Virus record (IMG/VR): IMGVR_UViG_3300044624_002315
Coordinates: 1 to 32,970 of that record
Source of the DNA: a virus
Strand: one strand, 5' to 3'
Length of the DNA: 32,970 bases
A program made the translations under genes and the position numbers. Shown piece after piece: positions 1 through 32,970 of the stretch. The notes beneath the pieces are model-generated. The model was not told where the DNA came from. It saw only the letters and a program-made list of their open reading frames with translations, and did no database searches. Each line of letters opens with the position of its first letter. Within the stretch, counting starts at the first letter, position 1.

Positions 1-29
1 TTAAACAAGCTGCTTGGAGAAGAAAATAG
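1..29 (+). CDS. C-terminal end of an upstream gene (partial)
   Basis: Reading from base 3 gives an open frame ending KQAAWRRK and a TAG stop at 27-29, a basic tail typical of a real protein end. It lies 5 nt before the next gene, on the same strand, which fits an operon. Too little is present to identify the protein; it could also be chance. Confidence 0.3.
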
Positions 30-34
30 ATTGA

Positions 35-409
35 ATGGATTTATTATTTGTTTACGGTACTTTAATAGAAAATAAAAAAACAAAAATACATAAACTTTTA
101 AACAAAAATAGTTTGTATATATCTAAAGCTGTTTTTCAAGGTAAACTTTATGATACAGGAAAATATCCAGCAGCAATAAAATCTAATAAAAAAAATGACA
201 TGGTTATCGGAAATATAATAAAAATATTAGATTTAGAAATATTAAAAAAAATAGACGAATATGAAGGATTAGAGTATAAAAGAAATATAACGACATTAGT
301 AGCTAATAAAAAAAATATAAAAGCTTGGATTTATCTTTATTGTAAATCGATTGAGAAACATAAAAGAATAATATCGGGTAATTGGTTAAAATATAAAAAA
401 ATAGATTGA
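35..409 (+). CDS. Gamma-glutamylcyclotransferase-like (GGCT/AIG2) protein
   Basis: The 124-residue protein has the AIG2/GGCT signature: FVYGTL at residues 5-10 (substrate loop), G-K-L-Y-D-T-G-K-Y-P-A near 36-46, D-E-Y-E-G near 74-78 supplying the acidic catalytic residue, and A-W-I-Y-L-Y near 96-101 as the closing strand. Length is normal for the family. Characterised members cyclise gamma-glutamyl amines to 5-oxoproline, but phage members are mostly uncharacterised and the substrate here is unknown. A GGAG lies about 15 nt upstream of the ATG. It is followed by the structured RNA region. Family call is firm; function is inference. Confidence 0.8.
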   Translation: MDLLFVYGTLIENKKTKIHKLLNKNSLYISKAVFQGKLYDTGKYPAAIKSNKKNDMVIGNIIKILDLEILKKIDEYEGLEYKRNITTLVANKKNIKAWIYLYCKSIEKHKRIISGNWLKYKKID

Positions 410-412
410 CTG

Positions 413-420
413 ATTAAATA
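413..420 (+). promoter_or_regulatory. Possible late promoter box for the structured RNA
   Basis: ATTAAATA lies just after the stop of the GGCT-like gene and resembles the TATAAATA boxes elsewhere in the window. With T4 late geometry transcription would start near 426, just before the first stable hairpin of the RNA. One mismatch in AT-rich DNA, so weak. Confidence 0.3.
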
Positions 421-425
421 TATCT

Positions 426-1001
426 GGTAAATTAGATATAGTTCTTTGAAAAATTTAAAAAAGTTTAATGTTGGCTAGTCGAACCAGCATTAAAAATCCT
501 GATGCGAAACCCATCAGGTAACAAGGTATGCAACTCTACCTCTCTATACAACGGATACGTGTCCGTGTTCTGATCAGACATATAGAGTCCCATAGTGGAT
601 AACTTAAAAGTGAAAAAAAAGAGTGTAGGTTCTGGGTAAACCGAAGCTAGATTGGCTAAAACCCTTGTCCCGAAAGGGGTAAAGGTTCTGTGTTCTGATT
701 CTAAGCATTATGGCCCAATCGAACAACGATTGGCTTAGATAATGCCAGCAGATTAAGGCGCAACTTAATCGTCAGTCTGGTCCTGTTTGCGACAAAAACA
801 CCAATTTTTATAATCCGAGAATCCTAACGAGATTCTAGTCAGTACCCACTGATGAATAGAAGCTGTTCGTTACAGTAATAAGGGGGATGGTTGCCGTGAC
901 TCGCATACGGTGTGCGTAAGTTGACTCGTCTGAAAAGATAGGGAGTCCGTGCTTGATTCCGAAAGGAAAATGATGGTATGTAAAGACAGCCGAAATTTTT
1001 T
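426..1001 (+). ncRNA. Large structured non-coding RNA (~575 nt), GOLLD/ROOL-like candidate
   Basis: About 600 nt have no credible coding frame and a base composition well above the neighbours in GC. The strand folds into many local helices visible by eye: 464-474/484-494 (11 bp, one wobble), 498-504/512-518, 542-548/581-587 enclosing 551-555/562-566, 663-666/682-685 capped by CCC-GAAA-GGG at 669-678, 705-711/739-745 enclosing 715-721/727-733, 751-757/764-770, 786-789/793-796, 818-823/831-836, 839-843/848-852, 902-907/911-916, 923-927/943-947 with an inner GAAA loop, and 957-960/965-968 with a GAAA loop. Three GNRA tetraloops, a self-complementary TCTGATCAGA (569-578) and a repeated GTGTTCTGAT (565-574, 690-699) suggest tertiary or intermolecular contacts. 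It ends in a T-run (996-1001) and is followed 20 nt later by tRNA-Asn. Size, ornate folding, phage setting and tRNA adjacency match the GOLLD and ROOL classes; assignment to either is inference. I could not fit it to RNase P, tmRNA or a complete group I intron core. Confidence 0.7.
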
Positions 1002-1020
1002 AATTCTTTTATAATTTAAT

Positions 1021-1094
1021 TCCTTGGTGGGCTAACGGTAAGCCAACAAACTGTTAATTTGTTCATCATGCTGGTTCGAATCCAGCCCAAGGAG
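1021..1094 (+). tRNA. tRNA-Asn (GUU)
   Basis: A complete cloverleaf of 74 nt: acceptor TCCTTGG/CCAAGGA with discriminator G, anticodon stem ACAAA/TTTGT around loop CTGTTAA giving anticodon GUU, and a T arm GCTGG-TTCGAAT-CCAGC. CCA is not encoded. It lies 20 nt after the structured RNA and may share its transcript. Confidence 0.93.
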
Positions 1095-1162
1095 CTTTTA
1101 TTAAATGTATAAAAATGGTGTTATACTAAGCCAAACCATTATATAAAATGTTACATATAATA

Positions 1163-1170
1163 TGTAAGTA
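1163..1170 (+). promoter_or_regulatory. Late-type promoter box (TGTAAGTA) for the HNH gene
   Basis: TGTAAGTA ends 7 nt before the ATG at 1177; T4 late geometry puts +1 at 1176. The same variant precedes the gene at 25058 with the same spacing. It overlaps a perfect palindrome, TTACATATAATATGTAA (1151-1167). Confidence 0.45.
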
Positions 1171-1176
1171 TTATAT

Positions 1177-1731
1177 ATGAGTATAAATGCAGATCGTGTT
1201 AAAGCTTGGAGAAAAGATACTAAAAATTTAATTGTTGAAGGGTTTGGAGGAAAATGTTGTATATGTGGTTATGATAAATGTGAAGAAGCTTTTGATATAC
1301 ACCATATAGATCCTACTCAAAAGACATTATCTTTTGGAGGAATAAGAGCTAATCCTAAACAATGGAAAATTTTATTAAAAGAGTTAGAAAATTGCGTTTT
1401 ATTGTGTGCTAACTGTCACAGAGAATATCATGCAGGTAAAACTAACATCCCAAAAAATATTCCAAAATTTGTAGATTTAAAAGAAAAAAGAAAAATAAAA
1501 ACATATTGTCCAATTTGTAATAAGCAAAAAGCAAATTATCTTATAACTTGTTCAAAAACTTGTGCTGCAAAAAGAAAATCTCAAATCGAATGGGATAATT
1601 TTGATTTATATGATTTACACGTAATTCAAAAATTAAGTAATCTTAAAATAGGAAAAATAGTTGGTGCTTCTGATGTTGCAGTTATAAAAAGATTAAAAAA
1701 ATTAAAAATTTATCAACTTCAAAATAATTAG
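1177..1731 (+). CDS. HNH homing-type endonuclease
   Basis: The 184-residue protein has an HNH core with zinc knuckles: C-C-I-C-G at 27-31, D-I-H-H-I-D at about 40-45 (catalytic His), and L-L-C-A-N-C-H at about 74-80 with the last His of the fold. A second zinc ribbon follows (Y-C-P-I-C near 110 and C-S-K-T-C near 124), then a C-terminal helix-turn-helix-like stretch (IGKIVGASDVAVIKRLKKL) of the sort that gives homing endonucleases DNA specificity. It sits between tRNA-Asn and a small lipoprotein gene, a usual place for a free-standing homing endonuclease in a phage. The ATG follows a late-type promoter box. Its cutting site is not evident. Confidence 0.88.
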   Translation: MSINADRVKAWRKDTKNLIVEGFGGKCCICGYDKCEEAFDIHHIDPTQKTLSFGGIRANPKQWKILLKELENCVLLCANCHREYHAGKTNIPKNIPKFVDLKEKRKIKTYCPICNKQKANYLITCSKTCAAKRKSQIEWDNFDLYDLHVIQKLSNLKIGKIVGASDVAVIKRLKKLKIYQLQNN

Positions 1732-1733
1732 TG

Positions 1734-1741
1734 TATAATTA
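1734..1741 (+). promoter_or_regulatory. Late-type promoter box (TATAATTA), leaderless geometry
   Basis: TATAATTA followed by CTATT and then the ATG at 1747. With the T4 late spacing +1 is the A of the ATG. It also reads as a perfect sigma70 -10 (TATAAT), but no good -35 is seen. Confidence 0.45.
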
Positions 1742-1746
1742 CTATT

Positions 1747-1866
1747 ATGAAAAAACTATTATATACTATTTTCTTTGTTAGTATTTGTTTACTTGTTTCT
1801 GGATGTTATAGCACAAAATCTATGGGCGATTCAGAAAAAGCAGACAAATATCTTTTTATCTATTAA
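1747..1866 (+). CDS. Very small lipoprotein
   Basis: A 39-residue frame starts MKKLLYTIFF, has a hydrophobic stretch at 4-18 and a lipobox L-V-S-G-C with the acylated Cys at residue 20, followed by a short polar tail. That is a complete type II signal peptide plus a mature chain of only about 20 residues. Phage lipoproteins of this size include lysis spanins (o-spanin) and superinfection-exclusion proteins; no lysis partner is visible nearby, so the role is open. The promoter box directly abutting the ATG supports a real gene. Confidence 0.6.
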   Translation: MKKLLYTIFFVSICLLVSGCYSTKSMGDSEKADKYLFIY

Positions 1867-1872
1867 CTTAAA

Positions 1873-2124
1873 TTATTTTTGATTACAACTATCTAAAAGT
1901 TCTTTATAAACTCTGTTTATATTTTCCATAGCTTGACAGAGCATAGATATGGAACTTGGATGATTAATAGCATTAGAATATTCTTTTATTTCTTCAGCAT
2001 TTGCTGAAATGGTCATTCTTAATCTAATTTCTTTAGGTGATATAGAATTTTTTTTATTTGAGTCGCAACAAGAAGCAACTGTTTCATATAATTTTTCTAA
2101 ACTGGTTTGGTCTTTTTTCGCCAT
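1873..2124 (-). CDS. Small late protein with capsid-targeting-like N-terminus
   Basis: The 83-residue protein begins MAKKDQTSLEKLYE, similar to the N-termini of the proteins at 3911-4402, 4631-4906 and 23602-24108 ([KR]DQ, then L-x-E or LxxLYE). In T4, such N-terminal peptides target internal proteins to the prohead and are cut after (L/I)-x-E. The rest is helical, with paired Cys (19-20) and no known domain. A textbook TATAAATA box overlaps the stop of the upstream gene and puts +1 on the A of this ATG. Confidence 0.65.
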   Translation of the reverse strand: MAKKDQTSLEKLYETVASCCDSNKKNSISPKEIRLRMTISANAEEIKEYSNAINHPSSISMLCQAMENINRVYKELLDSCNQK

Positions 2125-2129
2125 AATAA

Positions 2130-2137
2130 TATTTATA
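2130..2137 (-). promoter_or_regulatory. Late promoter box TATAAATA, leaderless geometry
   Basis: On the minus strand TATAAATA-TTATT-ATG: the perfect T4 late box sits exactly five bases before the ATG at 2124, so a transcript starting at the usual place would begin at the start codon. Confidence 0.7.
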
Positions 2138-2699
2138 CAATTAAATCACTAACAATCAAAATTAGAGTTTTTGCTCTTGTTTCAAATTCTTCATCAGCAC
2201 AAGGAGTTTCCAGTGTGCAATATGGAATGTTTCTTCTTCTCAATGCACGTTCTAAAGTTCCCTTATATGGTTGCTGACCATTTGAAATAACACCTTGATC
2301 TGTAACATCCCCATGTGCTTTTACTGCCAGTTGGATTTTACTTTTCATTAAAGCACCTTTTACCTTGTCTTCAATTTCTGGAGAACAATAAGCATAAACT
2401 CCATCTACTTCATCATCTTCGTGTAAAGAAATAACAAGTGTTGGATTCAGTTCTTCAATTTTAGAAAGAAGTCTGTCTTGTAAATCGTTTTGATCATCAG
2501 TGTCAAAATGACGATTGGGATCTTTTCCATTCAATCTTCTTTTCTTAGTTTTATTTAAATTAGAATAAACCTTGACGTTTGGGAGATTTTTAAAATAGTT
2601 TGCAGCAATATTTCCAGCAGGTTCATCACCATGCAAACCACTAACAATCACAAAAACGTTTGGGTTTAAAAGATTTTCTACTAATGCGTCAAATTTCAC
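2133..2699 (-). CDS. M14/AstE-like zinc carboxypeptidase or deacylase
   Basis: The chain contains the zinc-enzyme signature of the succinylglutamate desuccinylase/aspartoacylase and M14 superfamily: G-L-H-G-D-E-P-A-G (zinc His and Glu), D-P-N-R-H-F (substrate-binding Asn-Arg), S-L-H-E-D-D (third zinc His) and T-L-E-T-P (catalytic Glu). At 188 residues it is a minimal catalytic domain. I chose the GTG at 2699 because AATAAGTA lies at 2705-2712, giving +1 on that GTG, and because an upstream ATG at 2801 would add 34 residues that are antisense to a likely small gene at 2754-2903. Substrate is unknown; cell-wall peptide trimming or small-molecule deacylation are both possible. Confidence 0.75.
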   Translation of the reverse strand: MKFDALVENLLNPNVFVIVSGLHGDEPAGNIAANYFKNLPNVKVYSNLNKTKKRRLNGKDPNRHFDTDDQNDLQDRLLSKIEELNPTLVISLHEDDEVDGVYAYCSPEIEDKVKGALMKSKIQLAVKAHGDVTDQGVISNGQQPYKGTLERALRRRNIPYCTLETPCADEEFETRAKTLILIVSDLIV

Positions 2700-2704
2700 T
2701 TTAA

Positions 2705-2712
2705 TACTTATT
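2705..2712 (-). promoter_or_regulatory. Late-type promoter box (AATAAGTA)
   Basis: Minus strand AATAAGTA-TTAAA-GTG. The same 8-mer precedes the gene at 28926 with the same spacing. It supports a GTG start at 2699. Confidence 0.4.
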
Positions 2713-2718
2713 TTCTTA

Positions 2719-2746
2719 TAGACAAAAAGCCAAGTTGTGATAAAAT
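2719..2746 (+). promoter_or_regulatory. Early sigma70-like promoter for the 2754-3909 genes
   Basis: -35 TAGACA (2719-2724), 16-bp spacer ending in TGA (extended -10), -10 TAAAAT (2741-2746). The ATG at 2754 begins 13 nt after the start of the -10, the same layout as at 6491, 7272 and 21607. Confidence 0.5.
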
Positions 2747-2753
2747 AAAAAAA

Positions 2754-2903
2754 ATGAAAAAGTACTGCATATTTCCTGATGAAACTAAAATAGAACTTCA
2801 TTCAATTTTAGATGTAACAGATACACAAACATATATCTGTTATTATGATGAAAATCTTCCACAAACACTTTGGGTTCCGAATGATTTTTTGAGCAATGAT
2901 TAA
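2754..2903 (+). CDS. Small hypothetical protein upstream of the PurA-like gene
   Basis: A 49-residue frame starting MKKYCIFPDETKIELHSI and ending in FLSND, overlapping the next ATG (2896) by 8 nt, as in coupled translation. An early-type promoter fits its ATG. No domain recognised. The overlap and promoter argue that it is real and not an antisense shadow of the minus-strand gene. Confidence 0.55.
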   Translation: MKKYCIFPDETKIELHSILDVTDTQTYICYYDENLPQTLWVPNDFLSND

Positions 2904-3909
2904 ACACGTTGATGTTATTGTCGGTCTTGCTTGGGGGGATGAAGGCAAGGGTAAAATTTCAAGTGCAATGGCCAAAGACTATGATATGGTCTGTCGTTGG
3001 AATGGTGGACCAAATGCTGGTCATACTGTTTATTTGGATGGGAAAAAATACAAAACCCATCTGATTCCTTCTGGTGTTTTTCATGGAAAGAAATCTGTTA
3101 TCGGTCCAAACTGTGTTCTGAATATTGAGAAGTTTTTCAAAGAAATTGAATATCTAAAAGAAAATGGATTCGATACATCTTTGGTAAAAGTTCATCCAAA
3201 TACTCATGTGATTACGGATGCACACATTGAATATGATCTGAAACATTTGAAACCAAAACTTGGAACTACAGGTCAAGGTATTGCTCCTTGTTATGCAGAC
3301 AAAGCAAATCGTGTTGGTATTCAGGTTAGTAAAGCAAACTTCAATCCCTTAAAAGATTTTATTTGGGATGGAAAATTAGAAGGAAAAATTCTTTGTGAAG
3401 GTGCTCAAAGTATTTGGTTGGATATCAACTACGGTGATTATCCTTATGTGACAAGCTCTGAAACATTTCCTCACAATGCTTGTTCGCTTGGATTTTCACC
3501 CAAGAAAATTCGTGATATTATTGGTGTCGCTAAAATCTATGATACCAAAAGTGGAGTTGATCCGTTGTTTCCAGAATGTCTTTGGAGTGATGTAAAACTA
3601 AACAAGTTAATTGAACTTGGTCAAGAATTTGGTTCTACTACAGGAAGAAAAAGACTTGTGAATTGGTTGAATTTTGGAAGATTAAACAATGCTATTAATC
3701 TTTCAGGTTCAACCAAAGTAATCATCAATAAGTGTGATGTTTTTGAAAAAGTTGGAATCTTCCGAATTAATAATTTTTACGAAACATCTTTGGAAACAAA
3801 TTCTTTTGATCAGTTAAAAGACATCATTAAAAAGTCTTTGGTAAATCAAAACATCAATGGATTAAAACCAAATAATATTATTTTTTCTGGTGATCAGACG
3901 AATATTTAA
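2896..3909 (+). CDS. purA: Adenylosuccinate synthetase-family enzyme (PurA / PurZ0-like)
   Basis: The 337-residue protein is clearly of the PurA family: W-G-D-E-G-K-G-K at 13-20 (phosphate loop with the catalytic Asp15), G-G-P-N-A-G-H-T at 37-44 (catalytic His43), L-I-P-S-G at 56-60, G-T-T-G-Q-G at 123-128 (IMP loop), E-G-A-Q at 168-171, T-T-G-R-K-R at 248-253 (aspartate loop) and N-K-C-D at 278-281 (guanine recognition). Length matches the short archaeal form and phage PurZ, not the ~430-residue bacterial PurA. From memory, PurZ proteins that make the diaminopurine precursor from dGMP replace the catalytic Asp by Ser and use ATP; this protein keeps Asp and the GTP motif, so it is either an IMP-using PurA or a PurZ0-type enzyme. 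No DatZ- or MazZ-like partner is seen in the window. Family certain; substrate open. Confidence 0.88.
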   Translation: MIKHVDVIVGLAWGDEGKGKISSAMAKDYDMVCRWNGGPNAGHTVYLDGKKYKTHLIPSGVFHGKKSVIGPNCVLNIEKFFKEIEYLKENGFDTSLVKVHPNTHVITDAHIEYDLKHLKPKLGTTGQGIAPCYADKANRVGIQVSKANFNPLKDFIWDGKLEGKILCEGAQSIWLDINYGDYPYVTSSETFPHNACSLGFSPKKIRDIIGVAKIYDTKSGVDPLFPECLWSDVKLNKLIELGQEFGSTTGRKRLVNWLNFGRLNNAINLSGSTKVIINKCDVFEKVGIFRINNFYETSLETNSFDQLKDIIKKSLVNQNINGLKPNNIIFSGDQTNI

Positions 3910-3910
3910 A

Positions 3911-4402
3911 TTAATCTTCAAAAAAACTTCCGTGCATATCCCATGCTATTTTGTCTAGTGCTGTTGAATCCATTTTTATAAAACTAGTGTTTTTTAACAA
4001 ATCAACTAAAAGCTTTTGAATTAACTCAAACTCATTGTCTAAATTTTCATAGGGAGATAATGAATATTTTTTAGAGTAATATTCTAAGACATTAGGATTT
4101 TTAAATGCTCTATCAATAAATTTATCTAAAAGTTTTTTTGCAATTACATCCAGATTATCGCCTTCTTCGGTAAGAAAATTTTGATATCCGAACATAACAG
4201 ATGGATTTAAAACGGCTTCGTTAGAATCGTTTTCTTCCTCACGATCATCTTGCTGTGTATATAAGTTCGACTTATCGAGTTTATCTAAATTTCCTGCCGA
4301 CATTTTCATATCCGAATCGGGTAATTCTTCGTTTGTATTAACAACTTCTTTTAAAACTTTTTGATAAGCATCTTCTAATAAAATTTGATCTTTGCTTTTC
4401 AT
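3911..4402 (-). CDS. Late protein with capsid-targeting-like N-terminus
   Basis: The 163-residue acidic protein begins MKSKDQILLEDAYQKVL, nearly the same as the start of the 23602-24108 protein (MRSKDQILLENAYSSIL). I-L-L-E and L-x-E match the T4 prohead-protease rule of cutting after (L/I)-x-E. The middle (residues 25-65) is rich in Asp, Glu, Asn and Gln; the C-terminal half is helical with no recognised domain. It converges with the PurA-like gene (1 nt between stops) and has a late-type box upstream. Probably an internal head or prohead-core protein; inference from the N-terminus only. Confidence 0.7.
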   Translation of the reverse strand: MKSKDQILLEDAYQKVLKEVVNTNEELPDSDMKMSAGNLDKLDKSNLYTQQDDREEENDSNEAVLNPSVMFGYQNFLTEEGDNLDVIAKKLLDKFIDRAFKNPNVLEYYSKKYSLSPYENLDNEFELIQKLLVDLLKNTSFIKMDSTALDKIAWDMHGSFFED

Positions 4403-4409
4403 TATGATA

Positions 4410-4417
4410 TATTTACT
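4410..4417 (-). promoter_or_regulatory. Late-type promoter box (AGTAAATA)
   Basis: Minus strand AGTAAATA, with T4 late geometry giving +1 at 4404, two bases before the ATG at 4402. Confidence 0.45.
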
Positions 4418-4446
4418 CCAAATTTAATCAATTTAATATGATAAAT

Positions 4447-4650
4447 ATGAATATAGTGAACGTGGCAGATACTTCTTTATATAAAGAATTCTTAGCAATG
4501 AGAGAAGAAGTCATGAAACACAAGTGGTATGAATCCGAAAAAGCTGGATATGATATCGGCTTCGCAAGAGCAGTGATTGATTGGACAATGAGGTTTAAAA
4601 CTCAGTGGATTAAAAATAGAAAAAAAAAAATTAAGATTCTTTGTATCTAG
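4447..4650 (+). CDS. Small conserved phage protein
   Basis: About 67 residues with a W-Y-E-S-E-K-A-G-Y-D-I-G-F core and a basic end (N-R-K-K-K). The start is uncertain: ATG at 4438, ATG at 4447 or GTG at 4456 are in frame. I prefer 4447 because TTTACT (4412-4417), a 16-bp spacer and TAATAT (4434-4439) would place it 13 nt after the -10, as at other early genes here. Its end overlaps the end of the convergent gene at 4631. The core resembles a small protein common in cyanophage-type myoviruses; function unknown. Confidence 0.6.
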   Translation: MNIVNVADTSLYKEFLAMREEVMKHKWYESEKAGYDIGFARAVIDWTMRFKTQWIKNRKKKIKILCI

Positions 4651-4906
4651 GTGAATGGGAAAGATCAATTATAATTTCTCGCATTTTATCAAATTTTTGA
4701 TATAATGGCTTGAGATCTTCAGAAGTAAAAGCATCTTTTAAGTTTTGATCGTTTAAAAGAGACTCTACTGTATTTAAAGCTTTAAAAAAAGCTTCTTTAG
4801 CAAGTCTTTTTGATCTAGCTTTTCTTAAAAAATAATCGGAACTATATTCTTTTAATATTTCATTTTCATATGCTTCGGATAACATATTTAAATCTTTTCT
4901 ATTCAT
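4631..4906 (-). CDS. Small late protein with capsid-targeting-like N-terminus
   Basis: The 91-residue protein starts MNRKDLNMLSEAYENEIL, sharing the K-D-x-x-x-L-x-E-A-Y pattern with the 3911-4402 and 23602-24108 products; L-S-E is a possible prohead-protease site. The remainder is a charged, mostly helical chain (L-R-K-A-R-S-K-R-L-A-K-E) with no known domain. A late-type box lies upstream. Confidence 0.68.
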   Translation of the reverse strand: MNRKDLNMLSEAYENEILKEYSSDYFLRKARSKRLAKEAFFKALNTVESLLNDQNLKDAFTSEDLKPLYQKFDKMREIIIDLSHSPRYKES

Positions 4907-4913
4907 TATTTAA

Positions 4914-4921
4914 TATTTACA
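4914..4921 (-). promoter_or_regulatory. Late-type promoter box (TGTAAATA)
   Basis: Minus strand TGTAAATA with +1 predicted at 4908, two bases before the ATG at 4906. Confidence 0.45.
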
Positions 4922-4929
4922 AAAAATAC

Positions 4930-4957
4930 TTGTATCTTTTTAAAAATATGCCATAAT
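4930..4957 (+). promoter_or_regulatory. Early sigma70-like promoter for the outer-membrane barrel gene
   Basis: -35 TTGTAT (4930-4935), 16-bp spacer ending in TGC, -10 CATAAT (4952-4957); the ATG at 4966 is 14 nt after the start of the -10. The overlapping CATAATTA (4952-4959) could also be read as a late-type box. Confidence 0.5.
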
Positions 4958-4965
4958 TATATTCT

Positions 4966-5493
4966 ATGGTTAAAACATATATCAAACTAATGGTAGTTGG
5001 AATTATTGCATTGACTTCTACAGTCATGGCTGGTTCTGACTTGAAATCAAGCAAAGAAGTCGTTGTAGATTCTTGCCGCTTTCGCAGCAATGAACTCCAA
5101 TTAGACCTCTTTGGTTCTGGTGCGTTCTATAAGCAAGGTAAACCTGCTTGGGGTGGTGGCGTTGGTGTCAACTACTTCTTCCTCAAGTATGTTGGACTTG
5201 GCGTAGAACAAACCTTGGTTGGTCGTGAAGATGTTGCTGAATGGGGAACATTCGGTAACTTGTTTCTTCGCTATCCAATCTGTTCTTGGAACGTAGCACC
5301 TTATGCCGTTGCTGGTCTTGGTGCTCTCTACGGACAAACCAAAGCAATCCTTGCTGGAACTGTTGGTGGCGGTCTTGAGTATCGCATCACTGACAATATT
5401 GGCATCTTTGCAGATGCTCGTTGGCTTTACAATGCCAACGTCAGCAACAGTGGAGCAGTTGTTGCTCGCACTGGTATCAAATTTGCTTTTTAA
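4966..5493 (+). CDS. Outer-membrane beta-barrel protein with signal peptide
   Basis: The 175-residue protein starts with a Sec signal peptide (MVKTYIKLMVVGIIALTSTV, cleavage probable after A-M-A/A-G near residue 22). The mature part alternates short amphipathic strands with Gly-rich turns (G-G-G-V-G-V-N-Y-F, G-L-G-V-E-Q, V-G-G-G-L-E-Y-R, F-A-D-A-R-W) and ends G-I-K-F-A-F, with a terminal Phe as expected for BAM insertion. This is an eight-stranded-type barrel by size. Base use differs from the neighbours: sampled lines are 45-50% G+C against roughly 30% around it, pointing to acquisition from a bacterium. A phage barrel could remodel the host surface, for instance by blocking secondary infection, but that is inference. 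Confidence 0.82.
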   Translation: MVKTYIKLMVVGIIALTSTVMAGSDLKSSKEVVVDSCRFRSNELQLDLFGSGAFYKQGKPAWGGGVGVNYFFLKYVGLGVEQTLVGREDVAEWGTFGNLFLRYPICSWNVAPYAVAGLGALYGQTKAILAGTVGGGLEYRITDNIGIFADARWLYNANVSNSGAVVARTGIKFAF

Positions 5494-5506
5494 TTAAAGT
5501 AAATCA

Positions 5507-5577
5507 TGGCTCGTAGTGTAACGGTAACACCAGAGAATTTGGATCTCTTATTCATAGTTCGAATCTATGCGAGCCAG
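5507..5577 (+). tRNA. tRNA-Gln (UUG)
   Basis: A 71-nt cloverleaf: acceptor TGGCTCG/CGAGCCA with discriminator G, anticodon stem AGAGA/TCTCT around loop ATTTGGA giving UUG, and a T loop TTCGAAT. CCA is not encoded. It starts 14 nt after the barrel gene. Confidence 0.92.
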
Positions 5578-5581
5578 TTTT

Positions 5582-5664
5582 GGGTAAGCGGTAACGTTGG
5601 AGAGTTACTTCAGACTGTAAATCTGACGCCATTGGCTTAGTAGGTTCGAATCCTTCCTTACCCA
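5582..5664 (+). tRNA. tRNA-Tyr (GUA)
   Basis: An 83-nt class II tRNA: acceptor GGGTAAG/CTTACCC with discriminator A, anticodon stem TCAGA/TCTGA around loop CTGTAAA giving GUA, a long variable arm as expected for bacterial tRNA-Tyr, and T loop TTCGAAT. It begins 5 nt after tRNA-Gln. Confidence 0.92.
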
Positions 5665-5681
5665 TTTTCTTTGAAATTTTA

Positions 5682-5772
5682 GCTGGATTAGTGTAACTGG
5701 AAGCACCGACAGTTTTATAAACTGTGTGCCCTAGATGAGGGCCGAGCGCGGGTTCAATTCCCGCATCCAGCA
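5682..5772 (+). tRNA. Class II tRNA with anticodon UAU by geometry (isotype uncertain)
   Basis: A 91-nt tRNA: acceptor GCTGGAT/ATCCAGC with discriminator A, T arm GCGGG-TTCAATT-CCCGC, and a long variable arm (CCCTAGATGAGGG hairpin) as in Leu, Ser or Tyr tRNAs. The anticodon stem is ACAGT/ACTGT with loop TTTATAA, so positions 34-36 read UAU (AUA, Ile). A long variable arm is not expected for Ile, and there is one extra base between the D and anticodon stems. A misread tRNA-Leu (UAA) is the main alternative. Confidence 0.75.
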
Positions 5773-5778
5773 TTTTTC

Positions 5779-5798
5779 GCACAGTTAGCTCAGTGGTA
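5779..5798 (+). pseudogene. 5' fragment of a tRNA gene, broken by the HNH gene
   Basis: GCACAGT followed by TAGCTCAGTGGTA is a tRNA 5' end: seven acceptor bases, the 8-9 TA, and the D arm up to the GG of the D loop. The sequence then passes directly into the minus-strand HNH gene. No 3' half with a matching ACTGTGC acceptor was found on the far side, so this is a remnant. Confidence 0.65.
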
Positions 5799-6204
5799 TG
5801 TTTAAATTCTTAATCCTATATCTTTTCTTATATGTGGATCTTTTAGAATTTTTTCTGTTTCTGCTACAATAAGTGTCTGTCTGTGAATGACAATTTGGAC
5901 AAAGCAATCTAATATTATTAGGATAGTTATTATCGGAATTACCATCAATATGATCTAAATGTAATGATATGTCTTTATTTTTCCAATTTGATATTTCACA
6001 AACCTCACATTTATATCCTCTTTTAAATTGTAAAAATTTTTTTAAAGTAGCAGCTTGTGAACATTTATTAGATTCTATTTTAGGAATAGTTATATTGTTA
6101 AATGTATAGTTTCCTTGACAAGTATTGTTACAATACTTTCCAAAACTTTTACTTTCATCGTATTTTATTTCTTTTTTACAGTTTAAACAAAAAGAAGTTT
6201 TCAT
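5785..6204 (-). CDS. HNH endonuclease inserted in a tRNA cluster
   Basis: The 139-residue protein has an N-terminal zinc ribbon (C-L-N-C at 6-9, C-N-N-T-C at 25-29), then an HNH core: C-E-V-C near 70, L-H-L-D-H-I-D-G near 85-92 with the catalytic His, and L-L-C-P-N-C-H-S near 105-112. It ends with a basic tail. The last four residues and stop are encoded antisense to the tRNA fragment at 5779-5798, so the gene took its stop codon from the tRNA it interrupted. It differs from the HNH at 1177 outside the core, so the two are not recent copies. A late-type box lies upstream. Confidence 0.88.
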   Translation of the reverse strand: MKTSFCLNCKKEIKYDESKSFGKYCNNTCQGNYTFNNITIPKIESNKCSQAATLKKFLQFKRGYKCEVCEISNWKNKDISLHLDHIDGNSDNNYPNNIRLLCPNCHSQTDTYCSRNRKNSKRSTYKKRYRIKNLNIPLS

Positions 6205-6210
6205 ATATCA

Positions 6211-6218
6211 TATTTATC
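6211..6218 (-). promoter_or_regulatory. Late promoter box (GATAAATA) for the HNH gene
   Basis: Minus strand GATAAATA-TGATA-T-ATG; predicted +1 is 6205, one base before the ATG at 6204. Confidence 0.5.
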
Positions 6219-6246
6219 CGAGCTATTATACATAAATAAGAGGTCG

Positions 6247-6254
6247 GATAAATA
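6247..6254 (+). promoter_or_regulatory. Late promoter box (GATAAATA) facing two tRNA genes
   Basis: GATAAATA with predicted +1 near 6260, 40 nt before tRNA-Val. No start codon fits, so it would drive the tRNA-Val/tRNA-Ala pair. Confidence 0.4.
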
Positions 6255-6299
6255 AAATATAGTTGATTAATAAGATATTTTAATATAATATATAAATAT

Positions 6300-6373
6300 G
6301 GGAGGTTGTTGTAATGGTAGCGATTCGCATTTACACTGCGACAGCAAAGGTTCGATTCCTTTACCTCCTACCA
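6300..6373 (+). tRNA. tRNA-Val (UAC) with encoded CCA
   Basis: Acceptor GGGAGGT/ACCTCCT (terminal G-U), anticodon stem TCGCA/TGCGA around loop TTTACAC giving UAC, T arm AAAGG-TTCGATT-CCTTT, discriminator A, then an encoded CCA at 6371-6373. It is the only tRNA here with a genomic CCA. Confidence 0.92.
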
Positions 6374-6376
6374 TTT

Positions 6377-6447
6377 GGGGGATTAGTTAAGTGGTATAAC
6401 TCCTGATTTGCATTCAGGTGTCACCAGTTCGACTCTGGTATCCTCCA
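6377..6447 (+). tRNA. tRNA-Ala (UGC)
   Basis: A 71-nt tRNA: acceptor GGGGGAT/ATCCTCC with a G3-U70 pair, the alanine identity element; anticodon stem CCTGA/TCAGG around loop TTTGCAT giving UGC; T arm ACCAG-TTCGACT-CTGGT; discriminator A. It follows tRNA-Val after 3 nt. Confidence 0.92.
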
Positions 6448-6455
6448 CTTTTTTC

Positions 6456-6483
6456 TTGTCATTATTTAAACATCTGCTAGACT
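6456..6483 (+). promoter_or_regulatory. Early sigma70-like promoter for the 6491-18029 unit
   Basis: -35 TTGTCA (6456-6461), 16-bp spacer ending in TGC, -10 TAGACT (6478-6483); the ATG at 6491 is 13 nt after the start of the -10. It heads the long rightward gene block. Confidence 0.55.
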
Positions 6484-6490
6484 TAAAAAT

Positions 6491-6778
6491 ATGAATTCTT
6501 ATATCACCGAATTTTTTGGAATATTGATGATGCTTAGTTTTATGCTTTGTTATATTCCACAAATTGTTAAAATTTATAAAAACAAATCATCAGAAGATGT
6601 TTCTCTGATGTTAATTTTAATGTCTATTGTTGGTTATATCTCAGGGATGATTTATATGTTTTTAACTGCTTTTGGTCTTTGGTGGTTTTTAAATTATTGT
6701 GTGGGTTTGATCATGTGTTCTATACTTGTTTATGCATGGTTTAAATTTAAAAAAGATAAAGATTACGATTCTTATTAA
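6491..6778 (+). CDS. SemiSWEET (PQ-loop) membrane protein
   Basis: The 95-residue protein has three membrane segments (about 7-26, 38-58, 62-84) and the PQ-loop signature Y-I-P-Q-I-V-K-I-Y-K-N-K at 21-32, followed by S-S-E-D-V-S and a second helix. That is the whole of a bacterial SemiSWEET, which works as a dimer and moves small sugars or related solutes across the inner membrane. The charged tail K-K-D-K-D-Y-D-S-Y is short. It is first in a long early unit and ends 2 nt before the HAD gene. A solute transporter is rare in phages; the substrate cannot be read from sequence. Confidence 0.85.
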   Translation: MNSYITEFFGILMMLSFMLCYIPQIVKIYKNKSSEDVSLMLILMSIVGYISGMIYMFLTAFGLWWFLNYCVGLIMCSILVYAWFKFKKDKDYDSY

Positions 6779-6780
6779 AA

Positions 6781-7179
6781 ATGAAAAAAGTAATCACTGT
6801 AGATTTTGATGATACTTTAGCTGCTACAGAAGATGGTGCTTGGTATAGCACAAGCTTGGTGCCGATTCCAAGAATTCTAAATTTTGTTAAACAAAAACAT
6901 AAAGAAGGATACGAAATCCATATTGTAACTTTTAGAAATTGGCAAAACAAAGCAGACGTTGAAAGGTTTTGTCAAATACACAAACTACCAATTTCATCTA
7001 TTGTCTGCACAGAAGGAACAAACAAAGTTCCCTTTTTAAAGAAACTTAATAGTGAACTTCATGTTGATGATAGTGTAGAAGTTTGTACGCTATGTATAAT
7101 GGCAAAAATTGATATTTTGCTTGTTGATTGGGGACAAGATGAACACAACACTACTGCTAAATTTATGCCAAAAATTTAA
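6781..7179 (+). CDS. HAD-family phosphatase
   Basis: The 132-residue protein carries the HAD motifs in order: D-F-D-D-T at 8-12 (nucleophile and acid Asp), V-T-F-R at 49-52 (motif II Thr50), a Lys near 82 (N-K-V-P-F), and H-V-D-D-S at 94-98 (motif IV metal Asp). There is no cap domain of note, so it probably acts on an accessible or macromolecular phosphate. In T4 a HAD domain provides the 3'-phosphatase of polynucleotide kinase; here a separate P-loop kinase lies at 12262, so a split end-healing pair is possible. It could also be a nucleotidase. Confidence 0.85.
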   Translation: MKKVITVDFDDTLAATEDGAWYSTSLVPIPRILNFVKQKHKEGYEIHIVTFRNWQNKADVERFCQIHKLPISSIVCTEGTNKVPFLKKLNSELHVDDSVEVCTLCIMAKIDILLVDWGQDEHNTTAKFMPKI

Positions 7180-7234
7180 ACAAAAGATACCATATCAAGA
7201 AAGCTAATATATAGTATCTCACAAAAATATTTAT

Positions 7235-7262
7235 TTGCATTTGCCAATTAAAGTGTTATATT
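7235..7262 (+). promoter_or_regulatory. Early sigma70-like promoter
   Basis: -35 TTGCAT (7235-7240), 16-bp spacer ending in TGT, -10 TATATT (7257-7262); the ATG at 7272 is 15 nt after the start of the -10. It would restart transcription in the 92-nt gap after the HAD gene. Confidence 0.5.
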
Positions 7263-7271
7263 TTTAGTACT

Positions 7272-7562
7272 ATGATTAAAACTGTACAAAAGAAAGAAGA
7301 GTTCTTCATCGAATTTACAGATGAAGAAATGAATGAATTGGGGTTTAAACCTAATACAAAATTCACAGTAGAATTAAGTGAAGACAAAAGTGGTTTAAAG
7401 TTAATTCCCCACGAAGAAATTGATATCGATCTTAATGAATTTTCAAAAGAAGATTTAATTAATATTATTGTTGCTGCAAATAAGGTAGATATGACTTTTG
7501 AAGATTTTGTTGTTGACTCTTTGACAAAATTCTGTGAAGCTCATAAAGAAGAAGAAGACTAA
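7272..7562 (+). CDS. Small acidic protein, AbrB/SpoVT-like N-terminal half
   Basis: The first 40 of 96 residues (F-F-I-E-F-T-D-E-E-M-N-E-L-G-F-K-P, then V-E-L-S-E-D and L-K-L-I-P) follow the swapped-hairpin AbrB/MazE pattern of strand, short helix, G-x-K-P turn and two strands. The C-terminal half is an acidic helix ending E-E-E-D. It could be a small DNA-binding regulator or an antitoxin-like protein; no toxin is next to it, since the next gene encodes a SET protein 3 nt later. Fold match is by eye only. Confidence 0.5.
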   Translation: MIKTVQKKEEFFIEFTDEEMNELGFKPNTKFTVELSEDKSGLKLIPHEEIDIDLNEFSKEDLINIIVAANKVDMTFEDFVVDSLTKFCEAHKEEED

Positions 7563-7565
7563 AAT

Positions 7566-7940
7566 ATGTTAGTAGTCAAAAACAAATTGGCTCCTAGTTC
7601 TATACATGGATTGGGTGTTTTTGCGGAAGAATTTATTCCTTCTGGTTCGGTTATATGGAAATGGTATAATGGTATAGATGGTAAAACAACTATTGAAACT
7701 ATAAAATCTTTACCAATAGCTTGTCGGGATTTTTTTAAAGTTTATGGTTGGTCTGAAAATGGTATATACAAATATTGTATAGATAATCAAAAATATATAA
7801 ATCATTCCGATACACCGAATTGTATTCTTATTGATGGTGGAAATACAGGAATAGCAAATAAAAATATTGACGTTGGAGAAGAAATCACAGAAGATTATAA
7901 ATCATTCGTTGATAATTTTGATATAAAAGATTTTAAATAA
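7566..7940 (+). CDS. SET-domain protein (putative lysine methyltransferase)
   Basis: The 124-residue protein has the SET-domain landmarks: I-H-G-L-G-V-F-A at 13-20 (SAM-binding G-x-G), N-H-S-D-T-P-N-C at 79-86 (the N-H-S core and following Cys) and G-E-E-I-T-E-D-Y at 104-111 (catalytic Tyr111). Between lie a short insert and Y-C-I-D-N-Q-K-Y. There is no pre-SET or post-SET zinc region, so it is a minimal SET of the viral type (such as the chlorella-virus vSET). The target could be a host or phage protein lysine; it might also be inactive. SET proteins in tailed phages are uncommon and uncharacterised. Confidence 0.8.
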   Translation: MLVVKNKLAPSSIHGLGVFAEEFIPSGSVIWKWYNGIDGKTTIETIKSLPIACRDFFKVYGWSENGIYKYCIDNQKYINHSDTPNCILIDGGNTGIANKNIDVGEEITEDYKSFVDNFDIKDFK

Positions 7941-7942
7941 TT

Positions 7943-8629
7943 ATGAAAGGTTTATTTTACGGTTCTGTTCGCCAAGAAGCAAAAAACCACGAAATTTTAT
8001 TCTGGGGTTGCTTGCACTGGCATCACAATCCAAAGTGGGATATCCCCATTTGGAAACGTAGAGGATTTGAGTCCGTACAAGAACACGACGAAGCTATTGT
8101 TTTAAATTGGAATAGTAAAGCAACAGATAAAACAATTGGATTTATTCTTGGTGACACCATGTTTGGATATGGTGGTCAAGAAGAATTCACGAAACTCATG
8201 CGCCGTTTAAAGTTTCAGCGTTTGTTTATCATGTCTGGTAATCACACGGCAGGATGGAAACAATCATTTGAAAGTATCAAAGATAATACACTTTATATTG
8301 ATGGATATCATAAAGAAGTAATATTTGTTCCAAATTATTTGGAAGCATATATTAACGGTCAGCCTATTGTCATGTGCCACTATCCAATTTTGTCTTGGAA
8401 CGGAGCAGGAAAAGGTTCGTGGATGCTTTTTAGTCATGTTCATGGTTCACTTGTAAACAGTGAGCTTGGACGTATGTATTTGAAAGATGGAGGTTGTAAC
8501 TTGGAAGTTTCCGTAGAAGCAACAAAATTTCCTTTGACTTATGGTGAAATTGGTGCTATTATGAAAACTAAATCTAAATTTAAAACAGATCATCATGACG
8601 AAAAGGCATCGACCCCATTTAGTTATTAA
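7943..8629 (+). CDS. Calcineurin-like metallophosphoesterase
   Basis: The 228-residue protein has the two-metal phosphoesterase motifs: F-W-G-C-L-H-W-H-H-N at 20-29 (the usual D-x-H becomes C-L-H-W-H), I-L-G-D-T-M at 68-73, S-G-N-H-T at 98-102, then M-C-H-Y-P and S-H-V-H-G toward the C-terminus. This form is common in phages, where it is annotated as a phosphatase of unknown substrate. It starts 2 nt after the SET gene. The changed first motif may alter the metal site. Confidence 0.85.
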   Translation: MKGLFYGSVRQEAKNHEILFWGCLHWHHNPKWDIPIWKRRGFESVQEHDEAIVLNWNSKATDKTIGFILGDTMFGYGGQEEFTKLMRRLKFQRLFIMSGNHTAGWKQSFESIKDNTLYIDGYHKEVIFVPNYLEAYINGQPIVMCHYPILSWNGAGKGSWMLFSHVHGSLVNSELGRMYLKDGGCNLEVSVEATKFPLTYGEIGAIMKTKSKFKTDHHDEKASTPFSY

Positions 8630-8630
8630 T

Positions 8631-8900
8631 ATGATAATATACATAGGAAAAACAACAATTTATTTTGCTACAAATGTAAAATTTTTAAAATTTGCTTGGT
8701 TTCCAAGATGTTCTTACTTTGATGGCGGTTCTTATTTCAAATTAAGTTTTTATTGGTTTCAATCTTTGATTGAGTTTTCCAGAACAAAAAAAAATAAATG
8801 TGTTTACAAAAAAATTTCTTTTGAAGAAATGGAAGAAATTTTGAAAAAAGATTTTGAAAAAGAAAAACAAAAAAATGAAAGGATTCTGTTAAATGAATAA
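8631..8900 (+). CDS. Hypothetical protein
   Basis: An 89-residue protein beginning MIIYIGKTTIYFATNVKF. I chose the ATG at 8631, one base after the upstream stop, over an in-frame ATG at 8595 inside the previous gene. The N-terminal half is aromatic (F-A-W-F-P-R-C-S-Y-F), the C-terminal half a Lys/Glu-rich helix. It overlaps the next start by 8 nt. No family recognised. Confidence 0.6.
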   Translation: MIIYIGKTTIYFATNVKFLKFAWFPRCSYFDGGSYFKLSFYWFQSLIEFSRTKKNKCVYKKISFEEMEEILKKDFEKEKQKNERILLNE

Positions 8901-9381
8901 AGAATTAGAATTAAAGTTGGTAGAAAAATATCCTAAAATTCTTTTTGATTATGGTGGAGATATGAAAAAAACTTGTATGCATTGGGGAATGGAATGTTGT
9001 GATGGATGGTACGATCTTTTAGACGAATTATTGGCTAAACTTGATTATATATCTAAACATTCGGGTGTTCAGGTTGTAGCAGATCAAATTAAAGAAAAAT
9101 TTGGAACATTAAGATTTTATTACTCAACGATTATTAAAACCGATTTTAACGTAGAACCTGTTGTTGATAAAATAATTTCAGATGTTGTTAATGCTGCTGA
9201 ACGTCAATCAGCTTATGTTTGTGAAAAATCTGGTAAAAGGGGTGTAACTTGTTCTAGTGTGGGTTGGTTGAGAACTCTATGTAAAGAAGAGGCAGATAAA
9301 GACGGCTATATCCCAATCAATCCACGCGATGCAAAATATTGGGATGAACTAAATAGTAAAAAGAATGATAAAGATCATTAA
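8893..9381 (+). CDS. Conserved phage protein of unknown function (Cys/Trp-rich)
   Basis: The 162-residue protein contains H-W-G-M-E-C-C-D-G-W-Y-D-L-L-D-E-L near 31-47, E-K-F-G-T-L-R-F-Y-Y near 69-78, and C-E-K-S-G-K-R-G with G-W-L-R-T-L-C near 109-130. This set of motifs recurs in a small family found in many phages and some bacteria; the spaced Cys residues may bind a metal. AAAGGA lies 9 nt upstream of the ATG. Function not known. Confidence 0.75.
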   Translation: MNKELELKLVEKYPKILFDYGGDMKKTCMHWGMECCDGWYDLLDELLAKLDYISKHSGVQVVADQIKEKFGTLRFYYSTIIKTDFNVEPVVDKIISDVVNAAERQSAYVCEKSGKRGVTCSSVGWLRTLCKEEADKDGYIPINPRDAKYWDELNSKKNDKDH

Positions 9382-9667
9382 TATTATAGTTTGTGTACTT
9401 TTAACATCATGCACTTATAATGATATGAGAAAGTTGTTTATTGATAGACCAGATTCTTATACTAAATTTTCTGGTAATTTTAATTACACCAAAGAACAAA
9501 CTGAAAAAGCTAAAAATCAAATTGGTGTAAATTTCAAAAAACCATTGCACGAAACTAAAGATAAAAAAAAGCTTTATTACGTTGGTGGTAGCGTATATCA
9601 CAACTATGATTATTTTAACAGGTCTTATCATGTTAACGGGTTTGGACAATTAGGAATGGAGTTTTAA
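9365..9667 (+). CDS. Putative lipoprotein
   Basis: A 100-residue protein with signal MIKIINIIVCVLLTSC: hydrophobic core at 4-13 and lipobox L-L-T-S-C with Cys16. The mature part is polar with Tyr-rich C-terminal strands (L-Y-Y-V-G-G-S-V-Y-H-N-Y-D-Y). It overlaps the previous gene by 17 nt. A periplasm-facing, membrane-anchored phage protein might act in exclusion or lysis control; nothing specific is visible. Confidence 0.62.
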   Translation: MIKIINIIVCVLLTSCTYNDMRKLFIDRPDSYTKFSGNFNYTKEQTEKAKNQIGVNFKKPLHETKDKKKLYYVGGSVYHNYDYFNRSYHVNGFGQLGMEF

Positions 9668-9668
9668 T

Positions 9669-10292
9669 ATGGGATTATTTGATACATTTTATTTTAAAAA
9701 TTACAAACTGAAAAGAAGTATTTTACCTAAAAACTTGGGTGAGTTGACTTTGAAAGAAATTCAAGACGCTCAATATCAAACAAAAGATTTGGGTCAAACA
9801 TTTACTGGTCACTTTTATCTAAAAAAACATAAAAATTCTTATCGTCTTTTCAAACACGATATTGAATACATTTTTGTCGAGGGCGACCAAAAAGGAAAAT
9901 CTATTATGGATCGTCTCGGTCACATGGAAGAAGTATCTTCGCAAGAGCTTTTAATTGACAATATCGGAACAAACACCATTAATGTTTATGAGTTTTTTTC
10001 CAAAGAAAACCATGATTATTGGGTTGAATTTGGTTTGGTCTTTTTAGAAAATAAACTTTGGAAAGTTAAGTTAAACGAATTTCGAGAAGAAAAAAACGAT
10101 GATAAAAAATCTTTTGATTTGGAATATAATGAAAAAATGCGTAAGTCGGCAGAATTTTATAAAAGTCCTTTGGGAAAATTTATCCATTTACTCCGAAGAG
10201 CATATCTAAAAACCATTTGGAGGGTTCAGCTTTTCATTGGAAACATTTTTATTAAAATTGGAAACGCAATTAAAATGTGGCAACTTCTATGA
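9669..10292 (+). CDS. Hypothetical protein
   Basis: 207 residues starting MGLFDTFYFKNYKLK. The start is supported by GGAG seven bases upstream, one of the few clear Shine-Dalgarno sites in this block. Mixed strands in the first half, then a basic amphipathic helical C-terminus (F-I-H-L-L-R-R-A-Y-L-K-T-I-W-R). No family recognised. Ends in an ATGA overlap with the next gene. Confidence 0.7.
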   Translation: MGLFDTFYFKNYKLKRSILPKNLGELTLKEIQDAQYQTKDLGQTFTGHFYLKKHKNSYRLFKHDIEYIFVEGDQKGKSIMDRLGHMEEVSSQELLIDNIGTNTINVYEFFSKENHDYWVEFGLVFLENKLWKVKLNEFREEKNDDKKSFDLEYNEKMRKSAEFYKSPLGKFIHLLRRAYLKTIWRVQLFIGNIFIKIGNAIKMWQLL

Positions 10293-10771
10293 AATTTATA
10301 GAAATTCTTCTTCAAAACAGTACAGTTAAAGAAGCCAAGCTTTACACAGCAGCAAAAAAAGCTAGTTTAAAACCAGATACTGGTGTAACTATTATTAATC
10401 AAGCTGCTTATCATGTTATTAAAGATTGTGCATCGATTACATATAGATACCTTCCAATCTATATTTGGGGTCAGTATCAAGATCCGTTTCAAGCATTAAA
10501 AGGAAAATTTACAAAAAAGGACATTCAAGATTTTTTAACCGTTGCTAACTCTGATTTCGTTTACCATCAATTACTTTCTTTAATTTTAGATAAGGTTGGT
10601 AAAGATTCAGAACCACAAGAACAAAAACCAGTAGTTTCAAATTATGCATCAAGCGATGATCCGTATGGTGATTATGGATCATCTGCATATGAGGAAGTTT
10701 CTCAAATATCTACACCAATAAATGTTTCAACATTAGATTTGCTTTGTAACGCTTTTAACGTAACTAGTTAA
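10289..10771 (+). CDS. Hypothetical protein
   Basis: 160 residues from the ATG at 10289, which shares ATGA with the stop of the upstream gene; an in-frame GTG at 10277 is less likely. The first 105 residues look helical and folded (V-K-E-A-K-L-Y-T-A-A-K-K-A); the rest is a Ser/Asp/Tyr-rich, probably disordered linker (D-D-P-Y-G-D-Y-G-S-S-A-Y) with a short C-terminal helix. No family recognised. Confidence 0.65.
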   Translation: MKFIEILLQNSTVKEAKLYTAAKKASLKPDTGVTIINQAAYHVIKDCASITYRYLPIYIWGQYQDPFQALKGKFTKKDIQDFLTVANSDFVYHQLLSLILDKVGKDSEPQEQKPVVSNYASSDDPYGDYGSSAYEEVSQISTPINVSTLDLLCNAFNVTS

Positions 10772-10773
10772 CA

Positions 10774-10980
10774 ATGATGTTAGAATTTAAAAACCCAATA
10801 CCAGTTGTTACCCCTATGGGTGGTGCTTATGCTATATATGTAGCTAACGGTGGAACTTTTGAAAATGATATTTGGACCGTTGTAATGGAAAATGGTGGAA
10901 ATATCTTGCATTTTAGATCGGATCAGATTAGAATATACCAAAATGCTACTTTTGATATAAAAAAATCTGATCCATTATGA
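10774..10980 (+). CDS. Hypothetical small protein
   Basis: 68 residues, strand-rich, with P-V-V-T-P-M-G-G-A-Y-A-I-Y-V near 9-22 and N-G-G near 25 and 40, resembling a small barrel-like protein common in phages. Ends in an ATGA overlap with the next gene. Function unknown. Confidence 0.6.
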   Translation: MMLEFKNPIPVVTPMGGAYAIYVANGGTFENDIWTVVMENGGNILHFRSDQIRIYQNATFDIKKSDPL

Positions 10981-11192
10981 TTAATATATCTAAAATAAAA
11001 AACAAGTTAACCTTTACAGAAAGAGACATTTTTATTTGCTCGACAAAAAAAAGATTTCTTTCAAAGAAAACTGCGTTTGAAAAAAATACAAGATCATATA
11101 AATGTCCAATTTGCTTTTGTTGGCATAGGGCTACAAAATCAAACAAAAAAGATCCTCTTAAAGATTTTTTTAGAACATACAGAATAAAATGA
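10977..11192 (+). CDS. Small basic protein with a zinc-knuckle-like motif
   Basis: 71 residues, rich in Lys and Arg, with C-P-I-C-F-C-W-H near 43-50, which could be half of a zinc site together with Cys21. Basic charge and zinc motif suggest nucleic-acid binding. It has ATGA overlaps at both ends, so it is embedded in the translation-coupled unit leading to the phosphatase gene. Confidence 0.6.
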   Translation: MINISKIKNKLTFTERDIFICSTKKRFLSKKTAFEKNTRSYKCPICFCWHRATKSNKKDPLKDFFRTYRIK

Positions 11193-12037
11193 AAACTTTA
11201 GTTATACCAGATGTCCACCAAAGGATCGAATCGGTCAAATCAATTTTAGACGCTGAAAAAGACTACGATGAAGTAGTTTTTCTCGGTGATTGGGTTGATT
11301 CTTTTTATGAGCCACCGAAAGTTGCTGGTTTTGAACAAACTTGCGAATACTTAAAATATCTTGTTTTGGAACATCCTAACAAAGATAAATTTGTTTTTTT
11401 AATTGGAAATCACGATTTAAGTTATATTTACGAAAATAAAAATTTTTCACCTAATCCAATTTCAAAAACTTTAAAATATTATTGTTCTGGTTTTACAATT
11501 TCTAAAGCCAGAAAATTTCGTCGTGTGTTTTTTGATCATGGTTTAAAAGATGATTTCTTTTTTACACATTTTAAATTTGCACATCAAACACAAGGATGGA
11601 CTTTATCTCATGCGGGAATTTCAATTAAGTTTTTTCCTTATGGTTATACTATGGATCGTTTTGTAAACGAACTTCTCCCTGATGTTTGGAAAAATTTTAG
11701 AAATTTAGAATATAATCATAACGAGATCATTTCCGCTGCTGGTTATCATCGCGGAGGAAGCCATCCAGTAGGTGGTGTTATATGGCACGATTGGAGAGCA
11801 GAATTCCATCCTATTTTAGAAACTGGTAAACAAATTGTTGGTCACACAACAATCAAAGATCCTGAATGTATTCACATGAATACACCCTTAGAATGTTGGA
11901 ATTTAGATACAGAAAAAGACTACGGGGTTATTATTGATGGGCGTTTAATAACCAAAAAAATACCAATCCAAAAATCAGTTTATAATAAACTATCAAGTAG
12001 GGTTAGTAATTTATCAAATTATGGTGGAATAGCTTAA
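11189..12037 (+). CDS. PPP-type metallophosphatase
   Basis: The 282-residue protein has the PPP motifs in order: I-P-D-V-H at 6-10, L-G-D-W-V-D-S at 32-38, I-G-N-H-D-L at 72-77, L-S-H-A-G at 139-143 and V-G-H-T at 217-220. This subclass acts on phosphoproteins or on nucleic-acid ends; the phosphatase domain of bacterial Pnkp is of this kind. A P-loop kinase gene follows after one small gene and an RNA ligase gene lies 1.9 kb further on. An end-healing role is a reasonable inference; protein dephosphorylation is the alternative. Confidence 0.85.
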   Translation: MKTLVIPDVHQRIESVKSILDAEKDYDEVVFLGDWVDSFYEPPKVAGFEQTCEYLKYLVLEHPNKDKFVFLIGNHDLSYIYENKNFSPNPISKTLKYYCSGFTISKARKFRRVFFDHGLKDDFFFTHFKFAHQTQGWTLSHAGISIKFFPYGYTMDRFVNELLPDVWKNFRNLEYNHNEIISAAGYHRGGSHPVGGVIWHDWRAEFHPILETGKQIVGHTTIKDPECIHMNTPLECWNLDTEKDYGVIIDGRLITKKIPIQKSVYNKLSSRVSNLSNYGGIA

Positions 12038-12052
12038 CAGTTAAGTATTATC

Positions 12053-12265
12053 ATGACTGTTAAAGAATTAATAAATCGATTACAACAAATCAGTAATCAA
12101 GAAATGAAAGTTGTTGTGGATGGCTATGAAGATGGCTTTGATGATATCAAAGACCCAAAATTTATTGTTGCTTATGAGCAAATAGATCGTGATTGGTATA
12201 ACGGAAAATATGAACAAAGTTCTTCTGGACAAGGTGGCAATCTTATGCTACTCTTGCCTAGATGA
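12053..12265 (+). CDS. Small conserved phage protein
   Basis: 70 residues: MTVKELINRLQQI, then E-M-K-V-V-V-D-G-Y-E-D-G and a strand-rich end. The V-K-E-L-I-x-x-L ... V-V-V-D-G pattern is common among short phage proteins placed beside nucleotide or RNA genes. Ends in an ATGA overlap with the kinase gene, implying coupled expression. Function unknown. Confidence 0.65.
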   Translation: MTVKELINRLQQISNQEMKVVVDGYEDGFDDIKDPKFIVAYEQIDRDWYNGKYEQSSSGQGGNLMLLLPR

Positions 12266-12675
12266 AAAGAAAAGTTTTATATCTCATAACAGGACCGTCT
12301 GGTGCTGGTAAAACTACTCGCGCTAAAGAATTGATGCGCGAAAAGGACATTAAGCATCATTACGAAGCAGATATGCTTATGATTGATCGTAATGGTGATT
12401 ACGCATTTAATCCTAGAAAATTAAAAGAATGTCACAATTGGTGTCAGAAAGCAACCGAAAGAGCTATGCTTCTCGGTGAAGCTGTTATTATTTCCAATAC
12501 CATGACAATGCAATGGGAAGTTAAACCGTATATTGAAATGGCAAGACATCACGGCTATCATGTCATTATTGAACATTTGACCACAGAATACAAAAACATT
12601 CATGATGTTCCACAGGAAATTGTGGAAAAAATGAAATCGAGGAGAGAATTTTTTAAATTGGAGGATTTTGAATAA
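12262..12675 (+). CDS. P-loop kinase (polynucleotide kinase/N4BP2-like)
   Basis: The 137-residue protein has Walker A G-P-S-G-A-G-K-T-T at 11-19, an early acid pair E-A-D near 34-36, and a lid-like basic segment M-K-S-R-R-E-F-F near the end. This small AAA_33-type P-loop family includes the 5'-kinase domain of T4 polynucleotide kinase and NEDD4-binding protein 2. With a PPP phosphatase upstream and an Rnl1-like ligase downstream, RNA 5'-phosphorylation is a good guess; small-molecule kinases share the fold. Confidence 0.75.
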   Translation: MKRKVLYLITGPSGAGKTTRAKELMREKDIKHHYEADMLMIDRNGDYAFNPRKLKECHNWCQKATERAMLLGEAVIISNTMTMQWEVKPYIEMARHHGYHVIIEHLTTEYKNIHDVPQEIVEKMKSRREFFKLEDFE

Positions 12676-12676
12676 T

Positions 12677-13327
12677 ATGAGCATAGAAAAAATTATAGCA
12701 AGAGATCATAAACTTAGTGAAGATTATCTTAAAGAAGCCAAACTTAATACTTGGCAAAAATTAAATTTTCATATCCGTTCTTGGACAAATAACAAATTTG
12801 GCGTCTGGGATATTTGGGATATTGTTCCTTATGGTTGGCAAAGATTTTATTACGACAAAATCAAAACCATTTTTAAACCACATCACTCTAGACTTCGTAA
12901 AGCTATTCCTCGTCAATGGTGGGATCTTAGTGGTCTGATTGTTGAGATTAATTTTGAAATCATTAAATCCTTTTACGAAGATGAATACTCAAAGGGAATT
13001 GTTGATTGGGACGCTGATGAACACCACAAAAAATTTGCTGAATGGTTGGAAGCATCTTACAAATACATCACTGTGGAACGCCAAGAATTCGAAAAACAAA
13101 AAGATGCTGCATATCCAAAAACAGATAATTTTTCTGATTGGTTTGGAGAAGAAAAAACTGATAAAAATGGCGTTGTTACTCGCACTATGAAAACTTGTGA
13201 AGAACGCTATGGAAAATCATATGAAGAGGTTTATGCTGAAGTTAATAGACTTGAAGCTCTTATTGATAAAACTGACACAGAAATATTAACAGAACTCATT
13301 AAAAAAAGAGATTATTTTTGGACATAA
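12677..13327 (+). CDS. Conserved hypothetical phage protein (Trp-rich)
   Basis: 216 residues from the ATG at 12677, one base after the upstream stop. The N-terminal half is rich in Trp (F-G-V-W-D-I-W-D-I-V-P-Y-G-W-Q-R and R-Q-W-W-D-L); the second half is a charged helical region. Proteins of this look occur in T4-like phages of marine and soil hosts without known function. GGAGG lies 14 nt upstream. Confidence 0.68.
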   Translation: MSIEKIIARDHKLSEDYLKEAKLNTWQKLNFHIRSWTNNKFGVWDIWDIVPYGWQRFYYDKIKTIFKPHHSRLRKAIPRQWWDLSGLIVEINFEIIKSFYEDEYSKGIVDWDADEHHKKFAEWLEASYKYITVERQEFEKQKDAAYPKTDNFSDWFGEEKTDKNGVVTRTMKTCEERYGKSYEEVYAEVNRLEALIDKTDTEILTELIKKRDYFWT

Positions 13328-13331
13328 TATC

Positions 13332-13724
13332 ATGGCTAGATATGAAAATTTTATAATGACGGAAGACTTTTTGGATTCTAACCCAAAGGCCATTTTTGTA
13401 TTTGGTGATAATACAATTCATCAAGGTTATTGTGGTGCAGCAATATTGAGAGATCACCAACAATCATATGGTTTTATTACAAAAAAATATCCTGATAATG
13501 AAGATGAATCTTTCTATCAACCCAAAGAGTATGCTGGTATATTTTTTGATGAGCTTGTAAACCTAAGAGAAAAAATTAAAGAAGAGCCATTTAAAACTTT
13601 TTATATTTCTCAACTAGGTGGTGGTTTAGCAAACAAATATCATATTTGGGAAAAAATTATTAAAAATGGATTAGAAAAAAACTTGCAAGAATTTCCTAAT
13701 GTGGTATTCTTATGGGAACAATAA
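13332..13724 (+). CDS. Macrodomain-like protein (FGDN type)
   Basis: The 130-residue protein has I-F-V-F-G-D-N at 21-27 and G-Y-C-G-A-A-I-L-R at 32-40, then Y-I-S-Q-L-G-G-G-L-A at 91-100. This resembles the phage family with F-V-F-G-S-N and H-G-A-G-A-A, related to ADP-ribose-binding macrodomains. Lying two genes before the RNA ligase, it could remove the 1''-phosphate from ADP-ribose made in tRNA repair, or reverse ADP-ribosylation by a host defence toxin. Both are inference; only the fold resemblance is seen. Confidence 0.62.
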   Translation: MARYENFIMTEDFLDSNPKAIFVFGDNTIHQGYCGAAILRDHQQSYGFITKKYPDNEDESFYQPKEYAGIFFDELVNLREKIKEEPFKTFYISQLGGGLANKYHIWEKIIKNGLEKNLQEFPNVVFLWEQ

Positions 13725-13725
13725 C

Positions 13726-13950
13726 ATGATTTACGGATTTAATTTAACTACGGAATATGCTTTAGATTTTGGTCTTTTTTATAAAGTTAGAAATTTTAAA
13801 GATGGTATTACTTTTTTTGAGTTTTTATTAAATTTAGACCTTTATAAAAGAGATCATAACCCTCAAATTCGATTTAATTTGGTTATATGTAATTTTACTA
13901 TTTTTGATATTACATTGTATAATGTAAGGCACTATGACTCTTATCTGTGA
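13726..13950 (+). CDS. Hypothetical small protein
   Basis: 74 residues from the ATG at 13726 (one base after the upstream stop; an earlier in-frame ATG at 13699 lies inside the previous gene). Phe- and Leu-rich with many aromatic residues, no clear membrane helix. Its end overlaps the ligase start by 17 nt. No family recognised. Confidence 0.55.
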   Translation: MIYGFNLTTEYALDFGLFYKVRNFKDGITFFEFLLNLDLYKRDHNPQIRFNLVICNFTIFDITLYNVRHYDSYL

Positions 13951-15022
13951 TAAACCTTCTGTTGAAGATGGGTTTGGTATATACGAACATAACTTTTGTG
14001 GTATACCTTCATATTTGATTATTCCTGCAATTGATGCGAAATGGAATAAAACCAATTTACATTACCGATCTTTAATTATAAGCAAAGAGACATCAGAAGT
14101 TCTTTCGAGTGGTTGGCCGAAATTTTTTAATTGTGGTGAAAAACCAGATTGTTATCCTGATCCAAACAAATATGATGATTGGAACATACAAGAAAAACTT
14201 GATGGTTCATTGTTGATTGCAGACTATGTTAATGGAAAATTTAATATGCGAACTCGCGGAACAGCTTCGTATATAAAACAAAACAATTTTTCTGATTTTG
14301 AACTTTTAAAAGATTATCATCCAAATATTATTTCTTTCTTAGAGCAAAACAATCATTTATCTTTACTTTTAGAAATTATTACACCAAACAATGTTATCGT
14401 TATTAGAACACCAATGGTTCAATTTTACTTGCTTGGTGCAATCGATAAAACAACTTTAAAACCGTTGCCTTTAAAAAAGGTTGAAAACATTTCTCAAGAA
14501 TTAAAAATTCCAATGCCTGAAGTTTACTCTTTTGATAGTCTTGAAGAAACCGTTAAAACAGTTAAAGAATGGAAGGGCAAAGAAGGAATTGTTATATCAT
14601 ATAACAACAATCAAAATAGAATTAAAATTAAATCTGATTGGTATTGTTGGATTCATAAAATTAAATCCAAATTAAATTCTGAATCAAATTTAATTGAATT
14701 TTATGTGAATGAAGGTCTTCCATCATACAAAAAATTTTACAATATTATTAAAACTAATTTTGATTGGGAGCTTGCTGAACAAATGACAGGGGATATCTCA
14801 AAAATGGTAGAATGTGGAAAAAAAGTAAAAAAAGCTATCAAAGGAATGGGATTTTTTGTTGATATTATTAAACATTATCCCACAAGAAAAGAACAAGCTC
14901 AACAAATAATGTCATCATATGGAGAAAATCAAAGTAATAAGACGGGAATGATTTTTAATTTATTGGATGGTAAAAGTTTAACTAACGAACAACTAATCAA
15001 ACTAATGCATCAAAATTTATGA
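13934..15022 (+). CDS. rnlA: T4 Rnl1-like RNA ligase
   Basis: The 362-residue protein has the nucleotidyltransferase motifs: I E-K-L-D-G-S at 87-92 (Lys88 forms the AMP adduct), III/IIIa L-L-E-I-I-T-P-N-N-V-I-V-I at 145-157, IV E-G-I-V-I at 217-221, and V K-I-K-S-D-W-Y at 231-237, the last being typical of T4 Rnl1. Length is close to the 374 residues of T4 RnlA. In T4 this enzyme rejoins the anticodon loop of tRNA cut by a host nuclease. Here it sits in an early unit with a kinase, phosphatases and a macro-like protein, in a genome with its own tRNAs. Confidence 0.9.
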   Translation: MTLICDKPSVEDGFGIYEHNFCGIPSYLIIPAIDAKWNKTNLHYRSLIISKETSEVLSSGWPKFFNCGEKPDCYPDPNKYDDWNIQEKLDGSLLIADYVNGKFNMRTRGTASYIKQNNFSDFELLKDYHPNIISFLEQNNHLSLLLEIITPNNVIVIRTPMVQFYLLGAIDKTTLKPLPLKKVENISQELKIPMPEVYSFDSLEETVKTVKEWKGKEGIVISYNNNQNRIKIKSDWYCWIHKIKSKLNSESNLIEFYVNEGLPSYKKFYNIIKTNFDWELAEQMTGDISKMVECGKKVKKAIKGMGFFVDIIKHYPTRKEQAQQIMSSYGENQSNKTGMIFNLLDGKSLTNEQLIKLMHQNL

Positions 15023-15285
15023 AAAAAATAAAAATTATAGCACACATTAAAGAAAACTATCCAGAAGCTCAAATATTATTGGCAGATGGTTTTGAAAACG
15101 CATTTTTAGGTATAGGTCAACAATTTAATACTTTTTTTTCAGTTTATGATAAAAACAAGTGTATCAAAATTTTAACAAAAAATATGAGCTATGAAGAAGC
15201 TATAGAATATTTTGAATATAATGTTTTGGGTGCATATGTGGGAGAAAATACTCCAATTTTTATTGACAATTTTGACAGTTACTGA
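15019..15285 (+). CDS. Conserved small phage protein
   Basis: 88 residues with A-D-G-F-E-N-A-F-L-G near 22-31, V-Y-D-K-N-K-C near 42-48, and E-A-I-E-Y-F-E-Y-N-V-L-G-A-Y-V-G-E near 60-76. This is a recurrent phage/bacterial small protein pattern with no assigned function. ATGA overlap with the ligase gene. Its 3' end carries the TTGACA boxes of the dut promoter. Confidence 0.72.
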   Translation: MKKIKIIAHIKENYPEAQILLADGFENAFLGIGQQFNTFFSVYDKNKCIKILTKNMSYEEAIEYFEYNVLGAYVGENTPIFIDNFDSY

Positions 15286-15291
15286 TAGGAT
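15263..15291 (+). promoter_or_regulatory. Early sigma70-like promoter for dut
   Basis: Consensus -35 TTGACA (15263-15268), 17-bp spacer ending in TGA, -10 TAGGAT (15286-15291); the ATG at 15298 is 12 nt after the start of the -10. A second TTGACA lies at 15272-15277. The -35 is within the preceding coding sequence. Confidence 0.5.
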
Positions 15292-15297
15292 AAAGAA

Positions 15298-15726
15298 ATG
15301 AAAATAGTAACTCTTTCATCTCATGCACTACTTCCTAAAAAAGGTTCTGTAAATGCAGCAGGATATGATCTTTATTCTATTGAAACTGGTGTAATAAAAC
15401 CTAAAGAAAGACGATTAATACCAACTGGAATAGCTCTAGCAATTCCTTCTGGATATTATGGAAGAATTGCTCCAAGATCTGGATTGGCTTTTAAACATGG
15501 AATTGATGTAATGGCTGGCGTTATTGATTCAGATTATCGTGGAGAAGTTGGAGTAATACTTTATAACTCTGATAGCTTTAATGATTTTATTTTTAATATT
15601 GGAGATAAAATAGCACAAATTATTTTTGAAAAACATTATGATTTTGTTTTTAATGAAGTTTTTCAAATTAAAGATTTAAATGAAACACAAAGAGGAAGTG
15701 GTGGATTTGGTTCTACTGGAGTTTAA
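15298..15726 (+). CDS. dut: dUTPase
   Basis: The 142-residue protein has all five trimeric dUTPase motifs: A-A-G-Y-D-L-Y-S at 20-27, P-R-S-G-L-A at 59-64, G-V-I-D-S-D-Y-R-G-E at 74-83 (catalytic Asp and uracil pocket), a G-D-K-I-A-Q-I-I segment near 102-109, and R-G-S-G-G-F-G-S-T-G at the C-terminus, the P-loop-like arm. It hydrolyses dUTP to dUMP, keeping uracil out of DNA and feeding dTMP synthesis; the dCMP deaminase at 17622 supplies the same pool. Its stop overlaps the next start by 1 nt. Confidence 0.96.
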   Translation: MKIVTLSSHALLPKKGSVNAAGYDLYSIETGVIKPKERRLIPTGIALAIPSGYYGRIAPRSGLAFKHGIDVMAGVIDSDYRGEVGVILYNSDSFNDFIFNIGDKIAQIIFEKHYDFVFNEVFQIKDLNETQRGSGGFGSTGV

Positions 15727-16223
15727 TGAATATTTTTATTTTAGACGAGCATCCTGCTACCGCAGCAAGATATCACTGTGATAAACACATACCTAAAATG
15801 TGTGTTGAGTTATATCAGCAATTAGGTTCTGCTGTTATTCGTCATGGTGCTACACCTGCCCAAATGCCTTTGACATCCAAAGGAACACCATTAAAGGGTG
15901 GTTATCACAATCATCCTTGCACTCGTTGGTGTGGCGATAGCAGAATCAATTTTATGTGGGCAATGACACATGCTTTGGCTTTGTGTGAGGAATATACCAG
16001 AAGATATTCTAAGATTCATAGCTGTGAAGCTGGTCTTAAACATTTAGCTGATATGCAACATATGATCGAAGGCGAACAAGTTACTCCGTTTGCTCAAGCA
16101 ATGCCTGATCAATATAAATCACACGATGCTGTCTATTCTTATAGACAATATTATATCCATGAAAAGAAAAACTTTGCCAAATGGGAAAAATTAAATAACA
16201 TTCCCGAATGGTGGATACTATGA
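15726..16223 (+). CDS. Conserved phage protein of unknown function
   Basis: 165 residues: MNIFILDEHPATAARYHCDKH then P-K-M-C-V-E-L, later H-N-H-P-C-T-R-W-C-G, E-E-Y-T-R-R-Y near 88-94, F-A-Q-A-M-P-D near 121-127 and Y-R-Q-Y-Y near 138-142. The family is widespread in phages and some bacteria, always with the D-K-H and Y-R-x-Y-Y elements, and has no established activity that I can name. The conserved His/Cys/Asp residues suggest a metal site or catalysis. ATGA overlap with the next gene. Confidence 0.75.
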   Translation: MNIFILDEHPATAARYHCDKHIPKMCVELYQQLGSAVIRHGATPAQMPLTSKGTPLKGGYHNHPCTRWCGDSRINFMWAMTHALALCEEYTRRYSKIHSCEAGLKHLADMQHMIEGEQVTPFAQAMPDQYKSHDAVYSYRQYYIHEKKNFAKWEKLNNIPEWWIL

Positions 16224-16831
16224 ATACAAAAATTACAAAACTAATTGCAGATGTTTCTAAAAAATGTATTGAAAATAAAATAAACTTTCGTTTGGAATAT
16301 GCAGAACAAGTGGATACTAACAACATTCCATGTAGTGGTTTTTTTGATGAAAAAAGTTTAGTCGTTGCCACAAAAAAGAAAACAGTCCAAGATTGGTTGG
16401 ATATCTTAATTCATGAGTCGTGTCATTTAGATCAGTTTATTGAAAAATCTTCTGTTTGGGTTCCAGATGATTTGGGATTGTATGTTGTTGAGGATTGGAT
16501 TAGCGAAAAACGTAAAAAGTTTAATTTGAGTAAAGTTACTGAAGCATTTCAAAACACAATTCTTCTTGAATTAGATTGTGAAAAAAGAACTGTCAAAAAA
16601 ATTAAAAAATATAAACTTAATTTTAACATAGATTTGTATATCCAAAAAGCTAATGCTTATTTGTATGGTTATGGTGTTTCTTATAAGAAAAAAGTATGGC
16701 CAAATAGACCCTATGAAAAAGCTTTTATTATTAATAAAATGCCAAAAAAGTTTTTGAAAAAAGAAGAGTACTTTAATATTCCAGACCACATACTAAGTCT
16801 TTATAAGTATTCTTATGAAAAAAATACTTAA
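16220..16831 (+). CDS. Putative zinc metallopeptidase (HExxH)
   Basis: 203 residues from the ATG at 16220, which shares ATGA with the upstream stop. W-L-D-I-L-I-H-E-S-C-H-L-D-Q-F near 70-84 contains the HExxH zinc motif in a helix; V-V-E-D-W-I near 101-106 and the following acidic helix could give the third ligand. The C-terminal third is basic and unrelated to known peptidases. A second HExxH protein is encoded at 20943-21320. Substrate unknown; the zinc role is inference from the motif. Confidence 0.6.
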   Translation: MNTKITKLIADVSKKCIENKINFRLEYAEQVDTNNIPCSGFFDEKSLVVATKKKTVQDWLDILIHESCHLDQFIEKSSVWVPDDLGLYVVEDWISEKRKKFNLSKVTEAFQNTILLELDCEKRTVKKIKKYKLNFNIDLYIQKANAYLYGYGVSYKKKVWPNRPYEKAFIINKMPKKFLKKEEYFNIPDHILSLYKYSYEKNT

Positions 16832-17054
16832 ACCATCGGAATTAGAAGATGCTGTATATTACTCTGATTTTAGTGGAAAAATATTAAACGAACAACCTCC
16901 GATAGAGATTAATATTGACTTTAATTATGGGTCAAAGTATGATGGATGTAAGTTAGAATTACATTTGGATGATGAAGATTTTGACCAGCTTTTAAGCTTT
17001 TTAAAAACCAAATTATCTGAAAATTTTAAACATAATTATGAGCAGTTTAAATAA
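16815..17054 (+). CDS. Hypothetical small acidic protein
   Basis: 79 residues, net acidic, with D-F-S-G-K-I-L-N-E near 18-26 and L-H-L-D-D-E-D-F near 50-57 before an amphipathic C-terminal helix. It overlaps both neighbours by 17 nt, typical of this packed unit. No family recognised. Confidence 0.6.
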   Translation: MKKILKPSELEDAVYYSDFSGKILNEQPPIEINIDFNYGSKYDGCKLELHLDDEDFDQLLSFLKTKLSENFKHNYEQFK

Positions 17055-17625
17055 AGACATTGTATTGGTTTTAAACAAAAATTGGCAAGCTATTAATATC
17101 AGTACACCAGCCGATGCATTATCCATGATGTATTCGAATACTGCTACTGGATTAGATATTCGTGGAAAGGACGATATGGTTCCTTTAACTTGGAAACAAT
17201 GGGTCGATTTATCATGTTCCGAAGACGATCATTTTGTAAAAACGATTCAGGGTAATGTAAAAATTCCTAAAATTATTATTTTGTGCAGATATGATAAAGT
17301 TCCTAAAAAACGTCCTAAAATAACTCGTAAGGGTATTTGGATTAGAGATCAGGGGATTTGTCAATATACTGGTAAAAAAATAAATCCAAACGAAGGAAAT
17401 ATAGATCATGTAATTCCAAAAAGCAGGGGCGGTGCTACTGATTGGACTAACTGCGTTTTAGCACATAAAAAAGTAAATGCTAAAAAAGCAGATAGAACAC
17501 CAGAAGAAGCTGGACTGAAATTAATTCGTCAACCGTATGTTCCGAAAGAACTTCCAGTTTCTTTTTATCTTACAAACAAATATAACATCCAAGAATGGGA
17601 ATTGTTTTTGAATTCTAAATCATGA
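17038..17625 (+). CDS. HNH endonuclease (stand-alone, TPEEAGLKL type)
   Basis: The 195-residue protein starts with L-V-L-N-K-N-W-Q-A-I-N-I and A-D-A-L-S-M-M-Y, then I-W-I-R-D-Q-G-I-C-Q-Y-T-G-K-K-I, I-D-H-V-I-P-K-S-R-G-G-A-T-D-W-T-N near 120-136 (catalytic His), and R-T-P-E-E-A-G-L-K-L. This is the common bacterial/phage HNH family, distinct from the two smaller HNH proteins at 1177 and 5785. The usual second C-x-x-C pair is incomplete (C-Q-Y-T-G, then A-H-K-K-V-N), so it may not bind structural zinc. It overlaps the dCMP deaminase by ATGA; role in the phage unknown. Confidence 0.87.
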   Translation: MSSLNKDIVLVLNKNWQAINISTPADALSMMYSNTATGLDIRGKDDMVPLTWKQWVDLSCSEDDHFVKTIQGNVKIPKIIILCRYDKVPKKRPKITRKGIWIRDQGICQYTGKKINPNEGNIDHVIPKSRGGATDWTNCVLAHKKVNAKKADRTPEEAGLKLIRQPYVPKELPVSFYLTNKYNIQEWELFLNSKS

Positions 17626-18029
17626 GATCATCTTGGCCAAAACATGCAATGGAACTTGCAAAGGTTGCTATGCTCAGATCCGAAGATCCCCATAAAAAAG
17701 TGGGTGCTTGTGTTCTGGGACATAACAACGAAGTTTTAGCTGTTGCTTATAATGGTTTAGCCAGTGGTGTAAACGTTCACAATAGCTTTTGGAAAGATAG
17801 AGACGAGCGTAGACCTTATATGATTCATGCTGAAACAAATTGTTTGGCAAGAATTCGTCAAGGCGAAGGGAAGTTAATAGCTTGTACTTTGCTACCTTGT
17901 TCCAATTGCGCTATTAACATTGTGGCTCATGGAATTAAAGAAGTGTTCTTTAATGAAATGTACAGCAGAGATTACAAGGCTGTGGAAATTTTTAGTTTTT
18001 ATGGCGTTAAGTGCCATCAACTTGATTAA
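17622..18029 (+). CDS. dcd-like: dCMP deaminase-family protein
   Basis: The 135-residue protein has the zinc cytidine/deoxycytidylate deaminase motifs: H-A-E at 69-71 (zinc His and proton-shuttle Glu) and P-C-S-N-C at 92-96 (two zinc Cys). The N-terminal D-P-H-K-K-V-G-A-C and Y-N-G-L are typical of the dCMP branch. It would turn dCMP to dUMP, complementing the dUTPase gene upstream. It lacks the second zinc site of T4 Cd but is of normal size. Its stop overlaps the stop of the convergent reductase gene by 4 nt. Confidence 0.92.
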   Translation: MRSSWPKHAMELAKVAMLRSEDPHKKVGACVLGHNNEVLAVAYNGLASGVNVHNSFWKDRDERRPYMIHAETNCLARIRQGEGKLIACTLLPCSNCAINIVAHGIKEVFFNEMYSRDYKAVEIFSFYGVKCHQLD

Positions 18030-18925
18030 AGTTCGTATGCCTCTTTTGCCAATCTATAATCGATTGGTTCAGCCATAGAATATTCTTTGACTGCTTTCTC
18101 TATACTTTCTTTGACAGTTAGAAGTCCTAATCCAATACTTTCAATTTTATCCGTATTTAAAATACAATTACTTCTACCAACTTTAAATTTGGCATCAGGA
18201 ATAGAAACAAAATTCCACTTTGGATTTTCGAATCCATAAGACTTTAAAATTTCAACAACTTCTTTGGCTTCAATACTACCTTTATTGGTAACATTATAAA
18301 CTCCTAAAGGTCTATTTTTTTCAATGAACTTGTAAACAAAATTTACAAGATCATCAACATTAGTAATAGAATTTTGTTGGCTGATTAAATTGTCATAATT
18401 TAATAATTTCCAAAGATAATTTTTAGATTCAGGAACGCCATTAAACGGTATACGAATTCTGAAAATATATCTTTCCAAATGTTCGCTCAACTTTTCAAAA
18501 GCATCTTTTGTTTTTGAATAAAAAGAACTTTGATTACTATCTGCTCCAAAATTTGGGAGATCGTCTTCTGTGTATTGTTGTGAATACCCATCATAAATAC
18601 AACCAGATCCAATATGAATAATTGGAATTCTGAGACGGTTGGCGACTTTAGTGATATATAAAGGTACTGTTACGTTATAATGGTAACAATTTTCTTTATC
18701 GGTTTCACATGCTTCAACATTGGGTCTACCAGTATAACCAGAACAATTTATAATCCAATCAAAATTTGCTTTTGGATAGTCTGATTCTCTATGTAAAAAT
18801 TTTACAAATGTATCAGGATCTTCATAATTCAAATCAGATTTACTAATATGAACTATGTTATGTTTTTCATTAGCTTTTGCTAAATAATTTCCAATATATC
18901 CCTTTCCAAGTATTAATACTTTCAT
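18026..18925 (-). CDS. RmlD/epimerase-like NAD(P)-dependent reductase (extended SDR)
   Basis: From the ATG at 18925 the protein has 299 residues and starts MKVLILGKGYIGNYL, the Rossmann G-x-G-x-x-G. Then come I-I-N-C-S-G-Y-T-G-R-P, H-I-G-S-G-C-I-Y-D-G-Y and the catalytic Y-S-K-T-K. This layout matches dTDP-4-dehydrorhamnose reductase and related sugar-nucleotide enzymes. An in-frame ATG at 18976 would add 17 residues that lie inside the RNR gene; 18925 is better because it starts 1 nt after the RNR stop. Co-transcription with RNR is odd; it may make a sugar used in surface or DNA decoration. Confidence 0.8.
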   Translation of the reverse strand: MKVLILGKGYIGNYLAKANEKHNIVHISKSDLNYEDPDTFVKFLHRESDYPKANFDWIINCSGYTGRPNVEACETDKENCYHYNVTVPLYITKVANRLRIPIIHIGSGCIYDGYSQQYTEDDLPNFGADSNQSSFYSKTKDAFEKLSEHLERYIFRIRIPFNGVPESKNYLWKLLNYDNLISQQNSITNVDDLVNFVYKFIEKNRPLGVYNVTNKGSIEAKEVVEILKSYGFENPKWNFVSIPDAKFKVGRSNCILNTDKIESIGLGLLTVKESIEKAVKEYSMAEPIDYRLAKEAYEL

Positions 18926-18926
18926 A

Positions 18927-20906
18927 TTATTTGATTGGACATGCACCGCCTTCACATTCCAAACCTTGAATAGCATCTTCTCCCATATCAGAAGATTTCA
19001 TTGTTTGAATTGGTTTAACTTTAGCTTTATTTTTTTCGTATGTTTCACCATTAATTTCTTCGTATGGTGCTTGTTTGAATCCGTGATTTTGTCTCAACAA
19101 AAAGCTTACAGATTTAATTGAATTTTGATAATTTTCTTCTAACCATTTTTTAAGCTCTGGAAGTTCTTCTTCCGAGTAATATGCGGTAACACTAACTGCA
19201 TTATCTGACCAAATAGTTTGAAGTTTTTTAACTGTTTCCAGTTGTTTGATAACTCCCATATCTGCTGCAAAAATTGCACCATCTGGTGTTTCGCACGGAA
19301 ACTCAATAACAACGGTATCATGATTTTCTGAGCCATCAAAATTGATGACATATTCGGTATGATATCCCATATCTCTGCAATATTGAACTAATGGATCATT
19401 ACTTGCCATACGAACACGACGAGTATAATATTTTGAATAAGCGGGGTGGATTCCTGGTGTAGCACCACCAAGAAGACTTAATGTTCCACTAGGCTTAATT
19501 GTTGTAAGTTTAATACTACGAGGCCATCCTTTTTGTTTACTCCACTCTTTATCAAATTTTCTCAATTCTTTATAACAATCGTCAAGCCAATCGACTTTAT
19601 CTAATGCTTGACAAACACCAGTTACTCCCAAACCAAGACGCATGTTCTTGTGAACAATTTTATTTGTTTCATCGTGAATGAATGGAAGTGCAGCGATTGC
19701 TTTTTGTGTTTTATAAAGCAATCTGGCACAATCAACCAATTCTTCTTTGTTTGAAATATTATTCAAATAAAGTTCTGAGAGATTGCAACACTCATAAGAG
19801 GCAAGACTAATTTCACCACATGGGTTTGTACCAACTACATTGTCTTCATCGGTTGGATAAAGACTAGAATCCTTCATTGGACCATCTTTAATTCTTCCAT
19901 ATTTTTGAGAAAGAGGAAGGTTAAAGAAACCATAAGGTTCGCCTTTTGCAAAACCAGTTTCTTTATCTGTTGTATAACCATTTTGCCAGATCTCGTTTGA
20001 GATGTGGGAAAAGTCATCAGCATAAATCGTGTTGTTAGACATTGCTCTCCAGTTAGGAATATTTCCCAATGACCAATTTTTGGCGCGTAAAAAGAGATAA
20101 TCATCAGGATCTCCTATAGCAATTTGGGCAGAGCGACGAACATTACCAGAAACAACAATACTTCCAATAATATTACAAATATCTAATACATCGATAGAAC
20201 GAAGCTTTTTGCCTTCTCTTGTTTGAAAGATTTTTGCAATTTTGTCAATACCTTCGATTAATATTCCTGCTCCGCTTGCTTGTCCACCGAAACCTTGAAT
20301 CTTTTCACCTGCACCACGAATAAGGATTGTAGAATAATTAAAAGATTTTCCTGTTACATAAAATGCATGAAGAACTCGATCTAAAAGTTCGATCCAGCCT
20401 TCACGACTATCTGGAATAATAAACTTTGCATCTTTTGTACATTCATGTGTAATCGTTACACCTTTTTTAATTTTAGGAAGTTCGTGAATATCTTCTCTAC
20501 GAATAGAAAATCCGACACCACCACCAAGCATTAAATTTTCAAATAAAAACAAAAATGCTTTTGGTTCATTCATAGACACATTCCAACAATTCAATAAAGA
20601 ATTTGCTCCAAAACGCTCAACTGTGTTTGTTCCTAATTGCCAAAGCATTCTTCCTGCATAGTTGCAACGCAAGTTGAAAATATGATCAAACAGTCTTTCG
20701 GCTTCTTCTTGTGTATAATCTGCACCTAGTTTTTGTGCTCCGTTGATACAACGTTGAATTGTTTCATGCCACTCTTCTTTTTGTCCATCGTCTTTTAAAC
20801 GAGCATATGTTCTTTTATAAACAATATAACCAAGTCCATTGAAACCCCAATTAGTTTTTTTGTTAGAATATTTTTTAACAAACGAATCCGAAATAATTTT
20901 TTCCAT
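18927..20906 (-). CDS. nrdJ: Adenosylcobalamin-dependent (class II) ribonucleotide reductase
   Basis: The 659-residue protein matches the monomeric class II reductase of the Lactobacillus leichmannii type. Key residues: Cys107 (L-L-N-C-W-N) and Cys374 (E-C-C-N-L) as the redox pair, Cys363 in N-P-C-G-E-I as the radical Cys, spaced 11 residues as in RTPR, I-K-P-S-G-T-L-S-L-L for substrate phosphate, and a C-terminal C-E-G-G-A-C (651 and 656) that re-reduces the active site. No class I small subunit or NrdD/G is seen. It makes dNTPs without needing oxygen but needs host B12. It opens the minus-strand pair with the SDR gene. Confidence 0.95.
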   Translation of the reverse strand: MEKIISDSFVKKYSNKKTNWGFNGLGYIVYKRTYARLKDDGQKEEWHETIQRCINGAQKLGADYTQEEAERLFDHIFNLRCNYAGRMLWQLGTNTVERFGANSLLNCWNVSMNEPKAFLFLFENLMLGGGVGFSIRREDIHELPKIKKGVTITHECTKDAKFIIPDSREGWIELLDRVLHAFYVTGKSFNYSTILIRGAGEKIQGFGGQASGAGILIEGIDKIAKIFQTREGKKLRSIDVLDICNIIGSIVVSGNVRRSAQIAIGDPDDYLFLRAKNWSLGNIPNWRAMSNNTIYADDFSHISNEIWQNGYTTDKETGFAKGEPYGFFNLPLSQKYGRIKDGPMKDSSLYPTDEDNVVGTNPCGEISLASYECCNLSELYLNNISNKEELVDCARLLYKTQKAIAALPFIHDETNKIVHKNMRLGLGVTGVCQALDKVDWLDDCYKELRKFDKEWSKQKGWPRSIKLTTIKPSGTLSLLGGATPGIHPAYSKYYTRRVRMASNDPLVQYCRDMGYHTEYVINFDGSENHDTVVIEFPCETPDGAIFAADMGVIKQLETVKKLQTIWSDNAVSVTAYYSEEELPELKKWLEENYQNSIKSVSFLLRQNHGFKQAPYEEINGETYEKNKAKVKPIQTMKSSDMGEDAIQGLECEGGACPIK

Positions 20907-20942
20907 ATTTTTAATTAGATAATTTTTACAATAATCAATATA

Positions 20943-21320
20943 TCATTTTTTAATCTTTTTGTAAATTTTTTTCTTTTTCTTTTTTCGTTTTGCAAGTTTT
21001 TTTAACTCTCCTTGATATATTTTGATAGCTAAATATTTTAAAAATTTTGTTATATCTAAAACAGACAAAGTATTCATTAATCTAGATTCAGTATATAAAA
21101 CTTGGGTTTCGCACCAATCTGGATACAAATAATGAACACATTCATGATAAGCAGTTGATATTAAATTTGTTCTTGGATCTATTTCAATATCTGTCCAATT
21201 ACAAGAACCATCAAACCCTCTCATTTTTTTAAAAATAAAAAAAGTTGGAGGTTTTCTTCTGATCAAATTTAAACATCTATTATGAATTTGAGTCAATTGT
21301 CTTTTGGTCAGCTTTTTCAT
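20943..21320 (-). CDS. Small HExxH protein (putative zinc peptidase-like)
   Basis: 125 residues: basic N-terminus, strand with W-T-D-I-E-I-D-P, then S-T-A-Y-H-E-C-V-H-Y-L near 56-66 holding HExxH, T-E-S-R-L-M-N near 77-83 with a possible third ligand (Glu), and a highly basic C-terminus with a run of Lys. The layout recalls minimal SprT/WLM-like zinc folds with a DNA-binding tail. Overlaps the upstream membrane-protein gene by 41 nt. Activity is inference. Confidence 0.6.
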   Translation of the reverse strand: MKKLTKRQLTQIHNRCLNLIRRKPPTFFIFKKMRGFDGSCNWTDIEIDPRTNLISTAYHECVHYLYPDWCETQVLYTESRLMNTLSVLDITKFLKYLAIKIYQGELKKLAKRKKKKKKIYKKIKK

Positions 21321-21528
21321 CTTTATACTTATCGCTATGGATTTGGACGATTTTCGTATGTGGGTTAATGGCTATATTCAATATTACTAAAAAAATATAA
21401 GTTGCGAGCCAATTATTAAATGTGTATAACATGTTCATATTGAACAGTGTATTTAAACTCCACATAAACAAAATAGGCCCAAAAATCAAATATACTAAGA
21501 TTAATAGTAACGCAAAAATATATTTCAT
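21280..21528 (-). CDS. Small membrane protein
   Basis: 82 residues with two hydrophobic segments (about 3-26 and 40-56) and a charged C-terminal tail (D-K-Y-K-D-E-K-A-D-Q-K). First gene of the minus-strand unit, driven by a good early-type promoter that is back-to-back with that of the AAA+ gene. No family recognised. Confidence 0.6.
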   Translation of the reverse strand: MKYIFALLLILVYLIFGPILFMWSLNTLFNMNMLYTFNNWLATYIFLVILNIAINPHTKIVQIHSDKYKDEKADQKTIDSNS

Positions 21529-21535
21529 GAGTTGA

Positions 21536-21563
21536 ATTATGAGCTTTTTTGAGGGAAAGTCAA
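21536..21563 (-). promoter_or_regulatory. Early sigma70-like promoter (minus strand)
   Basis: Minus strand -35 TTGACT (21563-21558), 16-bp spacer, -10 CATAAT (21541-21536); the ATG at 21528 is 13 nt after the start of the -10. Divergent from the next promoter. Confidence 0.5.
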
Positions 21564-21572
21564 TTTATTTGT

Positions 21573-21600
21573 TTGCTTTTATCTTCAAAACTGCTAAACT
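21573..21600 (+). promoter_or_regulatory. Early sigma70-like promoter for the AAA+ gene
   Basis: -35 TTGCTT (21573-21578), 16-bp spacer ending in TGC, -10 TAAACT (21595-21600); the ATG at 21607 is 12 nt after the start of the -10, so the message would begin at or beside the start codon. Confidence 0.5.
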
Positions 21601-21606
21601 ACTTGC

Positions 21607-22803
21607 ATGATTTCTTTAAAAGTAAAAAGTGTCTTTTCAATACCCAAAGATAAAGAATTTTATAAACCTGAAATGGGTAACGAGTTTCCCCTTAAAACAT
21701 TTATTACAAATCATTATGGTTATGCTCCTTGTTTTTATAATCTCGAAACTGTTTTTAGTTCTGGTGTGTTAGATTATTTGTTTGAGCATGGTCAACTTAT
21801 TAATTTTTACAATACAGGCAAATTAGAAAGCATCTTAGTTGGAGAAATCGAAAAAACACACGGAGGGTTTTTTCTTTTTAAATACAAAGACATTTTTGTT
21901 AAATTAAATATTAAAAATTTCAACAGTGAATTTTTTGACGATGATTTAGAATTTCTTTCACGCATTCAAATTAAAGATAAAAAGAAAGACACTAAAACTT
22001 TTACACTATCTATTATAGGACCAGCAAACTTGAAAGAATACCCACTAAAAGATTTTGCTCAGTTTGCTCTTAACGATGCTCAAGAAGTTAAAGTTCACTT
22101 GTTTATCAAAAATCAATATGGTGACTACAACTTTGAACCTATTGCGATTAATCTTCCAGATAATCTTGATCTAGAATCAAACTATGGAAAAAATTTTATT
22201 GATGTTGACAAAAAAATCAAAGAAAGATTGGAAGAAAAACCCAACGGTTTATTCATGTTTCATGGTTTGCCAGGTACCGGAAAAACAACTTATATCAAAT
22301 ATTTGGCAGGGCAAGTTAAAAGAGACTTTATTTATATCCCAACAACAATGATCGAATATTTTACTTCCGATCCTAATTGTTTACACACTCTCATCCAAAA
22401 ACCAAATTCTGTTATTATTTTGGAAGATGCAGAAAAAGCAATTTTAAAAAGACTTGGAGATGGCATGGATTCATCAGCAGTATCTTCACTTTTAAATCTT
22501 TCAGATGGAATTTTAAGCGATATTCTTAAAACATCTGTTATTGTAACTTATAATTGTCCAAAACAAGATGTTGATGATGCATTGAAAAGAAAAGGAAGAT
22601 TACAAATGGATTATGAATTTACAGCATTGAGTGAAGAAGATGCAAAAAAATTAGCAAAAAAATTAAAATATTCTAAAAAGACTATTGATGAAAAAATTAA
22701 TAAACCAATGACATTAAGCGAAATTTATAATATTGAAAAAGAAACTGAATTTTATGGAGATACCAAAAAAGAAAATCAAAAACAAATTGGATTTGGGGTT
22801 TGA
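21607..22803 (+). CDS. AAA+ ATPase (BCS1/FtsH-like phage family)
   Basis: The 398-residue protein has a ~200-residue N-terminal region without recognised domain, then a AAA+ module: Walker A G-L-P-G-T-G-K-T-T at 220-228, Walker B V-I-I-L-E-D-A-E at 269-276, a sensor-1 Asn in V-T-Y-N-C-P, and K-R-K-G-R-L supplying arginine-finger residues. The D-A-L-x-R-x-G-R-L end is typical of BCS1-like ATPases. Such proteins work as rings that remodel or unfold partners. It overlaps a PD-(D/E)XK nuclease gene by 50 nt, so the two may act together on DNA; partner unknown. Confidence 0.85.
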   Translation: MISLKVKSVFSIPKDKEFYKPEMGNEFPLKTFITNHYGYAPCFYNLETVFSSGVLDYLFEHGQLINFYNTGKLESILVGEIEKTHGGFFLFKYKDIFVKLNIKNFNSEFFDDDLEFLSRIQIKDKKKDTKTFTLSIIGPANLKEYPLKDFAQFALNDAQEVKVHLFIKNQYGDYNFEPIAINLPDNLDLESNYGKNFIDVDKKIKERLEEKPNGLFMFHGLPGTGKTTYIKYLAGQVKRDFIYIPTTMIEYFTSDPNCLHTLIQKPNSVIILEDAEKAILKRLGDGMDSSAVSSLLNLSDGILSDILKTSVIVTYNCPKQDVDDALKRKGRLQMDYEFTALSEEDAKKLAKKLKYSKKTIDEKINKPMTLSEIYNIEKETEFYGDTKKENQKQIGFGV

Positions 22804-23596
22804 CGATTTAATTTTATTGGAAGAATCTTTTTCTCATATAAAGTTCTTTGATAAAAATCACACTTATACAATTAATAATAAACCAGCAAAAGAATCTGTT
22901 TCTGGTTTATTGAAAAATTTTGAAAAACCTTTTGAATCTGAAAAAATTGCAGGTTTTGTTGCGACAAGAGATCAAAAATCAGTAGAACAAGTTTTATCTG
23001 AATGGGAATTTGCAAAAAATTATTCATGTCATAAGGGATCAGAATTTCATTTATTTGTTGAAAATTATTTTAATAGAAAACAAATCACGATAGATTCAAA
23101 ATCTTTAAAATTATTTTTTGATTCTAATCAAAGTTTTTATGATAACCAATCAACCGAAAAATACTATAAAGAGTTAGCACATTTAATAAAAAATTTTTTA
23201 AATTTTTATGATTGGTGGAAAAAAGATCATGTATTAATTAAATCTGAGTTTGTTGTTGGTGATGAAGAAAATGGTATTTGCGGAACTATCGACAACCTTT
23301 CTTATAATAAGAAAACAAAAGAATTAGTTATTTTTGATTATAAAACTAATAAAGAAATTAAAAAAAGAAATCCAAGAGATGAAACATTTTTAAAACCAAT
23401 CCAATATTTGTCTCATTGTGAATACATAAAATACAGCCTTCAATTAAATTTATATCAATATATAATTGAAAAAAATTCACCATTCAAAGTTCCAAAGTCA
23501 TATATTGTTTGGGTGGCTGATAAAGAAAACTATGAATTGATGCAAACGTTACAACTTCAAAAAGAAGCAAAAATGTTAATAGAATACTATAAATAG
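22754..23596 (+). CDS. PD-(D/E)XK nuclease (RecB/Cas4-like exonuclease family)
   Basis: 280 residues from the ATG at 22754 (an in-frame TTG at 22733 is the alternative). Landmarks: S-V-S-G-L-L near 48-53, H-K-G-S-E-F-H-L-F-V-E near 93-103 (motif I), K-S-E-F-V-V-G near 163-169, G-T-I-D-N-L near 177-182 (Asp180), V-I-F-D-Y-K-T near 192-198 (Asp195, Lys197) and Q-L-N-L-Y-Q-Y as the QxxxY helix. This is the RecB-like nuclease core common in phages. The start overlaps the AAA+ gene; its stop lies within the late promoter of the next gene. It may process phage DNA ends or degrade host DNA. Confidence 0.82.
   Translation: MEIPKKKIKNKLDLGFDDLILLEESFSHIKFFDKNHTYTINNKPAKESVSGLLKNFEKPFESEKIAGFVATRDQKSVEQVLSEWEFAKNYSCHKGSEFHLFVENYFNRKQITIDSKSLKLFFDSNQSFYDNQSTEKYYKELAHLIKNFLNFYDWWKKDHVLIKSEFVVGDEENGICGTIDNLSYNKKTKELVIFDYKTNKEIKKRNPRDETFLKPIQYLSHCEYIKYSLQLNLYQYIIEKNSPFKVPKSYIVWVADKENYELMQTLQLQKEAKMLIEYYK
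23588..23595 (+). promoter_or_regulatory. Late promoter box TATAAATA
   Basis: TATAAATA-GTATT-A-ATG: perfect T4 late box, predicted +1 at 23601, one base before the ATG at 23602. It overlaps the stop codon of the nuclease gene. Confidence 0.7.
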
Positions 23597-23601
23597 TATT
23601 A

Positions 23602-24108
23602 ATGAGATCAAAAGACCAAATTTTACTAGAAAATGCATATTCAAGCATTTTATCAAAAGACAACGATATTGAAATGGGTATGCCAGAAGAAAACCCTGAA
23701 GCTCCTTTTTCGTGTGATCATTTAGCAGAAAGAGAAGAAGAGGCTATGGCAAAATCTAATCTTTATGCTATCTGTAAACACGCAAAATCTCTTTTAGACT
23801 CATTGGAGTCTGGCGCACATTTAGAACCTTGGCAATTAGAAAAAATTGCAATTGTAAATGATAACATTCAAAGTGTTTCTCAAGTAGCAGAGTATGAAGC
23901 TGGTGCTCAATCTGAAGAATTTGATATCAATGATATTGATAGTATGGATAAACCAGAAAGTATCCAAAGAGAATCAAAAGAAACTAAAGAAAAGGGAAAT
24001 CCTTGGGCAATATGTAACAAATCAACAGGTGGTAAAAAAGAAAACCCAGAAAAATTTGAAAAATGTGTCAAAGGGGTAAAGAAAAAAACTGGTTATAAAA
24101 AGAAATAA
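23602..24108 (+). CDS. Late protein with capsid-targeting-like N-terminus and basic tail
   Basis: The 168-residue protein begins MRSKDQILLENAYSSIL, closely matching the 3911-4402 product; cutting after I-L-L-E would fit the T4 prohead protease rule. Residues 30-115 are acidic and helical; the C-terminus turns basic (G-N-P-W-A-I-C-N-K-S, then K-K-K-T-G-Y-K-K-K). The C-N-K-S ... K-C-V-K-G pattern resembles the K-K-W-M-K-C-V-K segment of the 28651-28926 protein. Perfect late promoter upstream and an acidic core-like protein downstream suggest a head-assembly role; not proven. Confidence 0.7.
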   Translation: MRSKDQILLENAYSSILSKDNDIEMGMPEENPEAPFSCDHLAEREEEAMAKSNLYAICKHAKSLLDSLESGAHLEPWQLEKIAIVNDNIQSVSQVAEYEAGAQSEEFDINDIDSMDKPESIQRESKETKEKGNPWAICNKSTGGKKENPEKFEKCVKGVKKKTGYKKK

Positions 24109-24133
24109 TTTTATAGAAATGGGAACAAACCAA

Positions 24134-24141
24134 GATAAATA
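24134..24141 (+). promoter_or_regulatory. Late promoter box (GATAAATA)
   Basis: GATAAATA-ATATT with predicted +1 at 24147, six bases before the ATG at 24153. Confidence 0.55.
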
Positions 24142-24152
24142 ATATTACAACT

Positions 24153-24992
24153 ATGAATGATCCATTAGCAAACGCATACTTAAAAATCCTTGAGGAAGGT
24201 GTTCCTTCAAGCGAAGTAAAAGGTACAACAACTAAACCAAGCGATGCTCCTTACGGAGACAAGAAAAATAATCTTGTTAAAAAAGTTTCGCCAAAATCAG
24301 CAACCGAAAATGCTGACAGTGAAATGGATGATGTTGAAGAAGCTCCAGCCGAATTAACATCAAATGGATCAGACGGAGAAGCTAAAAAATTAGGAGAAGC
24401 ATCCAATCCTTTTGATGCTCTCTTTAATAAAATTTTAGAAGAAGAAGAAGCATTCAATTTCTCAACTGAAGACAATTCTTTGGAACCAGATTCATCATTT
24501 GATATGAATACAAATGATGATGGTCTTGATGAATTTGATGATGAAACAGAAGAAACAGAAGGCGAAGAAGTAACACTCACACTAAGTCGTGAATTAGCTG
24601 AAAAACTTCACGAAGCTTTGATGGGAGTTCTCGAAAATTCCGAAGAAGAATCAGAAGATTTGGGTGAAGAAGGTGAAGAAGGTGAAGAAGGTGAAGAAGG
24701 TGAAGAAATCGAAGAAACTGAAGAAGTTAAAGAAGAAGCAGTAGATGCTGAAGTCGTAGGACATGCTTTAGTTGATTCTGAAAAACTCAATAAAGGTTTG
24801 AACAGTCATTCAAACAAAGTTGTAAAGGGAGCAGTTCCTGTTACAAGTAAATCAGCCGAAACACCACAAACAGGAAAAGGTTGTGATGGAGAATTAAAAT
24901 CACATTCAACAGAACCAGCAGTAAAAAAACTTCAAAGTAAAAAAGATAATGTTGGTGGAGTAACTGTTGGAAAAACATTGTTTGACAATTAA
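24153..24992 (+). CDS. Acidic prohead-core/scaffold-like protein
   Basis: The 279-residue protein is very rich in Glu and Asp and low in hydrophobics, with a (GEE)5 block near 171-185. It starts MNDPLANAYLKILEEG, and a similar segment N-P-F-D-A-L-F-N-K-I-L-E-E-E-E recurs near 87-101, both holding I-L-E as possible prohead-protease sites. A predicted coiled segment (L-S-R-E-L-A-E-K-L-H-E-A-L) follows near 146-158. T4-like scaffold and core proteins are acidic, Glu-rich and cut at (L/I)-x-E, so the call is by character and position between a late promoter and a strong terminator. No homolog recognised. Confidence 0.55.
   Translation: MNDPLANAYLKILEEGVPSSEVKGTTTKPSDAPYGDKKNNLVKKVSPKSATENADSEMDDVEEAPAELTSNGSDGEAKKLGEASNPFDALFNKILEEEEAFNFSTEDNSLEPDSSFDMNTNDDGLDEFDDETEETEGEEVTLTLSRELAEKLHEALMGVLENSEEESEDLGEEGEEGEEGEEGEEIEETEEVKEEAVDAEVVGHALVDSEKLNKGLNSHSNKVVKGAVPVTSKSAETPQTGKGCDGELKSHSTEPAVKKLQSKKDNVGGVTVGKTLFDN
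24663..24707 (+). repeat. Five tandem copies of a 9-bp unit (GGTGAAGAA)
   Basis: Five perfect copies in frame, coding (Gly-Glu-Glu)5 in the acidic core-like protein. Perfect identity including third codon positions suggests recent slippage and a copy number likely to vary among relatives. Confidence 0.9.
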
Positions 24993-25013
24993 TTAAAATA
25001 TTAAAATAAAGTT

Positions 25014-25040
25014 AAAAACCCCGCAATCGCGGGGTTTTTT
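25014..25040 (+). terminator. Strong Rho-independent terminator
   Basis: Stem CCCCGC (25019-25024), loop AATC, stem GCGGGG (25029-25034) and a run of six T, extended by A5/T5 pairs on both sides (25014-25018 with 25035-25039). It ends the 23602-24992 late transcript. The stem is almost pure G-C in an AT-rich genome. Confidence 0.92.
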
Positions 25041-25043
25041 CTT

Positions 25044-25051
25044 TGTAAGTA
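25044..25051 (+). promoter_or_regulatory. Late-type promoter box (TGTAAGTA)
   Basis: TGTAAGTA directly after the terminator; predicted +1 at 25057, one base before the ATG at 25058. Same variant and spacing as at 1163-1170. Confidence 0.5.
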
Positions 25052-25057
25052 CTAGTA

Positions 25058-25414
25058 ATGGATTTTAAATCATACTACTCTTTGAATAAACAAGAAAAGG
25101 ATTTGCTTAGTCCTAATACAGGGTCACACCATCATCAATCTTTAAACAGATTGGTAGGATCTGGATTAAATCGCAAACACGCTAACTTTGTTGCTCGTAA
25201 AGAAACTGAAAAAGAACACCTTCATCCCAAAGTTACCAGTTGTTATAAAAACAAAAAAGATGAAAACTTAACACCATTTGAAGCAAAAGACATTATGAAT
25301 AAATTTGGTTTATATCCAACTGATGAAGAACCAAAAAAAGCAATTAAACAATTGGGAGTTTATTTATACAAGACCGGACCAGATACATATATTTTAAAAT
25401 ATATGGGACAATAA
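25058..25414 (+). CDS. Hypothetical late protein
   Basis: 118 residues: MDFKSYYSLNKQEKDLL, a His-rich S-H-H-H-Q-S near 23-28, then R-K-H-A-N-F-V-A-R-K-E and a C-terminal Y-L-Y-K-T-G-P-D-T-Y-I-L-K-Y. Mixed helix/strand, basic. It has its own late-type promoter after a strong terminator and precedes the neck protein gene by 1 nt, so a head-completion or connector role is possible. Family not recognised. Confidence 0.6.
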   Translation: MDFKSYYSLNKQEKDLLSPNTGSHHHQSLNRLVGSGLNRKHANFVARKETEKEHLHPKVTSCYKNKKDENLTPFEAKDIMNKFGLYPTDEEPKKAIKQLGVYLYKTGPDTYILKYMGQ

Positions 25415-25415
25415 A

Positions 25416-26045
25416 ATGGAAAAGCTAAGATTTTTAGATAAAAGACTTAACGGCAACGAAAGAAGAAACTTTGATCGTTGGTGGTATGAACAAATTGGTA
25501 TATATGGACAAGGTGTAACATATTACACAAACCAAACAACTTTAAGTAGTGCATATCATCTTTATGGTGAAAACCCTAGTGCTGGTTTTGGAAATCCAAA
25601 CGATATGGTAGTCATGTTAAATTTAAATAATGATTCATATCTTCTTTCAAAATTTGGAATTGTTGCAGATAGTGATGTAACTGGAGTTATACACCCAAAA
25701 CACTTTACAGCGGTGTATGGATTATCTTCTGAACCAAAAATGGGGGATTTGATGAGGTTGACGGAATTTGGTGCTGACAGAATCAACTATCCAAAAAGAG
25801 GCGCAACAATATATGAAATAACCGAAGTTGTTGATGAGTTTCAATTTAATCCTCTTGGTGGTCATTACGTTTGGTTTTTCAAAGCGAAACGTTATGATTA
25901 TAGTTATGAAACTGGAAGTCCAGGACCAGGACAAGGTAATAACGGTCTAGATGATAATGATACAATCGAACAGGCTTCTCTAAACAACTTCAACTACATT
26001 GATGATAATACTTGTAGTAATACTTCTGTTTATGGTGAATATTAA
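25416..26045 (+). CDS. Neck protein, T4 gp14-like
   Basis: The 209-residue protein shows the pattern of T4-like gp14 neck proteins: W-Y-E-Q-I-G-I-Y-G-Q-G-V-T-Y-Y near 23-37, L-Y-G-E-N-P near 49-54, L-L-S-K-F-G near 76-81, P-K-M-G-D-L near 105-110, Y-E-I-T-E-V near 128-133 and F-K-A-K-R-Y-D-Y-S-Y-E near 150-160. T4 gp14 is 256 residues; this one is shorter at the C-terminus, which is Asp/Asn-rich. In T4 gp13 and gp14 close the head and receive the tail. Its end overlaps the convergent gene by 4 nt. Assigned by pattern, without alignment. Confidence 0.68.
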   Translation: MEKLRFLDKRLNGNERRNFDRWWYEQIGIYGQGVTYYTNQTTLSSAYHLYGENPSAGFGNPNDMVVMLNLNNDSYLLSKFGIVADSDVTGVIHPKHFTAVYGLSSEPKMGDLMRLTEFGADRINYPKRGATIYEITEVVDEFQFNPLGGHYVWFFKAKRYDYSYETGSPGPGQGNNGLDDNDTIEQASLNNFNYIDDNTCSNTSVYGEY

Positions 26046-26347
26046 TATTTTTCGTAATTGAAGTTCTTTTCTGAAAAATCATCATAACAAACATCTATTT
26101 GATATTCATCCCTTAGAATTTTTCTTAAAAAAATATTTTCCGTTGCTTCCATATATTTGTAAACTTCTAGTGGTTTAATTTCAATCTTGGAAAATGGGAT
26201 ATTTTTTTCTTGGGCTTTATCAGCTATAATGTTTACTGCTTCGTATAAAGACATCCATTTGGCCCAAGTAGAAGCTTCTTGATGTACTACTTCAAACTTT
26301 TTTTGTTTATTTTTTTTCATATATTTAAGAAACTTTTTTATCATCAA
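26042..26347 (-). CDS. Hypothetical protein
   Basis: 101 residues with a Lys-rich start (K-K-F-L-K-Y-M-K-K-N-K-Q-K-K), W-A-K-W-M-S-L-Y-E-A-V-N-I-I near 28-41 and an acidic end (C-Y-D-D-F-S-E-K). It overlaps the upstream gene by 23 nt and the convergent neck gene by 4 nt. No family recognised. Confidence 0.6.
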   Translation of the reverse strand: MMIKKFLKYMKKNKQKKFEVVHQEASTWAKWMSLYEAVNIIADKAQEKNIPFSKIEIKPLEVYKYMEATENIFLRKILRDEYQIDVCYDDFSEKNFNYEKY

Positions 26348-26741
26348 CTAAAGGAACTCCTGTTACACTCGGAATGTTTAATGGTTCTGTTACTCTTGCA
26401 ACAACAAATTGAATATTAACAGAATTTTTCTTTTTACAAGAAGCGCAATCAAATTCTACTTTTTCGTTTTCATCTGGTAAAAACGTCATGATATTTTTAG
26501 AATTACAATATGCACATTCTAATATTGTGGACAATGGTTCTAATTTTTCTAATTGTTTTTGTTTAGTTTTCTCAACAAAATAGTTGTTAATAATATTGGC
26601 TAAAAAAGAAAAGGTAACATATTGAAAAACAAACATTAACAAAAAAGATCCCCAAAAACTAACACCAAATAAATAAAAACCAAATGCACCCAAAGAAGAA
26701 ATAGAAAATACAAGTGCTGTTGAAAATAAAGCTTTTTTCAT
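26325..26741 (-). CDS. Membrane protein with a C-terminal zinc ribbon
   Basis: 138 residues: two membrane segments (about 7-27 and 29-52), a Lys/Glu linker (K-T-K-Q-K-Q-L-E-K-L-E), then a zinc ribbon with C-A-Y-C near 76-79 and C-A-S-C near 99-102, and a hydrophobic tail. The pattern is common among small phage membrane proteins, function unknown. It has a good early-type promoter (TTGACA) of its own. Confidence 0.68.
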   Translation of the reverse strand: MKKALFSTALVFSISSLGAFGFYLFGVSFWGSFLLMFVFQYVTFSFLANIINNYFVEKTKQKQLEKLEPLSTILECAYCNSKNIMTFLPDENEKVEFDCASCKKKNSVNIQFVVARVTEPLNIPSVTGVPLVDDKKVS

Positions 26742-26748
26742 TTATACT

Positions 26749-26777
26749 AAGTTAACAAATTATAAACAGTTTGTCAA
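26749..26777 (-). promoter_or_regulatory. Early sigma70-like promoter with consensus -35
   Basis: Minus strand TTGACA (26777-26772), 17-bp spacer ending in TGT, -10 TAACTT (26754-26749); the ATG at 26741 is 13 nt after the start of the -10. Confidence 0.5.
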
Positions 26778-26785
26778 CTTAAAAA

Positions 26786-27283
26786 TCAAGGTAATTGAAT
26801 TTGGATTGTGTTTCCTTGAATTGGAGAAGAGTTTATTGGTATATCTTTTGGAACAAAAACTGGATTCTGTGATGGTTGTTGCTCTGCCATATTAGTTATT
26901 TCACCTATTTTTAACCCCACATCTTTAATCAAAGAAATGGCTTTTTTTGATTTTCCATATAGCTGAATTAAATCACTTTTTTGTTCTGGTGTTAATGTTG
27001 GGTTATTTTTAATGCATTGTGCAATTTTAGACATACCCGTCATTAAATAAACAAAACTGTCTGAGAGATCATCCACAATCGTTTGTAATGGCCAAGGGAA
27101 AGCAACTGATGCGTCTGGTGGTGGTGTTGTTAAATTATCAGTTGGAAAGTTTCTTTGGTTTTGATAATTATAGCCGTCTTTAGTTGGTATAGGAGCAAAG
27201 TCTTTTCTTGGTGGTGCATTGTATGCTGGATACTGTGCAGGACCCCTATCATAGACTTCTTCTATAATTTTTTCCAAATTCAT
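26786..27283 (-). CDS. Proline-rich late protein
   Basis: 165 residues starting MNLEKIIEEVYDRG (I-I-E could be a prohead-protease site). Residues 15-65 are rich in Pro, Asn and Tyr (Y-P-A-Y-N-A-P-P-R, P-P-P-D-A-S) and look disordered; 70-135 form a helical domain (F-P-W-P-L-Q-T-I-V-D-D-L); the end is again Pro/Gln-rich. The ATG directly follows the stop of the upstream gene. Possibly a minor virion protein; no homolog recognised. Confidence 0.62.
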   Translation of the reverse strand: MNLEKIIEEVYDRGPAQYPAYNAPPRKDFAPIPTKDGYNYQNQRNFPTDNLTTPPPDASVAFPWPLQTIVDDLSDSFVYLMTGMSKIAQCIKNNPTLTPEQKSDLIQLYGKSKKAISLIKDVGLKIGEITNMAEQQPSQNPVFVPKDIPINSSPIQGNTIQIQLP

Positions 27284-27466
27284 TTACTTGACTACACCAA
27301 CCTTCGATAAATTGCCACATCTAGCACAAACCCATTTACATTCTTTTACTACTTGTTTGTCTTGTGGGTTTGTTTTTTCGGTGATTTTACCATGAATTGA
27401 TGCGCCACAAAAATGACAAGCAATTGGTCTGTTTTCAACCGTCATATAATGGGTGTTGTTGTTCAT
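27284..27466 (-). CDS. Small zinc-ribbon protein
   Basis: 60 residues with C-H-F-C-G near 17-21 and C-A-R-C-G near 48-52, a complete four-Cys zinc ribbon, plus a Cys43. ATG at 27466 follows a late-type box; an in-frame ATG at 27445 is the alternative. Such ribbons in phages often bind nucleic acid or stabilise small structural proteins. Confidence 0.65.
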   Translation of the reverse strand: MNNNTHYMTVENRPIACHFCGASIHGKITEKTNPQDKQVVKECKWVCARCGNLSKVGVVK

Positions 27467-27470
27467 GTTA

Positions 27471-27478
27471 TATTTACT
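27471..27478 (-). promoter_or_regulatory. Late-type promoter box (AGTAAATA)
   Basis: Minus strand AGTAAATA overlapping the stop of phoH. The predicted +1 (27465) is one base inside the ATG at 27466, so either the start is shifted by a base or the ATG at 27445 is used. Confidence 0.4.
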
Positions 27479-28265
27479 TAGTATTCGAAGGTTTCCAAGT
27501 GTTCTTTTCGTTTTCTAATTTTTCAACAACAAATTTAACAAATTCAGATCTTACAATATCTTCTTTTGTAAATTGAAACCTATGAATACCGAATTTTTTA
27601 GATTCTTCACAAGTAAAAAGATCACAAATTTTTGAAAAACCACCTGCTTTATTTTCTGGTAAATCTGATTGCATGGGGTCACCACAAAAGATTATTTTGG
27701 AAAATTCTCCCATTCTGGTAATTGTCGTAATAAGTTCACGAAAACTAATATTTTGACATTCATCTACAATAATACATTTAGTAGCCCAGTGCAAACCTCG
27801 AATATAATTTACTGGTGTCGCATTAAATCTTTCATCATTTCTTAATCTGTTGATTGATGCTTTATCTAAAAGTTCTTCGAGTTTTTCCATGAAAGGTACC
27901 ATGTATGCTTCAAACTTCTCATCAATAGTTCCTGGTAAATATCCGATTTTACTATCTGCGCTTTCTACTGCGCTTCTTACAAAGATTATGTCAGATATTT
28001 TTTTATTTCTTAAAAGATGAAGTGCGGCATAAACAGCAGTAATTGTTTTTGATACACCTGCTGGTCCTTCTACAAACACACATCTAGTATTTTTATCTAA
28101 AAGAATTTCAATTAATTCTTTTTGTTTTTTAGTCCAAGGAAGTTCTTTGATAAAGAAATCAAATGCAACCTTGTCTCTTTGATAAACATAAGGAGACGTA
28201 TCCTTGGAAGTTTCCATGTTTTTTTCCAACGAAGACTCTTTACGACGAGTTTTCTTTTTAGTCAT
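27474..28265 (-). CDS. phoH: PhoH-like P-loop ATPase
   Basis: The 263-residue protein has the PhoH ATPase core: Walker A G-P-A-G-V-S-K-T at 67-74 (Ser in place of the usual Gly before Lys), V-R-S-A-V-E near 96-101, G-Y-L-P-G-T near 108-113, Walker B I-I-V-D-E-C-Q-N at 165-172 and F-C-G-D-P-M-Q near 195-201. The basic N-terminus (K-K-K-T-R-R-K) is extra. PhoH genes are very common in marine T4-like phages; the role is unsettled (RNA helicase/ATPase activities have been proposed). It lies among late genes on the minus strand. Confidence 0.93.
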   Translation of the reverse strand: MTKKKTRRKESSLEKNMETSKDTSPYVYQRDKVAFDFFIKELPWTKKQKELIEILLDKNTRCVFVEGPAGVSKTITAVYAALHLLRNKKISDIIFVRSAVESADSKIGYLPGTIDEKFEAYMVPFMEKLEELLDKASINRLRNDERFNATPVNYIRGLHWATKCIIVDECQNISFRELITTITRMGEFSKIIFCGDPMQSDLPENKAGGFSKICDLFTCEESKKFGIHRFQFTKEDIVRSEFVKFVVEKLENEKNTWKPSNTK

Positions 28266-28282
28266 GATTTTTTAAAAATTAA

Positions 28283-28642
28283 TTAAAACGGAGCACTGTA
28301 AGTTAATGAATCTGGTTTAGTATCTTTTTTAACTTCTGTTTGATTGTTTGTTGTTTTTGGCGGGAGATTTTTTGACATTAAAACTTTTATAAGTTTTTCT
28401 TTTCTTGCATTATCCATTTGGTCAAAGTTTAAATTTTCTAATTGTTTTATCAGATCATCAGATTCTTCTTCTGAAACGTTTTCATCTTCAGTTGCCGATG
28501 TAAGAGGTTCTAATGCTGCTTGTAATCCTTCTTTTTCTCTTTGACCAAGCATTCTACCTAATGGTTCAAACTTCTTTTTTAAAGTTTCTTGGTCTAAAGT
28601 AGCTACAGTTTCTAAAAATATTTTTTCAAATCTAGTGTTCAT
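28283..28642 (-). CDS. Small acidic protein upstream of phoH
   Basis: 119 residues from the ATG at 28642 (an upstream TTG at 28657 overlaps the previous gene). Starts MNTRFEKIFLETVATL, again a short helix with L-E, then a charged helical stretch (E-E-E-S-D-D-L-I-K-Q-L-E-N-L) and a polar tail ending Y-S-A-P-F. Likely co-transcribed with the basic protein upstream. Possibly a head-associated protein; not recognised. Confidence 0.62.
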   Translation of the reverse strand: MNTRFEKIFLETVATLDQETLKKKFEPLGRMLGQREKEGLQAALEPLTSATEDENVSEEESDDLIKQLENLNFDQMDNARKEKLIKVLMSKNLPPKTTNNQTEVKKDTKPDSLTYSAPF

Positions 28643-28650
28643 AATTTTAA

Positions 28651-28926
28651 TTACCAATCTTTACAAGCTTGATATCTTGGTGTTCCAGGTTTAGCACTAG
28701 AACATTTATGTCTAGCACGAAATGATTTTTTGCGTTTTGTGTTTCCTGATTTACCTGTTACGCGAACTCCTTTTTGGCCCCAATGTATTCTTTTATATCC
28801 ACCTTTAGGATTTTTAACACATTTCATCCATTTTTTACCTTTTGAAGTAGAAGACGTTTTTCCTGTTACCTTTGTACAGTTGGATTCTGTAAGTATTGTT
28901 GATACAAGTAAATCAAACTTATTCAT
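28651..28926 (-). CDS. Small basic late protein (possible internal head protein)
   Basis: 91 residues starting MNKFDLLVSTILTESN; I-L-T-E fits the prohead-protease rule. The rest is strongly basic: K-K-W-M-K-C-V-K-N-P, G-Y-K-R-I-H-W-G-Q-K-G-V-R-V-T-G-K-S-G-N and K-R-K-K-S-F-R-A-R-H-K-C, ending Y-Q-A-C-K-D-W. A protein of this kind, with the G-K-S-G-N and R-A-R-H-x-C segments, occurs in many marine T4-like phages. Targeting peptide plus basic mature chain fits a DNA-associated internal head protein; inference. Confidence 0.75.
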   Translation of the reverse strand: MNKFDLLVSTILTESNCTKVTGKTSSTSKGKKWMKCVKNPKGGYKRIHWGQKGVRVTGKSGNTKRKKSFRARHKCSSAKPGTPRYQACKDW

Positions 28927-28931
28927 AATAT

Positions 28932-28939
28932 TACTTATT
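28932..28939 (-). promoter_or_regulatory. Late-type promoter box (AATAAGTA), leaderless geometry
   Basis: Minus strand AATAAGTA-ATATT-ATG: predicted +1 is the A of the ATG at 28926. Back-to-back with the sheath promoter. Confidence 0.5.
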
Positions 28940-28984
28940 CAAAGACAACACTAAAACAAATTAATAAAAATTGGTAAAAATAAA

Positions 28985-28992
28985 GATAAATA
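28985..28992 (+). promoter_or_regulatory. Late promoter box (GATAAATA) for the sheath gene
   Basis: GATAAATA-GTATT with predicted +1 at 28998, seven bases before the ATG at 29005. No Shine-Dalgarno is seen in the short leader. Confidence 0.6.
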
Positions 28993-29004
28993 GTATTATA
29001 AAAT

Positions 29005-31494
29005 ATGGCAACAAGAACAATAGCATCACCTGGTGTACAAATAAATGAAATTGATCTCAGTATTATTTCCAGACCAATCGGTTTAACAGACGTATTCATT
29101 ACTGGATTTGCTGATCAAGGCCCAACTGAAGATTTTGTTAGTATTGGAAGTCTTTCTGAATTTGAACAAGTTTATGGAAGTCCAAAAAATGCAGCAGAAA
29201 GATATCTTTATCATTCTGCAAAACAAATTTTATTAAATTCACCTGCTAACCTTTTAGTTTCCAGAATGCCTTATGGATCTGGTGGTGGTGAAGGGTACTC
29301 CAATCAATATAGTGCTTTGGTATTTCCTATCAGAAACCAAGGTGTGGGTAGTAATATATTTGGGGTAACTACTATTACAGTTCAAACAAATGGAAGTGGG
29401 TTTACAACAATTCCAAGTATTGAAATTGTTGGTGGTGGACCAAATGGAACAAACCCACCAATAAAAGCTACAGCAAGAGCAGTGATGGGTCTTTTTAGTG
29501 GTCTTTCGGGTGTGGCAGCAATTGAAATTACTAATCCTGGATATGGGTATGTTACAGCACCATCCGTTCAAATAATAGGCGGAACTCCATCTATCGCCGC
29601 AGTTGCTAATGCAACTATTTCATTAATTGGACAGGTTACAAATAACTATGAAACAAGTTTAAGTTATGTTTTAGAAGAACCGATTTCAATGCTTCTCACA
29701 GAAGAGCAATATGAAAAACTTGTACAAAATGATATTCGTTGGTTTTCTTCATATAGTCCAACAATTAATGGATTCGATGAAATTGGTAAAGCTGGTTTAA
29801 TTATTCTAAATAATTCCAAAACAACAGTCAATAATTTATATGAAGGATATTATATCAGTATTGCTGATAATTCAGAAGTAAATCCTGCAACCGATTATAC
29901 GGCTGTAACTGGTGTTAAATCTGTTAATACAATTAATAACAATCAAACACAATCTTATATTTCTATTCCACAAACAAGATTAAATTTTAGCTTGACACAA
30001 TCATACTCTTCATTTGGAGGAACCAGTATTTCACAAACAATTGAAAATTATCCAATTGGATATGATTTTGGAACAAGATCGTTTAATGATAGTTTATTAA
30101 TTACTTTATTCAAAATTAATTCGAATCAATATGGTCAAGATACTGTAACTTTAGATTATAGTGTTGCCGAAGGATTTGCTGGATCTCTTTATTCAAAGAG
30201 AACTCAGAATAATCCTGGTGGCGGAACACCAGATAGCTTTTATATTGATACTGTAATCAATAACTCTTCAAATAATTTGAAAGTTTTCACAAATCCATAT
30301 ATTTCCACAAGAGGATCTTGGATTTCTGATGATGGTAATCCTACTAAATCAATTAGAGTTTCTGGTGCTGCTAAAAATCTTTATTCAATAGGTGTTTATA
30401 CATCTGATACAGATTTTTCAGCTAAAGAAGTAGGAAACGTTCCTCTTAAATTACAACGCATTTTAAGAAAAATCGAAAATGATGATGAGATGAACATCGA
30501 TGTTGTAGCTGAATGTGGTTTATCAACCATATGGGCTGGTGCTAGAATGCGCTCATTAGATCCTACTATTGAAGATACTAGAACAATATTTGATGAGACA
30601 TATAATGTAAACATTAGTACCATTAAATCTACTAATGGTTCAGCACCAACTGGTACTTTATATCAGTCTTATATTGATGTTGTTAATCAGTTCGTAGTTT
30701 TAGCAGATAAAACCAAAAAAGATCATGTGTTTATTGCTGATCCTTTAAGATATATATTTGTTCAAGGTGAAAACTCAAAAACAAGCGAAAAACAAAATTA
30801 CATATTCTCAACAGACATTTATTGGCCTCTAAAAAATATTTTTAGTTCTGTACAAAGTAGTTATGTAGCTGCTTATGGAAACTGGCTTAAAACAAATGAT
30901 ATAGTAACAAATAAACAAGTTTGGGTTCCAAACTCTGGATATATTGCTGCTGTTTTTGCTGAAACATCACAGGCAGCATTCCCTTGGTCTGCACCTGCTG
31001 GTTTTAATAGAGGTACATTAAATAATGTAACAGATATCGGTGTTAATCCAACACAGAAACAAAGAGATCTATTGTATAAAATGAATGTCAATCCTATTGC
31101 ATTTTTCTCAAATGACGGATATGTCATTTATGGACAAAAAACAATGTATCGTAAACCATCTGCATTTGACAGAGTTAACGTTCGTAGATTGTTCCTTACA
31201 CTTGAAAAAGAAACACAAGCATTGCTTAAATACTTTGTGTTTGAACCAAATACTTTTGCTACACGCAACAGATTAAAGGGTGCATTGATTCCTACATTTG
31301 ACAAAGCAAAATTAAACGATGGTCTTTATGATTATCAATTAATTTGTGATGAAAGAAACAATACAGCAGATGTAATCGACAATAACGAATTAAAAATTTC
31401 GATTTACATTAAACCAGTAAGAACTGCTGAATTTGTATTAGCAGACTTCATCGCCACAAGAACAGGAATTGATTTCGCTGAACTTAATGGTTAA
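29005..31494 (+). CDS. Tail sheath protein (T4 gp18-like) with two inserted G-x-G-Y repeats
   Basis: The 829-residue protein starts A-S-P-G-V-Q-I-N-E-I-D, the conserved sheath start (S-P-G-V-x-x-x-E), with V-F-I-T-G-F-A-D-Q-G-P at 30-40. The C-terminal sheath domain is clear: V-W-V-P-N-S-G-Y-I-A-A-V-F-A-E-T, P-A-G-F-N-R-G, D-R-V-N-V-R-R-L-F-L-T-L-E-K, F-E-P-N and the closing I-S-I-Y-I-K-P-V-R-T-A-E-F. T4 gp18 has 659 residues; the extra length includes two tandem repeats at about 128-161 and 176-206 of the form G-x-G-[FY]-x-T-x-P-S-x-x-I-x-G-G. They probably sit on the outer surface. It is first of the late tail operon, with its own late promoter. Confidence 0.93.
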   Translation: MATRTIASPGVQINEIDLSIISRPIGLTDVFITGFADQGPTEDFVSIGSLSEFEQVYGSPKNAAERYLYHSAKQILLNSPANLLVSRMPYGSGGGEGYSNQYSALVFPIRNQGVGSNIFGVTTITVQTNGSGFTTIPSIEIVGGGPNGTNPPIKATARAVMGLFSGLSGVAAIEITNPGYGYVTAPSVQIIGGTPSIAAVANATISLIGQVTNNYETSLSYVLEEPISMLLTEEQYEKLVQNDIRWFSSYSPTINGFDEIGKAGLIILNNSKTTVNNLYEGYYISIADNSEVNPATDYTAVTGVKSVNTINNNQTQSYISIPQTRLNFSLTQSYSSFGGTSISQTIENYPIGYDFGTRSFNDSLLITLFKINSNQYGQDTVTLDYSVAEGFAGSLYSKRTQNNPGGGTPDSFYIDTVINNSSNNLKVFTNPYISTRGSWISDDGNPTKSIRVSGAAKNLYSIGVYTSDTDFSAKEVGNVPLKLQRILRKIENDDEMNIDVVAECGLSTIWAGARMRSLDPTIEDTRTIFDETYNVNISTIKSTNGSAPTGTLYQSYIDVVNQFVVLADKTKKDHVFIADPLRYIFVQGENSKTSEKQNYIFSTDIYWPLKNIFSSVQSSYVAAYGNWLKTNDIVTNKQVWVPNSGYIAAVFAETSQAAFPWSAPAGFNRGTLNNVTDIGVNPTQKQRDLLYKMNVNPIAFFSNDGYVIYGQKTMYRKPSAFDRVNVRRLFLTLEKETQALLKYFVFEPNTFATRNRLKGALIPTFDKAKLNDGLYDYQLICDERNNTADVIDNNELKISIYIKPVRTAEFVLADFIATRTGIDFAELNG

Positions 31495-31514
31495 TCAAAA
31501 ATATAGAATAAGGA

Positions 31515-31522
31515 GATAAATA
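31515..31522 (+). promoter_or_regulatory. Late promoter box (GATAAATA) for the tube gene
   Basis: GATAAATA-TAATA with predicted +1 at 31528, one base before the ATG at 31529. An AAGGAG Shine-Dalgarno (31510-31515) overlaps its 5' end, so messages read through from the sheath gene could use it while messages from this promoter could not. Confidence 0.6.
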
Positions 31523-31528
31523 TAATAT

Positions 31529-32071
31529 ATGGCAGGATTACTCGAACAACAAGGAATTGAAAACTTCTACGATAGTGCAATTGCTAATGATTTTGCGCGT
31601 CAGAATTTATTCAGAGTCGTATCTCTCGGAGGAGTTAGATTCACAACAGACGAATTGGTTTATGTAACCAGTACAACATTGCCAGGACGCGCAATAACAA
31701 ACGTTCAGGTCCCATTTATGGGATTGGTATTTAACGTTCCTGGAACAGCTAACTACCCAAACAGTAGTGGTTGGCAGGTAACGTTTAGAGTTCCTCAAAG
31801 TTTATCAATTAGAAGAAAATTTGAAGAATGGACACAACAAGTGTTCAATGATGAAGATAGTACGGGTGCGTATGACATTCCAAGTAAAGATGCTTCAAAT
31901 CAAGTTATATTAACATTAATTGATAAACAAGGAAACCCTCTTCGCACTTACACCTTATTCGGTGCTTATTGCCAAGCTGTAGGAGATTTAACAGTAAACT
32001 TAACAAGTGCTGGAGAAATCCTCGAACAACAAGCAACGTTGGCTTATCAATATTGGAGATTATCTCGATAA
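31529..32071 (+). CDS. Tail tube protein (T4 gp19-like)
   Basis: The 180-residue protein lies directly after the sheath gene, as gp19 follows gp18. N-terminal F-Y-D-S-A-I-A-N-D-F-A-R-Q-N-L-F, then T-T-L-P-G-R-A-I near 48-55 (typical of phage tubes), W-Q-V-T-F-R-V near 82-88, and a C-terminal A-T-L-A-Y-Q-Y-W-R-L, the standard tube ending. T4 gp19 has 163 residues. It stacks in hexameric rings inside the sheath. Confidence 0.92.
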   Translation: MAGLLEQQGIENFYDSAIANDFARQNLFRVVSLGGVRFTTDELVYVTSTTLPGRAITNVQVPFMGLVFNVPGTANYPNSSGWQVTFRVPQSLSIRRKFEEWTQQVFNDEDSTGAYDIPSKDASNQVILTLIDKQGNPLRTYTLFGAYCQAVGDLTVNLTSAGEILEQQATLAYQYWRLSR

Positions 32072-32084
32072 TATTATAATCCGC

Positions 32085-32092
32085 CATAAATA
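32085..32092 (+). promoter_or_regulatory. Late promoter box (CATAAATA), leaderless geometry
   Basis: CATAAATA-GTATT-ATG: predicted +1 is the A of the ATG at 32098. Confidence 0.6.
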
Positions 32093-32097
32093 GTATT

Positions 32098-32823
32098 ATG
32101 GCAGTACTACCAGCAATAGCGGCTAATAACCGTAGTCCATATTCTTATTATTTAGATCTTTTAGGAAGTTGGCCTACTGGAATAGCTTTAGCTAGTCAGT
32201 GGTTGATTTATTTTGATTTTAGTTCAGTAAATGCACTTAGAAATAATTTTCAACAAAGACTTACAAATCGAGAAAGTGGAACGGCATGGTCTTTAAACGA
32301 AAACGTTACTAAAACACTATTAGATGGAAAGTACCAATATACCACAAATATAATGACGGGTTGTGTGTTTGCTAGACAAGTTACTCTTCCTAGTGAAACT
32401 ATAAATGGTGGAAATGAAGGATTAACGTATGGTGGATTTCAAGCACCTGCGACATTAAACAATCGAGATAAATATCCTAGTTTAAACGTTACCTTTTTAG
32501 AAACAAATGCTTCTTTTCTAGATTTAATTATTCGTCCTTGGTTAATTACGGTTGGTTATAATGGTTTAGTGGCGCGATCAACTAACTCCGAAAACTATGT
32601 AAAAGCTAATTTTGCTGATGTGGTTATGTATGCAAAGACAGGTTCTTATAGAAAAATGGGTATAAGAAAAGTATATCGATTTTATAATTTGGCTCCTGTA
32701 TCTATTGGCGGCGAAACTTATTCATATACAGAAGAAGGATTAAAATATTCTGAAGTTAAATTTGTGTATGATAGATATGGTATTTTAGATGAAGAAACTG
32801 GAACTTTAATGTCTTTACCATAA
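32098..32823 (+). CDS. Second tail-tube-like protein (probable tube initiator or baseplate-tube component)
   Basis: The 241-residue protein shares the layout of tube proteins: V-T-L-P-S-E-T-I near 95-102 in place of T-L-P-G-R, L-N-V-T-F-L-E-T near 131-138, F-L-D-L-I-I-R-P-W near 142-150 and a C-terminal V-K-F-V-Y-D-R-Y. R-K-V-Y-R-F-Y-N-L-A-P near 193-203 is typical of T4-like baseplate-tube junction proteins (gp48/gp54 or tube paralogs). It is longer than the major tube protein and has its own late promoter, so it may be needed in different amounts. Exact position in the tail is inference. Confidence 0.7.
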   Translation: MAVLPAIAANNRSPYSYYLDLLGSWPTGIALASQWLIYFDFSSVNALRNNFQQRLTNRESGTAWSLNENVTKTLLDGKYQYTTNIMTGCVFARQVTLPSETINGGNEGLTYGGFQAPATLNNRDKYPSLNVTFLETNASFLDLIIRPWLITVGYNGLVARSTNSENYVKANFADVVMYAKTGSYRKMGIRKVYRFYNLAPVSIGGETYSYTEEGLKYSEVKFVYDRYGILDEETGTLMSLP

Positions 32824-32829
32824 ATTTAA

Positions 32830-32970
32830 ATGATGGTATTATACAACTACACAATAGATTTACCTTTCAGTAAACAAAAAGTTCATTTTAGAGAACTAAA
32901 CACACAAGAACAAATTTTATTAGCTAAAGCTGGTATAAATTATGATAGTCAAATTGAATCTTTATTTTTA
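32830..32970 (+). CDS. Start of a tail/baseplate gene (partial, cut by window end)
   Basis: 47 codons are open to the window end: MMVLYNYTIDLPFSKQ, then V-H-F-R-E-L-N-T-Q-E-Q-I-L-L-A-K-A. The F-R-E-L-x-T-x-E-x-x-x-L-x-K segment resembles the start of T4-like baseplate hub assembly (gp26-like) or tail-chaperone proteins. A second ATG at 32833 is equally possible as start. Confidence 0.6.
   Translation, partial: MMVLYNYTIDLPFSKQKVHFRELNTQEQILLAKAGINYDSQIESLFL

Follow-up and report, generated by a model that had tools for sequence, protein, structure and literature searches.

A large structured RNA beside a phage tRNA gene: evidence for a probable new family with a conserved 3′ core and interchangeable 5′ cassettes

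To our knowledge, only a handful of large ornate RNAs of bacteria and phages have been described, and the role of the cage-forming ones is open. GOLLD assembles into a 14-mer nanocage and ROOL into an octameric nanocage. Here, we ask what kind of RNA is encoded ahead of a tRNA-Asn gene in a viral sequence of 32,970 nucleotides (hereafter, the window). The original prediction had placed at 426-1001 a large ornate non-coding RNA, either a member of GOLLD or ROOL or a new relative of them.

The region has the properties of an RNA gene. As had been claimed, 426-1001 is devoid of a coding frame: no ORF of at least 50 amino acids was found, and each frame of the + strand carries 12-15 stops with a longest open run of at most 40 codons. 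Its GC content also exceeds that of its surroundings (0.411 as compared to 0.309 for the remaining window), a level reached by 28 of 1621 sliding windows. The minimum free energy of the fold is -156 kcal/mol (z = -3.2), and none of 100 shuffles was equally low. The gene is thus described as a GC-rich, highly structured, non-coding RNA of about 560 nt on the + strand, from 440 to ~1003 (Table 1). The 5′ end is presumed to lie near 440, directly after a promoter-like site. The RNA would end either near 1003 or where tRNA-Asn begins; as reported, it is positioned 20 nt before this tRNA. The genome is indeed T4-like, with a gp18-type sheath and a T4 Rnl1-type RNA ligase. The phage is far from cultured ones, the best sheath matches showing about 35% identity across one third of the protein.

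Table 1. Features of the window, and order of the modules in the window and in homologous loci
Feature	Position	Strand	Remarks
Sigma70-like promoter TTGACT-N16-TAAATT	406-433	+	TG before second hexamer; consensus scan
boxA-like element AGTTCTTTGAAAA	440-452	+	Presumed RNA 5′ end
Hairpin W1, 11 bp	464-494	+	4 pairs changed on both sides among 4 sequences
Hairpin W1b, 7 bp	498-518	+	One compensatory pair; one mismatch in L005
Hairpin region W2-W3	525-690	+	Kept in L047, L007, partly in L005
W2-W3 local stems	525-540, 542-587 (551-566 inside), 628-642, 663-685	+	GAAA tetraloop 672-675 in the last
Hairpin region W4	740-811 (751-770, 784-800)	+	One A-U/U-A compensatory pair in 751-770
Conserved 3′ core	812-994	+	15 distinct homologs; covariation; model R1
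Core P1	818-836	+	
Core P2	838-853	+	
Core PK1 (pseudoknot)	845-847 with 882-884	+	
Core P3	862-876	+	
Core P4	889-901	+	
Core P5	902-916	+	CGG loop 908-910
Core variable stems	923-968	+	
Core terminal CAGCCGA	987-993	+	
tRNA-Asn (GTT)	1021-1095	+	ARAGORN and Rfam; presumed co-transcribed with the RNA
HNH endonuclease gene	1177-1731	+	Directly after tRNA-Asn; missing there in L008
PurZ-like adenylosuccinate synthetase	2896-3909	+	phrog_1211, E 6e-71
Ribonucleotide reductase, B12-dependent (class II) insertion domain	18927-20906	-	
Order, window, L047, L007			boxA-W1..W4-core-tRNA-Asn
Order, L005			Window-type, plus G at W4/core junction
Order, L008			B′-boxA-core-tRNA-Asn
Order, L063			A2-A-D-boxA-E-G-B-core-tRNA-Cys
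Order, L066			A2-A-D-boxA-F-E-B-core-tRNA-Cys
Order, L070			D-boxA-A-F-I-B-H-core
Order, L084			boxA-A-J-B-H-core-tRNA-Cys
Order, L142			A2-boxA-A-E-B-H-core-tRNA-Cys
Order, L139			A2-A-D-boxA-N-G-B-tRNA-Cys; no core
Order, L140			A2-boxA-N-B; no core

Homologs were found in uncultured phage contigs only. The PurZ-like gene, which suggests a 2-aminoadenine DNA chemistry, has relatives at 53 loci in IMG/VR. As a shared neighbour, it led to full-length relatives in L047 and L007 (about 80% identity) and L005/L006 (about 75%), in which the RNA also precedes tRNA-Asn; L003/L004 represent the same or nearly the same phage as the window (100%). Motif scans and the covariance model R1 of the core (E 1e-32 on the window core) added L008, L063, L066, L070, L075/L085, L082, L084, L088-L090 and L142, and a second, diverged core copy was detected on the L082 contig (E 4e-18). 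R1 found nothing convincing in 32 other PurZ-phage records, and nothing in ICP1 or, under stricter filters, in T4, KVP40, phiKZ, phage K and P-SSM2. BLAST of the window, L075, L089, L070 and L107 RNAs against 50,697 named phages returned tRNA or marginal matches or none, and the L063 RNA had zero matches in 72,556 plasmids. In 84,980 bacterial and archaeal genomes, the core pattern gave no convincing match; two matches were dismissed because no other core elements surrounded them. Many matches to loose patterns were dropped after reading, as chance or coding-looking, and weak R1 matches in G040 (E 0.09) and G049 (E 0.008) turned out to be unrelated sequence. All these searches are bounded by the collections used and by the exactness of the patterns.

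Does the RNA belong to a catalogued family? With all 4227 Rfam 15 families at gathering thresholds, cmscan reported only tRNAs in the window. At E≤10, nothing noteworthy beyond tRNA appeared in 380-1120, including no match to group I, group II, RNase P or tmRNA models, in line with the original prediction. The OLE, HEARO and raiA models had no match at gathering in the window, nor up to E 10 in 380-1120, and the homolog loci at E≤1 gave tRNA-like matches and weak noise alone. The size, the pseudoknot, the GNRA loops and the HNH gene following the tRNA in the window might suggest a ribozyme or an intron, be it of group I, of group II or a nuclease-associated RNA. This is extremely unlikely: Rfam offers no match, L008 has no HNH gene at that place and, the downstream tRNA being intact, there is no split exon.

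Searched at E≤10, neither the window nor the L003 and L063 contigs gave a match to the ROOL model (RF03087, gathering 99.1 bits), and the same search recovered the L. salivarius megaplasmid copy NC_007930 at 130 bits as a positive control. With the GOLLD model (RF02032, gathering 150 bits), the window gave no match and other records stayed below 8 bits, in a search that lacked a strong positive control. The RNA does occupy the GOLLD-type niche, a phage location near tRNA genes. Like GOLLD, it is a large structured phage RNA near tRNAs with a conserved 3′ and a variable 5′ region (PMC12286853), but GOLLD measures 800 nt or more as compared to about 560 here, and a stand-alone 3′ core, cassette shuffling and a boxA set the new RNA apart. 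ROOL, also a large structured RNA of phages and plasmids near tRNAs, has a similar length (PMC12286853); however, the 5′ region of ROOL is described as being intertwined with its 3′ region, whereas in the new RNA the two are separable. A GOLLD or ROOL diverged beyond recognition by the Rfam models would account for the common niche and similar size and, for GOLLD, for the conserved 3′ and variable 5′ regions (PMC12286853). This is nevertheless very unlikely, as neither model matches the window or its homologs although the ROOL control works, and neither a stand-alone core of ~150 nt nor cassette shuffling is described for GOLLD or ROOL in the text consulted. Membership in either family is therefore not retained, and kinship holds only in the sense of an RNA of the same kind. 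Judging from sequence comparison, the locus almost certainly represents a structured RNA family absent from Rfam. Other abundant phage transcripts of unknown function have been likened to GOLLD and ROOL by their authors, namely the ~800-nt non-coding transcript of ICP1 (PMC7567579) and the long lncRNAs of phage K (PMC9241854). They differ from the present RNA in that R1 matches nothing in either genome.

The 3′ part of the RNA forms a core of ~180 nt that recurs in 15 distinct sequences. In alignment A4 of these sequences, which leans towards the nested structure because it was fitted to R1, 12 pairs and 38 cells are changed on both sides, with means of 5.1 pairs and 9.9 cells in shuffles and maxima of 6 and 9 in slid controls. 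The same picture was obtained with the plain MAFFT alignment A1 (25 double-change cells versus 6.8 shuffled). The proportion of paired cells, 98.4% in A4 and 98.9% in A1, is less telling than these compensatory changes since the core structure was drawn up from the same sequences. The sequence of the P1 hairpin differs in each lineage, each single hairpin being only modestly better than shuffles. P2 (GUCAG/CUGAU) is wholly replaced in both diverged copies. The pseudoknot PK1 joins the P2 loop to a G-run, and one of its pairs is seen as C-G, U-A and A-U. Both the CGG loop of P5 and the terminal CAGCCG are invariant, and the two could pair with each other. Two further pairings were rejected. Loop UGGGUA of 628-642 with the P2 loop UACCCA is perfect in two of the four homologs only and competes with PK1; that between about 525-543 and 881-901, a long-range pairing in the RNAalifold fold, clashes with the core and was left aside.

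For the window-type 5′ part, the comparison involves four sequences only. Over 90 local pairs of this part and the core, 98.6% of cells pair. Double changes affect 7 pairs as compared to 3.1 in shuffles, with one of 500 shuffles as high, and slid controls show at most one. Four of the 7 lie in W1, and the W2-W3 structure is weakly tested because its pairs are mostly invariant. Compensatory changes are thus found in homologs in both the core and the 5′ helices, which strengthens the view of a large ornate phage RNA beside a tRNA. Sequence details singled out by the original prediction fared unequally. The three GAAA tetraloops, around 672, 932 and 961, are present and closed by stems. The self-complementary 10-mer TCTGATCAGA does occur at 569-578 and the repeated 10-mer GTGTTCTGAT at 565-574 and 690-699. 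In L005, the palindrome is no longer intact (TCTGG-CAGA), and L047, L007 and L005 all lack the repeat's second copy. With neither element conserved among homologs, a function for either one as such is improbable. The kissing contact proposed for the palindromic loop was accordingly abandoned, the consensus fold being able to pair this segment with 775-782.

Across the loci, the 5′ part is built of modules. Structured, self-closed cassettes come and go from one phage to another, and their order changes. Visual inspection was used to set the cassette limits and to identify N, which was seen in just two loci. L005 carries a clean insertion of the 118-nt cassette G, with flanks matching the window on both sides. 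L089 and L090 are 98.6% identical over 147 nt, the core's own length, and their flanks differ. Cassettes G and H possess compensatory pairs of their own. Cassette B was not recognised in the window RNA. In nine loci, its two hairpin loops, GCCAGAA and UUCUGGC, show a complementarity of 7 nt, a length that is selected because the search took the longest complementary word. In L008, both loops are changed and again complementary over 7 nt (UGUUAAG/CUUAACA). Such joint replacement is hard to obtain by chance, which supports a putative loop-loop contact, either within or between molecules. Taken together, cassettes have very probably been exchanged between phages.

How far the parts depend on each other bears on the main rival explanation, an accessory RNA island of independent small structured RNAs, co-transcribed and then cut apart, in which each cassette would bind its own protein or RNA partner, for instance as a decoy for host factors or defences, and the core would be the most widespread cassette. 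The core indeed stands alone in L082 and L088-L090 and is accompanied only by G-H in the second copy of the L082 contig. F-G and B lie at separate places in L107, and at one locus both the content and the order of cassettes vary, a common trait of accessory genes. On the other hand, the order W1-W4-core is constant in the four window-type phages, one boxA and one promoter suit a single transcript, and no processing sites were identified between cassettes. We consider this explanation unlikely. For a single RNA with interchangeable domains, free cassette turnover and the stand-alone cores argue against one rigid assembly, and L139 and L140, which have no core where other loci have one, argue against the interpretation itself.

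boxA is the antitermination signal of rRNA operons, where it precedes tRNAs. The element at the presumed start of the window RNA fits 10 of the 11 positions of the gamma-proteobacterial consensus GYTCTTTAANA (PMC5725501). The exact sequence GTTCTTTGAAAA occurs once in the window, and the pattern AGTTCTTT[GT][AT][AC]A has 14 matches in 391 kb of both strands, of which 13 correspond to one per multi-module locus (13/13 loci) and one is stray. Promoter consensus matches are equally frequent in shuffles and are weak alone; TTGACT-N16-TAAnnT is found at equal distance before boxA in L047, L007, L005 and L008. boxA does not invariably mark the 5′ end, since L063-type loci have cassettes upstream of it; as D and A2 precede boxA there, transcription probably starts further up. 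A boxA placed close to where a long untranslated RNA begins is the sequence feature of an antiterminated unit, and the phage RNA is probably antiterminated through it. The arrangement of a boxA-like element, a long untranslated structured RNA and then a tRNA recalls an rRNA operon leader, but the phage RNA is not ribosomal, one consensus position is off and antitermination is putative.

This likeness raises the alternative of a long leader without a role in trans, through which the tRNA behind it would be controlled in its expression or processing. Such a leader would fit with the tRNA lying directly after the RNA in most loci and with the succession of boxA and tRNAs in rRNA operons. It is very improbable, however: no tRNA follows the L070, L140 and L088-L090 versions, the next tRNA of L082 is on the opposite strand, and the tertiary-type conservation far exceeds the needs of a leader.

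Overall, the best explanation, and the one to which we lean, is that these large structured RNAs of phages form a new family whose domains are interchangeable and which would work in a GOLLD/ROOL-like manner outside GOLLD and ROOL themselves. Host RNA polymerase would start near 440, and boxA would load NusB-S10 as in rRNA operons, allowing the untranslated transcript to escape Rho termination. RNase P would then cut at the 5′ end of tRNA-Asn and thereby release the large RNA. Once released, the RNA would serve in abundance as a structural scaffold, in which the core would provide the shared platform and the cassettes would add accessory domains for RNA-RNA or RNA-protein contacts; this scaffold role is possible but somewhat doubtful. 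We also suggest, tentatively, that phages evolve large RNAs by shuffling self-closed, pseudoknotted cassettes at a boxA-carrying, tRNA-linked locus. Various multi-domain RNA machines would thereby be assembled on one shared 3′ core, in a process comparable to the evolution of multidomain proteins. The compact core of the new family lends itself to synthesis and probing, and versions that have or lack a given cassette provide a natural set of comparisons for asking about the role of each part. A further suggestion is that antitermination of the rRNA type has been borrowed by phages for a non-ribosomal structured RNA.

Several side observations were made at these loci. The position behind the RNA is taken by either of two clearly different tRNA-Asn genes, the first in the window and L005 and the second in L047 (9062-9135), L007 and L008 (6451-6522). 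L070, L075, L063 and L066 contain many dispersed intergenic repeats of ~50-100 nt with GC-rich palindromes ('ATCAAGCACTTACA..GCGCGCC..'). Finally, an 81-nt tmRNA-like tRNA-like domain, with no room for an mRNA-like part, lies on the minus strand of L131 at 2017-2097 (G010, about 57332-57408), upstream of that phage's second, G-H-core RNA; it scores 48.8 bits with the Rfam tmRNA model, as compared to a gathering threshold of 47.

Follow-up and report, generated by a model that had tools for sequence, protein, structure and literature searches.

Phage homologs of adenylosuccinate synthetase (PurA) are easily misread as PurZ, and hence as signs of 2-aminoadenine DNA. A short PurA-family gene in a 32,970-bp viral sequence, which makes up an entire IMG/VR record and is called the window here, invites precisely this question: the only PHROG that its product matches, phrog_1211, bears the PurZ name. 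The initial annotation of the locus described an archaeal-type PurA and asked whether the enzyme might be a PurZ0 that supports a modified genome or a PurA that may boost the supply of AMP. What use would a phage have for such an enzyme? Across a clade of at least 53 loci, active-site residues contradict the PurZ reading and a partner gene offers guanine-to-adenine recycling. We favor, with a probability of roughly two in three, a scenario in which the PurA-like enzyme and a phage-encoded GMP reductase (GMPR) together form a two-step guanine-to-adenine converter that feeds an A/T-rich genome.

The window has the gene content of a T4-like tailed phage, with a tail sheath, an RNA ligase, a class II ribonucleotide reductase (RNR), and six tRNAs. 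A larger IMG/VR record of 211,587 bp (L004, also G001) contains the window at an offset of 77,794, an identity that was checked at six sampled 60-mers, all at one offset. It encodes an identical PurA together with a T4-type portal, Gp23, a terminase, and a family B DNA polymerase. The two ends of this record (L196:1-143 and the last 143 bases of L206) share an identical 143 bp that lies inside a tandem repeat of about 50 bp, which is a hint, not proof, that the genome is complete. A megablast search of phage records with the first 25 kb of the window returned no match. The best listed tblastn matches to the tail sheath protein (positions 29005 to 31494, 829 aa) span only residues ~505 to 829, and the N-terminal 500 residues are unmatched there. 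Two HNH endonuclease genes, possibly homing genes, are found at positions 1177 to 1731, 1.2 kb upstream of purA, and at positions 17038 to 17625, adjoining a dCMP deaminase gene.

The purA gene runs on the plus strand from an ATG at position 2896 to a stop codon ending at position 3909. We identify its 337-residue product as a short PurA-family adenylosuccinate synthetase from its Pfam match (PF00709, 278.6 bits against a cut-off of 27), its residues, and an AlphaFold2 model. Asp15 and His43 align with Asp13 and His41 of the Escherichia coli enzyme, the guanine motif reads N278-K279-C280-D281, and G220-V221-D222-P223 occupies the place of the cellular G-x-G-P; the sequence thus bears out the length and each of the motifs given in the initial annotation. 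We compared the protein with its relatives in an alignment of 218 rows, made up of the 53 family loci and the window, 80 genome_contigs loci (two from archaeal MAGs, and with L101 the same protein as L144), E. coli PurA, 50 long and 20 short archaeal PurA (the short ones picked out of longer lists), 4 PurZ, 5 PurZ0, and 4 other phage rows. The family loci include three whose proteins are identical to that of the window (L003 to L005).

The equivalents of E. coli D13, K16, N38, H41, T129, R143, Q224, T239, R303, R305, K331, and D333 are each kept in all 53 family loci, so that the catalytic residues, the GTP residues, and most of the IMP residues are intact throughout the family. Arg303 is the residue that balances the 2'-oxygen of IMP, according to PMC8342488. 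With both Arg303 and Asp333 kept, the residues therefore point to IMP and GTP as substrates. Family purA genes evolve under purifying selection (dN/dS of 0.05 to 0.17 in four pairs), and the model of the window protein (pLDDT 87.5, pTM 0.88) finds its best structural matches in canonical PurA (Z 37.0, rmsd 2.2).

These residues bear directly on the possibility that the enzyme is a PurZ or PurZ0, making a 2-aminoadenine precursor from dGMP for a phage with Z in its virion DNA, which we regard as very remote. Intact Asp argues against even PurZ0, because Ser replaces the catalytic Asp in 147/147 phage PurZ and PurZ0 sequences, as stated in PMC12884076. Our alignment agrees: all cellular rows and 53/53 family loci carry Asp at the Asp13 position, where 9/9 PurZ and PurZ0 rows (4 and 5) carry Ser. 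Among these rows, Ghobes and Wayne are the only PurZ0 so treated in the accessible part of PMC12884076, and Rasovi, Hiyaa, and Parvaparticeps (PurZ0) and Kokobel2 (PurZ) were assigned by their Ser and their tree position. The Arg303 position is Arg in the window family, Lys in 5/5 PurZ0 rows, and Lys or Leu in 3/4 PurZ rows; the Asp333 position is Asp in the family and Asn in 4/4 PurZ rows. The NCBIfam PurZ model scores the window protein at 97.3 bits, against a cut-off of 300. On the other side stand the name of phrog_1211 and the topology tests described below. A third phage PurA-like branch (L060:2980-4308, L061:3001-4251, and L062:3001-3828; Mycobacterium phage LRRHood, Rhizobium phage RHph_TM3_3_6, and Vibrio phage phiTY18) keeps Asp13, has His at the V273 position, and is without Arg143 and Arg303.

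The searches for DatZ and DNA polymerase A argue in the same direction. That the window holds no DatZ or MazZ, as first noted, stands, and the search has now been carried into the rest of the larger record, where DatZ and DNA polymerase A were not found and MazZ was looked for only in part, with the MazG profile PF03819 (the control of a DUF5664 search was silent). In the 211,587-bp record, neither the Wayne polymerase nor any of three DatZ queries taken from phages had a match, and profiles for the YfbR-type, DatZ-like family (PF12917) and for DNA polymerase A (PF00476) matched nothing in 12 long records, some possibly fragments, with cellular controls positive. MazG PF03819 occurs in 5 of these 12 records, the window's own not among them. 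Ghobes DmtZ gave no phmmer match at an E value of 0.1 in the larger record or the window. A modified genome, as entertained in the initial annotation, is not supported.

The archaeal label fares little better. The family appears to resemble archaeal enzymes only in length; in sequence, indels, and predicted fold it seems closer to canonical PurA. Over the core, the identity of the window protein amounts to 40% with bacterial PurA, 38% with long archaeal PurA, 33% with short archaeal PurA, 26% with PurZ, and 23% with PurZ0. Fifteen columns distinguish the short archaeal enzymes from the canonical ones; the family agrees with canonical PurA in 9 of them, with neither group in 6, and with the archaeal enzymes in 0. 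The main stretches of E. coli PurA missing from the family (156-199, 208-215, and 357-384) have other borders than those missing from the short archaeal enzymes (152-194 and 338-380). On these columns, these deletion borders, and the structural Z scores, we disfavor an archaeal-type enzyme.

The phylogeny with PurA, PurZ, and PurZ0 that the initial annotation proposed bears on this question. In a careful tree of 76 rows, the family forms one clade (support 100/100) outside a clade of short archaeal PurA, PurZ, and PurZ0 (100/100), on a long branch of 1.93. AU tests on a quick tree, from which L101 and three long-branch phage rows had been removed beforehand, do not reject the family joined with short archaeal PurA and PurZ/PurZ0 (p 0.49) or with PurZ/PurZ0 (p 0.265). 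Because the branch is long and these tests permit a joint clade, our call on both the PurZ and the archaeal question rests on columns, indels, and residues. It was the active-site residues, rather than the tree, that led us to reject PurZ/PurZ0 identity, and the family may still have a distant archaeal root.

The family has a ribose loop of its own. K218-S219-G220-V221-D222-P223, with the extra residue L224 (positions 3547 to 3567, plus strand), replaces the cellular R-V-G-x-G-P by column comparison, and the G-V-D-P that had struck the initial annotation as unusual is no fluke, for KSG[V/I/K]DP is found in 53/53 related viral loci. R272>K, V273>S, and G276>D each occur in all 53 family loci, at positions where the cellular residue is invariant in 151/151 PurA. 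Of the 50 columns in which the 151 cellular PurA are at least 97% uniform, the family departs from the cellular residue in nine, and at six of these a single new residue stands in 53/53 loci: N72, S172, K218, S219, D222, and N256, equivalent to E. coli G71, G225, R272, V273, G276, and G308, where at least 149/151 cellular PurA keep the cellular residue. Most of these six, by sequence position, flank residues that bind IMP or aspartate (Q224, R303, and R305) or form the ribose loop. The mean fraction of conserved columns kept is 80% in the window family, 77% in PurZ0, and 64% in PurZ. The window protein also misses the NCBIfam cut-offs for PurA equivalogs (NF002223, 267.8 versus 402; TIGR00184, 250.9 versus 395.55; NF003295, 170.8 versus 368). 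Because of the six pocket-side changes and these missed cut-offs, we describe it as a PurA-like variant whose preference for IMP is predicted, not demonstrated.

Do the changes signal another substrate? With G225>S, R272>K, V273>S, G276>D, G308>N, and G71>N in 53/53 loci, the remodeling around the ribose and the base of IMP could suit the enzyme to dIMP or to some other 6-oxopurine nucleotide, and the equivalent of V273 sits near the ribose C2' according to PMC8342488. Against this, Arg303, the 2'-oxygen residue, and Asp13 are both kept, and we consider a switch of substrate improbable. It would have a deoxynucleotide version, to which we give similarly little weight, in which a GMPR variant would make dIMP from the dGMP released as host DNA is degraded, and the remodeled PurA would turn this dIMP into deoxy-adenylosuccinate, the ribose-loop changes V273>S, G276>D, and R272>K being the adaptation. 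We know of no cell in which dG is converted directly to dA.

A putative purpose for an enzyme acting on IMP is suggested by its genomic partner. The larger record encodes, at 60,824 to 61,765 and thus outside the window, a GMP reductase of 313 aa, 18.9 kb upstream of purA and on the same strand. It was detected in a Pfam scan of the 90 larger proteins of that record (13 of the 103 listed ORFs, and 7 that cross piece borders, were left out), and its product (L255) scores 362.4 bits with the NCBIfam model NF003966, above the cut-off of 344. The IMPDH/GMPR family (PF00478) is present in 20 of 22 searched purA-carrying records; the records of L010 (176,807 bp) and L011 (72,531 bp) gave no match. 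A GMPR-family gene lies no more than 8 kb upstream of purA in 40/53 loci, 34 of them with both genes on the same strand and gaps of 552 to 4410 bp. Eight of the 13 loci without a flanking partner make up the close group of the window (L003 to L009 and L048), four records of which were searched and carry a PF00478 gene farther off. Two more are L010 and L011, L017 and L043 are cut just upstream of purA, and the record of L020 has the partner gene (L304). Seen from the partner, purA is present in 44 of 49 loci retrieved with the gene of the type found outside the close group (far type), within the stretch covered, and a 45th, L304, shares its contig with purA locus L020. The forward and reciprocal counts share many contigs and are not independent. 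The pairing of purA with a GMPR-family gene is near-obligate.

One PurA clade is accompanied by two GMPR lineages. The near-type GMPR of the window group shares 47 to 48% identity with its counterparts from Staphylococcus and Bacillus G phage records, and the remaining purA loci have the distinct far-type partner of 365 to 372 aa. The far-type proteins that were scanned, L238 and L252 (369 and 366 aa), reach none of the NCBIfam cut-offs, and an IMPDH model gives them their higher scores; for L238, TIGR01302 gives 173.2 bits and NF003966 gives 143.8, both under the cut-off. GMPR is without the Arg418-Tyr419 dyad of IMP dehydrogenase, has a truncated flap, and keeps Thr321 and Glu431, as set out in PMC2525682. 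In 20/20 phage partner sequences (4 near and 16 far), Cys319, Thr321, and Glu431 are present and the Arg418 column is a gap; both GuaB controls carry the R-Y dyad, and the Tyr aligned at 419 in far-type rows is not meaningful with the neighboring Arg column a gap. Despite the higher IMPDH score of L238, the missing dyad disfavors IMP dehydrogenase as the identity of the partner, and we infer that the far-type enzyme runs from GMP to IMP.

A pairing of this kind could, of course, be incidental. A stand-alone auxiliary PurA would raise AMP and ATP from IMP made de novo by the host, and the GMPR gene would merely share a nucleotide cluster with it. The cluster also has dCMP deaminase, RNR, and nucleotide kinase genes, so that linkage could be at the level of the module, and L010 and L011 carry purA without a PF00478 match. 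We find this account unlikely, if the most serious of the competitors: the far-type GMPR gene is rarely found without purA, and the same PurA clade is paired with two different GMPR lineages. The earlier suggestion that the enzyme may boost AMP supply is supported, with the linked GMP reductase supplying a likely purpose for it. The pairing of GMPR with PurA in a phage is a new element, and full-text literature searches turned up no description of such a phage-encoded pair that we recognized. GMP reductase has been reported in a deep pelagimyophage group, in an account whose accessible text lacks the terms "purA" and "adenylosuccinate" (PMC7029224). A lead in support of the converter is that the host genes guaC and purA are both induced in Kayvirus-infected S. 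aureus (PMC9241854).

The window and its relatives carry further genes of DNA precursor supply. A dUTPase gene (15298 to 15726, plus strand; PF00692, 127.8 bits) encodes the canonical motif 3 GVIDSDYRGE; the protein is 35.6% identical to Ghobes DutZ, in which motif 3 is GVIDAGYRGE. A dCMP deaminase gene (PF00383, 60 bits) lies at 17622 to 18029 on the plus strand; in 42/45 more distant family loci, relatives of it are found no farther than 10 kb from purA. On the minus strand, at 18927 to 20906, is a class II (adenosylcobalamin) ribonucleoside-triphosphate reductase gene (TIGR02505, 392.2 bits against a cut-off of 340.05; phrog_367), whose product is 48% identical to that of Maribacter phage Panino. 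The 211,587-bp record also encodes ThyX. A pyrimidine dimer DNA glycosylase gene (15726 to 16223; PF03013, 30 bits) adjoins the dUTPase gene, and the gene of an RmlD/epimerase-type sugar nucleotide enzyme (18026 to 18976) overlaps the RNR gene. In L040, the cluster with purA comprises NrdB, NrdA, a sigma-like factor, a nucleotide kinase (DNMK), dCMP deaminase, and a GMPR-type gene. The reductase class thus varies within the purA clade, with class II RNR in the window group and class I NrdA/NrdB beside purA in L040. Directly upstream of purA in L040 (9787-10008) lies the gene of a 73-aa Cys-rich protein that has relatives in 34 other family loci and no match in Pfam.

GC content is 30 to 32% in the window and 25 to 32% across the 53 loci. 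The AT-rich phages phiYS40 (33% GC, 21 kb read) and Cr30 (39%, 7 kb), which have GC-rich hosts, carry GMPR-family genes as well. PurB (PF00206) had no match in 12 long records, and we therefore rejected a phage-encoded PurB; the last step to AMP would have to be the host's.

Taken with dCMP deaminase, dUTPase, RNR, and ThyX, the low GC content makes a guanine-to-adenine arm beside a cytosine-to-thymine arm of DNA precursor supply the parsimonious reading. In such a converter, GMP reductase would turn GMP and NADPH into IMP and ammonia, the PurA-like enzyme would join IMP with aspartate at the expense of GTP to give adenylosuccinate, host PurB would finish AMP, and the phage triphosphate reductase would make dATP; dCMP deaminase, dUTPase, and ThyX would serve the thymine side. 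The GMPR and PurA reactions each use up guanine nucleotides, which is established chemistry, and the pair could instead be there to lower GTP (and pppGpp) and so disarm GTP-dependent host regulation or defense, with AMP as a by-product. We think it hardly credible that this is their role, for the genes are grouped with DNA precursor genes.

Several observations count against the guanine-to-adenine converter. Purine genes 18.9 kb apart in the window's own phage are not neighbors, L010 and L011 are without PF00478, PurB had no match in 12 long records, the two far-type partners scanned fall below NCBIfam cut-offs and score higher as IMPDH, and the PurA family both misses the PurA equivalog cut-offs and carries six family-wide pocket-side changes. 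If the converter exists, a large phage actively pays for its base composition with purine enzymes.

Set against known systems, the window protein is closest to canonical PurA (E. coli, 1CG1; Arabidopsis/wheat, 1DJ2). Its model has the same fold (Z 36.5 to 37.0, rmsd 2.2), and its family has the catalytic, GTP, and most IMP residues and 9/15 diagnostic columns in common with these enzymes, whereas it is about 95 residues shorter, with six pocket-side changes and one extra ribose-loop residue. Short archaeal PurA (Pyrococcus horikoshii 5K7X and 20 archaeal rows) is like it in a length near 337 aa, in the Asp, and in Arg303, but differs in deletion borders and in the diagnostic columns, of which the family shares 0/15; the P. 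horikoshii enzyme aligns with the model at Z 32.1 and rmsd 3.1. Phage PurZ (phiVC8, 6FM1; S-2L, 7ODX) is likewise a short, phage-borne PF00709 protein; unlike the window protein, it has Ser for Asp, Asn for D333, an inserted loop, and DatZ-type neighbors (Z 27.0 to 28.9). Phage PurZ0 (Gordonia phage Archimedes, 7VF6; Ghobes; Wayne) shares PF00709 and the GTP-type Asp333 but has Ser for Asp13 and Lys for R303 (Z 28.8). The nearest protein among phage records, at 40%, is the PurA of a huge phage (LR756501, 735 kb), which differs in its 399 aa and in keeping the cellular RVGNGP loop. Cellular-type purA also turned up in phage-collection hits H3 to H19, in records labeled as Listeria, Staphylococcus, Enterococcus, Escherichia, or Acinetobacter phages, and looks like host contamination. 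On the partner's side, GMP reductases are known from Bacillus phage G (gp120), Caulobacter phage Cr30, and phiYS40, AT-rich phages like that of the window. A PurA of the window clade was not found for these three among the matches listed, and the GMP reductase of Bacillus phage G is 48% identical to that of the window phage.
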